Shown in pieces: positions 1 to 53,838 of a stretch of 53,838 nt of DNA. Below the pieces are notes generated by a model, which did not search any database, was not told where the DNA came from, and worked only from the letters and a program-made list of their open reading frames with translations. Every line of letters starts with the position of its first letter. Within the stretch, counting starts at the first letter, position 1. Both the position numbers and the translations under genes were made by a program. The stretch comes from Spirochaetes bacterium ADurb.BinA120 (GTDB taxonomy: Bacteria; Spirochaetota; UBA4802; UBA5368), in the NCBI GenBank assembly GCA_002069125.1, contig MVZN01000016.1, forward strand, positions 1 to 53,838. Direction: 5' to 3'.

Positions 1-1920
1 CCATACGGTGAAAAGGCTCCCCTTGCAGGGCATGCTGACGGCGCTTATGCGCCCGCCGTGCATCTCCACAAGCTGGCGGGTGATGGCGAGGCCCAGTCCC
101 ACCCCGCCGTGCCGCCTGGTGTCGGCCGTTTCGAGCTGGCGGTACGGGTTCCAGATGTGCGCCATGTCCTCGGATTCTATGCCGCAGCCGGTGTCGCGCA
201 CCGCGATATTGACGCCCTCGCCCTCGGTGTGCGCCGTCAGCGTCACCTCACCCTCGTCGGTGAACTTGACCGCGTTGGCCAGAAGGTTGAGCAGTATCTG
301 TTCAATGCGGTGCCGGTCGCCCACGATGACCGGGAGGTTTTCGCCCACCTCGACGCGCACGGTGACCGGTTTATCGCCCGTCAGAACGCCGGCGAGCGAG
401 GCCAGACCGTTCAGGAGCGACTCTATGTCGACCTCCTCCACCAGGAGGTCCACCCGCCCGGCCCGGAGCCTGCTGAAATCCAGAATGTCGTCCACAAGGC
501 GCGCCAGGCGGTCGGCGCTCCGGCGGATGATGGAGAGGCCCTCCCTCTGCTTTTCGGTGGGCGGCTCGTCCGGGCTGGTCTCCATGATCTCCGCCATGCC
601 CGAGATGGCGTGCAGGGGCGTGCGCAGCTCGTGCGAGGTGGTGGCCAGAAACTCGTCCTTCATTTTGTCGATGACGAGGAGGTCGTCGTGCGCCTTTTCG
701 AGAGCAGTGTGGACCTGTGCGAATCGGGATGCGAGTGCGGTCGAAAAAACAAGGGCCATCGCGAAAAACCCTTCCATAATGATTGGGTCATTCCCATAAC
801 TTAGAAAGGAAATTGAACTATACGCCAAGCTGACTATAATTAGCAGATGTCCGAATAAAAGCCTGTATGCAAATGGTTTTTTCAACCGGACAGCTTTCAC
901 ATTAATGTAAATAACGCAGAGTATATAAACAGCATTCAAATTGATGAACACATTGTAAATATACTTATTAAAATAATAAATACCGCCAGTGGCAAAATGC
1001 TCCACGACTACGAGAACCGCCATAATATAATAAATGATTGTATAAACTGAAATGAACGTATTCTTCTTAATTCCGTGATACTCATACAGGAAATTAAGAG
1101 CTGTCGTTATTGATAAAATTCCACCGATGTAAGTTAAAATATTAAAAACCAATTGATTGTCTACAAGGTAAAATCCCAATCCCGTAAAGCCAAGTGCCCA
1201 TAAGGCCAGCGCCATGCACAGGCCGGAAAACGATAAATAAAACAAGTCATGCCTTCGAGCCAGAAAGAAGAGAAAGAAAAATGCAGATAAAAAAATAGCT
1301 ACTATCGATAACGATGCATATAGCATCATATATCGCGCCCAGTACTTTTTAACCGCATCCGGTGATCCGATTAATATGGAGCTCATGAAACCACCCCAGC
1401 CGTCGATAGAGGCGGTTTTTATGGCAAGAAGGTTCTTACCCTCAAAGAGAAAGCTTGAGGGAATACTGACCAGTTCCGGCTTGCTGGCGATGGGTTGTAC
1501 AAATCCATCGAGGGAATACGGGCGAGTTTCGTGAAGCAAGATACCGTTTATATATATCTGGGAGCCTCTTTTCCCCAAGGGCAACATAAGGAAATAATTT
1601 TGAGGAGTTTGGAGAATAATTTCGAGTCTGAACCAGCCGACGTTATAATCTTTATCCGAGGGGTAATACCGTTTCCAAATGCTTGGATCATTGATTTTTT
1701 CATAAAATTCCTGATCGTATTTAGCATCTGCATCTTTGTATCTGGAGGAACCATCAGGGATGAATTGCCATGTACCGGCAAGCTTTATTGTGGAAGTAAT
1801 CGCATCCTGAACAGCAATTAGCCCGTCCGATACAGATACCGTTCCATGGACGGGCGAACTTGGCAAAACTAGTGCGACGAGAAGTAAAAACGGCAGTATT
1901 TTACAAGTATCAGTAGCCAT
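1..1920 (-). CDS. 7TM (DISM-type) sensor histidine kinase, 3' end cut by window edge
   Basis: Reading from the ATG at 1920 down to base 1 gives 640 uninterrupted codons with no stop, so the C-terminus lies outside the window. The first ~26 residues look like a signal peptide. Residues ~45-180 resemble the periplasmic jelly-roll 7TMR-DISMED2 ligand domain, followed by about seven hydrophobic helices (~195-400) and a HisKA/HATPase module. Visible motifs are the H box TTSHELRTPLHAISG, the N box LLNLLANAVKFT, G1 RDTGCGI and G2 GGVGLGLAIT, so the kinase core looks active. It should sense an extracellular ligand at the inner membrane and phosphorylate an unseen response regulator. The start overlaps the stop of the upstream small gene (ATGGCTACTGA), implying translational coupling. 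Base composition is AT-rich over the sensor half and GC-rich over the kinase half. Confidence 0.85.
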   Translation of the reverse strand, partial: MATDTCKILPFLLLVALVLPSSPVHGTVSVSDGLIAVQDAITSTIKLAGTWQFIPDGSSRYKDADAKYDQEFYEKINDPSIWKRYYPSDKDYNVGWFRLEIILQTPQNYFLMLPLGKRGSQIYINGILLHETRPYSLDGFVQPIASKPELVSIPSSFLFEGKNLLAIKTASIDGWGGFMSSILIGSPDAVKKYWARYMMLYASLSIVAIFLSAFFFLFFLARRHDLFYLSFSGLCMALALWALGFTGLGFYLVDNQLVFNILTYIGGILSITTALNFLYEYHGIKKNTFISVYTIIYYIMAVLVVVEHFATGGIYYFNKYIYNVFINLNAVYILCVIYINVKAVRLKKPFAYRLLFGHLLIIVSLAYSSISFLSYGNDPIIMEGFFAMALVFSTALASRFAQVHTALEKAHDDLLVIDKMKDEFLATTSHELRTPLHAISGMAEIMETSPDEPPTEKQREGLSIIRRSADRLARLVDDILDFSRLRAGRVDLLVEEVDIESLLNGLASLAGVLTGDKPVTVRVEVGENLPVIVGDRHRIEQILLNLLANAVKFTDEGEVTLTAHTEGEGVNIAVRDTGCGIESEDMAHIWNPYRQLETADTRRHGGVGLGLAITRQLVEMHGGRISAVSMPCKGSLFTVW

Positions 1921-2158
1921 TCTTGACGCTGACTAAATCACCATATTTAACGATGCCCTTCTTGCCAGCGATTAATTTTTTACAATCCTCCAGCGAGACA
2001 CCGTCAAACTTCACTCCGTCAGTTCTGCTTTGCCCATGGAACCATTCCATCAGCTTTGTTGGGTCATCTATGCCCTTTATCGCCTGGACCAAATCATTAC
2101 CCAGATTATTCCCATCCTCAGTCGCAGCGGCCGCTACATAATCAACAAAATCTGCCAT
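1910..2158 (-). CDS. Small 82-residue protein coupled to the sensor kinase, faint Nif11-like resemblance
   Basis: The start ATG at 2158 has a good ribosome binding site (AGGTAGT, 5-11 bases upstream). The protein is short, acidic to neutral, without a signal peptide or membrane segment. Its pattern (FVDYV near the N-terminus, WFHGQ in the middle, VSLEDCKKLI near residue 55-64) faintly recalls Nif11/NHLP-type small proteins, including a single Cys in an EDCKKL context, but there is no double-Gly cleavage motif and I do not assign it to that family. The stop codon overlaps the kinase start by 11 bases, so the two are made together. It lies in the same AT-rich patch as the sensor half of the kinase. 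A partner or modulator of the kinase is an inference from position only. Confidence 0.65.
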   Translation of the reverse strand: MADFVDYVAAAATEDGNNLGNDLVQAIKGIDDPTKLMEWFHGQSRTDGVKFDGVSLEDCKKLIAGKKGIVKYGDLVSVKNGY

Positions 2159-2384
2159 ATACTACCTCCAATTATTCTATCAACATTGCACATAGCGCAA
2201 TCTCCATGCGAATTTAAGAAATTTGTCAACTCATTAATTATTTTAACTATTACAACTTATTGTCGTTAAGTAAACCATTAAAGGAAATTCAGTACGACGT
2301 TGAAGTCCTGATATAACTTCCGGATCGTTTTATTTCTCGCTTATTTATAACAAAAAACGATAGTATATACTCTTAGAAAAACAT

Positions 2385-3422
2385 ATGAGGAATTCCGACA
2401 TCACCATCGTCGGAGCGGGCCCAGCCGGCGCCGTTCTCGCCGCCGGGTGCGCCGCCGCGGGCATGCGGGTGCTGCTCTTCGACCACCGCGCCCCGTGGGA
2501 AAAACCATGCGGCGGGATGCTCGGCCCCGGCGCCTTCGAGGAATTCGACTATTTTACGGCGTACCCCCACCCGGTATATTTCTCGACCGCGCTGCGCTGT
2601 ACCGGTCCCCGGTCCAACGAGTCGATCAGGCCGTCGGAGCGCCCCTTTCCCGTTCTCTCGCGGCAGGACCTGGGCGAATACCTTATCGACCGCGCCGTCC
2701 GATGCGGCGCTCGCTTTGTCAGCGAGCGGATCGTACGCCTCGACCGGGGAAAAACGGGCTGGTCGCTCAGCACGGGTGAAAGCACATACGCGGCAAGCCT
2801 TGTGGCGGGCGCCGACGGAGTCCGGAGCATGGTGCGCGCGAGCGTCGCCACCCCCATCCCGCGCCCGCACCGCTCCCTGTGCTGCGGCTATACCGTCCAA
2901 GGCGCGCGGCCGGAGCATCCGCTTATCCGGTGTGAAGACCTCAGGGGCTACCTGTGGCTTTTCGACCGCGGAACGCACCAGAGCGCCGGCATCCTTTCAC
3001 GTATGGGCGATCTCGGCGTGACCGCGCTCTTAGCCCGCCTGGACGACTTTCTCGCCCGCGAACACCCTTCCGCGCGTGCCGTCTCACGCTACGCGGCGCT
3101 CATCCCCTCGGTGTGCGACCCGGCCTTCTTCGACCTTCCCTGCGCGGGCGACGACTGGCTCCTCCTCGGCGACGCCGCGGTCCACGTGGATCCGCTGACC
3201 GGCGAGGGCATCCGCTACGCGCTCGCGGGGGCGCGCTGCGCGGCAGGCAGCCTTATCGACGATAATCCGCGCTCCTACGACGAGTCCTGGCGCGCGGCCT
3301 TCGGGGACCTTCTCCGCGCAAAGGCCTCCCACCTGGCCCGCATGGACGCGCTCGCCGAGGCCTTCGGCACCGAGATGTACGATGCGCTGCTCTACTCCCA
3401 TTTCGCGGGCGACGGCGCCTGA
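2385..3422 (+). CDS. FAD-dependent oxidoreductase, geranylgeranyl reductase family
   Basis: The 345-residue protein starts with a Rossmann dinucleotide fold (IVGAGPAGAVLAAGCAAAG, residues ~6-24) and has the PCGGM motif (~residues 46-50) typical of geranylgeranyl reductase-like flavoproteins. A second FAD contact, LLLGDAAVHVDPLTGEGI (~residues 263-280), matches the GDA...P..G.G motif of the group. Family members saturate isoprenoid chains or act as related monooxygenase-like oxidoreductases; the substrate here cannot be read from sequence. The ATG at 2385 gives the standard start just before the nucleotide-binding strand, although no clear Shine-Dalgarno sequence precedes it. It stands 147 bases before the TPR gene cluster and is very GC-rich, in sharp contrast to the AT-rich sequence just upstream. 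Confidence 0.82.
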   Translation: MRNSDITIVGAGPAGAVLAAGCAAAGMRVLLFDHRAPWEKPCGGMLGPGAFEEFDYFTAYPHPVYFSTALRCTGPRSNESIRPSERPFPVLSRQDLGEYLIDRAVRCGARFVSERIVRLDRGKTGWSLSTGESTYAASLVAGADGVRSMVRASVATPIPRPHRSLCCGYTVQGARPEHPLIRCEDLRGYLWLFDRGTHQSAGILSRMGDLGVTALLARLDDFLAREHPSARAVSRYAALIPSVCDPAFFDLPCAGDDWLLLGDAAVHVDPLTGEGIRYALAGARCAAGSLIDDNPRSYDESWRAAFGDLLRAKASHLARMDALAEAFGTEMYDALLYSHFAGDGA

Positions 3423-3569
3423 ACGGAAGCCATCATCACCCCCTGTTTTTTGCGTTTACAGGTGAAACGATCCGTGCAGTATAGTACCTTGAACGAAGAA
3501 GGGGCTTCGGCCGCACGGATGTTCAGCCTGGCCCCCTTAATGACGATAGGTGTAAAGGGAAGCTGCACG

Positions 3570-4295
3570 ATGAGAGGCATAAAGACCATAATCCTTATAG
3601 CGGCTCTCGCGCTCTCCGCTGGAGTGTCCCCGGCACAGCCCGGGGCCAAGGCGAAGAACGCCCCGGAGGACGACGGCTTCAAGAAGGCCACCGCTTACTT
3701 CTACGAGCGGAAGTTCGAGATGGCGGAGATCCTTCTTCAAGAGGAGCTTAAAAAGAACCCCGAAAACCGGCTGGCCTATTCATACCTTGGCGACATCTTT
3801 CTCCATAAAAAACGCCTGGATGGCGCCATGGAGCTTTATAAAAAGGCCCTGGAGCTCGATCCCAAAAGCGCCGAGGAATATTTCAGGCTGGGCCAGATTT
3901 ATTACTATAAGAAAGAGGCCGCCCCGGCAGTGCAGAACTTCGAGCGCGCCTTCGGTCTGGACAAAAAAATCAAGTATGCGTATTATCACATCGGCCTGAC
4001 CCATCTCATGCTGGAGCGCGACAAGCAGGGGACCATCGCCAGTTGGGAGAAATACCTCGCCATGGCTCCCGAGGACCCTCAATACGAAAAGATTCGGCGC
4101 GCCATAGAACTCCTTAAAGACCCCAATTTCGTTCTGCCTCCGGTGGGAAGCGATATCTCCATAGAGGAGGCCCTGCACCTGGGGGGCGCGGTGCTCCGCG
4201 AGACCGACCGCAAGGCCGAGGACAAGGCCGCGGGCCACGAGGCCAAAAAAACCAAATCGAAGCTTGAAGACATATACCGCGACGACGGACTCTAA
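3570..4295 (+). CDS. Secreted TPR-repeat protein (241 aa)
   Basis: An upstream in-frame start at 3450 is possible, but the ATG at 3570 has a ribosome binding site (AAAGGGA) and begins a clear signal peptide (positively charged MRGIK, hydrophobic IILIAALAL, then SPAQP). The mature part carries about three to four TPR units (for example residues ~50-150, with the repeated pattern AYSYLGDIF... ALELDPKSAEEYFRLGQIYY). The last 60 residues are charged and probably disordered. TPR proteins act as protein-binding scaffolds; here it is probably periplasmic. Seventeen bases separate it from the next, much larger TPR gene, so the two are very likely co-transcribed. The binding partner is unknown. Confidence 0.85.
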   Translation: MRGIKTIILIAALALSAGVSPAQPGAKAKNAPEDDGFKKATAYFYERKFEMAEILLQEELKKNPENRLAYSYLGDIFLHKKRLDGAMELYKKALELDPKSAEEYFRLGQIYYYKKEAAPAVQNFERAFGLDKKIKYAYYHIGLTHLMLERDKQGTIASWEKYLAMAPEDPQYEKIRRAIELLKDPNFVLPPVGSDISIEEALHLGGAVLRETDRKAEDKAAGHEAKKTKSKLEDIYRDDGL

Positions 4296-4311
4296 ACGGG
4301 GAGGCGTAAAC

Positions 4312-6711
4312 ATGGCATCATTCCGCAGGGACAACACGGCGCGTAACATTGGAATCGCCGCGCTCATTCTGCTGCTTCTGGCCGGCGGCGCCTATCTAAT
4401 CTATCGGAGCGCGGCCGACCCGCTGCGCGATATCGAAGACCTTCGCGTAAAACAGATCGGTCTGTACGAAAAGCTCCTGGAGACCGACCCGTCCAACGTG
4501 GACATCCTTGTCAAGATCGGGAACCTCTACAAATCGATCGGGGGTATCGACCGCGCAATAGACTACTATAAAAGGGCCCTGGCAATCGACCCGGACAATT
4601 ACGCCGCGCTGAACGAGCTGGGACACGCATACGCGCTTAAGGGCGACTACGAGAAGGCCATCGCCGCGCTGGAACGCGCCAAGCGCGCCTTCCCAAAAAT
4701 GCCGGTTGCCTACAACAAGCTGGGCAACGTTTACGACGACCAGGACAAGCTCGACGCCGCGCTGCGTGAATACAAGAAGGCCGTGGCCGTGGCACCGAAG
4801 TACCAGGAGAGCTACTGGAACATCGCCCGGCAGCGCCTTAAAAACGGCGATCTGCGCGGCGCAATCGATATTTTAAAGAAGGGCATAAAGGAGAATCCGA
4901 ACGATCCGGAGGGCTACTACAACCTGGGGAACCTCTATATGCGGGCGCGCGATTACGGAAACGCCCTCAAGAACTTCGAGAAGGCGGCGGACATCGATCC
5001 TCGCGTGTCGAAGTATCACCGCGGCGTCGGCGAGGCCGAGCTTAGAAGGGGCAATACCGACAGGGCCATAGCCGCCTTCATGAAGGCCCTTCAGGCCGAT
5101 CCAGGCGACGCCCTCGCCGCTGAGCGCCTGGGCGACATCTACGCCAGGGACGCCGACTATCCCGGCGCGGTGAAGTACTACCGGCAGGCGCTTACCAACA
5201 ACAGCCGCGATAAAAACCTCCAGCGCAAGTACCTCGCCGCGCTTGCCAAGCTTAGCGGCTCCGGGCGGATAGCGTCGCGAGGCGACGGTGGCTCGCGCCT
5301 CGACGGCGAAGGGGCCGGCGACGGGCCGGGCGGCGACCGGGTGGCCGGCCGTCGCGACGTAGGCCCGCGCGCCGACATGGGCGAGGACCCGGGCGAGAAG
5401 ACGTCCCGACCGCCCGAAACCAGGGGCGACGGGGCCAGGTGGCGCGAACTCGGCGACCGCTACCGCGACGCCAAGGACTATGATAACGCTCTTAAAGCCT
5501 ACGGCAAGGCGACCGAGATCGAACCGAACGACGACTACTCCCACTACTGGCGAGGACGAATATATTACCACAACAAGCTGGATGAGGAGGCCCAAAAATC
5601 CTTTGAAAAGGCGGTGGTGGCCAATCCCAAAAACGCCGATTCGCATTACAGGCTGGGGCTTATCCACTATATGAACAACAGATTCGACACGGCCCTTCGC
5701 CATTTCAACAAAGCGGTGGAGATTCAACCCGACTTCCCGCGCGCCTATTACTCGCGCGGCCTGACCCATTACAAGCTGAACGACCAGGCCAGGGCCATCA
5801 ACGATCTGAAGACATCCATACGGCAGGACCCAAAACTGGACCGCGCCTATTTCAATCTGGGCGATATCTATTTGAAGAGCAAAAACTTTTCCGAGGCGCT
5901 CGCCCAGTTCTCCAAGGACCGCGAGCTTAGGCCCAACAACCCCGACACCAATTTCAAACTGGCCGAGACATACCATGAGATGAAGTCGTACAACAACGCC
6001 GCGCAGTTCTACCAAAAGACCATCGAGCTCGATCCCAATTACTTCCAGGCCTATTTTAACCTAGGACTTATAAACGCCGAGAAGAGGCAGTACCGCGAGG
6101 CCATCACCCTCTACCAGAAGGCCCTGTCCATCAAGAGCGACGATTACGCCACGCTCTACGAGCTGGGCAAGGCCCACGAGGCGCTTAAGGACGACAATGC
6201 CGCCATAGAGTATTATTCGAAGGCCATCGCCAAGAACCCCAATTACGCCAAGGCCTATATCAACCTTGGAAACCTCTATTCCCGGAACAACCTCAACGAC
6301 AAGGCCATTCAGCAGTACAGGCTGGCCGCGTCCAATGACCCCAGGTCCTACGACGCGCACTACAACCTGGCTAACGCCTACCGCGAGGCCAAGCTCTACG
6401 ACGAAGCGATCGAGGAGTACAAGACCGCGCTCGAGATAAACCCCCTCGACTCGAAGGCCCATTTCTTCCAGGGGATCGCCTACCGCGACAAGGGCGTCTA
6501 CGAGGACGCGGCGCGCGCCTTCGAGCGCTCGGTGCAGATCAACAAGAGCAACTGGCAGGGGCATGAGGAGCTTGGAATGATATACTACCGCAGATTAAAG
6601 GACAAGCAGAAGGCCATAAGCAACTTCGAGCGGGTGCTGGCCCTGAAACCCGACCACCCGAACGCTGACAAGATACAGGATATCATCGGGCTTCTTAAAA
6701 AGGAGCCGTAG
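4312..6711 (+). CDS. Large membrane-anchored TPR protein (799 aa)
   Basis: The ATG at 4312 follows a good GGAGG ribosome binding site (4300-4304). Residues ~14-34 form one N-terminal membrane anchor (IALILLLLAGGAYLIYR-like). The rest is almost entirely TPR units: a first block of about eight repeats (residues ~50-320), a charged, Gly/Arg/Asp-rich linker without TPR character (~residues 320-375, nt ~5270-5440), and a second block of about eleven repeats to the C-terminus. Repeats show the classic pattern with Y..LG, A...Y..AL and P.N..A. The protein is probably a periplasm-facing scaffold anchored in the inner membrane. It sits between the small secreted TPR gene and two lipoprotein genes, suggesting an envelope complex; that role is inferred. 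Confidence 0.88.
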   Translation: MASFRRDNTARNIGIAALILLLLAGGAYLIYRSAADPLRDIEDLRVKQIGLYEKLLETDPSNVDILVKIGNLYKSIGGIDRAIDYYKRALAIDPDNYAALNELGHAYALKGDYEKAIAALERAKRAFPKMPVAYNKLGNVYDDQDKLDAALREYKKAVAVAPKYQESYWNIARQRLKNGDLRGAIDILKKGIKENPNDPEGYYNLGNLYMRARDYGNALKNFEKAADIDPRVSKYHRGVGEAELRRGNTDRAIAAFMKALQADPGDALAAERLGDIYARDADYPGAVKYYRQALTNNSRDKNLQRKYLAALAKLSGSGRIASRGDGGSRLDGEGAGDGPGGDRVAGRRDVGPRADMGEDPGEKTSRPPETRGDGARWRELGDRYRDAKDYDNALKAYGKATEIEPNDDYSHYWRGRIYYHNKLDEEAQKSFEKAVVANPKNADSHYRLGLIHYMNNRFDTALRHFNKAVEIQPDFPRAYYSRGLTHYKLNDQARAINDLKTSIRQDPKLDRAYFNLGDIYLKSKNFSEALAQFSKDRELRPNNPDTNFKLAETYHEMKSYNNAAQFYQKTIELDPNYFQAYFNLGLINAEKRQYREAITLYQKALSIKSDDYATLYELGKAHEALKDDNAAIEYYSKAIAKNPNYAKAYINLGNLYSRNNLNDKAIQQYRLAASNDPRSYDAHYNLANAYREAKLYDEAIEEYKTALEINPLDSKAHFFQGIAYRDKGVYEDAARAFERSVQINKSNWQGHEELGMIYYRRLKDKQKAISNFERVLALKPDHPNADKIQDIIGLLKKEP

Positions 6712-6722
6712 GGACGAAACCC

Positions 6723-6752
6723 TTGACAGAGGGGCGGTATGCTGTAGCATAC
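6723..6752 (+). promoter_or_regulatory. Sigma-70-like promoter with a palindrome over its -10 box
   Basis: A perfect -35 box TTGACA (6723-6728) is separated by 16 bases from a -10 candidate TAGCAT (6745-6750). A perfect inverted repeat, GTATGCT-GT-AGCATAC (6737-6752), covers the -10 box and the end of the spacer, the usual place for a repressor site. It lies just upstream of the two lipoprotein genes and would let them be transcribed apart from the TPR genes. Confidence 0.5.
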
Positions 6753-6769
6753 GAAACTGGACAGGCATC

Positions 6770-7330
6770 ATGGACGGGATTTTAATGAACGCAATAACAC
6801 ATCTCTCAGCCCGCCTTATAGCGGTCCTCGCCGTAGCCCTTGCGCTCGCGCCGGTATCGTGCGGCATCCGCGTTATCGACGCCTCGTCGGTGCTCGACGA
6901 CTTCCGCACCGAGGGCTTTCTGGATCCGGACCATTTCCAGGTGATCGTAAGGGGCGCCCCGGCGCCCGGCGCGCGCGGACTGGTCGCCCGGCGCGAGAGC
7001 GCCCTTATTGCGGCCGAGTCGAAGATACCGGAAGCCGTAGCGGACGCAGTGGGCACATACCGGCTCGAGTGCCTGCTCCGCCGCCTCGAGCCGGCCGACC
7101 GGCCGCTCGTTACAAACCTGGAGCAGGTTCGCGCCGAGCTGTGGAAGGAGGCGGCCGGCTACGTGCGATACGGCCGCCGCGCCTTCGAGTACTACAACGA
7201 GGACCATTCGGCGGTTATAGTGTACCGCATCTACCGCGGCGGTCTTCGCGCATCATTCGAATCCGTAGGCCCGAAGCTCGCCCTTCCGGAGCCCCACAGG
7301 GCCACGGATACCTCTCCCACGAAAGGATGA
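6770..7330 (+). CDS. Small lipoprotein, paralogue of the next gene
   Basis: The 186-residue product has an N-terminal hydrophobic stretch ending in a lipobox-like LAPVSC (Cys at residue ~31), which predicts a lipoprotein. An internal ATG at 6785 is an equally good start. The mature part contains the pattern F.TEGFLDPDHFQVIV (~residues 43-60), an Ala/Arg-rich helix, and near the end VIVYRIYRGGLR. The same order of elements occurs in the next gene, so the two look like diverged tandem duplicates. I do not recognise a named family; there is some likeness to LPP20-type lipoproteins in layout only. It overlaps no neighbour and is separated from the next gene by four bases. Confidence 0.72.
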   Translation: MDGILMNAITHLSARLIAVLAVALALAPVSCGIRVIDASSVLDDFRTEGFLDPDHFQVIVRGAPAPGARGLVARRESALIAAESKIPEAVADAVGTYRLECLLRRLEPADRPLVTNLEQVRAELWKEAAGYVRYGRRAFEYYNEDHSAVIVYRIYRGGLRASFESVGPKLALPEPHRATDTSPTKG

Positions 7331-7334
7331 CCGC

Positions 7335-7793
7335 ATGAAACCCCGCACATCGGCAGTTTTTCCCGCCATGCTCATCTGCGTTCTGGCCTTCGCCCTCGCC
7401 GATCAGCGCTGCTCGAAGGAGGTGCGCCAAATGGACCGGCCGGATATATGCCCGCCGTCCATCGGCGATGGCCCGCGCATCGAGTTCGAGAAGGAGGGGT
7501 TCATCTCGGCCGACCTGTACCGCGTCGTCATAGTCGAGCCGGAGGACGACGCGGGCGCGGCCTTCGCGGAAAAGACCGCCCGAATACGCGCCCTGGGCTC
7601 GCTCCAGAAGTATCTTCAATCGAAGGACATGGTAATCGATCATAACGTAACGGCGCGACTGCTAGCCCTCATAGAGGAGAGCGGGCGGCTGGTCAGATCG
7701 ACCTCCGAGGGCGGTGCCCGTTGCGTGTATTATTTCGATATTTCGAGGCCGCGCCTTTCGGACTACGTGTTGTCCATTTCGAGGAAAAAGTAG
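7335..7793 (+). CDS. Small lipoprotein-like protein, paralogue of the preceding gene
   Basis: The 152-residue protein begins with a signal-peptide-like stretch (VFPAMLICVLAFALAD) followed by QRCS, a lipobox that lacks the usual small residue at -1, so lipidation is uncertain. The mature part repeats the layout of the upstream protein: FEKEGFISADLYRVVIV (~residues 50-66), a helix rich in Ala and Arg, and a C-terminal VYYFDISRPRLS. The ribosome binding site AAAGGATG overlaps the end of the upstream gene, so the pair is co-translated. Function unknown. The gene ends 10 bases from the convergent PilZ gene. Confidence 0.7.
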   Translation: MKPRTSAVFPAMLICVLAFALADQRCSKEVRQMDRPDICPPSIGDGPRIEFEKEGFISADLYRVVIVEPEDDAGAAFAEKTARIRALGSLQKYLQSKDMVIDHNVTARLLALIEESGRLVRSTSEGGARCVYYFDISRPRLSDYVLSISRKK

Positions 7794-7803
7794 GAAGGAG
7801 CGC

Positions 7804-8457
7804 CTACCCGCCGTTACGGTAGATGTAATATGCCAGGTTCTGGAAGATGAACATCTCGAGCTTCTCACGGTGCTCGTCGTAAATGCTGCTGAACATCACC
7901 CCCACCCCGTAGTTGTCGGAGCTCAGCCTGTCCACACGCACCACCATCGCAAGCGCCTCGATGTCGCGAAGGTCCTCGTCCACTGCCGACAGGTCGATAT
8001 GGACCCGTATGATGCTGGAAATCTCTATCGGCTGGCCGAAATTGAAGTAGAACCCGCCCTTGCTGATATTGACGAGCGTGCCGACGAAATCGAAGGCCTC
8101 CGTTTCGTCGCTCGACGACTCTATCAGCGTTTCGACGACGCGGACCGGCACCTCGATGTCCAGGCGGAAATGCCTGCGCCGAACGCTGGCCCGGCGATCG
8201 GGGCCTCGTTTGCCGGTCTTTTCCGGATCGACCTCTACGCGGGGATGGCGGCGGCGTTCCACCAACCTCCGATCGCGCTTGTCGCGTCCGGCGTAGTTCT
8301 GCACCATCCATGTGTCAAATTCCTTCTCGAACCACAAAAGCATCGCCTCTTCCCTGGAGGCTGATTTGCCGGCAGCCCGGATTTCCTCGAAATAGCGCTC
8401 TATTTCCTTTTTGATTTCCGATGAAAGCTCTTCGTATTTAATATAATTCCGGTCCAT
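7804..8457 (-). CDS. PilZ-domain protein (c-di-GMP receptor)
   Basis: The ATG at 8457 is chosen because GGAGGACAG directly precedes it; a longer reading to 8481 lacks such a site. The 217-residue protein has a helical N-terminal part (~1-60) and a C-terminal PilZ domain with the c-di-GMP signature: RRRHFR at residues ~93-98 and NISKGG at ~130-135 (N.S..G). A second copy of the Arg motif, RRRHPR, sits at ~68-73. PilZ proteins bind c-di-GMP and pass the signal to motility, envelope or polysaccharide machinery by contact. Output cannot be read here. The gene is transcribed away from the amidase gene across a shared AT-rich intergenic region. Confidence 0.85.
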   Translation of the reverse strand: MDRNYIKYEELSSEIKKEIERYFEEIRAAGKSASREEAMLLWFEKEFDTWMVQNYAGRDKRDRRLVERRRHPRVEVDPEKTGKRGPDRRASVRRRHFRLDIEVPVRVVETLIESSSDETEAFDFVGTLVNISKGGFYFNFGQPIEISSIIRVHIDLSAVDEDLRDIEALAMVVRVDRLSSDNYGVGVMFSSIYDEHREKLEMFIFQNLAYYIYRNGG

Positions 8458-8625
8458 CTGTCCTCCAGCGGCGGGGAGCAACCCTTTAGGGCCATGCCCG
8501 GCGCGGTCGCGCTTAAACCGTTTGCGTGAACACGGTCGGATCGAATTTTCGAAACGGGTTTTTTTGAAGCTTTATCCCGGCCGGCTTTCTTTTAACAATA
8601 TCTCGGTAAAAATGCAATTATTTTC

Positions 8626-8654
8626 TTGCAAAAGGAACGATATTATTATTATAA
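8626..8654 (+). promoter_or_regulatory. Putative sigma-70 promoter of the amidase gene
   Basis: TTGCAA (8626-8631) and TTATAA (8649-8654) are spaced by 17 bases in an AT-rich stretch about 60 bases before the amidase start. The -35 box is part of the string TTTTCTTGCAAAAGG, which recurs near two other promoters in the window. Confidence 0.45.
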
Positions 8655-8715
8655 ACAATCATTATACTTTTATTCAGCGTCCGCACGGCGGCCGCCACGG
8701 AAGACAGTCCGCCAG

Positions 8716-10473
8716 ATGAAGGTACAAAAAAGAGCACTCTTTGCGCCAAACGCCGTCATCGTCGCCGCTATCCTGCTCATTTCGGCCGTGTCGCGGGCTG
8801 AAGAGCAGCCGGCGTACAGCACGGTCGGCCAGCCCGACAGCATAAGCGCCATCCTCTCCAAGGAAAACAATATCGTCTATCTGAAGCAGGCGATAGAGAT
8901 ACTCAACGCCATCGACGCCACCTATGTAGATATCGAGAAGAGCCTTGCCTCCGGCAAAAAGCTCGTCGTTTTTGTTGACCCTGCGCACGGCAAGCTCGAA
9001 AACGGCGCCTGGGAGGGGGAGATGACCGGCCGCCTGAGCGCTACGGGCCTGCCGGAGGAATATTACTCCATCATGCTCTCGCGCGAGCTCTATCGCGTCC
9101 TTTCAGCGAACCGCTTCATCGAGGTCAGATCCACCGATGACTTCATGCGGGTCATGAGGGGAAAAAGCGATATCTACCGCAATATCCCCTTCGTCGAGAC
9201 GGTGCGCATGGCGACCGAGGCGGGCGCCTTCATCATAGTCAGCGAGCACCTCAACAACATCTCGTCGATCGTGAAGGCAAGCGGGCTTATGAACATTCCC
9301 GGAGTTCATATCACCACCGACAAATGGGGCAACCGCTTCCTTTCGTACGTGAAGGACATCCATCGCGGATTTCTCACGCTCTACAACAAGTACGACGCCA
9401 CCGACTTCTCCAGGCGGTACGCGCTCAACCTGAAGGAGGCGCTGGTCGCCCGGGGAATGCGCGCCAACAACTGGCAGTTCGGCGCCGTACCCGACGACCG
9501 GTTTTCCTATTTCGTTGACTTTCCCATTTCGGTGATCTACGAGTCCGGCTTTATCTCGAATCCCGACGACGAGGAGTTTCTAAGGGACCCGGCAAACCAG
9601 CGGCTTATAGTCTCCGGGCAGTACGAATCGCTCCTCGATACGGTCCGCGAGGTCTTCGGCGTGGACATTTCGGGCAGGACCCCGGAGCGCGTCGGGAAGG
9701 CCCCCGCGGAACTCATCGAGCTCCTCAAGCTCTCGCGCCTGGTCATATTCTACATCAATAACTGCGAGGCGCAGAAGGCGATCGGAATTATAAATCTCAT
9801 GGAAAAGAGGTTCGCGTCCATCAACCCGCTGTTCGTGGCCCCTTACCGCGAGATCAAGACCACTCTTGTCAGAGCCGAAAATTTCTTCCGCCAGGGCATG
9901 GCCCACCTGAAAAAGAAGAACTACAAGAGCGCCACATGGTGCCTTCAGCGCGCCAGGCGGACCCTGCGCTACCGCCCGCTTTACTCGCAGCTCTACGCGC
10001 GTTACTCGGGCCAGTACCAGGAGATGGGCGTACCCGGACACGCCGTGGACCTCTTTGTGTACAACCCCAGGAAGCTCCCGCCGGCCGGCGCCTCGCGTCC
10101 CGCGCCTCCGCTCGTGCCTGTTCGTTCGGCCGCGCTCACCACTCCGATAATCTTCGCGGTAGACGGCGACCAGACGCTTGAAAACGCCGTGTACAAGGCG
10201 CTCAAACCCGACAAAAAGACCCTCGAGCGGCTGGTACGCTCCTTCGAGAACGCTTACACCTGGAAGAGCGTTAAATCCGGCGGCAAATGGCGCAAGGTCC
10301 GCGTGAAGGCGCAATTCGGCCCCGGCATATACATCGTAGGGCTGGACCGAAATCTGAACGTGGTGTCGGTATCACCGGTAAAGAAGGTCGCGCTTAACCC
10401 GGCAAAATACCAGAACCACCAGTACCTTAAAAACTCGTACTTCGCCCTTGAAGAAAAAGAACGTTCGCTCTGA
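8716..10473 (+). CDS. N-acetylmuramoyl-L-alanine amidase (Amidase_3 type) with long C-terminal extension
   Basis: From the ATG at 8716 the protein has 585 residues with a signal peptide (to ~residue 28). The catalytic domain spans ~80-340. Candidate zinc ligands are His91 (in VDPAHGK), Glu115/116 before the following helix, and His178 (SEHLNN); the catalytic Glu is probably 276 in YESGFISNPDDEEFL. This fits the Amidase_3 fold, which cuts the amide between MurNAc and the stem peptide in the periplasm. The core is longer than usual, with an insertion around 185-240, and the ~240 C-terminal residues (helical, then a basic Pro-rich part) match nothing I recognise. It overlaps the next gene by 26 bases. 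An ATG further upstream is absent; other in-frame TTG starts are less plausible. Confidence 0.85.
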   Translation: MKVQKRALFAPNAVIVAAILLISAVSRAEEQPAYSTVGQPDSISAILSKENNIVYLKQAIEILNAIDATYVDIEKSLASGKKLVVFVDPAHGKLENGAWEGEMTGRLSATGLPEEYYSIMLSRELYRVLSANRFIEVRSTDDFMRVMRGKSDIYRNIPFVETVRMATEAGAFIIVSEHLNNISSIVKASGLMNIPGVHITTDKWGNRFLSYVKDIHRGFLTLYNKYDATDFSRRYALNLKEALVARGMRANNWQFGAVPDDRFSYFVDFPISVIYESGFISNPDDEEFLRDPANQRLIVSGQYESLLDTVREVFGVDISGRTPERVGKAPAELIELLKLSRLVIFYINNCEAQKAIGIINLMEKRFASINPLFVAPYREIKTTLVRAENFFRQGMAHLKKKNYKSATWCLQRARRTLRYRPLYSQLYARYSGQYQEMGVPGHAVDLFVYNPRKLPPAGASRPAPPLVPVRSAALTTPIIFAVDGDQTLENAVYKALKPDKKTLERLVRSFENAYTWKSVKSGGKWRKVRVKAQFGPGIYIVGLDRNLNVVSVSPVKKVALNPAKYQNHQYLKNSYFALEEKERSL

Positions 10474-11434
10474 ACTCCCGGGAGCGCGAAAGCGGCCCTA
10501 TAATTTCTTCGGCGACTATCTCTGGAACACATACGGCGCGCGCATTCTTAAACTGCCCGTTGACGCGGGCTTTACCTGCCCCAACCGCGACGGCGCAATA
10601 GGGAGCGCCGGCTGTATATTCTGCTCCGAAGAGGGCTCGGCCTCTCCGACCGCCCGCGGAACGACCGACGTAAAAGAGCAGATGGAAAACGCGCGCCGGA
10701 GCTTCCGCCGCTCGGAGGCCGAAACCCGCTATATCGCGTATTTCCAGGCCTTTACAAACACCTACGCGCCCGTTTCGCGCCTGCGCGAGCTGTACGACAC
10801 GGCTCTCTCCGTGGACGGCGTCATGGGACTCATGATCGCGACCCGGCCCGACTGCGTCCCCGACGATGTGCTGGACCTGGTGGCCTCCTACCAAGGGCCC
10901 GGATTCGAGCTATGGCTCGAGATCGGCATGCAGACCATGCACGAGACGGGCCTCGCCCTTCTGCGGCGCGGCCACACGCACCAGTCCACGCGCGATGCTG
11001 TCCGCCGCGCCTCGGAGAGGGGCATTCCGGTCTGCGCGCACATTATACTGGGCGTGCCGGGGGAATCGTGGGACGACATGATGGCAACCGCCGTGGAGGT
11101 TTCGTCCCTGCCGCTAAAAGGGGTAAAGATCCATCACCTTCACGTTATTGCGGGCACGGAGCTCGAGCGGCTGTACCGAGAGAAGGGATTTCGGCTTCCC
11201 TCTCTTGGCGAATACGTATCCGCCGTGTGCGATTTTCTCGAGCGCCTTAGGCCCGACATCCTTGTCCACCGGCTTCTTGGCGACCGCTCTCCGGCCACGC
11301 TTGTAGCCCCGGCCTGGGGCCTGCACAAAGGCACCGTGCTGGGGGCCATCGACGCGGAATTTGGCCGCCGTGTAACGCGGCAGGGCTTCCTGTGGGACGG
11401 GGCACGACCAGACGAAAGCGCAAACGGCGAATGA
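10448..11434 (+). CDS. yhcC: YhcC-family radical SAM protein
   Basis: The 328-residue product carries the family's cluster signature CPNRDG...GCIFC, giving Cys44, Cys56 and Cys59 as the [4Fe-4S] ligands, an unusual spacing diagnostic of the TIGR01212/YhcC group. Other radical SAM features follow: LWLEIGMQT (~residues 157-165), the ALLRRGHTH element, and HIILGVPGES (~198-207). Its chemistry is not established; the family sits in the Elp3-like radical SAM superfamily. The start is TTG at 10448, inside the end of the amidase gene. The stop lies only seven bases from the 3' end of the RNase P RNA gene on the other strand. Confidence 0.88.
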   Translation: MKKKNVRSELPGARKRPYNFFGDYLWNTYGARILKLPVDAGFTCPNRDGAIGSAGCIFCSEEGSASPTARGTTDVKEQMENARRSFRRSEAETRYIAYFQAFTNTYAPVSRLRELYDTALSVDGVMGLMIATRPDCVPDDVLDLVASYQGPGFELWLEIGMQTMHETGLALLRRGHTHQSTRDAVRRASERGIPVCAHIILGVPGESWDDMMATAVEVSSLPLKGVKIHHLHVIAGTELERLYREKGFRLPSLGEYVSAVCDFLERLRPDILVHRLLGDRSPATLVAPAWGLHKGTVLGAIDAEFGRRVTRQGFLWDGARPDESANGE

Positions 11435-11440
11435 AAAAGC

Positions 11441-11797
11441 GGGAGGGGAGCGTAAGCCGAATCCTGTTTATGCGGCCATTTATCTTGGACGCGCGTTGCG
11501 GCGCGTCTCCTTGCAACCTACCCGCAACCTCGGACGGGCCGTCCTCGAACGGTTGCCTATTTGGTTTTGCACCGGATGGGGTTTGCACTGCCGTCCTCCT
11601 CGCGGAGAACGCGGTGAGCTCTTACCTCGCCTTTTCACCCTTACCCCGCGCGCTGGCGCGTGGCGGTATGTTTTCTGTTGCACTTTCCGTCGCCTCGCGG
11701 CGCCCGGGCGTTACCCGGCATCCCGCCCTGCGGTGTTCGGACTTTCCTCACCGCCCGCCTCGCGGCGGGCAAGCGCGGCCGCTTGCTCCCCTCCCAT
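11441..11797 (-). ncRNA. rnpB: RNase P RNA (bacterial type A)
   Basis: Read on the minus strand the RNA begins GGGAGGGGAGC, which pairs perfectly with GCUCCCCUCCC at its 3' end to form helix P1 (11785-11795 with 11441-11451). The universal blocks appear in order: GAGGAAAGUCC, AGUGCAACAGAAA, AAGGGUGAAA, GGUAAGAGCUCACC, CCAAAUAGG, GAUAAAUGG and ACAGGAUUCGGCUUA. This is the catalytic RNA that trims tRNA 5' leaders. L15 reads GUGCAAACC where GGGUAAACC is common, so the CCA-pairing GGU seems missing. A T run follows P1 on the minus strand. A possible -10 box, TATTTT, lies just upstream (around 11804-11809). Ends are placed from P1 and may be off by a few bases. Confidence 0.95.
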
Positions 11798-11869
11798 TGT
11801 GTAAAATACGTGGCCGGGCGGGAGTAAGTCCAGCCTTTCTTTACGCGAGATGAAAAATTACGAAAAGAT

Positions 11870-12484
11870 TCACGTTCCCGGGGCGCGGGGCGTTACGGGC
11901 GCGTCTCGTTCGGCGTGCCCGTAAAAAGCGAGAGCGTTTGTCCCGTATACGCGCCGTTCCAGCAGGCGGAGCGTGCCCGCCGTTTCTTCCATCGAATTGT
12001 GGACGTAATGCTGTACTACCGCAAGCCCCCCTGGAGCGAGCAGTTCGTACCGGCCGATCTCGGCGAGCAGGGCCCCATAGAGCCTGGGGGCGCCGCGGAC
12101 CTTCTCGTAGGGGGGGTCCAGAAACACGCAGTCAAAGCTCATTCCGCGCGCATGCACGAGCCGCATACATCGCGAGGCCGGAAAGTTCAGCACGAGCACC
12201 CCTTCCCCGTCCTCGCCCCAGTCCTCCAGAACGCCCCGGATGAACTCGTAGCGCCTGCGATCCTTCTCGTTGAAGACCACTGTCGTACATCCCCGGCTTA
12301 GGGCCTCCAGGCCCACCTGTCCCGAGCACGCGAAAAGGTCCAGAAAGGACCCGCCGGAGAGGTCCGCCCCCAATACCGAGAAAAGGGCCTCTTTAATCAT
12401 GTCCGGGGTCACGCTGGCATCGCCGTATCGACGAACATTGAAGGGGATGGTCCTGCCCCTAAACCTTCCCGTTATGACGCGCAT
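11870..12484 (-). CDS. rsmD: 16S rRNA (guanine966-N2)-methyltransferase RsmD
   Basis: The 204-residue protein matches RsmD along its length: the N-terminal MRVITGRFRGR, TPDMIKEALFSVLG (~26-39), the SAM-binding loop DLFACSGQVGLEALSRG (~49-65) and the catalytic DPPY (123-126). It methylates G966 of 16S rRNA during 30S assembly. It lies 7 bases after the DUF1858 gene on the same strand, suggesting one transcript. It ends about 75 bases before the presumed rnpB start. Confidence 0.93.
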   Translation of the reverse strand: MRVITGRFRGRTIPFNVRRYGDASVTPDMIKEALFSVLGADLSGGSFLDLFACSGQVGLEALSRGCTTVVFNEKDRRRYEFIRGVLEDWGEDGEGVLVLNFPASRCMRLVHARGMSFDCVFLDPPYEKVRGAPRLYGALLAEIGRYELLAPGGLAVVQHYVHNSMEETAGTLRLLERRVYGTNALAFYGHAERDAPVTPRAPGT

Positions 12485-12491
12485 GGGTTCC

Positions 12492-12695
12492 TCAGTCCGT
12501 TTCCTTGAGGGCCCTGTTGAGCTCCAAAAGCAGGCTTTTAAGTTCCAGTCCGTTGTTGATTGCCACTTTCATGATGGTATCAGCCCTCGCGCCCCTGCAC
12601 GATGGGCAGTCCAATCGGAGCTTTTTAAAAACCGCCGCCACAGCCGGGGATTTTTTTATGGCCTCTTCGACCGTTGTCGTTTCCTTTATTTCCAT
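12492..12695 (-). CDS. DUF1858 / hybrid-cluster-associated redox disulfide protein
   Basis: The 67-residue protein starts at the ATG at 12695 (MEIKETTTVEEA); a longer reading to 12827 adds an unconvincing basic segment. It fits the small DUF1858 domain: T..EAIKK.P.V..VF (~7-23), a CPSC pair (~29-32) and a second half LELKSLLLELN. The CxxC pair is expected to be redox active or metal binding; the domain often accompanies hybrid-cluster proteins or stands alone. The exact role is unknown. It is followed at once by rsmD. Confidence 0.8.
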   Translation of the reverse strand: MEIKETTTVEEAIKKSPAVAAVFKKLRLDCPSCRGARADTIMKVAINNGLELKSLLLELNRALKETD

Positions 12696-13055
12696 CGGAT
12701 TCCCGTCCTGTATATTCCGGTACCGCCGTTCAGGAAGCCGGTACATTCTTTTAAACGCGTATTCCAGCGCCAAAGCGGCGCGTGCCGGCCCCGTATGCAC
12801 CCGTCCGTTACGATGAAAAGAGAGCACCGCGATTCCGCTTTGTCAAGATATTCGGGAACAGCGCATACAGGTCGATAATGCAGGGCATGCCGGCGACCTT
12901 TTATCGGCATCCCGAAAGGCCGGCACCGGATAAAGACGAAGGAAAGGCGAAGCGCCGCCGCGGCACGCAAATTTTTTGCATCTTTCAGTAAAATTGTTGC
13001 AAAATTATACACCGGCAAGTAAGTGTGCCTATCACTTTTTCCAATGGAGACTCTC
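12696..13055. other. Intergenic region between the DUF1858 gene and rpmB
   Basis: This 360-base divergent gap holds no convincing gene; readable frames here have no ribosome binding sites or family features. The part next to rpmB (about 12968-13020) is AT-rich and probably holds its promoter, with TATACA (around 13007-13012) as a weak -10 candidate. The remainder shows nothing I can name. Confidence 0.5.
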
Positions 13056-13244
13056 ATGGCCAAGTGTGAAGTATGCGGCAAGTCGGTATTGTTCGGAAAC
13101 AGCGTCAGCCATTCCAATAAGAAGACCCTTAAAATCTGGAGGCCCAACATCAAGAGGCTGCGCGTCATGGACGGGGGGCGTGTGGTCAGAAAATACGTCT
13201 GCACGCGTTGCATCCGTTCGGGCCAGGTGACCAAGGCGGTCTGA
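13056..13244 (+). CDS. rpmB: 50S ribosomal protein L28
   Basis: The ATG at 13056 follows GGAGA and begins MAKCEVCGK. The 62-residue protein is a normal-length L28 of the zinc-binding form, with CEVC near the N-terminus and CTRC at ~49-52, and the conserved H.NKKT..IW.PN stretch between. It is part of the large subunit near the exit-site region. It appears monocistronic: it has its own upstream AT-rich region and a strong terminator 37 bases after the stop. Confidence 0.95.
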   Translation: MAKCEVCGKSVLFGNSVSHSNKKTLKIWRPNIKRLRVMDGGRVVRKYVCTRCIRSGQVTKAV

Positions 13245-13281
13245 GTCGCCCCGGCAAACCGGCGCTCATGCGCCGTGGAAT

Positions 13282-13311
13282 GAAAAGCCCGAGAGGGCTT
13301 TTCTTGTTTTT
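13282..13311 (+). terminator. Rho-independent terminator of rpmB
   Basis: GAAAAGCCC-GAGA-GGGCTTTTC forms a perfect 9-base-pair stem with a 4-base loop, followed by TTGTTTTT. It lies just after rpmB. Confidence 0.9.
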
Positions 13312-13481
13312 ATACACCCCCCGCCCGGCCGCTTTGGAACAAATCCCCGGACCCAGGCCGATCTCATCACCCGGCAGGCATTAGGCCCTGTCCGCGGGCA
13401 GTTATTGTCGATGCGCGAAACTTATGGTATTTGCGTCTGCGGGGTTAACGGCCGCGCACTCGCTATATTCCCCCCGGACCC

Positions 13482-14081
13482 TCAGGCGGTGATATATCCG
13501 ACAATCGTAATAACCGTAAGGACCATCGTAAAAAAGGTCACCCCGCCGAGCAATACGAAGGGCATAATGAACACCACGGCGGCCCTGTGAAGGGCCGCCG
13601 AATGCATCTCCGAGAGCCCCAGGATGACGATCGCGGCCGACCAGACGAAGAGCGCGAGCGAAAAAAGCACATAGAAGAAAACCGGCGCGAAGTTGAACAC
13701 GCTGAATATAAGCACCGCCGGCAGAAGCAGCACCCTCGGAAAGAGCGAGTAGTTCATTATATTGACGATGTTGTGCACGTTTCCCTGATATCCCAGCGCC
13801 TGCCCCGCGGAATCGACCAGGCTTCCGATAAGAATGTTCTGAAACACGATGAGAACACAGCAGAGAATCCAACCGTAGGTTATCTTGGTGTAGAAGAATG
13901 CCGTCTGCGATCCGAGGATGGACACGGCAAGGACCTCCATGATGGAAACGATCGCCGGGACCGCGAAGCCGAGGGGAAGCGACCTCGATTCTCGCATTAA
14001 GGCCGCGGCGAGCTTGCGGGGATCGGTGAAGACCATGTAAATATAATCTATCCAGACAAGGGATTTTAAAAATTCCCTCAT
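13482..14081 (-). CDS. Yip1-family integral membrane protein
   Basis: The 199-residue protein has a short N-terminal amphipathic part with the pattern FTDPRKLAAALMRE, a proline-containing first membrane segment and about five hydrophobic helices in total, the layout of bacterial Yip1/YIP1-domain proteins. Their function in bacteria is not settled. The start overlaps the sppA stop (ATGA), so it is translationally coupled to the peptidase and probably works in the same membrane-quality context; that is inference. Confidence 0.75.
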   Translation of the reverse strand: MREFLKSLVWIDYIYMVFTDPRKLAAALMRESRSLPLGFAVPAIVSIMEVLAVSILGSQTAFFYTKITYGWILCCVLIVFQNILIGSLVDSAGQALGYQGNVHNIVNIMNYSLFPRVLLLPAVLIFSVFNFAPVFFYVLFSLALFVWSAAIVILGLSEMHSAALHRAAVVFIMPFVLLGGVTFFTMVLTVITIVGYITA

Positions 14082-15073
14082 GGCTGATACCTGTACTCTA
14101 CGACGGGAAGGTTGTAGAGCGAATGATGGTCAAGGCGGATGTCCGCAATCGATTTTGTCCCCTGGAGCGACATGAGGAAGCGTTCGATCGGATTGGTTAC
14201 CTCGTCGTACACGGGCGAATCGTCCGGAAGCTTGGCCAGGGCGCGCGCCTTGGCGAGGGCTGTTTCGTACGAGCCGAGTTCGTCCACAAGGCGGTGCCTA
14301 AGGGCGGTCTCTCCGCTCATAACGCGCCCGTCGGCGACCGGTTCGATCTCCGGAATGGGTATGTTCCTGCCGAGAGAAACGTCGGCCAGGAATTTTTTAT
14401 AGGAGGAATCTATGATCTCCTGAATGAGCTCGCGCTCCTCGGCCCCCAGGTCGCGGTACGAGGCCAGCAGGTCCTTGTAGCGCCCGCTCTTTATGACGTT
14501 CATCCGGATTCCGAGCTTTTCGAAGAGTCCTTTCAGATTGGGCGAGACCGCGATGACGCCGATGGAACCGGTGATGGTGCCGTGATTGGCCATGATATAG
14601 TTGCAGGCAGAGGCCACATAATAGCCGCCTGATGCCGCCAGCTCTCCCATGGAGGCGACCAGGACGATATTGTCCTTCCTGAGGCGCATTATCTTGTCGT
14701 AGATCTCCTGCGTGGCGGCGACGGTGCCGCCCGGAGAGTTGATGCGCACCACCACGGCCTTTATCCGCTGGTCGCGCGACAGCTCGTCCAGGCGCTCCAC
14801 GATGGCGTCCGAGCCGTAGCTTACGCCGAACGGCCCGGCCCCGGCGGTGTCTATGGCGATGGGGCCGTAAACGCGCACTATCCCCACCCCCGGGCCGGTT
14901 TCGGGGGAGCGCAGTCGGTATGCGTCGCGGCCCGTGCCCTGCATGGTGATGCTGATGTCGATGATGGCGAGCACCGACGAGAGAACGAGCAGTATGAGTA
15001 TCGAAACTATTATCTTCCTGTTTTTATCCATTCTGTCTACCGATGGTGGATTCACGCTTAAAGAGCGGCGCAT
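14078..15073 (-). CDS. sppA: Signal peptide peptidase SppA (short form)
   Basis: The 331-residue protein has one N-terminal membrane anchor (IIVSILILLVLSSVLAI) and one SppA/S49 domain, matching the short form of Bacillus rather than the duplicated E. coli form. The catalytic Ser is in GELAASGGYYVA and the Lys general base in IKSGRYKDL; INSPGG and GTITGSIGVI are also conserved. It cleaves leftover signal peptides and small membrane proteins. A start at the second Met (15031, before DKNRKII) is equally possible because neither has a strong ribosome binding site. It is the first gene of a pair with the Yip1-like gene. Confidence 0.9.
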   Translation of the reverse strand: MRRSLSVNPPSVDRMDKNRKIIVSILILLVLSSVLAIIDISITMQGTGRDAYRLRSPETGPGVGIVRVYGPIAIDTAGAGPFGVSYGSDAIVERLDELSRDQRIKAVVVRINSPGGTVAATQEIYDKIMRLRKDNIVLVASMGELAASGGYYVASACNYIMANHGTITGSIGVIAVSPNLKGLFEKLGIRMNVIKSGRYKDLLASYRDLGAEERELIQEIIDSSYKKFLADVSLGRNIPIPEIEPVADGRVMSGETALRHRLVDELGSYETALAKARALAKLPDDSPVYDEVTNPIERFLMSLQGTKSIADIRLDHHSLYNLPVVEYRYQP

Positions 15074-15125
15074 TCAGACTACATGAGGCCGGCCTTTTTG
15101 CAAGAAATATTTGACTTTATAAGTA

Positions 15126-15154
15126 TTGACATCATCCGATTAATGCCGTATCCC
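15126..15154 (+). promoter_or_regulatory. Putative sigma-70 promoter of the amidohydrolase gene
   Basis: A consensus -35 box TTGACA (15126-15131) is 17 bases from a weaker -10 box TATCCC (15149-15154). The amidohydrolase start is about 57 bases downstream. Confidence 0.4.
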
Positions 15155-15210
15155 CTTCATCTGTCGCCAATGAGCGGCCGCAGCCGACGCGCCGCAAGAG
15201 CGAGGAATTA

Positions 15211-16038
15211 ATGAAAAAGCTACCGGAAAATATCATAGATTTCCACGTGCACCTGTTCCCCGACCGCCTCTTCGAGAAGATATGGGAATTCTTCGCCGGC
15301 GGCTATGGCTGGGACGTACGACATCGCCTCTACTATCGCGAATGCGTGGAGTACCTCCGCGGTCGCGGCGTGGAGACCATAGTCTATTCCAATTACGCAC
15401 ATCGCGAGGGCGTGGCGGAACGGCTGAACGAATGGAACCTGGCGGTGCTGGACGAGTTTCCGGACCTTTATTGCTTCGCCGCGTATCATCCCGGAGACGG
15501 CAACGCGCTGGAGATGGCCCGAAAAATGCTCGAACACCCCCGCGTGCTCGGCTTCAAGCTGCAGCTCCTCGTTCAGCGCTTCCATCCCCACGACGAACGC
15601 CTTTTTCCGATGTACGAGCTCGTAATGGAACGGAACAAACGCATACTGTTCCATGTGGGAACCGGTCCCGTGGGCAACGAATTCGTGGGATTCGCGCATT
15701 TCGCCCGGCTCCTCGAGCGATACCCGGATCTTTCCGCCAACGTCGCCCACATGGGCGCTCTGGAGTACCGCGAGTTCTTCGACCTTCTCGACGAACATCC
15801 CCGGCTATTTTTCGACACGTCCTTTTCGTTTCTGGCCGGGCTTCCCGCCCGCTTCGACCTGGGAAACGACGCACTTGAGCGCCACAGGGACCGTATCCTT
15901 TACGGATCCGACTTTCCCAACATCATCTTCCCGCGCGAGGACGAAATCGACCATCTGCTGGGACTCGACCTCTCGCAGGAATTCTACGACGCCGTCTTTT
16001 ATAAGAACGGCATGCGCATCCTCCGCGGCGGGATCTGA
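15211..16038 (+). CDS. Amidohydrolase (Amidohydro_2-like TIM-barrel metal hydrolase)
   Basis: GAGGAA ahead of the ATG at 15211 supports the start. The 275-residue protein shows the metal-site motifs of the amidohydrolase superfamily: DFHVH (residues ~10-14), FHVGTG (~147-152), AHMG (~178-181) and YGSDFP (~231-236). The pattern resembles the ACMSD/uracil-related Amidohydro_2 group, whose members include hydrolases and non-oxidative decarboxylases. The substrate cannot be predicted. It precedes glpABC by 113 bases in the same direction; a link to glycerol metabolism is possible but not shown. Confidence 0.8.
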   Translation: MKKLPENIIDFHVHLFPDRLFEKIWEFFAGGYGWDVRHRLYYRECVEYLRGRGVETIVYSNYAHREGVAERLNEWNLAVLDEFPDLYCFAAYHPGDGNALEMARKMLEHPRVLGFKLQLLVQRFHPHDERLFPMYELVMERNKRILFHVGTGPVGNEFVGFAHFARLLERYPDLSANVAHMGALEYREFFDLLDEHPRLFFDTSFSFLAGLPARFDLGNDALERHRDRILYGSDFPNIIFPREDEIDHLLGLDLSQEFYDAVFYKNGMRILRGGI

Positions 16039-16151
16039 GCCCGTAATGGAAGCGATATTCCCCGTTTTGCAAGAAATGTTTGCTTTTCAGGCTATATTCA
16101 GAAATAGTGCCACGTCGCGTGACCCGGAACCATAACCGCAGGAACTGATTG

Positions 16152-17789
16152 ATGAGGAGAATCGAAACCGAGGCGATTGTCATAGGAGGAGGGGCCACCG
16201 GGGCGGGAACGCTCCGCGACCTCTCCCTACGCGGGGTCCGCGCCGTTCTTATAGAAAAAAGCGATATCGCCTCGGGCACCACCGGCCGTAACCACGGCCT
16301 GCTTCATTCCGGCGCTCGTTACGCCGTCAACGACCTGGAGTCCGCCCGTGAATGCATAAGCGAGAACAGAATACTCAAAAAGATCGCGCGACACTGCATT
16401 GAGGACACAGGCGGCCTTTTCGTCACGCTCCCCGAGGACGACCCCTCCTATCACGGCAAGCTTATCGAGCATTGCAGGTACGCGGGAATCCGCTGTGAGG
16501 AAATCGGCGTGAGGGAGGCCCTGCGGATGGAGCCCAATCTGAACCCCGAAATCCTCTCCGCGCTCCGGGTCCCCGACGGTACGATCGATCCGTTCCGCCT
16601 GACCTCTGCCAACGTACTCGACGCGCAGGAGCGCGGCGCTTCGGTTTTCACGCATACCGAGGTCGAAGAGATACTCCGGGACGGCGATCGCGCCGCGGGC
16701 GTACGCTGCCGCGACCGCCTGACGGGCGAGAAGATCGAGATATACGCCGGCATAATCGTTAACGCCTCCGGGGTCTGGGGCCAGAGGCTCTCCGCCTCCG
16801 CGGGAATAGAGCTTCGGATGTTTCCGTCCAAGGGCTCCATGCTTATCATCGATTACCGCATCAACAACAAAGTGGTAAACCGCTGCCGCGTCCCCTCCGA
16901 CGGAGACATCATCGTGCCCGGCGACACGGTGTCCCTTATCGGCACCACCTCCAAGAAGGTGGACTACGACAGGATCGACGAGATAACGGTGGACGATGAT
17001 GAAATCGCGACGCTGCTGGAGAGCGGCGAAAAGCTCATCCCGAGCGTCTCGCGCGCCAGGGTGCTCCGGGCGTACTGCGGGGTCCGTCCGCTCATCGCCG
17101 TTTCGGGCGAGATGGACGGCCGGGAGATAAGCCGGGGGATAGTGCTCATAGACCACGAAAAACGCGACGCTGTGGGCGGACTCATCACCATAGCCGGCGG
17201 CAAGCTAATGACATACCGCCTGATGGCGGAAATGGCGGCGGACCTGGCATGCGCAAAATTAAAAGCCGGAAAAAAATGCCGCACGCACAGGACCCCTCTC
17301 CCCGGCTCGGAACGCCGTGTGGACCAGGCTCGATCGGTAAAATTCTTCACCGGCATCCCCAACTCGGTCGTGGGCTCGACTCTTTACCGGCACGGCCACC
17401 GCATACGGAACATCCTGCACCGCGAGAAGCGCAATTACGGGCTTATCTGCGAGTGCGAAATGGTAACCGAGGGGGAGATCGAATACGCCCTTAAAAAGCT
17501 AAACGTGAGGGATATCGTAGACCTGCGCAGGAGGACGCGCATAGGCATGGGCCCCTGCCAGGGGCAGCTCTGCGCATACCGAGCCGCCGGGCTCTTCGTT
17601 AAATACGACTCGGCCACCTCCGACGAATCAAACAAAATGCTTGTGGATTTTTTGGAGGAACGCTGGAAGGGGATAAAACCCGTTCTGTGGGGCGACGCGC
17701 TTCGCGAGGTCGAGTTCGGCTACTGGATATACCAGGGCCTCTTCGGGCTGGGCGACGTGCGGTTTGAGGAAGAGGCCGAAAAACGGTGA
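16152..17789 (+). CDS. glpA: Anaerobic glycerol-3-phosphate dehydrogenase subunit A
   Basis: The ATG at 16152 follows AGGA and begins MRRIETEAIVIGGGATGAG, a Rossmann FAD site. The 545-residue length is typical of GlpA. HGLLHSGARYA (~50-60) and the GlpD-like DAO domain follow. The C-terminal part carries a bacterioferredoxin-like [2Fe-2S] domain with CECEM, and MGPCQGQLC near residues ~468-476. The enzyme oxidises sn-glycerol-3-phosphate to dihydroxyacetone phosphate at the membrane, passing electrons through GlpB and GlpC to menaquinone. It overlaps glpB by four bases (GTGA). No glpK, glpF or glpT is present in the window. Confidence 0.95.
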   Translation: MRRIETEAIVIGGGATGAGTLRDLSLRGVRAVLIEKSDIASGTTGRNHGLLHSGARYAVNDLESARECISENRILKKIARHCIEDTGGLFVTLPEDDPSYHGKLIEHCRYAGIRCEEIGVREALRMEPNLNPEILSALRVPDGTIDPFRLTSANVLDAQERGASVFTHTEVEEILRDGDRAAGVRCRDRLTGEKIEIYAGIIVNASGVWGQRLSASAGIELRMFPSKGSMLIIDYRINNKVVNRCRVPSDGDIIVPGDTVSLIGTTSKKVDYDRIDEITVDDDEIATLLESGEKLIPSVSRARVLRAYCGVRPLIAVSGEMDGREISRGIVLIDHEKRDAVGGLITIAGGKLMTYRLMAEMAADLACAKLKAGKKCRTHRTPLPGSERRVDQARSVKFFTGIPNSVVGSTLYRHGHRIRNILHREKRNYGLICECEMVTEGEIEYALKKLNVRDIVDLRRRTRIGMGPCQGQLCAYRAAGLFVKYDSATSDESNKMLVDFLEERWKGIKPVLWGDALREVEFGYWIYQGLFGLGDVRFEEEAEKR

Positions 17790-19075
17790 GATACGACTGC
17801 GTTATAATAGGCGGGGGGCTTTCGGGGCTTACCTGCGGCATACGGCTTGCCGAAACGGGGGCGAGCGTCGCCGTTATCTCCACCGGTATGAGCGCCCTGC
17901 ACTTCTCCTCCGGGTCCATTGACCTCTTCGGCTACAACGGCGAGGGCCGGACCGTGTACCGACCCTTCGAGTTTCTGGACGAGTTCGTCGGCTCGAACCC
18001 GCGCCACCCGTACGCCCTCTGCGGCGCGCGGCAGGTGCGTGAGGCGCTCTTCTATTTTCGCGGCCAGCTCGACCTGGAGGGCATAGAGCTTTACAACAAC
18101 GACGAGTCGAACCATTTCCACGTTACGACCCTCGGCACCCTCAAGCCCACGTTCTTCTCGCAGCGCAGCGTGTTCAACGAGAAGATCCGCCTGGCCTTCG
18201 AAAAAAAATCCATGATCGCCGCTTTGAACTTCGAGGGTTACCGCGATTTCTATCCGGAGCTTGCCGTCATCAACCTCAGGCGGAATGTCCTTTTCCGCAA
18301 TATAGAAATAATCACCGGAAAGATCGTCTACCCCGATTACGGCGATCCACAGCGCAATCCCTTCGAATACCGCTCCGTGGACATCGCCCGCATCTTCGAC
18401 ACCGAGCGATATCTGGAGGAGCTCGCGGTACAGATACGCAACGCCGCCTCCGGGGCGGCATTTGCGGCCATGCCCGCGTTTCTCGGCATAAGCAATTTCA
18501 AGCGCCACCACAAGCTCCTGCAGGAGCTTACCGGACTCCTGATTTATGAAATACCGACCCTGCCGCCCTCCATTCTCGGAATGCGCATTGACAATGCCCT
18601 CAAGTCGCGCTTCGCCTCCCTCGGCGGCGTGTATATCGCCGGGGATACGGTAACGGGCGGCAGCATATCCGGGGAAAGGCTGGAATCGGTCGTTACGGAG
18701 AACGGCGGCGGCTCCGCGCTTTCGGCCGGGAGCTTCGTTCTGGCCACCGGAAGCTTCTTCAGCGGAGGGCTGGTCAGCGAATTCAGCCGTGTGCGCGAAC
18801 CAGTGCTGGATCTCAAGGTTTACAGCGACGCGGAGCGCTCCAGATGGTACGCGCCCGAGTTCTTTCCCCGCCGGGGGCATCCCTTCCTGGAATACGGCGT
18901 GGAGACCGACGAGAGGCTCAACCCTAAAACCGGCGACGGCCGGAGGGTAAAAAACCTTTATTGCACCGGGGCGCTTCTGCCCTACTACAACCCAATAAAA
19001 GAGGGCTCCGGCGGGGGCGTCGCCGTAAGCACCGGATACCGGGCGGCGGAACTCATCCTCGAGGGAAACTCCTGA
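17786..19075 (+). CDS. glpB: Anaerobic glycerol-3-phosphate dehydrogenase subunit B
   Basis: The GTG start at 17786 overlaps the glpA stop. The 429-residue protein opens with an FAD/FMN-binding Rossmann motif (CVIIGGGLSGLTCGIRLAE) and has the late motif GSGGGVAVSTGYRAAEL characteristic of GlpB. It carries the flavin that relays electrons from GlpA toward GlpC. Order and spacing are those of a standard glpABC operon, with glpC starting three bases after the stop. Confidence 0.92.
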   Translation: MRYDCVIIGGGLSGLTCGIRLAETGASVAVISTGMSALHFSSGSIDLFGYNGEGRTVYRPFEFLDEFVGSNPRHPYALCGARQVREALFYFRGQLDLEGIELYNNDESNHFHVTTLGTLKPTFFSQRSVFNEKIRLAFEKKSMIAALNFEGYRDFYPELAVINLRRNVLFRNIEIITGKIVYPDYGDPQRNPFEYRSVDIARIFDTERYLEELAVQIRNAASGAAFAAMPAFLGISNFKRHHKLLQELTGLLIYEIPTLPPSILGMRIDNALKSRFASLGGVYIAGDTVTGGSISGERLESVVTENGGGSALSAGSFVLATGSFFSGGLVSEFSRVREPVLDLKVYSDAERSRWYAPEFFPRRGHPFLEYGVETDERLNPKTGDGRRVKNLYCTGALLPYYNPIKEGSGGGVAVSTGYRAAELILEGNS

Positions 19076-19078
19076 GCA

Positions 19079-20287
19079 ATGATCAGACTGCAAAACATAA
19101 GCTTCGACCACTGCATCAAGTGCACCGTTTGCACCGTCTACTGCCCCGTGGCCCGGGCCACTCACCACTTTCCCGGCCCCAAGCAGTCGGGTCCCGATAC
19201 TGAGCGCCTGCGCATAAAAAGCCCGGAGCTTCTGGACGAATCCCTAAAATACTGCACCAATTGCAAACGCTGCGAGATCGCGTGCCCCTCGAACGTAAAG
19301 ATCGCCGACATCATACAGAGCTCCAAATGGCGCTATTTCAAAAAGTCCCTGCGGCCCCGCGACTTCTTCCTGGCGCACACGGATCTAATGGGAAGCGTCG
19401 CCACTCGCGCAAGCCTTCTCGTCAACTTCTTCATCAAGCTCCCGCCGGTCAAACTGTTCCTCGACCTGTTCTTTCGCATACCATCGGAGAGGCGCTTTCC
19501 GAAATACGCGCGGGGCAGCTTCCTCGCTTGGTACAAAAAACACCGCGCGGAACAGGAGGCCTTCGCAGAAAGGGCGGTTTATTTCCCGGGCTGTTACGTC
19601 AACTACAACAACCACGAGCTCGGGAAGGATGTCGTGACCGTGCTCAACGCCATGAATATCGGCGTTATCGTGTCGTATGAGAAATGCTGCGGTGTCCCCC
19701 TTATCGCAAACGGATACATCGACAGGGCCCGTAAAAACGCGCTGTTGAATATAAATTCGCTCGCCGCTTCGGCCGCCGAAAGCGGAGCGCGCATAATCTC
19801 CGCCTCGTCGAGCTGTTCGTTCGCGCTCAAGCACGAGTACCGCAACCTTCTCGAGCTCGACAACTCCGCGATCTTCGACAGCCTCGATTATATCACCCGC
19901 TTCATCCACGAGCGCTTTCTGAAGGGAAATCTCCCGGAACTAAAACCCGTGCGCTTAAGGGCGGCCTATCATTCGCCCTGCCATCTGGAGCGCATGGGGG
20001 GGGTGATGAACACCATCGAGGTGCTTAAAAAAATACCCGGGCTGGATCTCACCATCCTGCATTCCGAATGCTGCGGAATCGCCGGGACCTACGGGTTCAA
20101 GAAGGAATACTATAGGGTTTCGCAGAAGGTGGGGGCCGAACTCTTCAAGCGCATAGAGCGCGCCGACCCGCAGATCGTCATAACGGACTGCGAAACCTGC
20201 AAGTGGCAGATCGAGATGAGCACCCCCTACCGCGTCGAGCACCCCGTTACCGTGCTCGCGCGCTCCATCGATGGAGGAAAGTTGTAA
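19079..20287 (+). CDS. glpC: Anaerobic glycerol-3-phosphate dehydrogenase subunit C
   Basis: The 402-residue protein has two N-terminal ferredoxin clusters, CIKCTVCTVYCPVA (~12-25) and CTNCKRCEIACPS (~60-72), followed by two CCG domains with CCGVPL and CCGIAG and the late Cys pair DCETCKW. This is the iron-sulfur subunit that anchors GlpAB to the membrane and hands electrons to the quinone pool. It closes the operon and converges with hemW eight bases away without an obvious terminator. Confidence 0.94.
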   Translation: MIRLQNISFDHCIKCTVCTVYCPVARATHHFPGPKQSGPDTERLRIKSPELLDESLKYCTNCKRCEIACPSNVKIADIIQSSKWRYFKKSLRPRDFFLAHTDLMGSVATRASLLVNFFIKLPPVKLFLDLFFRIPSERRFPKYARGSFLAWYKKHRAEQEAFAERAVYFPGCYVNYNNHELGKDVVTVLNAMNIGVIVSYEKCCGVPLIANGYIDRARKNALLNINSLAASAAESGARIISASSSCSFALKHEYRNLLELDNSAIFDSLDYITRFIHERFLKGNLPELKPVRLRAAYHSPCHLERMGGVMNTIEVLKKIPGLDLTILHSECCGIAGTYGFKKEYYRVSQKVGAELFKRIERADPQIVITDCETCKWQIEMSTPYRVEHPVTVLARSIDGGKL

Positions 20288-20295
20288 GCCCTTCG

Positions 20296-21447
20296 CTACA
20301 GGCGCGCGGCGAGTCGTGCGACGAGGCCGTCCATGTGGAACATGCCCTCCAGCGTAAACCGATACCGCATATCGGCCCCATCCCTCTCCACCACGGCAAG
20401 GCCCATTTCGGCGAGCCGCTCGAACTCCTCCGCAAGCGATGCCGGCATTCGCGATCCCGTGGCGGCCAGGTAGGCCGAGGCCGTTATTCCCCGCCTCAGC
20501 CGAAGGCCCGTTAGAAGAAACTCATCGGCGGGGGCGTTCGCCCCCCGTTCGTCCGGAATCGGGCCTTTCCACGGCCCGTCCAGATATTCCTGGACGGTGC
20601 CGGGGTTGAAAAAACGCTCCCTTCCATTGAAGGAATGCGCCCCCGGGCCGTAGCCGAAATACGGCGCGAAGGTCCAGTACTTCATGTTATGCCGCGATTC
20701 GAATCCCGGAAGGCTGAAGTTGGACACCTCGTAGTGCGCGTATCCGGCCCCTTCCATGGCGGCGATGAGCTCCTCGAAGCGGCGGCGCTGCTCCAGTTCC
20801 ATCTCGGGGGTCGGGACAAGCCGCCGCGCGAGGGGCGTTCCCCTGTCCACACTCAGGATGTAGGCCGAAAGGTGTTCGGGACGATACGCGAGGATTCGCC
20901 CGAGCTCAAGGGCAAGGCCTTCCCTGGTCTGCCCTGGAATTCCGACTATAAGATCAACGCAGTGGACAATATCCCCGGCGGCAAAGAAAGCTTCGAGCAT
21001 CACTGTATCCGGAATCCTTCCACGCCTTCCCATAACGGAGCGTAAATTTCCATCCAGCGACTGGACTCCGAGCACAACGCGGTTTACGCCCGCGCCGCGA
21101 ATGCCGTTTATCCAGTCGGGATGGAAGTCCTCCGGATTGCACTCCATCGTAATCTCGAGGCCCGCGGGGGCGGGTCGAAAGGCCGATCGAACAGCTTCGA
21201 TAACACGGTCAACGAGGGCGGGCTCCAGAAGCGAGGGCGTTCCGCCGCCGAAGTAGATCGTGTCTATGGCTTTATCCGAGGTTTCGTGGGCGCGGCTACC
21301 TATTTCCGCCATCAGCCTTTCTACATACCTGCCAAAAAGCCCGCCCGATGAACCATCAACTATAGGCTCCACCGGCACGGAGAGAAAGGAGCAGTAATCG
21401 CATTTCGAGCGGCAGAATGGAACGTGTATATAGACCCCGGCGTTCAC
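20296..21447 (-). CDS. hemW: HemW-like radical SAM heme chaperone
   Basis: The protein (383 residues, GTG start at 21447 preceded by AAAGGGG) has the CRSKCDYCSF cluster motif. The Phe after the third Cys, where true coproporphyrinogen oxidase HemN has Cys, places it with HemW. YFGGGTPSLL, ECNPEDF, LGVQSLD and IVGIPGQT are also conserved, and a HemN C-terminal domain follows. HemW is regarded as a heme-binding chaperone delivering heme to respiratory enzymes. It follows the GH3 gene by 15 bases on the same strand. Confidence 0.9.
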   Translation of the reverse strand: MNAGVYIHVPFCRSKCDYCSFLSVPVEPIVDGSSGGLFGRYVERLMAEIGSRAHETSDKAIDTIYFGGGTPSLLEPALVDRVIEAVRSAFRPAPAGLEITMECNPEDFHPDWINGIRGAGVNRVVLGVQSLDGNLRSVMGRRGRIPDTVMLEAFFAAGDIVHCVDLIVGIPGQTREGLALELGRILAYRPEHLSAYILSVDRGTPLARRLVPTPEMELEQRRRFEELIAAMEGAGYAHYEVSNFSLPGFESRHNMKYWTFAPYFGYGPGAHSFNGRERFFNPGTVQEYLDGPWKGPIPDERGANAPADEFLLTGLRLRRGITASAYLAATGSRMPASLAEEFERLAEMGLAVVERDGADMRYRFTLEGMFHMDGLVARLAARL

Positions 21448-21462
21448 GCGACCGGCGCCCCT

Positions 21463-23115
21463 TTAGCGTATGCCCAGATATACGTTAACATCCGTCCGGG
21501 GGGCGAACTCCCCCCTCAGGCAGGCCGCCACGGCCTTAAGCGACTCGTCGGTGTTCGAAAAGCTGAATAGCGTTGGAGGAAGCGGCGAGATGGCGGCCAC
21601 CGGAAAAGGATTTCCGGTGCTGATGATGAAAAGGCGCGTATTCCGCATGTCCCGAAGGAGCGATATCTTGGAGAGGATTTCCGGCTCGGGACGGTCCACA
21701 TGCAGATAGACCAGGCGGCTATGCGCGGCCTTATTGCGGAGAGCCGAGGCGAGCTCGGCCGTATCTCCAAGCACCACGAGCCCCGGCACGGGCCTTTCTA
21801 CAAGTTCACGGCGCAGAACCGGGCTCGCCGTCACTATGTAAGCCGCCTCGAACGAGCCTTCCTCCGGGGCAAAAAGCCCACTACCATGATAATAAAGGGC
21901 GCGCCGCGAGAGCTCGCTGTTTAGCGCCGGCCCTTCTTCCAACACTTCGAGATCGTGCACCGAGTATGCCGGCGCGGCCGTGCGGGCGTTTCCGGAGGCC
22001 AATTCCATTATCGAATAACGGAGCTTCGCCTCGACTATCCTTCGGACGGATTCGTCTATGCGCGACTCGCCGAGCCGCCCTCCGGCGACCGCCTCGAGGA
22101 CCGCCTTCTGGATGCGTTCTATGCTTTCGCCGGAGGTGCTGATGAGGACGATGTCGGTCCCCGCCTCTATCGAGCGGACGGCCGCCTCGCCGATGTCCAT
22201 TAGCCTCGATACGGCGTTCATCTCCATGTCGTCAGTTAAAACGAGCCCCCGGTGCCCCATCTCTTTACGAAGCAGGTCCGTAAGTATTTTGGGAGAAAGC
22301 GTAGCCGGCACGCCCTCCTCGAGAATGGACGGATAGGAAATATGGACGCTCATTATTCCGGACACGTCCTCCTCTATGGCCGTTGCGAATGGTGGAAGTT
22401 CGACCTTTCGCAGGTGTTCCATGCCATAGTGTATTACGGGGAGTACGTGATGAGAATCGCTGCCGGTGTCACCGTGACCGGGGAAGTGCTTTCCGACAGC
22501 CATGCAGCGCGCGCCCTGAAGGCCTTGTATATAGGCCCTCCCCATGGCCGCTACGACCGCCGGGTCCGAGCCGAAGGAACGAGTGTTGATGACGGGGTTT
22601 TCCGGATTGTTGTTCACGTCGAGGGCCGGCGCGAGGTTCATGTTGACCCCCATAAGCCGGAGCTCCGTTCCGAGTATGCGCGCCGCGCGTAATACAAGAC
22701 CTGCATCGTTCACCACGCCCATGGGCATATTGCCCGGGAACTGGGTCACCCCGTCCACGATGCGGCGAACCCTTCCGCCCTCCTGGTCGATGGAAACGAA
22801 TAGCGGTATCACACGGGCATCCAGGGCCGCGCCCTGAAGGCCGGCTATAAACGCGGCGGTCCGTGCGCGATCGGAGAGGTTGTATCCGAAGAGAATGATT
22901 CCGCCGGGGGCGATGCGTTCGATTAAGGCTTGCGCCCGAGGTGACATTTTCGTTCCGGGCACACCGACCATCATCATCTGCCCTATCTTCCGCTCGAGCG
23001 GCATTGCTCCGACAAACTTTTTTATTTCCAGGTCCCGTTTTATCGCGGAGCCGGCGAACAGAGCGCCCGCCGCGACCGCCACGACCGCCGCCACGGCCGT
23101 TATTTTCCCGTACAT
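21463..23115 (-). CDS. Glycoside hydrolase family 3 beta-N-acetylhexosaminidase (NagZ-like)
   Basis: The ATG at 23115 follows GGGGGAAAG and opens a signal anchor (MYGKITAVAAVVAVAAGAL); a reading up to 23232 adds 39 unconvincing residues. The 550-residue protein shows the NagZ signatures SIDQEGGRVRR, KHFPGHGDT (209-217) with the catalytic DSH just after (220-222), and the nucleophile in LTDDMEM (~295). It removes beta-N-acetylglucosamine from peptidoglycan fragments. The export signal and the extra ~200 residues, resembling the C-terminal domain of longer GH3 enzymes, set it apart from cytoplasmic NagZ of ~340 residues, so it may act in the periplasm. Confidence 0.88.
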   Translation of the reverse strand: MYGKITAVAAVVAVAAGALFAGSAIKRDLEIKKFVGAMPLERKIGQMMMVGVPGTKMSPRAQALIERIAPGGIILFGYNLSDRARTAAFIAGLQGAALDARVIPLFVSIDQEGGRVRRIVDGVTQFPGNMPMGVVNDAGLVLRAARILGTELRLMGVNMNLAPALDVNNNPENPVINTRSFGSDPAVVAAMGRAYIQGLQGARCMAVGKHFPGHGDTGSDSHHVLPVIHYGMEHLRKVELPPFATAIEEDVSGIMSVHISYPSILEEGVPATLSPKILTDLLRKEMGHRGLVLTDDMEMNAVSRLMDIGEAAVRSIEAGTDIVLISTSGESIERIQKAVLEAVAGGRLGESRIDESVRRIVEAKLRYSIMELASGNARTAAPAYSVHDLEVLEEGPALNSELSRRALYYHGSGLFAPEEGSFEAAYIVTASPVLRRELVERPVPGLVVLGDTAELASALRNKAAHSRLVYLHVDRPEPEILSKISLLRDMRNTRLFIISTGNPFPVAAISPLPPTLFSFSNTDESLKAVAACLRGEFAPRTDVNVYLGIR

Positions 23116-23244
23116 TCTTTCCCCCGGTCGCCTTATCGCTATTATCCGTCCAGGGGAAGCCCCCGGAGGCGCCTTATCAACCACTTTTTCGCGGCGCCAT
23201 GTAAAGAAACCCCGGCCGAAACCCCGATACATTAACAGGAGAAC

Positions 23245-23260
23245 TTAAGGCCGGCCTTAA
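23245..23260. promoter_or_regulatory. Perfect 16-base palindrome upstream of the anti-sigma-like gene
   Basis: TTAAGGCCGGCCTTAA is perfectly self-complementary and lies 29 bases before the ATG of the ATPase gene, inside the divergent gap with the GH3 gene. It could be an operator; no protein is known for it. Confidence 0.35.
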
Positions 23261-23289
23261 CCCCGTAAGCTCATCGGCCCTGTTTCGCG

Positions 23290-23862
23290 ATGAAGACAAT
23301 TCAGCACATTGACAGCTATCCGGCCGATTCATCGATCGTCCGCCGGGTCGTTTCGATATTGCGCGATGACCTGACTACGATCGGATATCCTACGGAAGAG
23401 ATGGACGAGATAGTCATTTCCATGGACGAGGCGCTGACAAACGCAATCCAGGACACGATTCGCGCCCAGACGAACATCCCGCTGGCTCATCCGGACCGTG
23501 TACGCTCCATTACGGTGCGCTATCTCGTCGACGAGGAGCATTTCGAGGCGACGGTGATCGACCATGGCGGCGGCTTCGACCTGGCAAGGTCATTTCGGGA
23601 CGCTCCCAGCCGCTGGTCCGACGATTATTTCGGGGAGCTCGTGCGCTATATTGAAATGAGCGAACCCGACAGGCTGCGAGTCACCGTAAACGGCCATGAG
23701 CTGGCCCTGAAGGGCATAGGGGCCGGCCTTAAAATACTGCTCGCTTTTATGGACAGCATAAACATCGATCTTATCGACAGAAAGGACATCATCTCCGATT
23801 CGGTGTCGGAATTCACCGATGGTACCATACTTACAATCAGAAGACAAAGGAGATACCGATGA
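23290..23862 (+). CDS. RsbW/SpoIIAB-type ATP-binding regulator (HATPase_c_2)
   Basis: The 190-residue protein has the GHKL ATP-binding motifs of serine-kinase anti-sigma factors: MDEALTNAI (N box, ~45-53), DHGGGFD (G1, ~92-98) and GIGAGLKI (G2, ~143-150). Proteins of this type bind a sigma factor or phosphorylate an anti-anti-sigma partner. No STAS-domain partner or sigma factor is next to it. Its stop overlaps the start of the LOG-family gene (ATGA). A perfect palindrome lies just upstream. Confidence 0.82.
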   Translation: MKTIQHIDSYPADSSIVRRVVSILRDDLTTIGYPTEEMDEIVISMDEALTNAIQDTIRAQTNIPLAHPDRVRSITVRYLVDEEHFEATVIDHGGGFDLARSFRDAPSRWSDDYFGELVRYIEMSEPDRLRVTVNGHELALKGIGAGLKILLAFMDSINIDLIDRKDIISDSVSEFTDGTILTIRRQRRYR

Positions 23863-24608
23863 CGCAGGAAAAGGCGCCAAAGGCGTACAAAAACATGGAC
23901 TTCCTAAATTCGCGCGAGGCCCGCGCCCTCCGCATCCTTTCCGAGTACCTGGAGCCCGAGAAACGCCTGCGCGAGATGAACATCATGCACACCGTCGTTT
24001 TCTTCGGTTCGGCGCGCATAAGGCCGGATGATCTCCGGACCGGAAAGTACTACACGGCGGCCGAGGAATTGGCCTACAGGCTCGCGAAGCTTGGCAAATC
24101 CATGGAGCGCAGAAAGCGGGGATTCCATATATGCACCGGCGGCGGGCCCGGTATAATGGAGGCGGCAAACCGCGGCGCCCACAGGGCCGGAGCCAAGACC
24201 ATCGGCCTGAACATCTCGCTTCCGTTCGAGCAGGAACCGAACCGCTACATATCGCCCGAGCTGAACTTCGAGTTCCACTACTTTTTTATGCGCAAGCTAT
24301 GGTTTTTGTACAACGCGAAGGCGCTGGTCGTTTTCCCCGGAGGATTCGGCACACTCGACGAGCTATTCGAGGCGCTCACCCTTCGACAAACCGACAAGAT
24401 TCACGACAAGAGCATGCCCATACTCCTGTATGACCGCTCTTACTGGGAATCGCTGATGTGTTTCGATAAAATGGTCGAGCTCGGTTTCGTCCTGCCCGAA
24501 GAGATGAGGCTTATTCACTTCTTCGATACGCCGGAGGAGGGAATGAGGTATCTAAAGGGGCGTCTCGAGAAGGGCATTACCGCCTTCAGCCACAGCTTTC
24601 ACCTATAA
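23859..24608 (+). CDS. LOG-family protein (TIGR00730-like phosphoribohydrolase)
   Basis: The 249-residue protein has the family's CTGGGPGIMEAANRGA (~90-105) and PGGFGTLDELFE (~150-161), the latter being the PGGxGTxxE signature of LONELY GUY proteins. Biochemically studied members hydrolyse nucleotide 5'-monophosphates to free bases; the older label lysine decarboxylase is a misnomer. The N-terminal ~60 residues form the longer lead seen in the larger bacterial group. It is translationally coupled to the anti-sigma-like ATPase, an arrangement I cannot explain. Confidence 0.87.
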   Translation: MTQEKAPKAYKNMDFLNSREARALRILSEYLEPEKRLREMNIMHTVVFFGSARIRPDDLRTGKYYTAAEELAYRLAKLGKSMERRKRGFHICTGGGPGIMEAANRGAHRAGAKTIGLNISLPFEQEPNRYISPELNFEFHYFFMRKLWFLYNAKALVVFPGGFGTLDELFEALTLRQTDKIHDKSMPILLYDRSYWESLMCFDKMVELGFVLPEEMRLIHFFDTPEEGMRYLKGRLEKGITAFSHSFHL

Positions 24609-24631
24609 CCAACGGACGGGGGTTTTTCTTA

Positions 24632-24659
24632 TTGCATTTTGCGCGCCGGGCGGTATACT
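24632..24659 (+). promoter_or_regulatory. Sigma-70 promoter of the PsbP-like gene
   Basis: TTGCAT (24632-24637) and TATACT (24654-24659) are 16 bases apart, about 45 bases before the ATG at 24705. Confidence 0.5.
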
Positions 24660-24704
24660 GCGCGGCAAAGAAATCAATTCATTCATTTAAGGCGGGAATC
24701 GGCA

Positions 24705-25268
24705 ATGAACAAGCTTTCGGCGCTGGGCCTCTCTCTTGTCGTGGTGTTCTCCGCCGCGCGCCTCGGCGCGGAGAGCACCGGATACGAATACCGTAACGAG
24801 CGTTTCAACTATTCCATCGTCCTGCCCGCCTCATGGGAACGCTCCGACTTAACGCTTGAGGAAAAACATCTCCTCTACGCCTTTCCGGACCGAAGCACCG
24901 AGATCAAGCTCAAGGCCATGCGCTCGTCCGAAAGCGACCTGGACAAAATCGCGGGAGAGCGATGGAATCTTAGCGGCATCGATCCCAATCTCAATAAAAT
25001 CATAGAAACCGGAAGGATCGGCATACGGCAAAACGTAACAGGAAAGCTTTTGGTTTTCGAGTACCGCTCCAGGGCGGGGACCATGCTCGAACGAACGCTC
25101 ATAACGCATAACGCGGGGGTGCTGTATATATTGCGGTGCTCGTCCCCGACCGCGTCTTTCTACCGGCACGAGGCCGCCTTTAACACAGCCATGGCCACGT
25201 TCAGGTATATCGCTTCGGGCAGGAACGCGGTTGATGAGACCCCCGCCGGACCCGCGCTTGAACCCTGA
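24705..25268 (+). CDS. Secreted PsbP/DUF1795-like protein
   Basis: The start at 24705 (a weak GGCGGGAA site precedes it) opens a signal peptide (LSALGLSLVVVFSAARLGAES). The 187-residue protein then shows the PsbP-like opening Y...RFNYSIVLPASWER (~residues 30-45), as in bacterial proteins that carry this fold as a lone periplasmic domain. The remainder alternates beta strands and a helix consistent with that fold. Function is unknown. It has its own likely promoter and ends 11 bases before the tRNA-Leu gene on the other strand. Confidence 0.72.
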   Translation: MNKLSALGLSLVVVFSAARLGAESTGYEYRNERFNYSIVLPASWERSDLTLEEKHLLYAFPDRSTEIKLKAMRSSESDLDKIAGERWNLSGIDPNLNKIIETGRIGIRQNVTGKLLVFEYRSRAGTMLERTLITHNAGVLYILRCSSPTASFYRHEAAFNTAMATFRYIASGRNAVDETPAGPALEP

Positions 25269-25278
25269 AAAGGATGAG

Positions 25279-25362
25279 TGCCCAAGGCCGGATTTGAACC
25301 GGCACAGACCGAAGTCCGAGGGATTTTAAGTCCCTTGTGTCTACCAATTCCACCACTTGGGC
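25279..25362 (-). tRNA. tRNA-Leu (anticodon TAA)
   Basis: The minus strand gives an 84-base cloverleaf with acceptor GCCCAAG pairing with CTTGGGC, a D arm GGTGGAATTGGTAGACAC, anticodon stem and loop GGGACTTAAAATCCC (anticodon TAA), a long class II variable arm CGGACTTCGGTCTG, and a T arm containing GGTTCAAATCC. The discriminator is A. The 3' CCA is not encoded; CTC follows. Confidence 0.96.
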
Positions 25363-25386
25363 GAAAGGCCGTCTAAAAACGAAGGA

Positions 25387-25404
25387 CGCGCACCTCGGTG
25401 CGCG
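25387..25404. other. Hairpin between the two tRNA genes
   Basis: CGCGCACC-TC-GGTGCGCG is a perfect 8-base-pair stem. On the minus strand it lies between tRNA-Cys and tRNA-Leu, with GTTTTTAG about eight bases after it, so it may be a processing or partial termination hairpin. Confidence 0.4.
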
Positions 25405-25428
25405 ACGGTCGCTTTAAACGGCGATATG

Positions 25429-25501
25429 AGGCGCCGAGCGGACTTGAACCGCTGAATAAAGGTTTTGCAGACCTCTCCCTTAGCCACTTGGGTACGGCGC
25501 C
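25429..25501 (-). tRNA. tRNA-Cys (anticodon GCA)
   Basis: The minus strand gives a 73-base cloverleaf: acceptor GGCGCCG with CGGCGCC, anticodon stem and loop AGGTCTGCAAAACCT (anticodon GCA), T arm with GGTTCAAGTCC, and discriminator T as expected for Cys. CCA is not encoded; CAT follows the discriminator. It is upstream of tRNA-Leu on the same strand. Confidence 0.96.
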
Positions 25502-25836
25502 GTGATGTGCCAAAACGGCCGAAAAAGGGCCGTCTTTCCACAGACACCACCTATAGATACCGCGGCGGCTGGTGTCAACGAAAATGCGCCCATCGCAATA
25601 AGAAAAAATTGCGCACCGTATCCCCCAAAAAGCCTCGTCCAATTTATCTGACCATAAAGCCCCCTAATGGTAAGCACAATTATATCAAAAAAGGAAAATT
25701 CCTTATTAATATTTAATTATAAATATTGACAATTTAAATTTGTGTTCCACACTTGGTTGACGGTGCCTTAACAGACTCTGGGTTCATTATGTATTTTAAT
25801 TTTTATACTTTAATTAAACCCTAACAGGAGGTTCGT
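25502..25836. other. AT-rich intergenic region upstream of the fadN gene
   Basis: No gene is apparent. From about 25680 the sequence is strongly AT-rich. Promoter candidates for the beta-oxidation operon are TTGACA (25726-25731) without a good -10 at the right distance, and a TATACT hexamer close to 25805-25810. A near-palindrome ACAATTTAAATTTGT (25729-25743) overlaps the TTGACA and could be an operator. The tRNA-Cys promoter must also lie in the left part on the minus strand. Confidence 0.45.
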
Positions 25837-28230
25837 ATGATAAGAAGGATCGATAAAGCAGCCGTTATCGGCTCCGGTATCATGGGGGGCGGCATAGCGG
25901 CCCTGCTGGCCGATGCGGGAGTGGAAACCCTGCTTCTCGACATCGTTCCATTCAACCTTACGGATGAAGAGAAGAAGGATCCGAAAGCCCGCAACAGGAT
26001 CGTCCAGACCGGCTTCGACAACTTGATGAAGGCGAAACCCGCCCTCGTTATGGACAAAGCCAACACCGCGCGCATCAAGCTCGGAAACCTCGAGGACGAT
26101 TTCAACAAGCTCGGCGAATGCGACCTTATCATCGAGGTCGTCGTCGAGAACCTCAAGATCAAGCAGGAGCTTTTTGCGAAGATCGACAAGGTCCGCAAGC
26201 CAACCGCGATCATCACCACGAATACCTCGGGCCTTCCGCTTCAGGAAATCTCGAAGGGGCTCAGCAAGGAATTCAAGCAGCACTTCATGGGAACGCACTT
26301 CTTCAACCCGGTCCGCTACATGCACCTCCTCGAGCTCATTCCCGGGGCCGAGACGAAGAAGGAGATTCTGGACTTCCTGGCCGACTTTGGCGAGAAGAGG
26401 CTCGGCAAGGGCATAGTCTGGGCGAAGGACACCCCGAACTTCATCGGGAACCGCATCGGCGTTTACTCGATAGTGGACATCCTGCCCACCATGAAGAAGC
26501 ACGGCATCAGCATCACCGAGGTCGACGCCATTTTCGGCCCGGCCATGGGCCGTCCGAAAACCGCCGTTTTCAAGCTGTCCGACATGGTTGGACTCGACAC
26601 CATCGACCATCTGGCCGACAACTCCTACGAGCTGCTGCCCAAGGACGAGCGCCGGGACGCCTACAAGCTTCCGGACTGGTTCAAGAAGGTGATCGCGAAC
26701 AAGTGGTTCGGCGACAAAACCAAGCAGGGTTTCTACAAGAAGGAAAGGAGCCCCGAGGGCAAGAGGGTTACCCTGGTAATCAATCCGGACACTCTCGAAT
26801 ATGCGCCGGCCGACAAGCCGACCTTCCCGTGCCTTGACGCCGCCAAAGCCGCGAAAACCCCTGCCGAGAAGATCAAGACCGTAGTATGGGGCGATGACAA
26901 GGCCGCCAAGTTCGCATGGGAATGCACGGCCGCCGGCAGCATCTATGCAGCCAACCGCATACCCGAGATCGCCGATTCCATCGTCGACATCGACAACGCT
27001 ATGGTATGGGGATACAACAACGAGCTCGGCCCCTTCGGCACCTGGGACGCCATGGGTGTTGAAGAGTCGGTGAAGCGCATGGAAAAAGAGGGAATGAAGG
27101 TCCCCGAGAACGTCAAGAAGATGCTGGCCTCGGGCGCCAAAACCTTCTATAAGACCGAAAACGGAAAAGACTATTACTACGACCTGGTGAACGGCGGTTA
27201 CAAGGAGATCAAACGGAGCGCCTCCGCCATACTCCTCAAGAACTGCAAGACCATCAAGTCCAACGCCTCCTGCTCGCTCATAGACCTTGGCGACGGCGTG
27301 TTCAACATCGAGTTCCACACCAAGATGAACGCCATCAACGGCGAGATCGTCGATTTCATCCCGGTGGCCCTCGAAGAGGTCAACAAGAACGGCATAGGAC
27401 TCGTCATAGGCAACCAGGCCGGCGGCATGCCCGGCGCTTTCTCGGCCGGCGGCGACCTCGGTTATATGGGCGGCCTTGCGAAGGAAGGCAAGTTCAACCT
27501 TATCAACGACTTCATCGCCAAGGTGCATGACGGCATTCAGGCCGTTCGCTACTCCAACTTCCCGGTCGTCGCCGCTCCCTACGGCATGACACTGGGCGGC
27601 GGCTGCGAAGTCTGCCTGGCCTCCGACCGCATCCTTGCGCACACGGAAACCTATATGGGCCTTGTCGAGATAGGGGCCGGTCTCGTTCCCGGCGGTCTCG
27701 GAATGCTCAATCTGTGGAGAAAGGTCCTCGAGAACGTTCCCGAGGCGGTAAAGATTACCGACCTTGGCGGATTCTTCCTGCCCTGCTTTATGGCCGTAGC
27801 ACAGGCCCAGGTGGGCATGGGGGCCTTCGAGCTCAAGAAGAAGGGTTTCCTCGGTCCCAAGGACAGGATCATCTTTAACCGCGACCTTCAGATAGGCGAA
27901 GCGAAGAAGGAAGTCATAAAGATGGTCGAAGAGGGCTACGCTCCTCCGAAGCACGACCCGATCCTCGTAATGGGCCAGGAAGTGCACGGCATGGTATGGG
28001 CCGAAATGCTCAACATGAAGAGCGGCGGCTACATCACCCCGCACATGGAGGCGATCGCGAAGAAGATAGCGTTCGTAATGTCCGGCGGCGACGTAATCCA
28101 GGGAACGAAGATTCCCGAGGAGCAGTGGCTCAGGCAGGAGCGCGAGGCGTTCGTCGATCTCTGGAAGACCGAGAACACCCAAAAGATGGCAGCGCATATA
28201 CTGGCGACAGGCAAGCCGTTGATGATCTAA
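25837..28230 (+). CDS. fadN: 3-hydroxyacyl-CoA dehydrogenase / enoyl-CoA hydratase fusion (FadN type)
   Basis: The start ATG follows a strong AGGAGG. The 797-residue protein has the NAD-binding GSGIMGGGIA (12-21) and the catalytic His154 in GTHFFNPVR of the 3-hydroxyacyl-CoA dehydrogenase, then a C-terminal crotonase domain with FSAGGDL and GGGCEVCLASD (oxyanion-hole elements and a catalytic-region Glu) and EIGAGLVPGGLG. Dehydrogenase first and hydratase last is the order of Bacillus FadN, the reverse of E. coli FadB. It catalyses the middle two steps of fatty-acid beta-oxidation in the cytoplasm. It is followed 34 bases later by the thiolase gene. Confidence 0.92.
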   Translation: MIRRIDKAAVIGSGIMGGGIAALLADAGVETLLLDIVPFNLTDEEKKDPKARNRIVQTGFDNLMKAKPALVMDKANTARIKLGNLEDDFNKLGECDLIIEVVVENLKIKQELFAKIDKVRKPTAIITTNTSGLPLQEISKGLSKEFKQHFMGTHFFNPVRYMHLLELIPGAETKKEILDFLADFGEKRLGKGIVWAKDTPNFIGNRIGVYSIVDILPTMKKHGISITEVDAIFGPAMGRPKTAVFKLSDMVGLDTIDHLADNSYELLPKDERRDAYKLPDWFKKVIANKWFGDKTKQGFYKKERSPEGKRVTLVINPDTLEYAPADKPTFPCLDAAKAAKTPAEKIKTVVWGDDKAAKFAWECTAAGSIYAANRIPEIADSIVDIDNAMVWGYNNELGPFGTWDAMGVEESVKRMEKEGMKVPENVKKMLASGAKTFYKTENGKDYYYDLVNGGYKEIKRSASAILLKNCKTIKSNASCSLIDLGDGVFNIEFHTKMNAINGEIVDFIPVALEEVNKNGIGLVIGNQAGGMPGAFSAGGDLGYMGGLAKEGKFNLINDFIAKVHDGIQAVRYSNFPVVAAPYGMTLGGGCEVCLASDRILAHTETYMGLVEIGAGLVPGGLGMLNLWRKVLENVPEAVKITDLGGFFLPCFMAVAQAQVGMGAFELKKKGFLGPKDRIIFNRDLQIGEAKKEVIKMVEEGYAPPKHDPILVMGQEVHGMVWAEMLNMKSGGYITPHMEAIAKKIAFVMSGGDVIQGTKIPEEQWLRQEREAFVDLWKTENTQKMAAHILATGKPLMI

Positions 28231-28264
28231 GGATCCAAACCAATTTCAGAGGAGGAACAGATAT

Positions 28265-29443
28265 ATGAGAGAAGCATATATCGTTTCATCAGTAAGAACA
28301 CCCGGTTGCAGAAGAGGAAAAGGAGCTTTCGCGCAGACCAGACCCGAGGACCTTCTTTCGCAGGTTATGGCCGCAGCAGCCGATCGCATCAAGCTCGACA
28401 AGGCGCTCGTTGACGACTGTTTCACCGGTTGTGCGTTCCCCGAGGCCGAGCAGGGAATCAACGTCGCCCGTATAGCGCAGCTTATGGCCGGCTACCCTGT
28501 CACCAGCTCCGCCGCGGTCGTCAACCGTTTCTGCTCGTCCGGCCTCGAAGCGATAGCCCTTGCCGGCCTGAAGATCCAGGCGGGCTGGGTCGATATCGCC
28601 ATGGGCTCCGGCCTCGAGAGCATGACGATCGTTCCCATGGGGGGCAACCTCCCCCGTCCGCATCCGGACTGGGCGAAAAAGAACCCCGATGTTTATATAT
28701 CCATGGGAATCACGGCCGAGAACGTGGCCTCGCGCTACAACATCAGCCGCGAAGACCAGGACAAGTTTGGTTACGAGTCCCAGATGAAGGCCGCCAAGGC
28801 GCAGAAGGAGAAGCTCTTCACCGAGATCCATCCAACCACCGGCACCCGCTTCGTTCAGCAGGCCGACGGAACCTACAAGAAGGAAACCTTCGTCCAGGAC
28901 TTTGACGACGGCGTCCGTGCGGACACGACCCTTGAGGGCCTTGCCAAACTGCGGCCCGCCTTCAAGGCAATGGGCTCTGTTACGGCCGGCAACTCCTCGC
29001 AGACCACCGACGGCGCCGCGGCGACGATCGTGGCCAGCGAAGACGCATGCAAGAAGTACAACCTGAAGCCGCTTGCCCGCATAGTCGGTTACGCGGTCGC
29101 CGGGTGCGAGCCCGACGAGATGGGCGTTGGTCCCAAGTACGCCATTCCCAAGGTCCTCAAACAGACCGGCATGAAGCTCGACCAGATGGATATAATCGAG
29201 CTCAACGAGGCCTTCGCCTCGCAGTCGCTGCATTGCATCCGCGAGCTCGGCCTCACCGAGCGCATGGACATCATCAACGTCCATGGCGGGGCGTGCGCGC
29301 TCGGCCACCCGCTGGGATGCACCGGCGCGAAGCTGATGGCTACACTGGTCGCCAACATGCACCGCTATAACAAGAAGTTCGGTCTCGAGTCGATGTGTAT
29401 CGGCGGCGGAATGGGCGCCGCGATGATCATCGAAAAGATGTAA
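28265..29443 (+). CDS. fadA: Acetyl-CoA acyltransferase (thiolase) FadA
   Basis: The 392-residue protein begins after AGAGGAGG. The nucleophile is Cys90 in NRFCSSGLEAIA, and the C-terminal active-site motifs are GGACALGHPLGCTGA (His and Cys) and CIGGGMGAA. It removes acetyl-CoA in the last step of beta-oxidation, partnering the fadN product. A strong terminator follows. The acyl-CoA dehydrogenase often found third in such operons is missing here. Confidence 0.95.
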   Translation: MREAYIVSSVRTPGCRRGKGAFAQTRPEDLLSQVMAAAADRIKLDKALVDDCFTGCAFPEAEQGINVARIAQLMAGYPVTSSAAVVNRFCSSGLEAIALAGLKIQAGWVDIAMGSGLESMTIVPMGGNLPRPHPDWAKKNPDVYISMGITAENVASRYNISREDQDKFGYESQMKAAKAQKEKLFTEIHPTTGTRFVQQADGTYKKETFVQDFDDGVRADTTLEGLAKLRPAFKAMGSVTAGNSSQTTDGAAATIVASEDACKKYNLKPLARIVGYAVAGCEPDEMGVGPKYAIPKVLKQTGMKLDQMDIIELNEAFASQSLHCIRELGLTERMDIINVHGGACALGHPLGCTGAKLMATLVANMHRYNKKFGLESMCIGGGMGAAMIIEKM

Positions 29444-29463
29444 GATTTCCGTACAAGACTGAA

Positions 29464-29495
29464 GAAAAGCCGCCCCTCGGGGCGGCTTTTCTTTT
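29464..29495 (+). terminator. Rho-independent terminator of the fadN-fadA operon
   Basis: GAAAAGCCGCCCC-TC-GGGGCGGCTTTTC is a perfect 13-base-pair hairpin followed by TTTT, 20 bases after the thiolase stop. Confidence 0.92.
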
Positions 29496-29605
29496 CCCCC
29501 TCTTCCCCGCCAAAAAAGGCTGAAAAAGTCTAAGAATATTCCATGAACATGCCGAATTGATAAAAAGGACCGTAACTCACTCTGAGTATACCGGAAGGAG
29601 GAAAT

Positions 29606-29749
29606 ATGATTCACACCGAAGGCGATCTGCGTAACTGGAAGCAGGAGCAGCTCAAGTATTTCAAGGGCTATTTGGGCAATTTCAAGAAGGATTCGCGCGA
29701 GTACAAGCTCCTCGTCGAAGGCATCAGGGAGCTCGAGAATAGCCTTTAA
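29606..29749 (+). CDS. Small 47-residue helical protein
   Basis: ATG at 29606 follows a very strong ribosome binding site (GGAAGGAGGAAAT) and is read to TAA at 29747-29749. The product (starts MIHTEGDLRNWKQEQL, ends ELENSL) is charged, mostly predicted helix, with no signal peptide or Cys. Codon use matches the GC-rich neighbours. It lies behind the fad operon terminator, so it probably has its own promoter. I recognise no family. Confidence 0.65.
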   Translation: MIHTEGDLRNWKQEQLKYFKGYLGNFKKDSREYKLLVEGIRELENSL

Positions 29750-29779
29750 TCCCGCGTACCGGCGTTATCATCCGGGCGA

Positions 29780-31276
29780 TTAAGTGGAATGACGGCCAGC
29801 CTGTTGCGGTCGATGGTCCGGTTGGTGGCCGGCCCCCTCCACCGCCGCACCGGCGTTTTCCTCCATTGCCGCCGTCCTTCTGATGACGATATTGTATTTT
29901 TTTAGCTTGTTGTGCATGGTCTTTCGCGAGATATCGAGCGCCCTTGCCGTGATTGAAATGTTATAGTTGAAGTGCTTCAGGGTTTTCTCGAGGTGCTCCC
30001 TTTCCATCTCCTCGATCGTCTTTACGCCTTCGCTTATCAGGGAACCGCTTGGCGCGGGTGGCGGCCCTGCGGTCTCCGCCCTCCTGGCGGCCATTCCGAT
30101 CTCCTCGAATTCAAGTACGCTCGTCACGTCCTCCAGGGAGACCACCCTCTGAGTGGAAAGCAGGATGAGCCTTTTTATTACGTTTTCGAGCTGACGCACA
30201 TTCCCCGGCCACGAATAGTTACTTAGATACAGCCGCGCCTTTAGGTCCAGATTGACCTCCCGTCCGAATTCGCCGTTGTATTTGTCGAGAAAGTGGTCTA
30301 TGAAAAGGGGAATATCCTCGTGGCGGTCCTTAAGCGGCGGGAGGTACACGGGCACTACGTTAAGCCTGTAATAGAGGTCCTCGCGGAAGCTGTTCTCCCT
30401 TACCATCTCCCGCAAGTCGCGGTTGCTCGCGGTGACGATGCGCGTGTTTACCTTTATAAGCTCATTTCCTCCTATTCGTTCGAACTCCTTTTCCTGGAGC
30501 ACTCTCAGGAGTTTTGCCTGCAGATCGATCGAAAGATTGCCTATCTCGTCCAGAAACAGGGTGCCTCGGCTCGCTATCTCGAACTTCCCTATTTTTCTTG
30601 ATATGGCCCCGGTGAAGGCGCCCTTCTCGTGTCCGAATAGCTCGCTTCCAATGAGGTCACGCGGAATGGTGCTGCAATCTATTGACCGGAACGGATACTG
30701 CTTGCGGTTGCTGTTGTAATGGACGGCCTTGGCGATGATCTCCTTCCCGGTGCCGCTCTCGCCTATAATCAGGACCGTGCTGTCCGTGTCGATCACCTTC
30801 TCGAGGGTGCTGAATATCTTCTGCATGCCGGGCGATTTGCCTATTATGTTCCTGAATCGGAACCCTTCGCCAAGCTGCTCCCGAAGCCGGCTAAGCTCGC
30901 TCTCCAGCTCCAGTTTCTCGACTATATTTTTAAGAACGACCATCAGCTTGTCGGTGTCGAACGGCTTGACCAGGTAGTCGTATGCTCCAAGTTTCATCGA
31001 GGTGATGGCTGTCTCGACATCGTTGGAGGCTGTAATTACGACTACGGCGACCTTGATTTTGTCCTCGAATATCCGCTTCAACACATCGAGGCCGCTCATT
31101 CCGGGTAGGCGCAGATCGAGGATCAGTATCTCGTGCCCGACCTTTTTAAGGCGATCGAGCACAGTATCCCCCCGATCGACCGTGTCCACGTCGAAATAAT
31201 CCTTAAGAAGATCCGAAAGAAGGTCGCGTATACCCTTTTCATCATCGGCGACAAGTATTCGGAAATTGCTTTCCAT
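29780..31276 (-). CDS. NtrC-family sigma-54-dependent response regulator
   Basis: The start at 31276 overlaps the stop of the kinase gene (TGATG); an ATG nine bases earlier (31285) is also possible. The 498-residue protein has a receiver domain (acidic pair 11-12, phosphoacceptor Asp54, Lys104), an AAA+ domain with Walker A GESGTGKE (172-179), the sigma-54 contact loop GAFTGA (219-224) and Walker B LFLDEIGN, and a Fis-type HTH (ITARALDISRKTMHNKLKKY). It should activate sigma-54 promoters when phosphorylated. The C-terminal tail after the HTH (~30 residues, His/Gln-rich) is unusual. It ends the long proA-to-regulator run. Confidence 0.93.
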   Translation of the reverse strand: MESNFRILVADDEKGIRDLLSDLLKDYFDVDTVDRGDTVLDRLKKVGHEILILDLRLPGMSGLDVLKRIFEDKIKVAVVVITASNDVETAITSMKLGAYDYLVKPFDTDKLMVVLKNIVEKLELESELSRLREQLGEGFRFRNIIGKSPGMQKIFSTLEKVIDTDSTVLIIGESGTGKEIIAKAVHYNSNRKQYPFRSIDCSTIPRDLIGSELFGHEKGAFTGAISRKIGKFEIASRGTLFLDEIGNLSIDLQAKLLRVLQEKEFERIGGNELIKVNTRIVTASNRDLREMVRENSFREDLYYRLNVVPVYLPPLKDRHEDIPLFIDHFLDKYNGEFGREVNLDLKARLYLSNYSWPGNVRQLENVIKRLILLSTQRVVSLEDVTSVLEFEEIGMAARRAETAGPPPAPSGSLISEGVKTIEEMEREHLEKTLKHFNYNISITARALDISRKTMHNKLKKYNIVIRRTAAMEENAGAAVEGAGHQPDHRPQQAGRHST

Positions 31277-31923
31277 CAGACCCATATCCCAAGTCCCCTT
31301 CGCCCTCCCGCCCCGGCATCCAACGTCGTTATGTCCCAACCGCCGGCCCTGGCGATAAAATACGCCCGGTACACCTCCGTCCCTTTCAGATAGTACTTTT
31401 TAAGCGCGAAGGGTAAATAAAAATCCTCCATTGAAAGCTCGGGAATGTCCACTCCCTCGAAGCGGATGTCGATAAGGGCCCGGCCGTCCGATTCCGGCAT
31501 GGAGATCGTGCACCGCGCGCCCGAGAGGCCGGTCCAGTCGAAACCCGAAACGATAAGGCCAAAGACCTCCAAAAGCGCCGCCCTGTCGCCAATGGCCGGG
31601 TGGGCTTCGGGTATCGGTCCCGCATCCGCGCGGACTCCCTCTGGCAGGGATGAGATTGCCTCCCTCAGCGTTTCCGCCGCGTCAAATTTAAGGCTCTCAA
31701 ACTTTCTGGGTATAAAGGCGGCATATAGGTCCCGCAGTATTCCATCTATTCTGTCCGCCTGTTCCTGTATCATCCTTTGGGATTTTTCAACCGATCCGGG
31801 ATCGCCGGATTTGAGCCCCAAAAGCTGGGCATATCCCTTTATGGTGGTTAGAGGATTCTTTAGCTCGTGGCTGAGGTTCCTTACAAGCCCCTCTATAATG
31901 CGCGTAGCATCTTCACTCTTCAC
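31276..31923 (-). CDS. Small cytoplasmic histidine kinase with degenerate ATP-binding domain
   Basis: A GTG at 31923, four bases after the rsfS stop, is the most likely start; a TTG at 31971 would overlap rsfS. The 215-residue protein has a good phosphoacceptor motif, NLSHELKNPLTTIKGYAQLL (His19), with no membrane segment or PAS domain. The following domain keeps the PF...K of the F box (FYLPFALKKYY) and a C-terminal GGRRGLG, but the N box lacks its Asn (LLEVFGLIVSGF) and no DxGxG G1 box is visible. It overlaps the sigma-54 regulator and surely forms a pair with it. Whether it can bind ATP is doubtful. Confidence 0.75.
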   Translation of the reverse strand: MKSEDATRIIEGLVRNLSHELKNPLTTIKGYAQLLGLKSGDPGSVEKSQRMIQEQADRIDGILRDLYAAFIPRKFESLKFDAAETLREAISSLPEGVRADAGPIPEAHPAIGDRAALLEVFGLIVSGFDWTGLSGARCTISMPESDGRALIDIRFEGVDIPELSMEDFYLPFALKKYYLKGTEVYRAYFIARAGGWDITTLDAGAGGRRGLGIWV

Positions 31924-31927
31924 ATCG

Positions 31928-32293
31928 TTACCGGAATTCGATTGACCGCGCGTCGGCCCACAGTCTCTCAAGCTGATAGTATTCCCTCATCTCGCGCGTG
32001 AAAATATGAACCACTATTTCGTGATAATCGAGCGCTATCCACGGCGAATCGAGCTGGGCCCTGGAGCGTTCGGGCACCCCCTCGGTCCGGAAAAACCGTT
32101 GGACCTCCCGTGCGAGCGACCTTCCGTGGATGAGGGAATTCGCGGTCGCTATCACGAAATAATCCAGGTAGCTGTTGATACCGGAAAGATCGATAAGTAG
32201 GACGTCCTGGGCCTTCTTTTCGTCGAGAAGGCGCGCAGAGGCCCTTGCAATCCCAATAACGGCGTCGTCGGTGATGGTTTCCCCTGCCTTCAC
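31928..32293 (-). CDS. rsfS: Ribosomal silencing factor RsfS
   Basis: The 121-residue protein begins with GTG at 32293, which overlaps the lytR stop (GTGA). It matches RsfS (Iojap) in KAQDVLLIDLSGINSYLDYFVI, the SGRSLAREV-like helix and the later SPWIALDYHEIVVHIF. RsfS binds L14 and blocks subunit joining under nutrient limitation. Its place after nadD and lytR is the common bacterial order. Confidence 0.93.
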   Translation of the reverse strand: MKAGETITDDAVIGIARASARLLDEKKAQDVLLIDLSGINSYLDYFVIATANSLIHGRSLAREVQRFFRTEGVPERSRAQLDSPWIALDYHEIVVHIFTREMREYYQLERLWADARSIEFR

Positions 32294-33399
32294 TTTACGT
32301 AGTCCTTCCCGATGATAATGAGAGCGCTGTTGAGCTGCGTGCTGTCAATTATATGATATACCCGGTCCACGCCCAGGATCTCCGCTACCCGCATTGCGTA
32401 ATCCGTGTCCGCGCGCTGGTTGATGATGATTGTCCGGTCAAAAAATGGATACGGAGATGTGCCGAATTCCACGACCGTAAGCCCCTCGCGCATCAGGATG
32501 TTCCTCATCTTCTTGGCGAGTCCAGGCACGTTCGTACCATTGAGTATCTTGACCTTTACGGACTGGTCGTTTTTCTCGTCGAGCACCATTGATCTGAGAA
32601 ATTCGTTTTCATATAATTTGTACGAGATATCGTCGATCACGTAATCGCCCTTTTCGTCAAGCCCGCCCGGCACGAGAGTGCTAATTATCCCCGAATCATC
32701 AAAAAAATACCCGAGCAGCGAAAGGATCTCCTGGTCGAGAAGGTTCGTCCGGATATTCTTGATTGCCTCGGATATGAACTGGCCGTTTAAAAAGCGTTTA
32801 TACCTTTTTCTGTCGGAATGCAGCGTCAGCAGAACGTCCTGTATCCGGTCGTATTTCCGGTATATGGAGTTGTCTTCGGCCGAGTTGATGTAATCGACGA
32901 TCCTTCCGCCATCCATATAGTTGACCCCGGGGCGGTGGTTTCCCTGCCCTTTCCACTGGTCTAGCAGGAAGAGGTCGACCCCCTCGATGAGGTCAACCGT
33001 GCGCTGTACGTCTCTCGCGTACATCTCGACAAAAAAAGGAATATGTATCTTCAGGTCGCGCGCCAGCGACTGGCTGATCCTGCCGAAACCGTCGAAGTCG
33101 ATGTCCTCTATCCTTGCGGAGCGCTTTTTCCCTGAATCTAAGAATATTTTCAGATTTGGCGGAAGGAACGTAATGCCTATCCGGCTGTTCTCCGGATTTA
33201 TGCTTAGCACCGCAAAAAACCTGTGCTTGTTGTCCCGATAGACATTGCTTCCCGCAATGAGTATGTTTATCATCTTCTTGTTCTGGGCCAGGGCCTCTAT
33301 CGCGTTTCGCGTCGATATGCGATAGAAATAGATGATGCCAAGCAGCGCCAGTGCCGCCGCGCCCGCCCAGATTCCGTATTTTACAAGTTGCCTGTTCAA
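32290..33399 (-). CDS. LytR_C-domain membrane protein (LytR/CpsA-related)
   Basis: TTG at 33399 overlaps the nadD stop (TTGA). The 369-residue protein has one N-terminal membrane helix (GIWAGAAALALLGIIYFYR), a central region resembling a diverged LytR-CpsA-Psr domain (INILIAGSN... AVLSINPENSRIGITFLP), and a C-terminal LytR_C domain starting VKILNGTNVPGLAKKMR (~residues 283-300). LCP proteins attach glycopolymers to the wall; several key Arg residues of the active enzymes are not obvious here, so the activity is uncertain. The genes nadD, lytR and rsfS in this order are shared with Leptospira. Confidence 0.82.
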   Translation of the reverse strand: MNRQLVKYGIWAGAAALALLGIIYFYRISTRNAIEALAQNKKMINILIAGSNVYRDNKHRFFAVLSINPENSRIGITFLPPNLKIFLDSGKKRSARIEDIDFDGFGRISQSLARDLKIHIPFFVEMYARDVQRTVDLIEGVDLFLLDQWKGQGNHRPGVNYMDGGRIVDYINSAEDNSIYRKYDRIQDVLLTLHSDRKRYKRFLNGQFISEAIKNIRTNLLDQEILSLLGYFFDDSGIISTLVPGGLDEKGDYVIDDISYKLYENEFLRSMVLDEKNDQSVKVKILNGTNVPGLAKKMRNILMREGLTVVEFGTSPYPFFDRTIIINQRADTDYAMRVAEILGVDRVYHIIDSTQLNSALIIIGKDYVK

Positions 33400-33980
33400 T
33401 CCTCGTATAATCCCCTCTCCCTGATGTATTCAGCAACCCCGTCGGTTACCATATACCTGATGGACCTTCCGGCCCTTATCCTATTACGGATGTCCGTTGA
33501 ACTGATTTCAATAATTGGATTTTGAATCAACACGTAACTCGCGCCGGCTTCTTCGAGCGCGGAATTCCCGGGAACGCTCCCCGGGCGCGCCAACACCGCA
33601 AGGGTCGAAAGCGATAGCAGTTCGCGGTATTCCCTCCAGGTATGCAGCTCGTTGAACGAATCGGCCCCGATAAGGAGGAATATCTCCGCACCGGGATAAT
33701 CCAGGGCGAGGTCGCGCACCGTTATGATGCTGTACGAGGGGTCCTCCCTGTCCAGTTCCATGCGGGAGACCTCGAAACGGGCATTGCCGGCTGTAGCGCG
33801 GACGAGCATCTCGTAGCGGTCATCCGGCGTAACGACATTGTCAGGGGCCTTGTGCACCGGGGCCTTTGCGGGAACGAAAAGCACCAGATCCAGCCTCAGA
33901 TCGTCCAGCGCGACAGCGGCATTGACAAGGTGCCCGAGGTGCACCGGATTGAAGGTTCCGCCCAGTACACCGAGCCTCAA
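33396..33980 (-). CDS. nadD: Nicotinate-nucleotide adenylyltransferase
   Basis: The product has GVLGGTFNPVHLGHL (nucleotidyltransferase HxGH) and the late EISSTDIRNRI (the ISxTxxR motif), the signatures of NadD, which makes deamido-NAD from nicotinate mononucleotide. A TTG at 33980 overlapping the proA stop (TTGA) is preferred because the next junction shows the same overlap and NadD normally starts just before GGTFNP; an ATG at 34022 would add 14 residues. Length from the TTG is 194 residues, normal for the family. Confidence 0.92.
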   Translation of the reverse strand: MRLGVLGGTFNPVHLGHLVNAAVALDDLRLDLVLFVPAKAPVHKAPDNVVTPDDRYEMLVRATAGNARFEVSRMELDREDPSYSIITVRDLALDYPGAEIFLLIGADSFNELHTWREYRELLSLSTLAVLARPGSVPGNSALEEAGASYVLIQNPIIEISSTDIRNRIRAGRSIRYMVTDGVAEYIRERGLYED

Positions 33981-35230
33981 GACCGGACCTGACCGCTGCC
34001 GTATACGACGTATTTGAGGCATGTGAGTCCGCCAATGCCCATGGTGCCGCGGGCGTGGAGCTTCTGCGTCGAAATGCCCACCTCCGCGCCAAGGCCGAAT
34101 TCGCCGCCATCGTGGAAACGCGGTGAAGCGTTTACCATAACAGCCGCCGAATCCACCTCGGCCAGAAAACGCTCGGCCATGGCGTAGTCGCCGGTGATTA
34201 TCGCCTCCGAATGCCCGGAACCGTACCGCTGTATATGCTCCATGGCCTCATCGATCCCCCCCACGATCCTCACCGCCAGGATGAGATCGAGGTATTCGGC
34301 GTACCAGTCGTCTTCGTTGGCGGCGATGACCGTTTCCGGCAGGATGGCGACCGTCTCGGGGCACCCCCTGAGTTCCACTCCCTTCTCAGAGAGCGCGAGC
34401 AGAAGTCCGCGCGCATGTGGATACTCCCTGTGGACAAGCAGGGTCTCGATGGCGTTGCACACGCCGGGCCGTTGCACCTTTGCGTTAAGGCAGATATTTA
34501 CCGCCATGTCGGGATCGGCGCTCCGATCGACAAACGCATGGCACACGCCTTTATCGTGCTTTATAACTGGAATTGTAGAGTCCTTCACAACGGCCTGGAT
34601 GAGCGATTCGCCGCCCCTCGGGATGACGATGTCGATATAGGAATTCATCTTTAAAAGCACCGGGACCAGCGCACGGTCCGTTTTTTCCACAAGGGTAACG
34701 GCCGCGTGCGGAACACCAACCTCTTCCAGTGAGGCGGATATGACCCTCTGGAGCGCGATGTTCGAATTGATGGACTCCTTCCCGCCTCTTAGCACGCAAG
34801 CGTTGCCCGATTTGAGGCACAGCGCGGCGATATCGGTCATAACATTGGGACGGGATTCGAAAATAACGCAGACAACCCCCAGGGGCACGCGCATCTGGCC
34901 TACACGGATCCCAGACGGCATGGTCCGCATGTTCTCGATCCTTCCAATGGGGTCCTCGAATAGCGCGATATCCTCTATGGATCGGGCCATCGCCCCGATT
35001 CGGTCTTTGTCGAGCAGCAGCCTGTCTATAAAGGCGCCGGTCTGTCCCGAGTTTTTGGCCACGGCGACGTCCCTGGCGTTTTCCGCCAGGATATAATCGC
35101 TTTCGGCCCGCAAGCGGCGAGCCATCGCGCGTAGCGCCGCGTTTCGTTCATTTGATGACAGCCGCGCCACGAAGCGCGATGCGTTTCTGGCGTCTTTACA
35201 CAACGATTCTATGTAACTGTTCCGCTCCAT
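33977..35230 (-). CDS. proA: Gamma-glutamyl phosphate reductase
   Basis: The ATG at 35230 gives 417 residues, the normal ProA length; the frame is open further upstream but that part is not ProA-like. Conserved elements include IFESRPNVMTDIAALCLKSGN, the catalytic Cys in QRPGVCNAIETLLVH, and EFGLGAEVGISTQKLHARG. It reduces gamma-glutamyl phosphate to glutamate semialdehyde in proline synthesis. The partner gene proB and obg, often adjacent in related genomes, are not here; a gene of unknown function precedes it by 80 bases. Confidence 0.95.
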   Translation of the reverse strand: MERNSYIESLCKDARNASRFVARLSSNERNAALRAMARRLRAESDYILAENARDVAVAKNSGQTGAFIDRLLLDKDRIGAMARSIEDIALFEDPIGRIENMRTMPSGIRVGQMRVPLGVVCVIFESRPNVMTDIAALCLKSGNACVLRGGKESINSNIALQRVISASLEEVGVPHAAVTLVEKTDRALVPVLLKMNSYIDIVIPRGGESLIQAVVKDSTIPVIKHDKGVCHAFVDRSADPDMAVNICLNAKVQRPGVCNAIETLLVHREYPHARGLLLALSEKGVELRGCPETVAILPETVIAANEDDWYAEYLDLILAVRIVGGIDEAMEHIQRYGSGHSEAIITGDYAMAERFLAEVDSAAVMVNASPRFHDGGEFGLGAEVGISTQKLHARGTMGIGGLTCLKYVVYGSGQVRS

Positions 35231-35310
35231 GGCCGGCCCACTCCGGTATGCTTTCGCCTTATCTGACGCGCCATGGCGCCGAAAAGTCAAGTATAATTGA
35301 CCCCATCCTA

Positions 35311-35856
35311 TCACTCCCCCATTACGGTTTTCGTCGCGATGTCGTGATCCTTTATGAAATCCAGATATCGTTTTCCGTCGAGTCGCTTGAGGGTGCAGAG
35401 CAGCTCCGCTCGCACGGAAGCCGGGGCTTCCCGGTACAATCCGGCGCAGGCATCGAAGGCGGCCCGCCTGTCCCGGGCAAACCCGAGGATCCATACGATC
35501 GTTCTCCTCGTTACAATCGAACTCTCCATTCCGTAGCGCTCGACGAGAAAACCGACATCGACGCTGCCGGTCTCCAGAAGGGCGTAATAACCCGAAAGGC
35601 GTTTAAGATCATCCGCGCTTCCGAGCATGGCCGCCGCGTCGATATGCTGGAACGACGGGCGGTACAATAACGGAACGATCCTTCCGCCCCCCTTAATGAA
35701 ATCGCCGATTAAAACACTCCCTATCGCGGCGCCCGTCCCAAATCCCACAGCGCCGGTTACTAAAGAGCACGCCAGCATCGCCGCCGCCGGGCGGAATTTG
35801 GGGCCAGCGGCATGCCTCCGAAACGCGCCTGCCATATTTATCATGGTTTCGATCAT
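35311..35856 (-). CDS. Hypothetical protein with one membrane segment and a HEAT-like C-terminal part
   Basis: The 181-residue product has a hydrophobic Gly-rich segment (~residues 24-50) that could be a membrane anchor or a glycine-zipper stretch (GAVGFGTGAAIGSVLIG), followed by helices with a repeat-like pattern (TRRTIVWILGFARDRRAAFDACAGLY... VRAELLCTLKRL) that recalls HEAT repeats. There is no recognised family. A second Met six codons later could be the start. It leads the proA-nadD-lytR run on the same strand. Confidence 0.6.
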   Translation of the reverse strand: MIETMINMAGAFRRHAAGPKFRPAAAMLACSLVTGAVGFGTGAAIGSVLIGDFIKGGGRIVPLLYRPSFQHIDAAAMLGSADDLKRLSGYYALLETGSVDVGFLVERYGMESSIVTRRTIVWILGFARDRRAAFDACAGLYREAPASVRAELLCTLKRLDGKRYLDFIKDHDIATKTVMGE

Positions 35857-35967
35857 GGGACCGCAGATTTATCCATCATCTCCATTTTAACAATCCGGCC
35901 GGGCCGGGTATTGGCAAGCAAATTTTGGGAAAAAGGGGATGGAGCCCTTTCGACCGGGCCATTTTTC

Positions 35968-35996
35968 TTGACAAATAAACCCTTGTACCGTAGGAA
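35968..35996 (+). promoter_or_regulatory. Putative promoter of gatB
   Basis: Consensus TTGACA (35968-35973) is 17 bases from TAGGAA (35991-35996), in the right direction and about 93 bases before the gatB start. Confidence 0.4.
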
Positions 35997-36088
35997 AAAC
36001 AAATTACTGAGAAGCGCCATCCCGTTTGTGCGACCGGGCGCCCGCATGCCGATCTTTTTCTGATTATTGCGCCAATCACGAGGAAGCC

Positions 36089-37519
36089 ATGGAATTCGAA
36101 CCGGTAATCGGTCTGGAAGTTCACGTTCAATTGAACACCCGAAGCAAGATCTTCTGCGGATGTCCCACCGCCTTCAAGGCCGAGCCCAACTCCCAGACCT
36201 GCCCTATCTGCCTCGGCTTTCCCGGAACTTTGCCGGTCCTCAACGAGGAGGTCCTTCGCAAGGCGATTATGGCCGGCCTGGCGCTTAACGCGACCGTTTC
36301 CGAATACAGCAAATTCGACCGGAAGAACTATTTTTATCCGGACCTTCCAAAAGCCTATCAGATATCCCAATTCGACAGGCCCATCTGTTCGGGTGGCTAT
36401 ATCGAGGTGACCACGGGCGCCGGGACCAAAAGAATCGGCATAAACCGGCTCCACCTGGAGGAGGACGCCGGGAAATCCATACACTCTGACGAGCCCGGCA
36501 ACAGGCTTTCATATCTGGACTTCAACCGATCGGGGATGCCTCTCGCGGAGATTGTATCGGAGCCCGACATGCGATCGGCCGAAGAGGCCTATGAATACCT
36601 CCAGAACCTCCGGACAATAATGAAATACCTCGACGTCTCCGATTGCAATATGGAGGAAGGAAGCCTCCGGTGCGACGTTAACATATCGCTCCGGGAAAAG
36701 GGCGCGTCCAAGCTCGGCGAAAAGGTGGAGGTTAAAAATCTCAACTCGTTCAAGGCGGTCAAGACGGCAATAGAATTCGAGATCCGGCGGCAGGCCGGAA
36801 TTTTGGAGGATGGCGGCTCCATAGTGCAGGAGACCCGTCTCTGGGACGCCGATCGAGGCATGAGCTTCAGCATGCGCTCCAAGGAGGAGGCGCACGATTA
36901 TCGCTATTTCCCAGACCCCGATCTTCCCCCCATCAAGCCTGGAGCCGAGTACGTAACGAAAATTCGCGAGTCCATACCGGAGCTTCCCGGTCCTCGACGG
37001 GAACGGTTTATTGCCGAGTACGGGCTCTCCGCCTACGACGCCGGTGTCCTCACATCGGCGCGCCCGCTGGCCGACTATTTCGAGTCGGTTGTAAAACACG
37101 GCGCCGCGCCAAAAAAGGCCTCCAACTGGATACAGAGCGAGCTTCTCGCACGGGTGGACAATCCGGAGAACGTCGGCTCGTTTACGGTCAAACCGGAGAT
37201 GCTCACCGCGCTGCTCGCCCTCATCGACGACGATACCATCAGCGGAAAGATCGCCAAGACGGTGTTCGATGAGATGGTTCGAACCGGCGCAGACCCTTCC
37301 GACATCGTGAGGGAAAGGGGCCTCGTCCAGCTTACCGATATGGGAGCCATCGAATCGATCATTGACCGAGTGATCGCCGAAAACCCCGAGTCGGTCGCGG
37401 ATTATAAAAGCGGCAAGGAGCGGGCCCTTAAATTTCTAATGGGGCAGGCCATGAAGGAGTCGAAGGGAAAGGCCAATCCGCGGATCGTAAACGACCTGCT
37501 GCTTAAAAAGCTTCGCTAA
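36089..37519 (+). CDS. gatB: Asp-tRNA(Asn)/Glu-tRNA(Gln) amidotransferase subunit B
   Basis: The ATG at 36089 (after GAGGAAG) opens MEFEPVIGLEVHVQLNTRSK, the standard GatB N-terminus; the frame extends further upstream without support. The 476-residue protein has Zn-site Cys residues in CGCP and CPICLGFPG, YFYPDLPK and DFNRSGMPL, and a C-terminal YqeY/GatB tail ending KANPRIVNDLLLKKL. It phosphorylates and amidates mischarged tRNA together with GatA and GatC, neither of which is in the window. Confidence 0.95.
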   Translation: MEFEPVIGLEVHVQLNTRSKIFCGCPTAFKAEPNSQTCPICLGFPGTLPVLNEEVLRKAIMAGLALNATVSEYSKFDRKNYFYPDLPKAYQISQFDRPICSGGYIEVTTGAGTKRIGINRLHLEEDAGKSIHSDEPGNRLSYLDFNRSGMPLAEIVSEPDMRSAEEAYEYLQNLRTIMKYLDVSDCNMEEGSLRCDVNISLREKGASKLGEKVEVKNLNSFKAVKTAIEFEIRRQAGILEDGGSIVQETRLWDADRGMSFSMRSKEEAHDYRYFPDPDLPPIKPGAEYVTKIRESIPELPGPRRERFIAEYGLSAYDAGVLTSARPLADYFESVVKHGAAPKKASNWIQSELLARVDNPENVGSFTVKPEMLTALLALIDDDTISGKIAKTVFDEMVRTGADPSDIVRERGLVQLTDMGAIESIIDRVIAENPESVADYKSGKERALKFLMGQAMKESKGKANPRIVNDLLLKKLR

Positions 37520-37540
37520 TCCACCCTCAAGGAGCCTTTA

Positions 37541-38422
37541 ATGGGCGCTCTCGTCACGACAAAAATTCCCGGAGTCAGGAAGCTTTTCAGCGGAAAGGTT
37601 CGCGACGTTTACGGCGTCGACAGGGAGCACCTCTTGATCATCTCCACAGACCGTATCTCCGCCTTCGACTACGTTTTTCCGAATGGCATACCCGGCAAGG
37701 GCAAGATACTGAACGGCATCTCTAACCTCTGGTTCTCCAGGATCAAGTTCATAAAAAACCATATAGTCGAGACCGATTACCAGAACTTTCCAGCCCCGTT
37801 CCGCGACCATCCAGACCAGGTCGCCGACCGGTCCGTTCTTGTCCGGAGGGCCCAGAGGATCGATTTCGAATGTATCGCGCGCGGATATCTTATCGGCAGC
37901 GGCTGGAAGGACTACATGGCGACAGGTGAAGTCTGCGGCATACGGCTTCCAGCCGGCCTCGAGCTCGCCCAGGAGCTTCCCGCCCCTCTTTTTACGCCGG
38001 CCACGAAGTCAAAATCCGGACACGATATCAACATATCGATCGAGACGATGCGAAAAAAACTCGGTATCGACGTTGCGGACAGGCTGGGCGAGCTTACGCT
38101 GCAGATCTACGAGTACTCCCGCGAAAAACTCAGAAGATCGGGCATAATCCTGGCGGATACCAAGTTCGAATTCGGGTTCATCGGAAACGAGATCGTCCTG
38201 ATCGACGAGGTCCTTACTCCCGACAGCTCCCGTTTCTGGGACGCGGAGGAATATCGGACGGGAATCTCGCCAGTTAGCTTTGACAAGCAGATCATTCGTG
38301 ATTATCTTGAAGGCACGACATGGGATAAAAATTCCCCGCCTCCGCCGCTACCGGCGGAGATAGTGGAGAAGACCATGGAAAAATATGAGGAGATCCGCCA
38401 GAAGATGCGGGCAGCCCAATAA
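37541..38422 (+). CDS. purC: Phosphoribosylaminoimidazole-succinocarboxamide synthase
   Basis: The 293-residue protein follows gatB by 21 bases with AAGGAG ahead of its ATG. GKVRDVY, STDRISAFDYVF, RRAQRIDFECIARGYL and the late LADTKFEFGF, DEVLTPDSSRFW are signatures of SAICAR synthetase (eukaryotic-like, longer form of ~290-300 residues). It adds aspartate to CAIR in purine synthesis. Confidence 0.95.
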   Translation: MGALVTTKIPGVRKLFSGKVRDVYGVDREHLLIISTDRISAFDYVFPNGIPGKGKILNGISNLWFSRIKFIKNHIVETDYQNFPAPFRDHPDQVADRSVLVRRAQRIDFECIARGYLIGSGWKDYMATGEVCGIRLPAGLELAQELPAPLFTPATKSKSGHDINISIETMRKKLGIDVADRLGELTLQIYEYSREKLRRSGIILADTKFEFGFIGNEIVLIDEVLTPDSSRFWDAEEYRTGISPVSFDKQIIRDYLEGTTWDKNSPPPPLPAEIVEKTMEKYEEIRQKMRAAQ

Positions 38423-38447
38423 AGTGGTGTATTCACGGCAGCTATTA

Positions 38448-38455
38448 GCCGATAA
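38448..38455 (+). promoter_or_regulatory. Possible flagellar sigma-28 -10 element upstream of fliS
   Basis: GCCGATAA is an exact match to the FliA (sigma-28) -10 consensus and lies 42 bases before the fliS start. At the normal 11-base spacing there is no good -35 element; TAAAGTGG (38420-38427) resembles one but is 20 bases away and includes the purC stop codon. The site is therefore tentative. Confidence 0.4.
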
Positions 38456-38497
38456 TTATATGTATCGTAAAGCCGTGATCATCAATCGGGAGGATAC

Positions 38498-38935
38498 ATG
38501 GCCTTGCCTCAGAAGAATCCGTACGATCAATACAAGCGCACCGAAATCAACACCGCCAATCAGGGAAAGCTGATCGTCATGCTCTATGACGGGGCCATCA
38601 AGTTTCTTAATATCGCCATCGAAAATATGGAACCTCGCACCTATGATATCGTGAATACCAACATAATCAAGGCGCAGGATATCATCACCGAACTGCTCCT
38701 TTCGCTCAACGTAGGAGAGGGCGGGGAGATTTCCAGGAGCCTCATGAGCCTGTATCTGTATTTCAAGAAAAGGCTGCTCGAGGCCAATGTACAAAAGGAC
38801 GCCGGGCTAGTCAAAGAAGTGCTTGTTCATCTACAGGAATTGCGCGCGGCCTGGGACAAAATTTCGGCCAAAGAGGCCCGGACTGACGCCCAGTCGGGCC
38901 TCCACAACAAGGGCAGTTTCAGCATTGAGGGCTGA
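38498..38935 (+). CDS. fliS: Flagellar export chaperone FliS
   Basis: GGGAGG precedes the ATG at 38498. The 145-residue protein shows the FliS features: the N-terminal NPYDQYKRTEINTANQGKL with the conserved Y..t.v.ta...kLi pattern, LIVMLYDGAIKFLNIA, and the helix with SLYLYFKKRLLEAN. It binds flagellin C-terminal tails in the cytoplasm and delivers them for export. It overlaps the next gene by 11 bases. It is the only clear flagellar locus in the window. Confidence 0.92.
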   Translation: MALPQKNPYDQYKRTEINTANQGKLIVMLYDGAIKFLNIAIENMEPRTYDIVNTNIIKAQDIITELLLSLNVGEGGEISRSLMSLYLYFKKRLLEANVQKDAGLVKEVLVHLQELRAAWDKISAKEARTDAQSGLHNKGSFSIEG

Positions 38936-39377
38936 CCTCGAAGAACTCCTCCATTCCCTCCTCGATTTACACGGGCGGAAGCTAACGCTTGTAGAGAGGC
39001 TCGCCCGTTCCATTGCGGATAAACTCTATTACCTTAAAACCGGGGATACGGAACGCCTCTCGCTGGCCGTTTCCGAGGACAGTCCCCTGATTGAACTCAT
39101 CGACACCCTCGATTTCGACATCGGCGCGGCGATGGACCGCATGGCCGCCATTGCCGGGACCGATCGTATCGGGGTCGAAAAGCTGCTACGCGCACCCGGA
39201 CACACGGGAGCGTCCGAGCTGCTGCGCATACGGGCCCGCATCGGAGACGAAATCGCTAACCTTGTTGAAGTAAACGACGAACTGGTCAAAGGCATGGAGG
39301 GTCTGTCGTCAAGCATACTGGCCGACGCCGAAGCGCTCTCCCGGCTTCGAAAAGTGAAGCCGGTGTCCCAGCCCTAA
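38925..39377 (+). CDS. FlgN/FliT-like flagellar chaperone (putative)
   Basis: From a TTG at 38925 inside the end of fliS the product is 150 residues and almost entirely helical, with heptad-like leucines (LEELLHSLLDLHGRKLTL near the start) and a charged middle, the size and shape of FlgN or FliT chaperones. Sequence signatures for that group are weak, so the call leans on size, helicity and position after fliS. A longer frame to 38823 overlaps fliS fully and is not the start. It converges with the next gene 11 bases away. Confidence 0.55.
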   Translation: MRADLEELLHSLLDLHGRKLTLVERLARSIADKLYYLKTGDTERLSLAVSEDSPLIELIDTLDFDIGAAMDRMAAIAGTDRIGVEKLLRAPGHTGASELLRIRARIGDEIANLVEVNDELVKGMEGLSSSILADAEALSRLRKVKPVSQP

Positions 39378-39388
39378 TAGTCCCGGTT

Positions 39389-40225
39389 TTAAAGGTCCTC
39401 CGGTTTTTTGGTTCTCATTATCTCTTCGCGCATCCTTAACATCCTGTCATACTCGAACAGGTATTTCTTTTTTTTATACACTTCGTTGAACTTTTTTGCA
39501 TACCGCTTCGACGCGAAATACTTCTTCAGGCGCCTGGACACCGGAAATATCTGCTCGGAGGGATCGTAAACCTGCGGCTGGCCGGTCCCGGTGTCGATGA
39601 TGGAGCCCGTTATCATTCCCCATGATATATCTCCGAGGGAATGCCCCTTTGCGTCACGCAGGATTGCGCGCAGGACCCCCTCGTGCGCAGGATTGAAGAA
39701 CTTGAAGTTCCTTGAATACATCACGGCGCCGTGCATGTGGTCCGGCACGTCCATAAAGCCGTCCTTAATCACCCCCTCGGCCACCAGGTACATCATTTTC
39801 ATCAGATAGCGCAGGCATCCGAGCCCCGGCTTCGTCTGGCCGGGCAACTGGGGCCTATCCGCGCTGAACGCCGCCTTAGGGTTCTGGATCGACAACCATT
39901 CTATGACTATCATGTCCAGTGTGACCAGGTTCTGGCCTTCGTCGAAAAAACTTTTGTCCGGCGCGAAGCGCGAATCTGAGAGCCTGAGGTCAATAAGCAG
40001 ATTTTCGGGGGCCTTCTCTCCGTTGTAGAGCCTGAGATAATGAATTAGGGTATCGTCCTGGTCGATGTCTATTATGGGGTCGTGGAAGCCGCGGGTTTTA
40101 AGGTGGCTTATCAGGCCCACCCTTTTCATTATTTCGAGGAGCTTCGCCTCATTATACATATTGAGAAAAAGTGGGTCCTTCCGCGGCATGCGCGCGAAGT
40201 AGCCAAAGCTTCCATCGATGTCCAT
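39389..40225 (-). CDS. Conserved-looking protein of unknown function, probably with a non-AUG upstream start
   Basis: From the ATG at 40225 the product has 278 residues, soluble, with no signal peptide. Internal sequence looks evolved (for example LLIDLRLSDSRF, DMIVIEWLSIQNP, LPGQTKPGLGCLRYL, the latter faintly acetyltransferase-like), and the basic C-terminus is helical. I assign no family. The ATG has no ribosome binding site, whereas AAAGGGGGAGG stands 84-95 bases upstream and the frame stays open and protein-like back to a CTG at 40309. The gene directly follows another unknown gene behind prfB on the same strand. Confidence 0.65.
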   Translation of the reverse strand: MDIDGSFGYFARMPRKDPLFLNMYNEAKLLEIMKRVGLISHLKTRGFHDPIIDIDQDDTLIHYLRLYNGEKAPENLLIDLRLSDSRFAPDKSFFDEGQNLVTLDMIVIEWLSIQNPKAAFSADRPQLPGQTKPGLGCLRYLMKMMYLVAEGVIKDGFMDVPDHMHGAVMYSRNFKFFNPAHEGVLRAILRDAKGHSLGDISWGMITGSIIDTGTGQPQVYDPSEQIFPVSRRLKKYFASKRYAKKFNEVYKKKKYLFEYDRMLRMREEIMRTKKPEDL

Positions 40226-40327
40226 CGAGCTGATGTCGCTTTGAAGTACGTCCTTTATATCGATGGGCTGAAAATACTTTAGTATGGACTTCTTGGGATT
40301 TTTTTTCAGGGCCTCCCCCTTTAAAGT

Positions 40328-41191
40328 TTATATCGACCAGCGGTTGGAATTATATACCAGCTTTACCTGCAAAAGAAAATGGTCGATCTCCCCGGGATCG
40401 ATGTGGGGAACCACCATCATGCGGACAAACTTATCATACTGCTTGACCTGAAGCAACGATCTTTTATACTGCTCGGTTATCGTCTCTCCTATAATTATGA
40501 GTCTCGCGTTTGACTTAATATAAACGTCCAGGAGGTTGTCGGGATCGTTTACTGAGATCGTATCCTCGGACGGAATGAAATCGGGGGATATCTCCACCCT
40601 GCTGTCTTTTTTTCTGGTCACTATGGAGGTTACGAGATCGGTATTCTTTTTGAATCTCTCGACATAGCTTGTCTCCGCGTCCGGTTTCATATTTACGAAA
40701 ATGATGATGCCGTTTTCAGATCCCCGGTAATTGAACATCTGCTCCTTCCCGATCTGCCGCTTCTTTTCGTTCCAGATACGGTAATCCAGCATGTCATTAT
40801 GCCCGAAAAGGATCGTGCGCCTGCCGGAAACCTGGTCGGTCGAATAAACGTCGCCCACGATGTAAAAAAAGCGCTTCCGCCTGCTCTGTTTGTTGATGTT
40901 GTTGAGTATATCGAGGTGCCGGTCGACATTTAAAAAATCCATGCACCCATACGGCCTTCTGAAATCCAGGGGGAATTCCGTCGCAAGGAGGTTGTAGAAG
41001 CTTTCCGAATAATTGATCTCCACGGTTTCGAGGCCGTTCTTGTCGAAAAATTCCAGATCCCCCGGCTGTATCTCATCATCCGCGTGGAAGGTGCGCCTGT
41101 TAAGGGTGAAAGCCGAAAAATAGGCGCAGCGAAGGAAATCCGGGTTGTACTTCCTCCATAGCACCTTTAACTGTTCGACCGATACCTTCAT
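40328..41191 (-). CDS. Hypothetical protein, 287 aa, behind prfB
   Basis: The ATG at 41191 abuts the prfB stop (TAGATG), so translation is coupled. The 287-residue soluble protein has no signal peptide or clear domain. Features are an aromatic N-terminus (LKVLWRKYNPDFL), EIQPGDLEFFDKNGLETVEI (~residues 41-60), a basic stretch RRKRFFYIVGDVY, and a C-terminal half with alternating strands and helices (ARLIIIGETITEQYKR). It could be a nucleotide- or ligand-binding alpha/beta protein, but nothing in it is diagnostic. Confidence 0.65.
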   Translation of the reverse strand: MKVSVEQLKVLWRKYNPDFLRCAYFSAFTLNRRTFHADDEIQPGDLEFFDKNGLETVEINYSESFYNLLATEFPLDFRRPYGCMDFLNVDRHLDILNNINKQSRRKRFFYIVGDVYSTDQVSGRRTILFGHNDMLDYRIWNEKKRQIGKEQMFNYRGSENGIIIFVNMKPDAETSYVERFKKNTDLVTSIVTRKKDSRVEISPDFIPSEDTISVNDPDNLLDVYIKSNARLIIIGETITEQYKRSLLQVKQYDKFVRMMVVPHIDPGEIDHFLLQVKLVYNSNRWSI

Positions 41192-42307
41192 CTACACATT
41201 TCTTCTGATCGTTTTCAGATAGCGATATATAAAAGCGTTGATATCGCCCTCCATAACATTCTCTATGCTGCCCATCTCCTCTCCGGTGCGATGGTCCTTT
41301 ACCAGGGTGTAGGGCTGGAAAACATATGAGCGGATCTGGTTTCCCCAGGATATGTCCTTTTTCTCGCCTATCTTTTCAAGCTTCTTCTCCTCCATCTCCT
41401 TACGCCTTAGCTCATAGAGCTTTGAGCGAAGGACCTTCATTGCCGAGGCCTTGTTCTTGTGCTGGGACCTCTCGTTCTGGCACTGCACGACGATTCCCGT
41501 GGGCAGGTGCGTTATGCGCACCGCGGAGTCGGTCCGGTTGACGTGCTGCCCGCCTGCTCCCGACGCCCGATAGGTGTCTATTCGCAATTCCGAATCGGCG
41601 ATCCCCAAGTCGATATCCTCGGCAAGCTCCGGCACGACCTCCATCGAGGCGAACGAGGTATGCCTGCGCCTGTTGGAGTCGAATGGTGAAATCCTCACCA
41701 GCCGGTGAATGCCCCTCTCGCATTTCAGCAAACCGTAGGCGTAATCGCCCTTTACCAGGGCTGTCCCGCTCTTTATTCCGGCCTCCTCGCCCGGCGTGTA
41801 ATCGATGACCTCCAATTCGTAGTCGTTGTTCTCGGCCCAGCGCACGTACATACGGAACAGCATGCTCGCCCAGTCCTGGGATTCCGTGCCCCCGGCCCCG
41901 GGATGTATAGTGATAAACGCGTTCTTCTGGTCGTCCTCCCCGGAGAGAAGCTCGAGCGTTTCGAGCTCGTCGAAACGACTCGAAAGCCGCGGAATGTTCG
42001 TCACGACCTCATCGAGCACGTCCCTGTCGGATTCGCCAAGGGCCATGGCCATCAGATCGCGCGCCTCCGCTATTGAAGACTTCAATTTGTCCCATGGCTC
42101 GATCTTTTTTTTAAGCCGGCTGATCTCCTGGTTTACGGCCGCGCCTTGTTCCATGTCCTTCCAGATATCCTCCGAACAGGCCTTTTGTTCCAGTTCCTTC
42201 AGCCTTTCCTTGAGCGCGGCGACATTGACCGAGGCGTACAATTCGTCCGTCTTGACGGCGAGCTCGTTGAGTTCGCGCTGCGCCTCCCTGTATTCACGTT
42301 CTTCCAA
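41192..42307 (-). CDS. prfB: Peptide chain release factor 2
   Basis: The 371-residue protein starts with TTG at 42307, preceded by GGAGAG at six bases. It has the stop-codon recognition tripeptide SPF (in VRISPFDSN), the class marker for RF2, and the catalytic GGQ in GAGGQHVNRTDSAVRITH. It releases the nascent chain at UGA and UAA. The gene is a single open frame: the programmed +1 frameshift seen in most bacterial prfB genes is absent, so translation is not autoregulated that way. Two unknown genes follow in the same run. Confidence 0.94.
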   Translation of the reverse strand: MEEREYREAQRELNELAVKTDELYASVNVAALKERLKELEQKACSEDIWKDMEQGAAVNQEISRLKKKIEPWDKLKSSIAEARDLMAMALGESDRDVLDEVVTNIPRLSSRFDELETLELLSGEDDQKNAFITIHPGAGGTESQDWASMLFRMYVRWAENNDYELEVIDYTPGEEAGIKSGTALVKGDYAYGLLKCERGIHRLVRISPFDSNRRRHTSFASMEVVPELAEDIDLGIADSELRIDTYRASGAGGQHVNRTDSAVRITHLPTGIVVQCQNERSQHKNKASAMKVLRSKLYELRRKEMEEKKLEKIGEKKDISWGNQIRSYVFQPYTLVKDHRTGEEMGSIENVMEGDINAFIYRYLKTIRRNV

Positions 42308-42452
42308 AGCAAACTCTCCAGTTGGCGCCGGTCAACTATCGGCCGCATCGTTTAAAATATGGGCTGGCCCGATAAAGCTATATACCATTTCCCTCCGAGG
42401 TCAATTCTTTTATGGTGGAGGCCGGGCATATTTCGATGGGTCCGGGGGCGCA

Positions 42453-43598
42453 TCAACGCGGGCCATGCAGAAAATTGCGCCTGAGATAATCGCTCAAGCA
42501 AAGCTCCAGTTCCATCGACGATGAGTACGAATCGCCGAAGACGTCCCTCCACATATCGGAATCCTCCATGCACAGATAGACGAACGGCCGGCCTTCCTTC
42601 GATCGGATCCGGTCCGACAGCAGGGTATAGATGCGCCGCCGTTCAGGCCTGAAATAACGGAGTTTGCCGTCCCTGCCGGGAAACATCTCCGCAAGCGTTA
42701 GGTCCTCCCCGGGAAACCTTGTCCGTACCGCGTCCCGAAACCCGGGCGCGTACCTAAACCCCCCCATCGATATCCAGACGATCCTCTCCGCAGGAACGGC
42801 ATCATACAGCGCGTCTACGAGCGAAACATACTCGTCCTCCCACCCGGGGTATGGAATGACCGGATCGAAATGGAAGGCCACGAAGTACCCGGCCCCGGCG
42901 GCCCTCGACGCCGCGCCAAGGCGGGCCTCCAGGGGGGCCGAATCCTTCTCATAGCGCTCGATATTGCCCGGCGTGTTGAGGCTCCAGGCCAGCACCGTGT
43001 TTCCCCTGCGGGCGATTTCGAGCAGATGGCCGATATTGTCGGATTTGGTCTTTAGCTCCAACATAATGTTGGCCATCCCGGAGGTATGTTCGATTATGGC
43101 CGGGCCAAGACCCACAATCTCATCCATCATGAGCGAGTCGGTAAATTCGCCGGTCCCCACGCGGTAAACCCGGTTATGGTCGCTCGCGGCATGGAAGCGG
43201 CTTATCTCATCCAGCACCCTGAACACATTTGTAAACTGGACAATGCCGAAGGAGTTGAGGTACGAATTCAGATAGCAGTAGACGCAGTCGTACAGGCAGT
43301 TGAACCCGGTATTGAGCAGAAGATAGCGGCAGCAGATCATGTTGGGAGATCCGGGGCAAAGCTGGAAGAAACGCCCCCTGAACTCCTTGAGGATCAGCAC
43401 CTGCTTGGAGGCGAGCCCCCCGCCCCGGGCCTCGTCGATAAGGCCGGAGAGACCCTCCTCCGAGGCATAATGTGAATGGCGTTTCCCCGGCAGAGACAGA
43501 AACCGGCGGACAAGCGGGTTTTCGCTTTCCGTTTCCGGATACAGGATCAGTCCGATATCGTCGATTCTTCTCATTATTGAAGGCCGTCTCCGCGTCAT
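42453..43598 (-). CDS. Spore-photoproduct-lyase-like radical SAM protein
   Basis: The 381-residue protein carries a CX3CX2C radical SAM motif, NCLYDCVYCYL (Cys101, 105, 108), with the CYLN continuation seen in SPL-family proteins, and later motifs RVGTGEFTDSL, LELKTKSDN, AWSLNT and the family-typical FHFDPVIPY. True lyases keep a Cys about 44 residues after the third cluster Cys as hydrogen donor; none is present there. It is therefore better named SPL-like; no spore genes are near. A start at 43574 (MRRIDDIG) is also possible. It diverges from the HIT gene. Confidence 0.8.
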   Translation of the reverse strand: MTRRRPSIMRRIDDIGLILYPETESENPLVRRFLSLPGKRHSHYASEEGLSGLIDEARGGGLASKQVLILKEFRGRFFQLCPGSPNMICCRYLLLNTGFNCLYDCVYCYLNSYLNSFGIVQFTNVFRVLDEISRFHAASDHNRVYRVGTGEFTDSLMMDEIVGLGPAIIEHTSGMANIMLELKTKSDNIGHLLEIARRGNTVLAWSLNTPGNIERYEKDSAPLEARLGAASRAAGAGYFVAFHFDPVIPYPGWEDEYVSLVDALYDAVPAERIVWISMGGFRYAPGFRDAVRTRFPGEDLTLAEMFPGRDGKLRYFRPERRRIYTLLSDRIRSKEGRPFVYLCMEDSDMWRDVFGDSYSSSMELELCLSDYLRRNFLHGPR

Positions 43599-43665
43599 AA
43601 TAATGCTTGACCGTGCCCGCCCGCGATGCTAATTTCCATCACCATTTGAAACAGGAGGCCGCTCG

Positions 43666-44013
43666 ATGGGATGCCTGTTCTGCAATATAATAAAGGGCGA
43701 GGTGCCCTCCAAAAAGATCTACGAAAACGAGCGCGTTTACGCATTCGAGGATATAAACCCCTGCGCCCCCGTGCATGTTCTTGTGGTCCATAAAACGCAT
43801 ATCCGAAATATAGACGAACTCGACCATTCGAACGCCCCCATAATGGCCGACCTTTTCCTCGCTGTAAAGGAAATCGCGCGTTCCACCGGACTCGAAGCCG
43901 ACGGCTACAGGGTGATCATCAATAACGGCAAGGCCGGCGGCCAGGTTATCTGGCACCTGCACGTCCATGTGCTCGGCGGACTGCCGGACCTCGGCCCCAT
44001 GCTTTCGGTCTGA
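43666..44013 (+). CDS. HIT-family purine nucleotide phosphoramidase (HinT)
   Basis: The 115-residue protein starts after ACAGGAGG and has the histidine triad HLHVH (His97, 99, 101) inside GGQVIWHLHVHVLGG, plus the N-terminal CLFCNIIKGEVPSK seen in HinT proteins. It hydrolyses AMP-lysine-like phosphoramidates and is widespread in bacteria. It is a stand-alone gene converging with the CNNM genes at seven bases. Confidence 0.95.
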   Translation: MGCLFCNIIKGEVPSKKIYENERVYAFEDINPCAPVHVLVVHKTHIRNIDELDHSNAPIMADLFLAVKEIARSTGLEADGYRVIINNGKAGGQVIWHLHVHVLGGLPDLGPMLSV

Positions 44014-44019
44014 ACCGGC

Positions 44020-45303
44020 TCAACCCCCGTCCCGTTCCCGCCTGCGGCCTCCGCGGTCAGGCGTGAGCAGGACCAGCTTTTCGACCGATCTGTCGGTCGC
44101 CTCCTCGACGATGAGGGTGTGGCGGCCGAAAACCAGCCGCTCGCCCTTCCTGGGTATCCTGCCCATCTCCGCCGTTACGAACCCGGCGAGCGTCTCGAAC
44201 CCCTTTTTTTCGACCGGTATCGCGAATCGCCTCCGGAAAAAATCTATATCCAGATTGCCGCTCAGCAGGTATCTGTTCCTCCCGGCCACGCTAATAAGCT
44301 GCTCCGCCGGATGATCCCGCGTCTGTATCTCTCCGACGATCTCCTCGGCTATGTCCTCGCGCGTCACCAGTCCCTCGACCGCGCCGAACTCGTTGACCAC
44401 GAAGACCATGGTAAGACCCGTCTCCCTCATGTCATGAAAGAGCTCGTGTATCTTCTTTGTCGATGGAACGAAGTGCGGTTCCTTGAGCACCTGGTCGATG
44501 GACCGAACCCCGGCATCCATAAGCAGGTCGCGGTAGTAAATGTATCCCACTATATTGTCCACCCTGTCCTCGTACACCGGTATCCGCGAGAACCTCGTCT
44601 CTCCGATAAGGCGGACAACCTGGCGTATGCCTTTTTTCCTCGGGATGGAAACTACATCGATAAGCGGCGTCATCACCTCGTATGCCGTCACCCTGTTGAA
44701 GGATAGGATTTCGGTGATGTAATCGTGATGATCGGCGTCTATCACTCCATGCGCCATACCCAGTTTGAAGAGAAGGCCGATATCGTCGCGGGAGCTTACA
44801 AACGAGTATCTGCCGCTCTCGAGGTTAAGGAGCGATTTTATTCGCGCCGAGAGATACAGCGAAAAGCGTGTTATCGGCCGGAAAATGAAGGTAAGCGCCG
44901 CTATGGGCCAGGAGAACAGCATGAGAAATCGCTCGGGGTTCGCGCGCGATATGACCTTGGGGAGTATCTCGCAGAATGTAAGGAAGATGACGGTCTGGGC
45001 GATGGTAACCAGGAAGAGCGCGCTTTCGTCGAGCATGAACGCCCTGGTCGCTATATAGGCGAGAAAGGCGGAGGCGGAAATTTCGATGATGTTGATGACG
45101 ATTTGAAGCATGCCCATGGAATCCTCGACACCGTCGAGGATCGAAAGCGCCCGCGTGGCGCCCCCGCTGCCCTTCTCCGAAAGGGAGCGTAGCCGAATCG
45201 GATCGGACGAGATTATGGCCGTCTCCATCGCCGAAAACGCGAATGTAAGGGCCATGAAAACGAGTATGGCAGCCTGATAGGCGATGTATCCGGCCAGGAT
45301 CAT
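44020..45303 (-). CDS. CNNM/HlyC-type transporter-like protein, second of a tandem pair
   Basis: The 427-residue protein has an N-terminal CNNM (DUF21) transmembrane domain of about four helices, two CBS domains (VMTPLIDVVSIP..., FVPSTKKIHELFHDM) and a C-terminal CorC_HlyC domain. Proteins of this layout are known as hemolysin C-like or CorC/CNNM divalent-cation transport regulators. It overlaps the upstream paralogue by four bases (ATGA). The two are clearly related but only moderately similar, suggesting an old duplication and perhaps a heteromeric partnership. Confidence 0.9.
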   Translation of the reverse strand: MILAGYIAYQAAILVFMALTFAFSAMETAIISSDPIRLRSLSEKGSGGATRALSILDGVEDSMGMLQIVINIIEISASAFLAYIATRAFMLDESALFLVTIAQTVIFLTFCEILPKVISRANPERFLMLFSWPIAALTFIFRPITRFSLYLSARIKSLLNLESGRYSFVSSRDDIGLLFKLGMAHGVIDADHHDYITEILSFNRVTAYEVMTPLIDVVSIPRKKGIRQVVRLIGETRFSRIPVYEDRVDNIVGYIYYRDLLMDAGVRSIDQVLKEPHFVPSTKKIHELFHDMRETGLTMVFVVNEFGAVEGLVTREDIAEEIVGEIQTRDHPAEQLISVAGRNRYLLSGNLDIDFFRRRFAIPVEKKGFETLAGFVTAEMGRIPRKGERLVFGRHTLIVEEATDRSVEKLVLLTPDRGGRRRERDGG

Positions 45304-46547
45304 CGCCCGCCTCCGGTAAGGACCTCGATACTGTGGATGCGCTTCTTTTCGACCCTGCGCACGCGCAGGACGTACTTTCCGGTTTCGATGAACTCGTCCT
45401 TCGCCGGGAAATATCCGAGACGCTCGATGATGTATCCGCCGATCGTTTCGGATTCCTTGCTCGCGAGGTTTTCGTTGAAAGTTAAATTGAAGTCGTCGAT
45501 CTGCATCTCCCCGGAAATAATCGATGAATTACCCCCGGTCTTCCTGATCGCAGGCTTGTAGCCCTCCTGAAACATGGCGAAATCCACGCCCAGAAGCTCG
45601 GAGAGAATCCCAGACAGCGTCACCACGCCGGCCGTCCCGCCGTACTCGTCGATCACCACAGCTATCTGCAGTTTGTTCGCCAGGAAATCGACAAGTAGAT
45701 CGCCGAGCTCCTTTGTGGCCGGATAATGATAGATGGAAAACAGGAGCCTGTTAATGTTTCGCGCCTTTTTATATCCGTACAGATACGGAACGAGCCTCCT
45801 GGAATCGAGTACGCCGACGACATCGTCAAAATCCTTGCGGTAGACGAGCGCCCGTACCAGCCCCCTCGTCCTGAATACGGACGCGGCATCCTCTATGCTC
45901 GAACCGTACGGAATAAAGACCGCCTGGTTGCGGGGGATCATTATGTTCTGCGCCTCCTTCTTGGAAAACCGCAGGACATTTTTTATAAAAGCCCCCTCCT
46001 CCTTTCCGATAATGCCGTCCTTTTCGCCCATTTTTACCGCCATATCGAGCTCGTCCTCGGTGATGACGTCCTCTTTCCGCTGGTCCAGGCCGAAGAGCGC
46101 TATAATCGCGTTATTCACGGCGAGAAGCGCCTCCCGAAACGGCATGAACAGGCGGTGAAACACCTGTAGAAGCCTTGCCACCCTCCTCGAAAAGCCCTCG
46201 GGGTCGCTGCGTGTTATGGTTTTCGGGGTGATGTCGCAGAGGATTATGATCAATGGCGTTACAATTGCAATGGCCATAAAATGTCCGTAACGGGGAAAGA
46301 CCTCCAGAAGAATCCTCGTGGTAAAAGCCGGCAGCAGCAGATTGGCGAGCAGGTTGCCTATGAGAATGGTGACCAGTATCTTCCTGGGCTCGACCATCAG
46401 CGCGGCGATCGTTTTTTCGAGCTTGCGCGAGGACGAGGAAAGGCGAAGCAGTTCGGATTTACTCAAGGAGAACAGCGCGACCTCCGAACCGGAGAAGAAC
46501 GCGGAGAAGAAGAGCAATGCAAGAAGGACAAAAACGTTTGTCAGCAT
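45300..46547 (-). CDS. CNNM/HlyC-type transporter-like protein, first of a tandem pair
   Basis: The 415-residue protein starts MLTNVFVLLALLFFSAFFSGSE, a typical DUF21 opening with the conserved SGSE motif, has ~4 membrane helices, two CBS domains (IMIPRNQAVFIPYG, YHYPATKELGDLLVDF) and VVIDEYGGTAGVVTL before a CorC_HlyC C-terminus. It may take part in Mg or other cation homeostasis. It is followed at once by its paralogue and preceded by the tandem-HTH regulator 64 bases upstream. Confidence 0.9.
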   Translation of the reverse strand: MLTNVFVLLALLFFSAFFSGSEVALFSLSKSELLRLSSSSRKLEKTIAALMVEPRKILVTILIGNLLANLLLPAFTTRILLEVFPRYGHFMAIAIVTPLIIILCDITPKTITRSDPEGFSRRVARLLQVFHRLFMPFREALLAVNNAIIALFGLDQRKEDVITEDELDMAVKMGEKDGIIGKEEGAFIKNVLRFSKKEAQNIMIPRNQAVFIPYGSSIEDAASVFRTRGLVRALVYRKDFDDVVGVLDSRRLVPYLYGYKKARNINRLLFSIYHYPATKELGDLLVDFLANKLQIAVVIDEYGGTAGVVTLSGILSELLGVDFAMFQEGYKPAIRKTGGNSSIISGEMQIDDFNLTFNENLASKESETIGGYIIERLGYFPAKDEFIETGKYVLRVRRVEKKRIHSIEVLTGGGR

Positions 46548-46611
46548 ACGGAGACTAACTGTTCAACCGGGAATAACGCCGCGCGTCGGAAAGCCGGTCC
46601 CGGGGCGAGCG

Positions 46612-47022
46612 TCATGAAAAGAGCTCCGATTCGCGGGTCTTTAAAATCTTCGCGCACATGGTTTTAAACTGGCGCGTGGGCTCCTGAAGGCCCTTTTCGA
46701 CCTTGGAAAGGTACGACGGGGAGCAGCGCAGTTGCCGGGCGAGCTCGTACTGCTTTATGCGCTTTTCCTTTCGAACGCTCCACAGCTTGTTCTTGAAGCC
46801 CCGGTTGATATTCTTCATTTTCTCGCGATCGACGTTTTGCGGAAAGACCACAGACACCGGGGAATTCAGAAAGCGGGCGCACGCCTGCTTGAACTTGTCC
46901 GTAGGCTCCTGTATGCCCTTCTCAATTTTGCACAGATACGACGGGGAAACCTTAAGGGCCCTGGCCATGTCGTATTGCTTTATGTTCTTTTTCCTTCTGA
47001 GATAAGGGATGATGTTTTCCAC
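46612..47022 (-). CDS. Tandem helix-turn-helix (XRE-type) regulator
   Basis: The GTG at 47022 is preferred (GGAGG seven bases upstream); a TTG at 47025 has poor spacing. The 136-residue protein is an internal duplication: two XRE HTH domains share the pattern KQY..AR.L..SPSYL.K.EKG.QEPT..FK..CA..L, at residues ~14-52 and ~87-125, with a ~33-residue linker. Two DNA-binding units in one chain suggest binding to direct or inverted half-sites without dimerisation. The gene lies between the M23 peptidase and CNNM genes, so its targets may include them, but that is inference. Confidence 0.85.
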   Translation of the reverse strand: MENIIPYLRRKKNIKQYDMARALKVSPSYLCKIEKGIQEPTDKFKQACARFLNSPVSVVFPQNVDREKMKNINRGFKNKLWSVRKEKRIKQYELARQLRCSPSYLSKVEKGLQEPTRQFKTMCAKILKTRESELFS

Positions 47023-47077
47023 CAAACGTCCTCCACGCGGCGATCCCGAACCACAGCCGTATACGGGCGCTTTTCCG

Positions 47078-47941
47078 CTACCGCCTGATATCGAGGCTTA
47101 CGTTGAACGACATTTCTTGCACGGTTTCGTTTCCGGCGAAGTCGCCGGCGACGATTTTAAGGGAATTTTCCCCATCGATGTAGGAGATGTCACCTATCCG
47201 GTAGTAGCCCTTCTCATCGAATAGATCATGAAATTTATTTCCTGTAATTGTCAATCCATTTTTTGAGTATTCCAGGGTGGCGAAATTTATTTCCTTCACC
47301 CCGCGGCCGTTGAATTGAACCGAGAGGGTGTGAACGCCGAGCCTCTCCCTGCCGCCCGCTGAATCGGTTATTTCTATCAAAAGAGGGTAATGGCGGGTCA
47401 GCCTGACCGTTGCCCCGTTCCGTATGGCCGAATACCGGTCTCCAATCCTCACGTAAACCCCGCCCACGACCGGAGGGACAGAGTCCGGAAAAGGCGGAAG
47501 CATTTTAAGCGGATTCAGCGATATCCTCTCCGCGCGGTTGAGTGCGGAAAAATGAAGATGTCCCCCGTACGAACGCCCGGTGTTACCTATTACTCCAAGC
47601 TGGTCCCTTCTGCCATAGGCCTCCTTGAATGCCGGCCCGTCCTGTAGGTGCAGATACAGGGTGTACAGTTCGCCCTCATGCTTCAACACCCGGTAATTGC
47701 CGCCCCCTGGATAGGCATCGAGCGGAAAGAGCGAGCGGTCCCAGAGGTATACGAGCTCGCCCTCCTCCAGGGGATAGATCCTGCCGTCCGGGCAGACCAT
47801 ATCCACCCCGTCGTGGAAATGGTCGACGCGCGACTCGCCGAACACCGACGTAATCCGCCCGTTGTCTACGGGCCACTGAAACGAGAGATTAAGGGCCACG
47901 ATAAACAGCATGCAAAGCCGAAACAGGCCTCGAATAATCAT
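47078..47941 (-). CDS. M23-family (LytM) peptidase-like envelope protein
   Basis: The start at 47941 follows GGAGGAGGGAAGAG; a Met eight codons earlier (47965) overlaps the PBP stop and is the alternative. The 287-residue protein has a signal peptide and one LytM domain with HFHDGVDM (H...D) and GGHLHFS (HxH), the zinc ligands of M23 endopeptidases. The remaining ~130 C-terminal residues form beta-rich sequence without a known match. Its immediate partner is the class A PBP upstream, so it probably acts in peptidoglycan remodelling in the periplasm. Confidence 0.88.
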   Translation of the reverse strand: MIIRGLFRLCMLFIVALNLSFQWPVDNGRITSVFGESRVDHFHDGVDMVCPDGRIYPLEEGELVYLWDRSLFPLDAYPGGGNYRVLKHEGELYTLYLHLQDGPAFKEAYGRRDQLGVIGNTGRSYGGHLHFSALNRAERISLNPLKMLPPFPDSVPPVVGGVYVRIGDRYSAIRNGATVRLTRHYPLLIEITDSAGGRERLGVHTLSVQFNGRGVKEINFATLEYSKNGLTITGNKFHDLFDEKGYYRIGDISYIDGENSLKIVAGDFAGNETVQEMSFNVSLDIRR

Positions 47942-47961
47942 GGGACTCTTCCCTCCTCCGG

Positions 47962-50244
47962 TCATTGTCTTTCCTCTTCCGCGGATCTGGTATGGAGCTT
48001 GCAGTATTCCCCCGGTTCGGTGCCGGATATAAAAAGTTGGTCAACGGCCACCCTGGGGCACAGGCCGGGTTCGCGGGGCACCAGCCCCGAGTCCAGGCAT
48101 ATTGTCTGCCGTGTTACACCGTCCTCGGGTACGGCGAAGTCCCCGGGCCGGAACTCGCGGTAAACGCCCGCGGCATACGCGCCCCAGATTCCGGCGGACA
48201 GAACGCCTCCGGCCCGTCCCTCGCCGAGTGAGATGGCCCCCTTTTTATTGCCCACCCATACCGCGGTAACCATGTCGGACGTATAGCCAACAAACCAGGC
48301 GTCGCTGTAATTGGAGCTGGTTCCGGTTTTCCCCGAGACGGGAAAGGCGAATTTCCTAAGTTTCATCACGTGGGCCGCCGTCCCCCCCTCCTCGAAGACG
48401 CCCTTTAGCATGGACACGGTAACGGCGCAGGCCGCGGGGTCAATGATATTCCCCATCCTGTTCCGCCTTTCCATCACGGCGGAATTGATCTCCTCCTCGT
48501 TGTTCCATACAATGTTCCCATTGTAATCCTTTACGTAGCGCACGCCGTAAGGGCGTATATACCGCCCGCCGTTTATTAGGAGGGCATGGAGCGTGCAGTT
48601 TTCCAGAGGCGAAAGCTCATAGGTTCCGAGAGCCATGGAGGGAGTCTTGCCGAAACGCTCGGAGAGCTCGCCCTCGGAGAGATCGAGCCCCTGTTTCAAA
48701 ATGCGGAACAGGTGGCCGTAACCTGTTTTTTCGATAACCTTAACGGCAACGATATTGATGGATTTTGCGAGTGCGTCGCGGGCCGTTACAGGGCCGAGGT
48801 ATTTACCGTCGTAATTTCGTGGCGCGTAGTTCCGGCCGAAGATCGTTTTTTCGTCCACAATGATGGTCGAGGGGGTGATATCGCGCGCCTCTATGGCGGC
48901 CGCGTATACGATCGGCTTGAACGAGGAGCCAGGCTGACGACGTATCTGCGTTACGTGGTCCATCTGGTTCTGGCTGGAAAAACTGTAGCCCCCCACGTGC
49001 GCCAGGACCTCGCCCGTGGCCGGATCGAGCGAGACCAGCGCCCCCTCTATGCTGCCCGCGTTCGCCCGTTCGGCCTCGGCCTTTTTGGGGTCCCTCATTT
49101 TTTCGGCCCGCCTTATATGGTATTCGCGCTGTGAGAGAACGCCCTCCTGCAATGCCCTCCGGGCGATGTCCTGGCGGGCCGCGTCGATTGTCGTGTACAC
49201 CGATAGTCCGCCCTTTTTTACGACGTCCTCGCCGAACTTCGACGAAAGCTCCCTGCGTATGAGCTCGTTGAACATGGGGGCCCTGTTGACCCGGTAGGTG
49301 CTCATGATAAAACTGCCGATGAGCGACGAAACGGCCCTGTGCTCCCCGTCGAAGACGACGTCCCATTTACTTAGAAAACGCTGGAACTGCCAGTCCGCCG
49401 CCTTCTGTTTCATGTAGCCGGCGTCTACGAGCGATTTCATTATGCGCCTGGTCTTGTTGATCGAATTGTCGAGGTTCGATATCGGCGAATAATACAGAGG
49501 ATTCGATATCACCCCGACGATCATTGCGCACTCGGTTTCGTTAAGCTCGCGAACGGACGCCCCAAAGAACATCTTGGCCGTGGATTCCACGCCGTAGGCG
49601 CCGTTTCCGAAATAGATGAGATTGAGATACATGGACAAAATGTCCTGCTTGTCGTAGCTTTTCTCTATCTCGGTCGCGCAGAAGGCCTCGTAGATCTTCC
49701 TGCGAAGGCTGCGCTCCATGTCGGTAAAGAGCACCTTGGCGAGCTGCTGGGTGATGGTGCTCCCACCCTGCACCACCCTCAGGTGAACGAGATTCATCGC
49801 CATTGCGCGAAGTATACCCTGATAGCTTATCCCCCGGTGGTTGTAGAAATCCCTGTCCTCGCTCGCCAACACCGCGTTTACGAGCATGCGCGGAATGTAC
49901 GAATACGGTACGATCTCGCGCTTCTGCTCGAAGAATTCACCGATGATTTCCTCATTGCGATCGTAAATTCTGGTGGGGATGTCCACTGCCTTGGCGCCGA
50001 GGTCTATGTCGGCGGAGCGGTAGGCGTATCCCTCGCGCAGCTCCTCGGTGTGGTCTATAAGGCGCTTGTATTTAAAGAGCCTGTCGAGCACAGCCTCGCG
50101 GTCGCGCTGCCAGCCCAGATAAACGAATCCCGTGTACGCGGCCAGCATGAAGATCGCGAGCAGAGGTAGATAAACGAAGACGAGCATCTTGTGGTCGAAA
50201 ATCCACCCGACCGCTTCGCGCGAGGCGTCCAAAAATCGTCTCAT
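47962..50244 (-). CDS. Class A penicillin-binding protein (PBP1-type)
   Basis: The start at 50244 (AGGAGC six bases upstream) gives 760 residues; the frame runs on to 50310 but would overlap rlmN. Domains in order: N-terminal membrane anchor (~19-43), GT51 transglycosylase with SEDRDFYNHRGI (~128) and GGSTITQQLAKVLF, then a transpeptidase with SSFKP (catalytic Ser), KSIN (SxN) and SGKTGTS (KTG). It polymerises and cross-links peptidoglycan. A short C-terminal tail with two Cys follows KTG. It is followed by the M23 peptidase gene and preceded by rlmN at 28 bases. Confidence 0.95.
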   Translation of the reverse strand: MRRFLDASREAVGWIFDHKMLVFVYLPLLAIFMLAAYTGFVYLGWQRDREAVLDRLFKYKRLIDHTEELREGYAYRSADIDLGAKAVDIPTRIYDRNEEIIGEFFEQKREIVPYSYIPRMLVNAVLASEDRDFYNHRGISYQGILRAMAMNLVHLRVVQGGSTITQQLAKVLFTDMERSLRRKIYEAFCATEIEKSYDKQDILSMYLNLIYFGNGAYGVESTAKMFFGASVRELNETECAMIVGVISNPLYYSPISNLDNSINKTRRIMKSLVDAGYMKQKAADWQFQRFLSKWDVVFDGEHRAVSSLIGSFIMSTYRVNRAPMFNELIRRELSSKFGEDVVKKGGLSVYTTIDAARQDIARRALQEGVLSQREYHIRRAEKMRDPKKAEAERANAGSIEGALVSLDPATGEVLAHVGGYSFSSQNQMDHVTQIRRQPGSSFKPIVYAAAIEARDITPSTIIVDEKTIFGRNYAPRNYDGKYLGPVTARDALAKSINIVAVKVIEKTGYGHLFRILKQGLDLSEGELSERFGKTPSMALGTYELSPLENCTLHALLINGGRYIRPYGVRYVKDYNGNIVWNNEEEINSAVMERRNRMGNIIDPAACAVTVSMLKGVFEEGGTAAHVMKLRKFAFPVSGKTGTSSNYSDAWFVGYTSDMVTAVWVGNKKGAISLGEGRAGGVLSAGIWGAYAAGVYREFRPGDFAVPEDGVTRQTICLDSGLVPREPGLCPRVAVDQLFISGTEPGEYCKLHTRSAEEERQ

Positions 50245-50272
50245 GCCGGCTCCTGTAGCTCCAACGGTCCGC

Positions 50273-51343
50273 TCATGCCCGGCCTCCGCGGTGCGTCCGG
50301 CCCGCCGCATGATACCGCCTGCCGGAGAGCTGTCCGCAGGCGCCGTCTATGTCCTTCCCCGAGCTTTTACGCACCGAGACCGGCACGTTCATCACCTCGA
50401 GGTCTTTGATGAATCTGTCCATCTCCTCGTCGGTTGGAAGATCCATCCCGTGGTCTCCCCGGTTGAGCGGGATGAGATTGAGCTTTATCCAGCCGTGCCT
50501 GAACATCCTTTTCATGCGTCGCGCGTCTTCGGGCGATATATTGTCCCTGCGCATGATGTACTCGAGGGTGAGCCTGTTTCTCGACACCGGAAACTTTTTT
50601 TCGAGCAGGGACGCCACGGTCTCTATCGGATATTTTTTTTCGACCGGCATGTAGCGGGCCCGCTTTACCGGATCGGTATCGTTTAGCGATATGGCGAGGT
50701 TGTACGGCCTCTTTTCGTCGATGAAGCGCTCTATCGCCGGGAGGATGCCGCAGGTGGAGATGGTGATTTTCCTTACCGATAGGTGGAAGCCATAGCTGTA
50801 ATTCATGATGTCGGCCGCGGTTATGACGTTTTCGTAGTTCAGGAAGGGCTCGCCCATCCCCATAAAAACGACGTTGTTGTTGCGCACGCCCGAGAGCCTT
50901 CTCACCAGGCAGAGCTGGTCGAGAATCTCGGCAGGCTCGAGATTTCGCCTGAAGCCGATCCGGCCGGTCTGGCAGAAGCCGCAGCCCATGGGGCAGCCTA
51001 CCTGAGACGAGACGCACACGGTAAGCCTTCCCTCGTCGGTGCCGTCCCTGCGTATGAGGACCGATTCGATAAAGTGCCCGTCCCGGGTTCTGAAAAGGAA
51101 CTTCTCGGTGCCGTCGAGCTTCGAAAGCACGCGGTCCTCGAGCGCGAGCGCCGTCAGCTCGAAACGCTCGTCCAGGGCTCCTCTAAGCTCCTTCGAGAAA
51201 TTGCTCATATCGTCGAAGGAAGCCGCGTTTTTCTCGAACAGCCAGTTGAAGAGCTGCCTGGCCCTATAGGGTTTTTCGCCCATCGACTCGAACAGTTCCT
51301 CGGCCGCCCCAATGGTGAGGTTTTTGATAAACGCTTTTTCCAT
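50273..51343 (-). CDS. rlmN: 23S rRNA/tRNA adenine-C2 methyltransferase RlmN
   Basis: The Met at 51343 (MEKAFIKNLT) is the usual RlmN start; the frame continues up to 51385. The 356-residue protein has the radical SAM cluster CPMGCGFC (Cys117, 121, 124), MGMGEPFLNYENV and the C-terminal catalytic Cys336 in GACGQLSG. It methylates A2503 in 23S rRNA and A37 in some tRNAs. It heads a minus-strand run with the PBP, M23, regulator and CNNM genes; whether they share one transcript is not shown. Confidence 0.94.
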   Translation of the reverse strand: MEKAFIKNLTIGAAEELFESMGEKPYRARQLFNWLFEKNAASFDDMSNFSKELRGALDERFELTALALEDRVLSKLDGTEKFLFRTRDGHFIESVLIRRDGTDEGRLTVCVSSQVGCPMGCGFCQTGRIGFRRNLEPAEILDQLCLVRRLSGVRNNNVVFMGMGEPFLNYENVITAADIMNYSYGFHLSVRKITISTCGILPAIERFIDEKRPYNLAISLNDTDPVKRARYMPVEKKYPIETVASLLEKKFPVSRNRLTLEYIMRRDNISPEDARRMKRMFRHGWIKLNLIPLNRGDHGMDLPTDEEMDRFIKDLEVMNVPVSVRKSSGKDIDGACGQLSGRRYHAAGRTHRGGRA

Positions 51344-51731
51344 TTCGATTGTCTTCGAAGCCGCCCATTTTAAGGCTATTTGCATACTATACGAACGAAG
51401 GGCTTTACAACCACTTTTTCGCCCGGCGGGGAATTATTTCCGGCGAACCGAACAAGGCCTGCGCGCCACACTCGCCAGGCCGCGCACGCCCGCGATTTCC
51501 GCCGGGAATCCTGGTATTTCCAATTTCTGCGTCCACGGCCAATGTATAAAAATATTAAATTATTAGTTGACATGTGCCACTATATTCTTATTCGTGTTAT
51601 TAACATTTTGGCTGGTGTTGTCGGAAATTCTATCTGCGGCATCCTGATCGGTTCCATTCGGGCCGATCCGCGCCGCTGGTTTCGCGCACCGCACCGGCCG
51701 ACCACTTCACCATTTATGGAGGCGGCTTATC
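51344..51731. other. Intergenic region upstream of the TonB receptor
   Basis: This 388-base divergent gap contains no convincing gene. Positions ~51541-51620 are AT-rich; TTGACA at 51567-51572 is a possible -35 box for the receptor gene, with only a poor -10 match. I looked for a cobalamin riboswitch, common upstream of such receptors, and see no conserved core. Confidence 0.5.
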
Positions 51732-53696
51732 ATGAAACACTTGCTGCGCGCACTCGTCCCGCTCTTCTTCGCCGCGGCCCTGCATGCCCAGGAGGAGGCT
51801 CCCGGCGCCGGTAGCGATGAAACCGGGAGGCCCGAAGAAAAGGTCTTCATTTCCAAAGAGATCATCGTAAAGGACAAAAAGGAACAGGCGGGCGTCGTCT
51901 CGATCATCACCGACAAAGAGGTAAAAAACTCCACCAAAACCGATCTTATCAATGTCATAAACCAGAATGTTCCGAGCTTCTACACGGGTAACAACCGGGT
52001 GATGGGCTTCGGCGTTTCCGCAAGCGGCTCGGCAGTCATCTCGATCCGCGGTATAGGCAAATCTGGCTGGGGCCCCACCACGGGCGTGCCTTTTCTCATA
52101 AACGGGCTCGACACCACCACCTCGATAATGGGCCACCCCATAGCCGACGTTTTCACCATGAAGAACATCGACCGCGTCGAGGTGCTTCACGGCCCCCAGC
52201 CGGTCCTTTACGGCTCGGGCGCGCTCGGCGGAGTCGTGAACATTATCACCAAGCGCCAGGAGTACGACGGCTATTCAACCGAGATTTCAGGATCCTATGG
52301 AAGCCATAACTCAACCGACGATTACGTAATTCACCAGGGCAAGATGGGGGTCTTCGATTACGGCGTCTCGTATAACTTTCAGTATACCGACGGCCACCGC
52401 GAGCAGACAATACTCGGCCAGAAGTATACATCGGAATACCTTAATCACAACGCAACAGCACGTTTTGGTTTTGAAATCGGTAACAACTGGTATGCTTCTC
52501 TGAATTCTTATTATATGAAAGAAAAAATCAATGACCCGGGAGCAGATGGCATGACATCCTTCCCTCCCGGACCTCCAATAGGTCAAGATCTAGAGATATT
52601 TGATATATCTCGCCGGGGAATTTCAGTGAATGTGTTAAACACATATGAAAAAATTGAAGGAATGTTGCATGTCTATGCAAATCACGGAAGACATGAAACT
52701 GATAAACCTCGTCTAGACATATCAACATATGAGCACGATGACTATTTATATGGTGCACGTATTGTGGAATCGGTAAAGCCGTTTAAAGGAAACAAAATTA
52801 CAGCAGGTGCTGAAGTTCGTCATTTTGGTGGTACTGCAAAAAATCCGAATTCAGTCCTTTTCCCATGGCAAACTGATTCTTATTACGTCAAAGACAAATT
52901 TCTTACAGATGTTTCGGGCTTCGGGCTTGTCGAGCAGAGAATTTTTGATATAATTACCCTCTCGGGTGGAGCGCGATATACTGACAACTCAAAATATGAC
53001 GATTTCGTCTCATGGCAGAGCGGCATAATAATAACACCTCTGCCAACAACAAAAATATACTCATCAATAGCCCGCGGTTTTAAGCTTCCAGAGCTTCGCC
53101 AACTATATTTATATGGCCCGTATCCTGCAAAAAATCCAAATCCCGATTTAAAAGCCGAGACATACCTATCTTACGAGGCAGGCATTGAACAGGTTTTACT
53201 TAAATCTCTGGTGGTATCCGTAACAGGGTATAGGATTCAATCTGACAACAAAATAATCCCAACCGATGGGTGGCCGGCAAATACGTGGGCCAATGCTGAT
53301 AAATATAATTACAACGGCCTCGAGGCGACGGCGAAGTACACCATAATGAACATGGTGGGGCTACGCGCCGGATACTCCTACATAGACAACGAGTACCGCA
53401 AGGCAAAATTAGCCTATGTGCCCAAGCACAAGGCTCTCGGAGGAATTTCGTTCGAGAGCTTCGGCCTCTACGCCGGACTCGACAGCGAATACGTCTACGA
53501 TGTCTACGCCGATACGGCCGGCAAACAAAAATTGTCGAATTACCTCGTTCTAAACGCGAAGCTCGCTTACACCTTCTTGGAACGCTATCGGGCATTCGTG
53601 AACTTCAACAACATCACCGACAGGAAATATGAAACCTTCTGGGAATACCCGATGCCCGGTTTCACGGTTATGGGAGGCCTTTCGGCTACCCTGTAG
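51732..53696 (+). CDS. TonB-dependent outer-membrane receptor
   Basis: ATG at 51732 follows GGAGG. The 654-residue protein has a signal peptide (to ~19, HAQ), a plug domain (~residues 50-175, with RGIGKSGW, DRVEVLHGPQPVLYGSGALGGVVNII) and a 22-strand-type barrel with a C-terminal strand ending FTVMGGLSATL. It takes up a siderophore, cobalamin or similar ligand; which one is not readable. No TonB, ExbB or ABC transporter is adjacent. Roughly nt 52440-53310 is AT-rich with different codon use, while the plug and the last barrel strands are GC-rich, which suggests a recombined middle section. Confidence 0.92.
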   Translation: MKHLLRALVPLFFAAALHAQEEAPGAGSDETGRPEEKVFISKEIIVKDKKEQAGVVSIITDKEVKNSTKTDLINVINQNVPSFYTGNNRVMGFGVSASGSAVISIRGIGKSGWGPTTGVPFLINGLDTTTSIMGHPIADVFTMKNIDRVEVLHGPQPVLYGSGALGGVVNIITKRQEYDGYSTEISGSYGSHNSTDDYVIHQGKMGVFDYGVSYNFQYTDGHREQTILGQKYTSEYLNHNATARFGFEIGNNWYASLNSYYMKEKINDPGADGMTSFPPGPPIGQDLEIFDISRRGISVNVLNTYEKIEGMLHVYANHGRHETDKPRLDISTYEHDDYLYGARIVESVKPFKGNKITAGAEVRHFGGTAKNPNSVLFPWQTDSYYVKDKFLTDVSGFGLVEQRIFDIITLSGGARYTDNSKYDDFVSWQSGIIITPLPTTKIYSSIARGFKLPELRQLYLYGPYPAKNPNPDLKAETYLSYEAGIEQVLLKSLVVSVTGYRIQSDNKIIPTDGWPANTWANADKYNYNGLEATAKYTIMNMVGLRAGYSYIDNEYRKAKLAYVPKHKALGGISFESFGLYAGLDSEYVYDVYADTAGKQKLSNYLVLNAKLAYTFLERYRAFVNFNNITDRKYETFWEYPMPGFTVMGGLSATL

Positions 53697-53724
53697 CCTC
53701 ACTGGGTAAACCATGTCTAATATA

Positions 53725-53823
53725 CGGCAATGAGGGGAAAAGGCTCCGAAGCCTGCGGAACTCGAACAACGCGGGGAAAACTCGGACAGTCCTCGGCTTC
53801 TCCGCTCTTTTCCCCTCATGCCG
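53725..53823. repeat. Large imperfect inverted repeat after the TonB receptor gene
   Basis: ATGAGGGGAAAAG (53730-53742) and CTTTTCCCCTCAT (53807-53819) are perfect inverted copies; with gaps the arms extend to about 27 bases each (53725-53751 and 53797-53823), separated by ~45 bases. No T run follows, so it is not a simple terminator. The size and layout resemble a small palindromic repeat element, but with one copy in view that cannot be proved. It touches the window edge. Confidence 0.55.
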
Positions 53824-53838
53824 TTGCTTTGCTACTGC

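What the first reader, a model, noticed from the sequence alone, without database searches (positions are those of the whole stretch)
1..1920. Sensor kinase gene is a composition mosaic: AT-rich sensor, GC-rich kinase
From the start codon to about nt 770 the gene is AT-rich with many AAT, TAT and ATT codons; from there to base 1 it turns GC-rich like the chromosome. The switch falls at the border between the 7TM region and the HisKA domain. This looks like a foreign ligand-sensing module joined to a resident kinase core, that is, recent domain swapping. Natural membrane-protein bias alone does not explain the AT richness of the periplasmic domain and of the small gene beside it.
Basis: partly seen in the sequence, partly recalled or inferred. 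Interest (0 to 1): 0.55.

Follow-up and report, generated by a model that had tools for sequence, protein, structure and literature searches.

The report
Swappable peptide sensor on conserved kinase
A bacterial sensor gene is a true patchwork: its AT-rich outer half, apparently together with the tail of a small peptide gene beside it, differs between species while the signalling half stays the same, which looks like an uncharacterised cell-to-cell peptide signalling system with many 'dialects'.

Summary
GC changes 0.66-0.39-0.69 at nt 743 and 2395; the first boundary is where the seven-helix sensor meets HisKA. The AT-rich patch covers the sensor and the 82-aa gene upstream. Homology to a congener's same locus stops at the same places (735, 2396): kinase 97.6% identical, flank 84.9%, island none. 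Sensor and kinase trees conflict (1 of 14 splits shared; AU tests reject each other's pairing), so sensors are exchanged. But 13 of 17 family genes show a GC step of at least 0.20, so AT-richness is a lasting property, not a sign of recent foreign arrival. The small gene belongs to a family: 26 of 28 copies precede such a sensor, and the same 26 end in tyrosine. In the order it co-occurs with a radical-SAM enzyme (17 of 46 genomes have both, 3 only one) and a prenyl-synthase-like protein. Peptide-tail similarity follows sensor similarity. Best reading, inferred and untested at the bench: a modified-peptide signal with a polymorphic 7TM receptor kinase, working like ComQXP but not a member of it.

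The parts
1..735 (-). Conserved GC-rich transmitter part (HisKA at nt 457-663, HATPase_c at nt 1-321); truncated by the contig end. In G003 a receiver and a SpoIIE-type phosphatase follow.
   Evidence: Pfam; 97.6% nt identity to G003 over 1-735; full-length relatives 1093-1118 aa
736..1920 (-). AT-rich, exchangeable sensor: signal-peptide-like start (by eye), extracellular beta domain, 7TMR-DISM 7TM (nt 724-1305)
   Evidence: Pfam PF07695, 32 bits over its 29-bit cut-off; low-confidence AF2 model, outer domain nearest to GH2-type sugar-binding domains, best E 2.5e-3
743..2395 (.). AT-rich island (GC 0.39) between GC-rich flanks; no blastn match to G003's island
   Evidence: Change points; blastn gap 736-2395
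1910..2158 (-). Small protein of 82 aa, proposed modified-peptide precursor; it overlaps the sensor's start by 11 nt, so probably translationally coupled
   Evidence: Sequence; family alignments A2, A3; profile search
1979..2158 (-). N-terminal (leader-like) part of the small gene, 0.70-0.87 identical to G006 in 30-nt bins
   Evidence: Sliding identity
1913..1978 (-). C-terminal (core-like) part of the small gene, 0.43-0.53 identical to G006 over 60 nt (the last codons identical), ends in Tyr; varies with the sensor
2385..3422 (+). Geranylgeranyl-reductase-like flavoprotein, divergent neighbour; also near the peptide in G003, G001 (about 3 kb off), G002, G034, G027
   Evidence: TIGR02032 at 145 bits, cut-off 158.8; HMM map, whose model was built from five of these six

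Best explanation
The locus is a polymorphic peptide-signal and receptor-kinase unit. The small gene encodes a precursor with a leader-like part and a variable tail that ends in tyrosine. A radical-SAM enzyme and a prenyl-synthase-like protein (in relatives just beyond the kinase or opposite the peptide gene), and perhaps the flavoprotein at 2385, modify it. The product leaves the cell and is bound by the extracellular domain and 7TM part of the sensor, which drives HisKA to receiver to SpoIIE-phosphatase output. Because tail and sensor must match, they are exchanged as a unit by homologous recombination in the conserved flanks (leader or flavoprotein gene on one side, HisKA on the other), giving signalling 'dialects' as with ComX/ComP. 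SHOWN by sequence: the mosaic, homology breaks, tree conflict, gene neighbourhood, co-occurrence, tail-sensor co-variation in a small set. INFERRED: modification, export, binding, and specificity as the selective reason.
For: Homology breaks at 735 and 2396 coincide with GC change points 743 and 2395. Against G006 the break lies inside the peptide gene, near its last 20 codons. Sensor/kinase identity is 28%/99% for G000-G003 and 66%/75% for G000-G004. Trees share 1 of 14 splits. 26 of 28 peptide genes lie upstream, on the same strand, of a sensor-bearing ORF; the two that do not are the two lacking the terminal Tyr. Peptide and rSAM are both in 17 of 46 order genomes, peptide only in 2, rSAM only in 1, neither in 26 (Fisher 1.6e-9, not corrected for kinship). 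In G203 and G379, of other orders, the peptide keeps its sensor and an rSAM; the partner was found only in G203. The genome's other 8 7TMR-DISM genes have no such peptide beside them. Tail similarity follows sensor identity (Mantel r 0.84; partial 0.79 given kinase); the leader follows the kinase more (0.79; partial with sensor 0.40); n = 9 genomes.
Against: No bench data. The peptide has no convincing Pfam or NCBIfam family (Nif11 leader 2 of 26 members, best E 0.017 and 0.094). Exporter and protease genes were not searched for. The partner's prenyl-synthase identity is weak (PDB best E 0.016 and 0.02; hhalign E 7e-4 and 0.0018 at probability 26% and 15%; AF2 model unusable). The outer domain looks like sugar-binding domains. 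The window's genome lacks a detectable rSAM and partner, which may lie past the contig end. G004 keeps the kinase although its peptide gene lacks the usual start and stop and its rSAM is a remnant. Tail-sensor co-variation rests on few close pairs; the tail also correlates with the kinase (r 0.68; partial 0.57 given sensor).
Confidence: 0.6

Rival explanations
1. The sensor is a carbohydrate (or other environmental ligand) receptor under diversifying selection; the small gene is an unrelated modified peptide that happens to share the operon.
For: Outer domain matches GH2-type sugar-binding domains in a low-confidence model; Glyco_hydro_2_N at E 2.7e-4, below cut-off, in the G379 sensor.
Against: 26 of 28 peptide genes sit beside such a sensor; tail and sensor similarity track each other; homology to G006 breaks inside the peptide gene.
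Confidence: 0.15
2. The peptide is mainly an antimicrobial, and the kinase senses it for autoregulation or self-protection.
For: Radical-SAM and other tailoring genes beside a small precursor are usual for such peptides (established knowledge); precursor-receptor pairs can do both jobs.
Against: Output is a SpoIIE phosphatase or, in G031, a neighbouring LuxR-type regulator, which is regulatory rather than protective. Immunity and export genes were not searched for, so this is weak.
Confidence: 0.17
3. One-off recent acquisition of an AT-rich foreign sensor by this species.
For: Composition step and homology break.
Against: 13 of 17 family genes, this one included, have a step of at least 0.20, among them the congener with the same sensor type.
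Confidence: 0.04
4. Metagenome assembly chimera near nt 735-743 at the contig end.
For: The contig begins inside the kinase, and 1-735 is 97.6% identical to another species whose flank is 84.9% identical.
Against: The frame is continuous, and a step of at least 0.20 at the same junction occurs in 12 other genes from 11 other genomes. A chimera could still explain the 97.6% stretch alone.
Confidence: 0.04

Closest known systems
ComQXPA quorum sensing of Bacillus (PMC4008528, passages seen)
   Same: Peptide precursor most variable at its C-terminus, sensor N-terminus variable and cytoplasmic kinase conserved, a dedicated isoprenyl transferase (here a weakly similar protein), polymorphic communication groups. 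In G031 the kinase is of HisKA_3 type with a LuxR-type regulator beside it.
   Different: 7TMR-DISM receptor with an extracellular beta domain, HisKA plus receiver plus SpoIIE output, a radical-SAM partner, C-terminal Tyr instead of a Trp near the end, partner genes often divergent, a different phylum; no Pfam match to the ComX or ComQ families seen.
7TMR-DISM receptors (PF07695)
   Same: 7TM domain over the Pfam cut-off, plugged into diverse outputs: HisKA hybrid, PAS-HisKA_3, SpoIIE directly (there 26.3 bits, under the cut-off of 29)
   Different: The 11 papers listed (titles and abstract starts only) showed none with a linked peptide gene; here peptide and sensor co-vary.
Radical-SAM modified peptides (mycofactocin, Nif11-class)
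   Same: Small precursor plus an rSAM protein with CxxxCxxC and further conserved Cys; NCBIfam hits include the mycofactocin and nif11-class maturases. Mycofactocin's precursor also ends in Tyr (recalled).
   Different: The best NCBIfam scores shown for the two rSAM proteins scanned are far below cut-offs; a linked sensor kinase and prenyl-synthase-like partner.
agr and ComCD pherotype loci (recalled; ComCD papers seen as titles)
   Same: Co-varying signal and receptor sensor on a conserved kinase
   Different: Different receptor and output; AgrB-like or double-glycine export genes were not searched for.

Membership tests
7TMR-DISM receptors | PF07695 domain above gathering score | tested here: met
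   32 bits against 29
ComQXPA | ComX precursor family PF05952 with Trp near the C-terminus | tested here: not met
   Window peptide matches no ComX model; PF05952 is not among the 25 of 27 families printed for the 26 members; 24 of 26 end in Tyr and 2 of 26 have a Trp in the last 12 residues
ComQXPA | ComQ, PF00348 isoprenyl transferase next to the peptide | tested here: inconclusive
   Partner has both Asp-rich motifs (13 and 14 of 15) and weak PDB hits, 8 of 8 prenyltransferases with the 15-row profile, but no Pfam hit (1 member scanned); not found in the window's genome
ComQXPA | ComP with HisKA_3 and a LuxR-type response regulator | tested here: not met
   Window has HisKA PF00512; met only in relatives G031 (both) and G038:C33 (HisKA_3; regulator not looked for)
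ComQXPA | Peptide tail and sensor polymorphic, kinase conserved | tested here: met
   Between species; not tested within one species
Nif11-like leader peptides | TIGR03798 / PF07862 match | tested here: inconclusive
   2 of 26 members each, best E 0.017 and 0.094; the window's own peptide does not match
Mycofactocin-type rSAM peptides | TIGR03962 maturase above cut-off | tested here: not met
   79.9 and 45.9 bits against 265 for two members
Quorum-sensing system | Secreted signal activates its own receptor in a density-dependent way | not testable with these tools
   needs bench work

The most novel reading that the evidence does not exclude
A peptide-pheromone system of an uncultured spirochaete-phylum order, separate from ComQXP: tyrosine-ended peptides matured by a radical-SAM/prenyl-synthase-like pair, sensed by 7TMR-DISM receptors that plug into several outputs, with signal tail and receptor exchanged as one cassette. 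A further guess: frequent recombination in the flanks is why kinase and flavoprotein genes are so GC-rich (GC3 0.86 and 0.83 against a window mean of 0.73) while the non-homologous cassette stays AT-rich, so a GC step inside a receptor gene would mark pherotype loci.
Probability: 0.45. Interest if true: 0.88.

Novelty: new variant of a known kind. Interest (0 to 1): 0.78.

Why it matters
Pherotype switching is known to me mainly from Gram-positive bacteria. A comparable cassette with a 7TM receptor in the spirochaete phylum would show that the same evolutionary solution arose with other parts, would give these receptors a candidate ligand class, would add a possible modified-peptide family, and would turn a composition step into a search signal for signal-receptor pairs.

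Tried and rejected
Simple membrane bias: rejected, GC3 shifts too and the other 8 7TMR-DISM genes of the genome have higher 7TM GC3. A duplicated kinase elsewhere in the genome: only short DNA matches of 74 and 84%. The rest of the kinase gene elsewhere in the assembly: no close match, other hits are 20-43% identical. AF2 of the partner from one sequence: pLDDT 47.6, unusable. AF2 of the sensor from three sequences: pLDDT 59.6; best Foldseek hit E 2.5e-3, none at 1e-3. Contig ends inside the locus as a sign of strain variation: 7 seen against about 3.9 expected by my own rough sum (not a tool result; noted), not significant, dropped. The TonB receptor as a second swapped gene: G003 and G006 orthologues align over its whole length at 73 and 71%, so not the same case, although its composition patch is not shared.

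Rows dropped. The first regression (n=10) missed genes with another H-box spelling, one search used n=11, n=16 (G006 left out, flank under 2 kb). The three give the same contrast: kinase GC follows flank GC (r 0.83, 0.94, 0.78), sensor GC does not (r 0.24, 0.29, 0.34). G023 (split frame), G002, G009 and G035's second locus (truncated sensors) and G379, G031 and G038:C33 (other transmitters) were not put in the trees; G036's sensor row lacks its N-terminus. The Mantel test used 9 genomes; G003 and G001 (two peptides each) and G203 (not in A3) were left out. The sensor profile was built from 12 of the genes, which match by construction; the sensors in L170, L172, L174, L176 (two), L177, L179, L181, L183, L184, L185 and L257 were not in it.

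Full report
OBSERVATION. The gene runs from 1920 to base 1 on the minus strand and is cut by the contig start. GC change points are 743 and 2395, with GC 0.66, 0.39 and 0.69. Pfam places 7TMR-DISM_7TM at aa 206-399, HisKA at 420-488 and HATPase_c at 534-640. The GC3 step of 0.46 is the largest of 24 window ORFs that I picked as genes and that were long enough; each half alone is matched by stretches of other genes. The 8 other 7TMR-DISM genes of the genome have 7TM GC3 of 0.50-0.76 against 0.40 here.

THE SAME LOCUS IN RELATIVES. Of 8 genomes of the family searched (own included), 6 hold a match to the sensor, that of G002 weak. Full-length genes in G003, G004, G006 and G001 run to 1093-1118 aa with the same step at the same place; the G003 protein is 7TM, HisKA, HATPase, receiver and SpoIIE. 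Window against G003: flank 2396-9442 is 84.9% identical, kinase 1-735 is 97.6% identical, 736-2395 has no match; against G004 the match runs through the sensor at 72.3%, flank 79.5%. Identity to G003 is 0.93, 0.93, 0.90 in the first three 300-nt bins beside the island, then varies between 0.70 and 0.91. Against G006 the small gene is 0.70-0.87 identical over its first part and 0.43-0.53 over 60 nt near its end, and kinase nt 601-700 are identical.

TREES. Sensor/kinase identities are 28/99% for G000-G003 and 66/75% for G000-G004. With 12 rows, sensor data reject {G000,G003} (p-AU 1.3e-4) and kinase data reject {G000,G004} (3.9e-4); genus monophyly of sensors is rejected only marginally (0.047). 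With 17 rows the trees share 1 of 14 internal splits and the two tests give 8.8e-7 and 2.5e-3. Several deep sensor branches are weakly supported, so the split count overstates conflict; the AU tests carry the claim.

COMPOSITION. 13 of 17 genes (16 genomes) have a step of at least 0.20. The four without are three in AT-rich surroundings (flank GC 0.39-0.42) and G203 of another order (step 0.03). Kinase GC follows flank GC (n=16, r 0.78), sensor GC does not (r 0.34, p 0.19). AT-richness is therefore a lasting property of the module in this order and does not date the exchange.

THE SMALL GENE. It overlaps the sensor's start by 11 nt. Its profile finds relatives in 19 of 46 genomes of the order and, with a larger profile, in 23 of 392 of the phylum, 19 of them in this order; of the four outside, two (G203, G379) were fetched and two weak ones (G106, G239) were not. 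In the mapped loci, 26 of 28 copies lie upstream on the same strand of a sensor-bearing ORF. Of these, four copies share two sensors as tandem pairs (G003, G001), the sensor is cut by a contig end in L174, L177 and L179 (in L174 it starts about 0.8 kb away, in L177 the match is weak), and G006's peptide and sensor lie on two contigs that overlap by 141 identical bases. 24 of the 26 copies in A3 end in Tyr, as do the two outside-order copies: 26 of 28, and the two without Tyr (one in L181, the one in L182) are the two without a sensor. No known family matches convincingly.

PARTNERS. The radical-SAM protein (E <= 1e-40) occurs in 18 of 46 genomes and the ~330-aa partner (E <= 0.001) in 18 of 46, one of these weak. 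Peptide and rSAM coincide in 17, peptide only in G000 and G004, rSAM only in G033 (Fisher 1.6e-9); peptide and partner coincide in 16, peptide only 3, partner only 2 (1.2e-7); kinship is not corrected for. In G003 and G006 the rSAM lies just beyond the kinase, past the point where the window's contig ends. G004 has an rSAM remnant and an altered peptide gene. The partner carries two Asp-rich motifs (13 and 14 of 15). With the 15-row profile its PDB hits, 8 of 8, are prenyltransferases, all weak (best E 0.02); with 8 rows 7 of 11 hits were (best 0.016). A flavoprotein of the geranylgeranyl-reductase superfamily lies beside the locus in the window and in or near it in five relatives.

OTHER OUTPUTS. 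In G031 and in one locus of G038 the sensor sits on PAS-HisKA_3 kinases, in G031 beside a LuxR-type regulator; in G379 directly on SpoIIE.

CO-VARIATION. Over 9 genomes, tail similarity follows sensor identity (r 0.84; partial 0.79 given kinase); leader similarity follows the kinase more (0.79; partial with sensor 0.40). The tail also keeps a correlation with the kinase (0.68; partial 0.57 given sensor). Numbers are small and a few close pairs weigh heavily.

LITERATURE. ComQXPA (PMC4008528, passages) shows the same pattern: variable ComX C-terminus, variable ComP N-terminus, conserved cytoplasmic part. Searches for 7TMR-DISM with radical SAM (0 papers), 7TMR with peptide pheromone (2, listing only), spirochaetes with RiPP and quorum sensing (21, 15 listed) and rSAM/isoprenyl/quorum sensing/kinase/RiPP, any four (16, 15 listed) showed no title or abstract start describing this system; the library holds open-licence papers only. 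PMC1592074 (passages) covers 7TMR-DISM and the signalling helix.

TAXONOMY. G027 of the same order is identical over 10 kb to JAFGJK010000020.1, titled 'Spirochaetes bacterium'.

VERDICT. The mosaic and sensor exchange are shown. The peptide-signal reading is the best-supported explanation but is inferred.

Noticed in passing
window 51732-53696 (+): TonB-dependent receptor whose barrel middle (about codons 240-540) has GC3 0.25-0.45 in this genome, while the G003 and G006 orthologues (73 and 71% identical) have 0.52-0.78 there: a second, species-specific composition patch.
   Followed up: partly
window 1-735: Kinase part 97.6% identical to G003 against 84.9% in the flank: recent exchange between species, or a chimeric contig end.
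   Followed up: partly
L046 10870-11180 and 7309-7441: G004's peptide gene lacks the usual ATG and stop, and an rSAM remnant remains downstream of the kinase: the system looks decayed while the kinase gene stays open.
   Followed up: partly
L181 11126-11389 and L182 7053-7367: Two peptide relatives without terminal Tyr and without a sensor beside them; a FabH-like gene lies near the peptides of L181 (Pfam) and, by eye, of L179.
   Followed up: no
L257 6576-12528: In G379 (another order) the sensor is fused directly to SpoIIE and the peptide faces an rSAM, then a large protein that looks like a B12-type rSAM and a methyltransferase-like gene (both by eye).
   Followed up: partly
L176 4499-6782 and 13004-16581: G037 holds two peptide-kinase units about 6 kb apart; the sensor of one groups with G035, the kinase of the other with G038.
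   Followed up: partly
L259 2358-5106: In G001 an FGE-sulfatase-domain gene and, by eye, repeated short ORFs resembling mobile-element remnants lie between the peptides and the flavoprotein gene.
   Followed up: no
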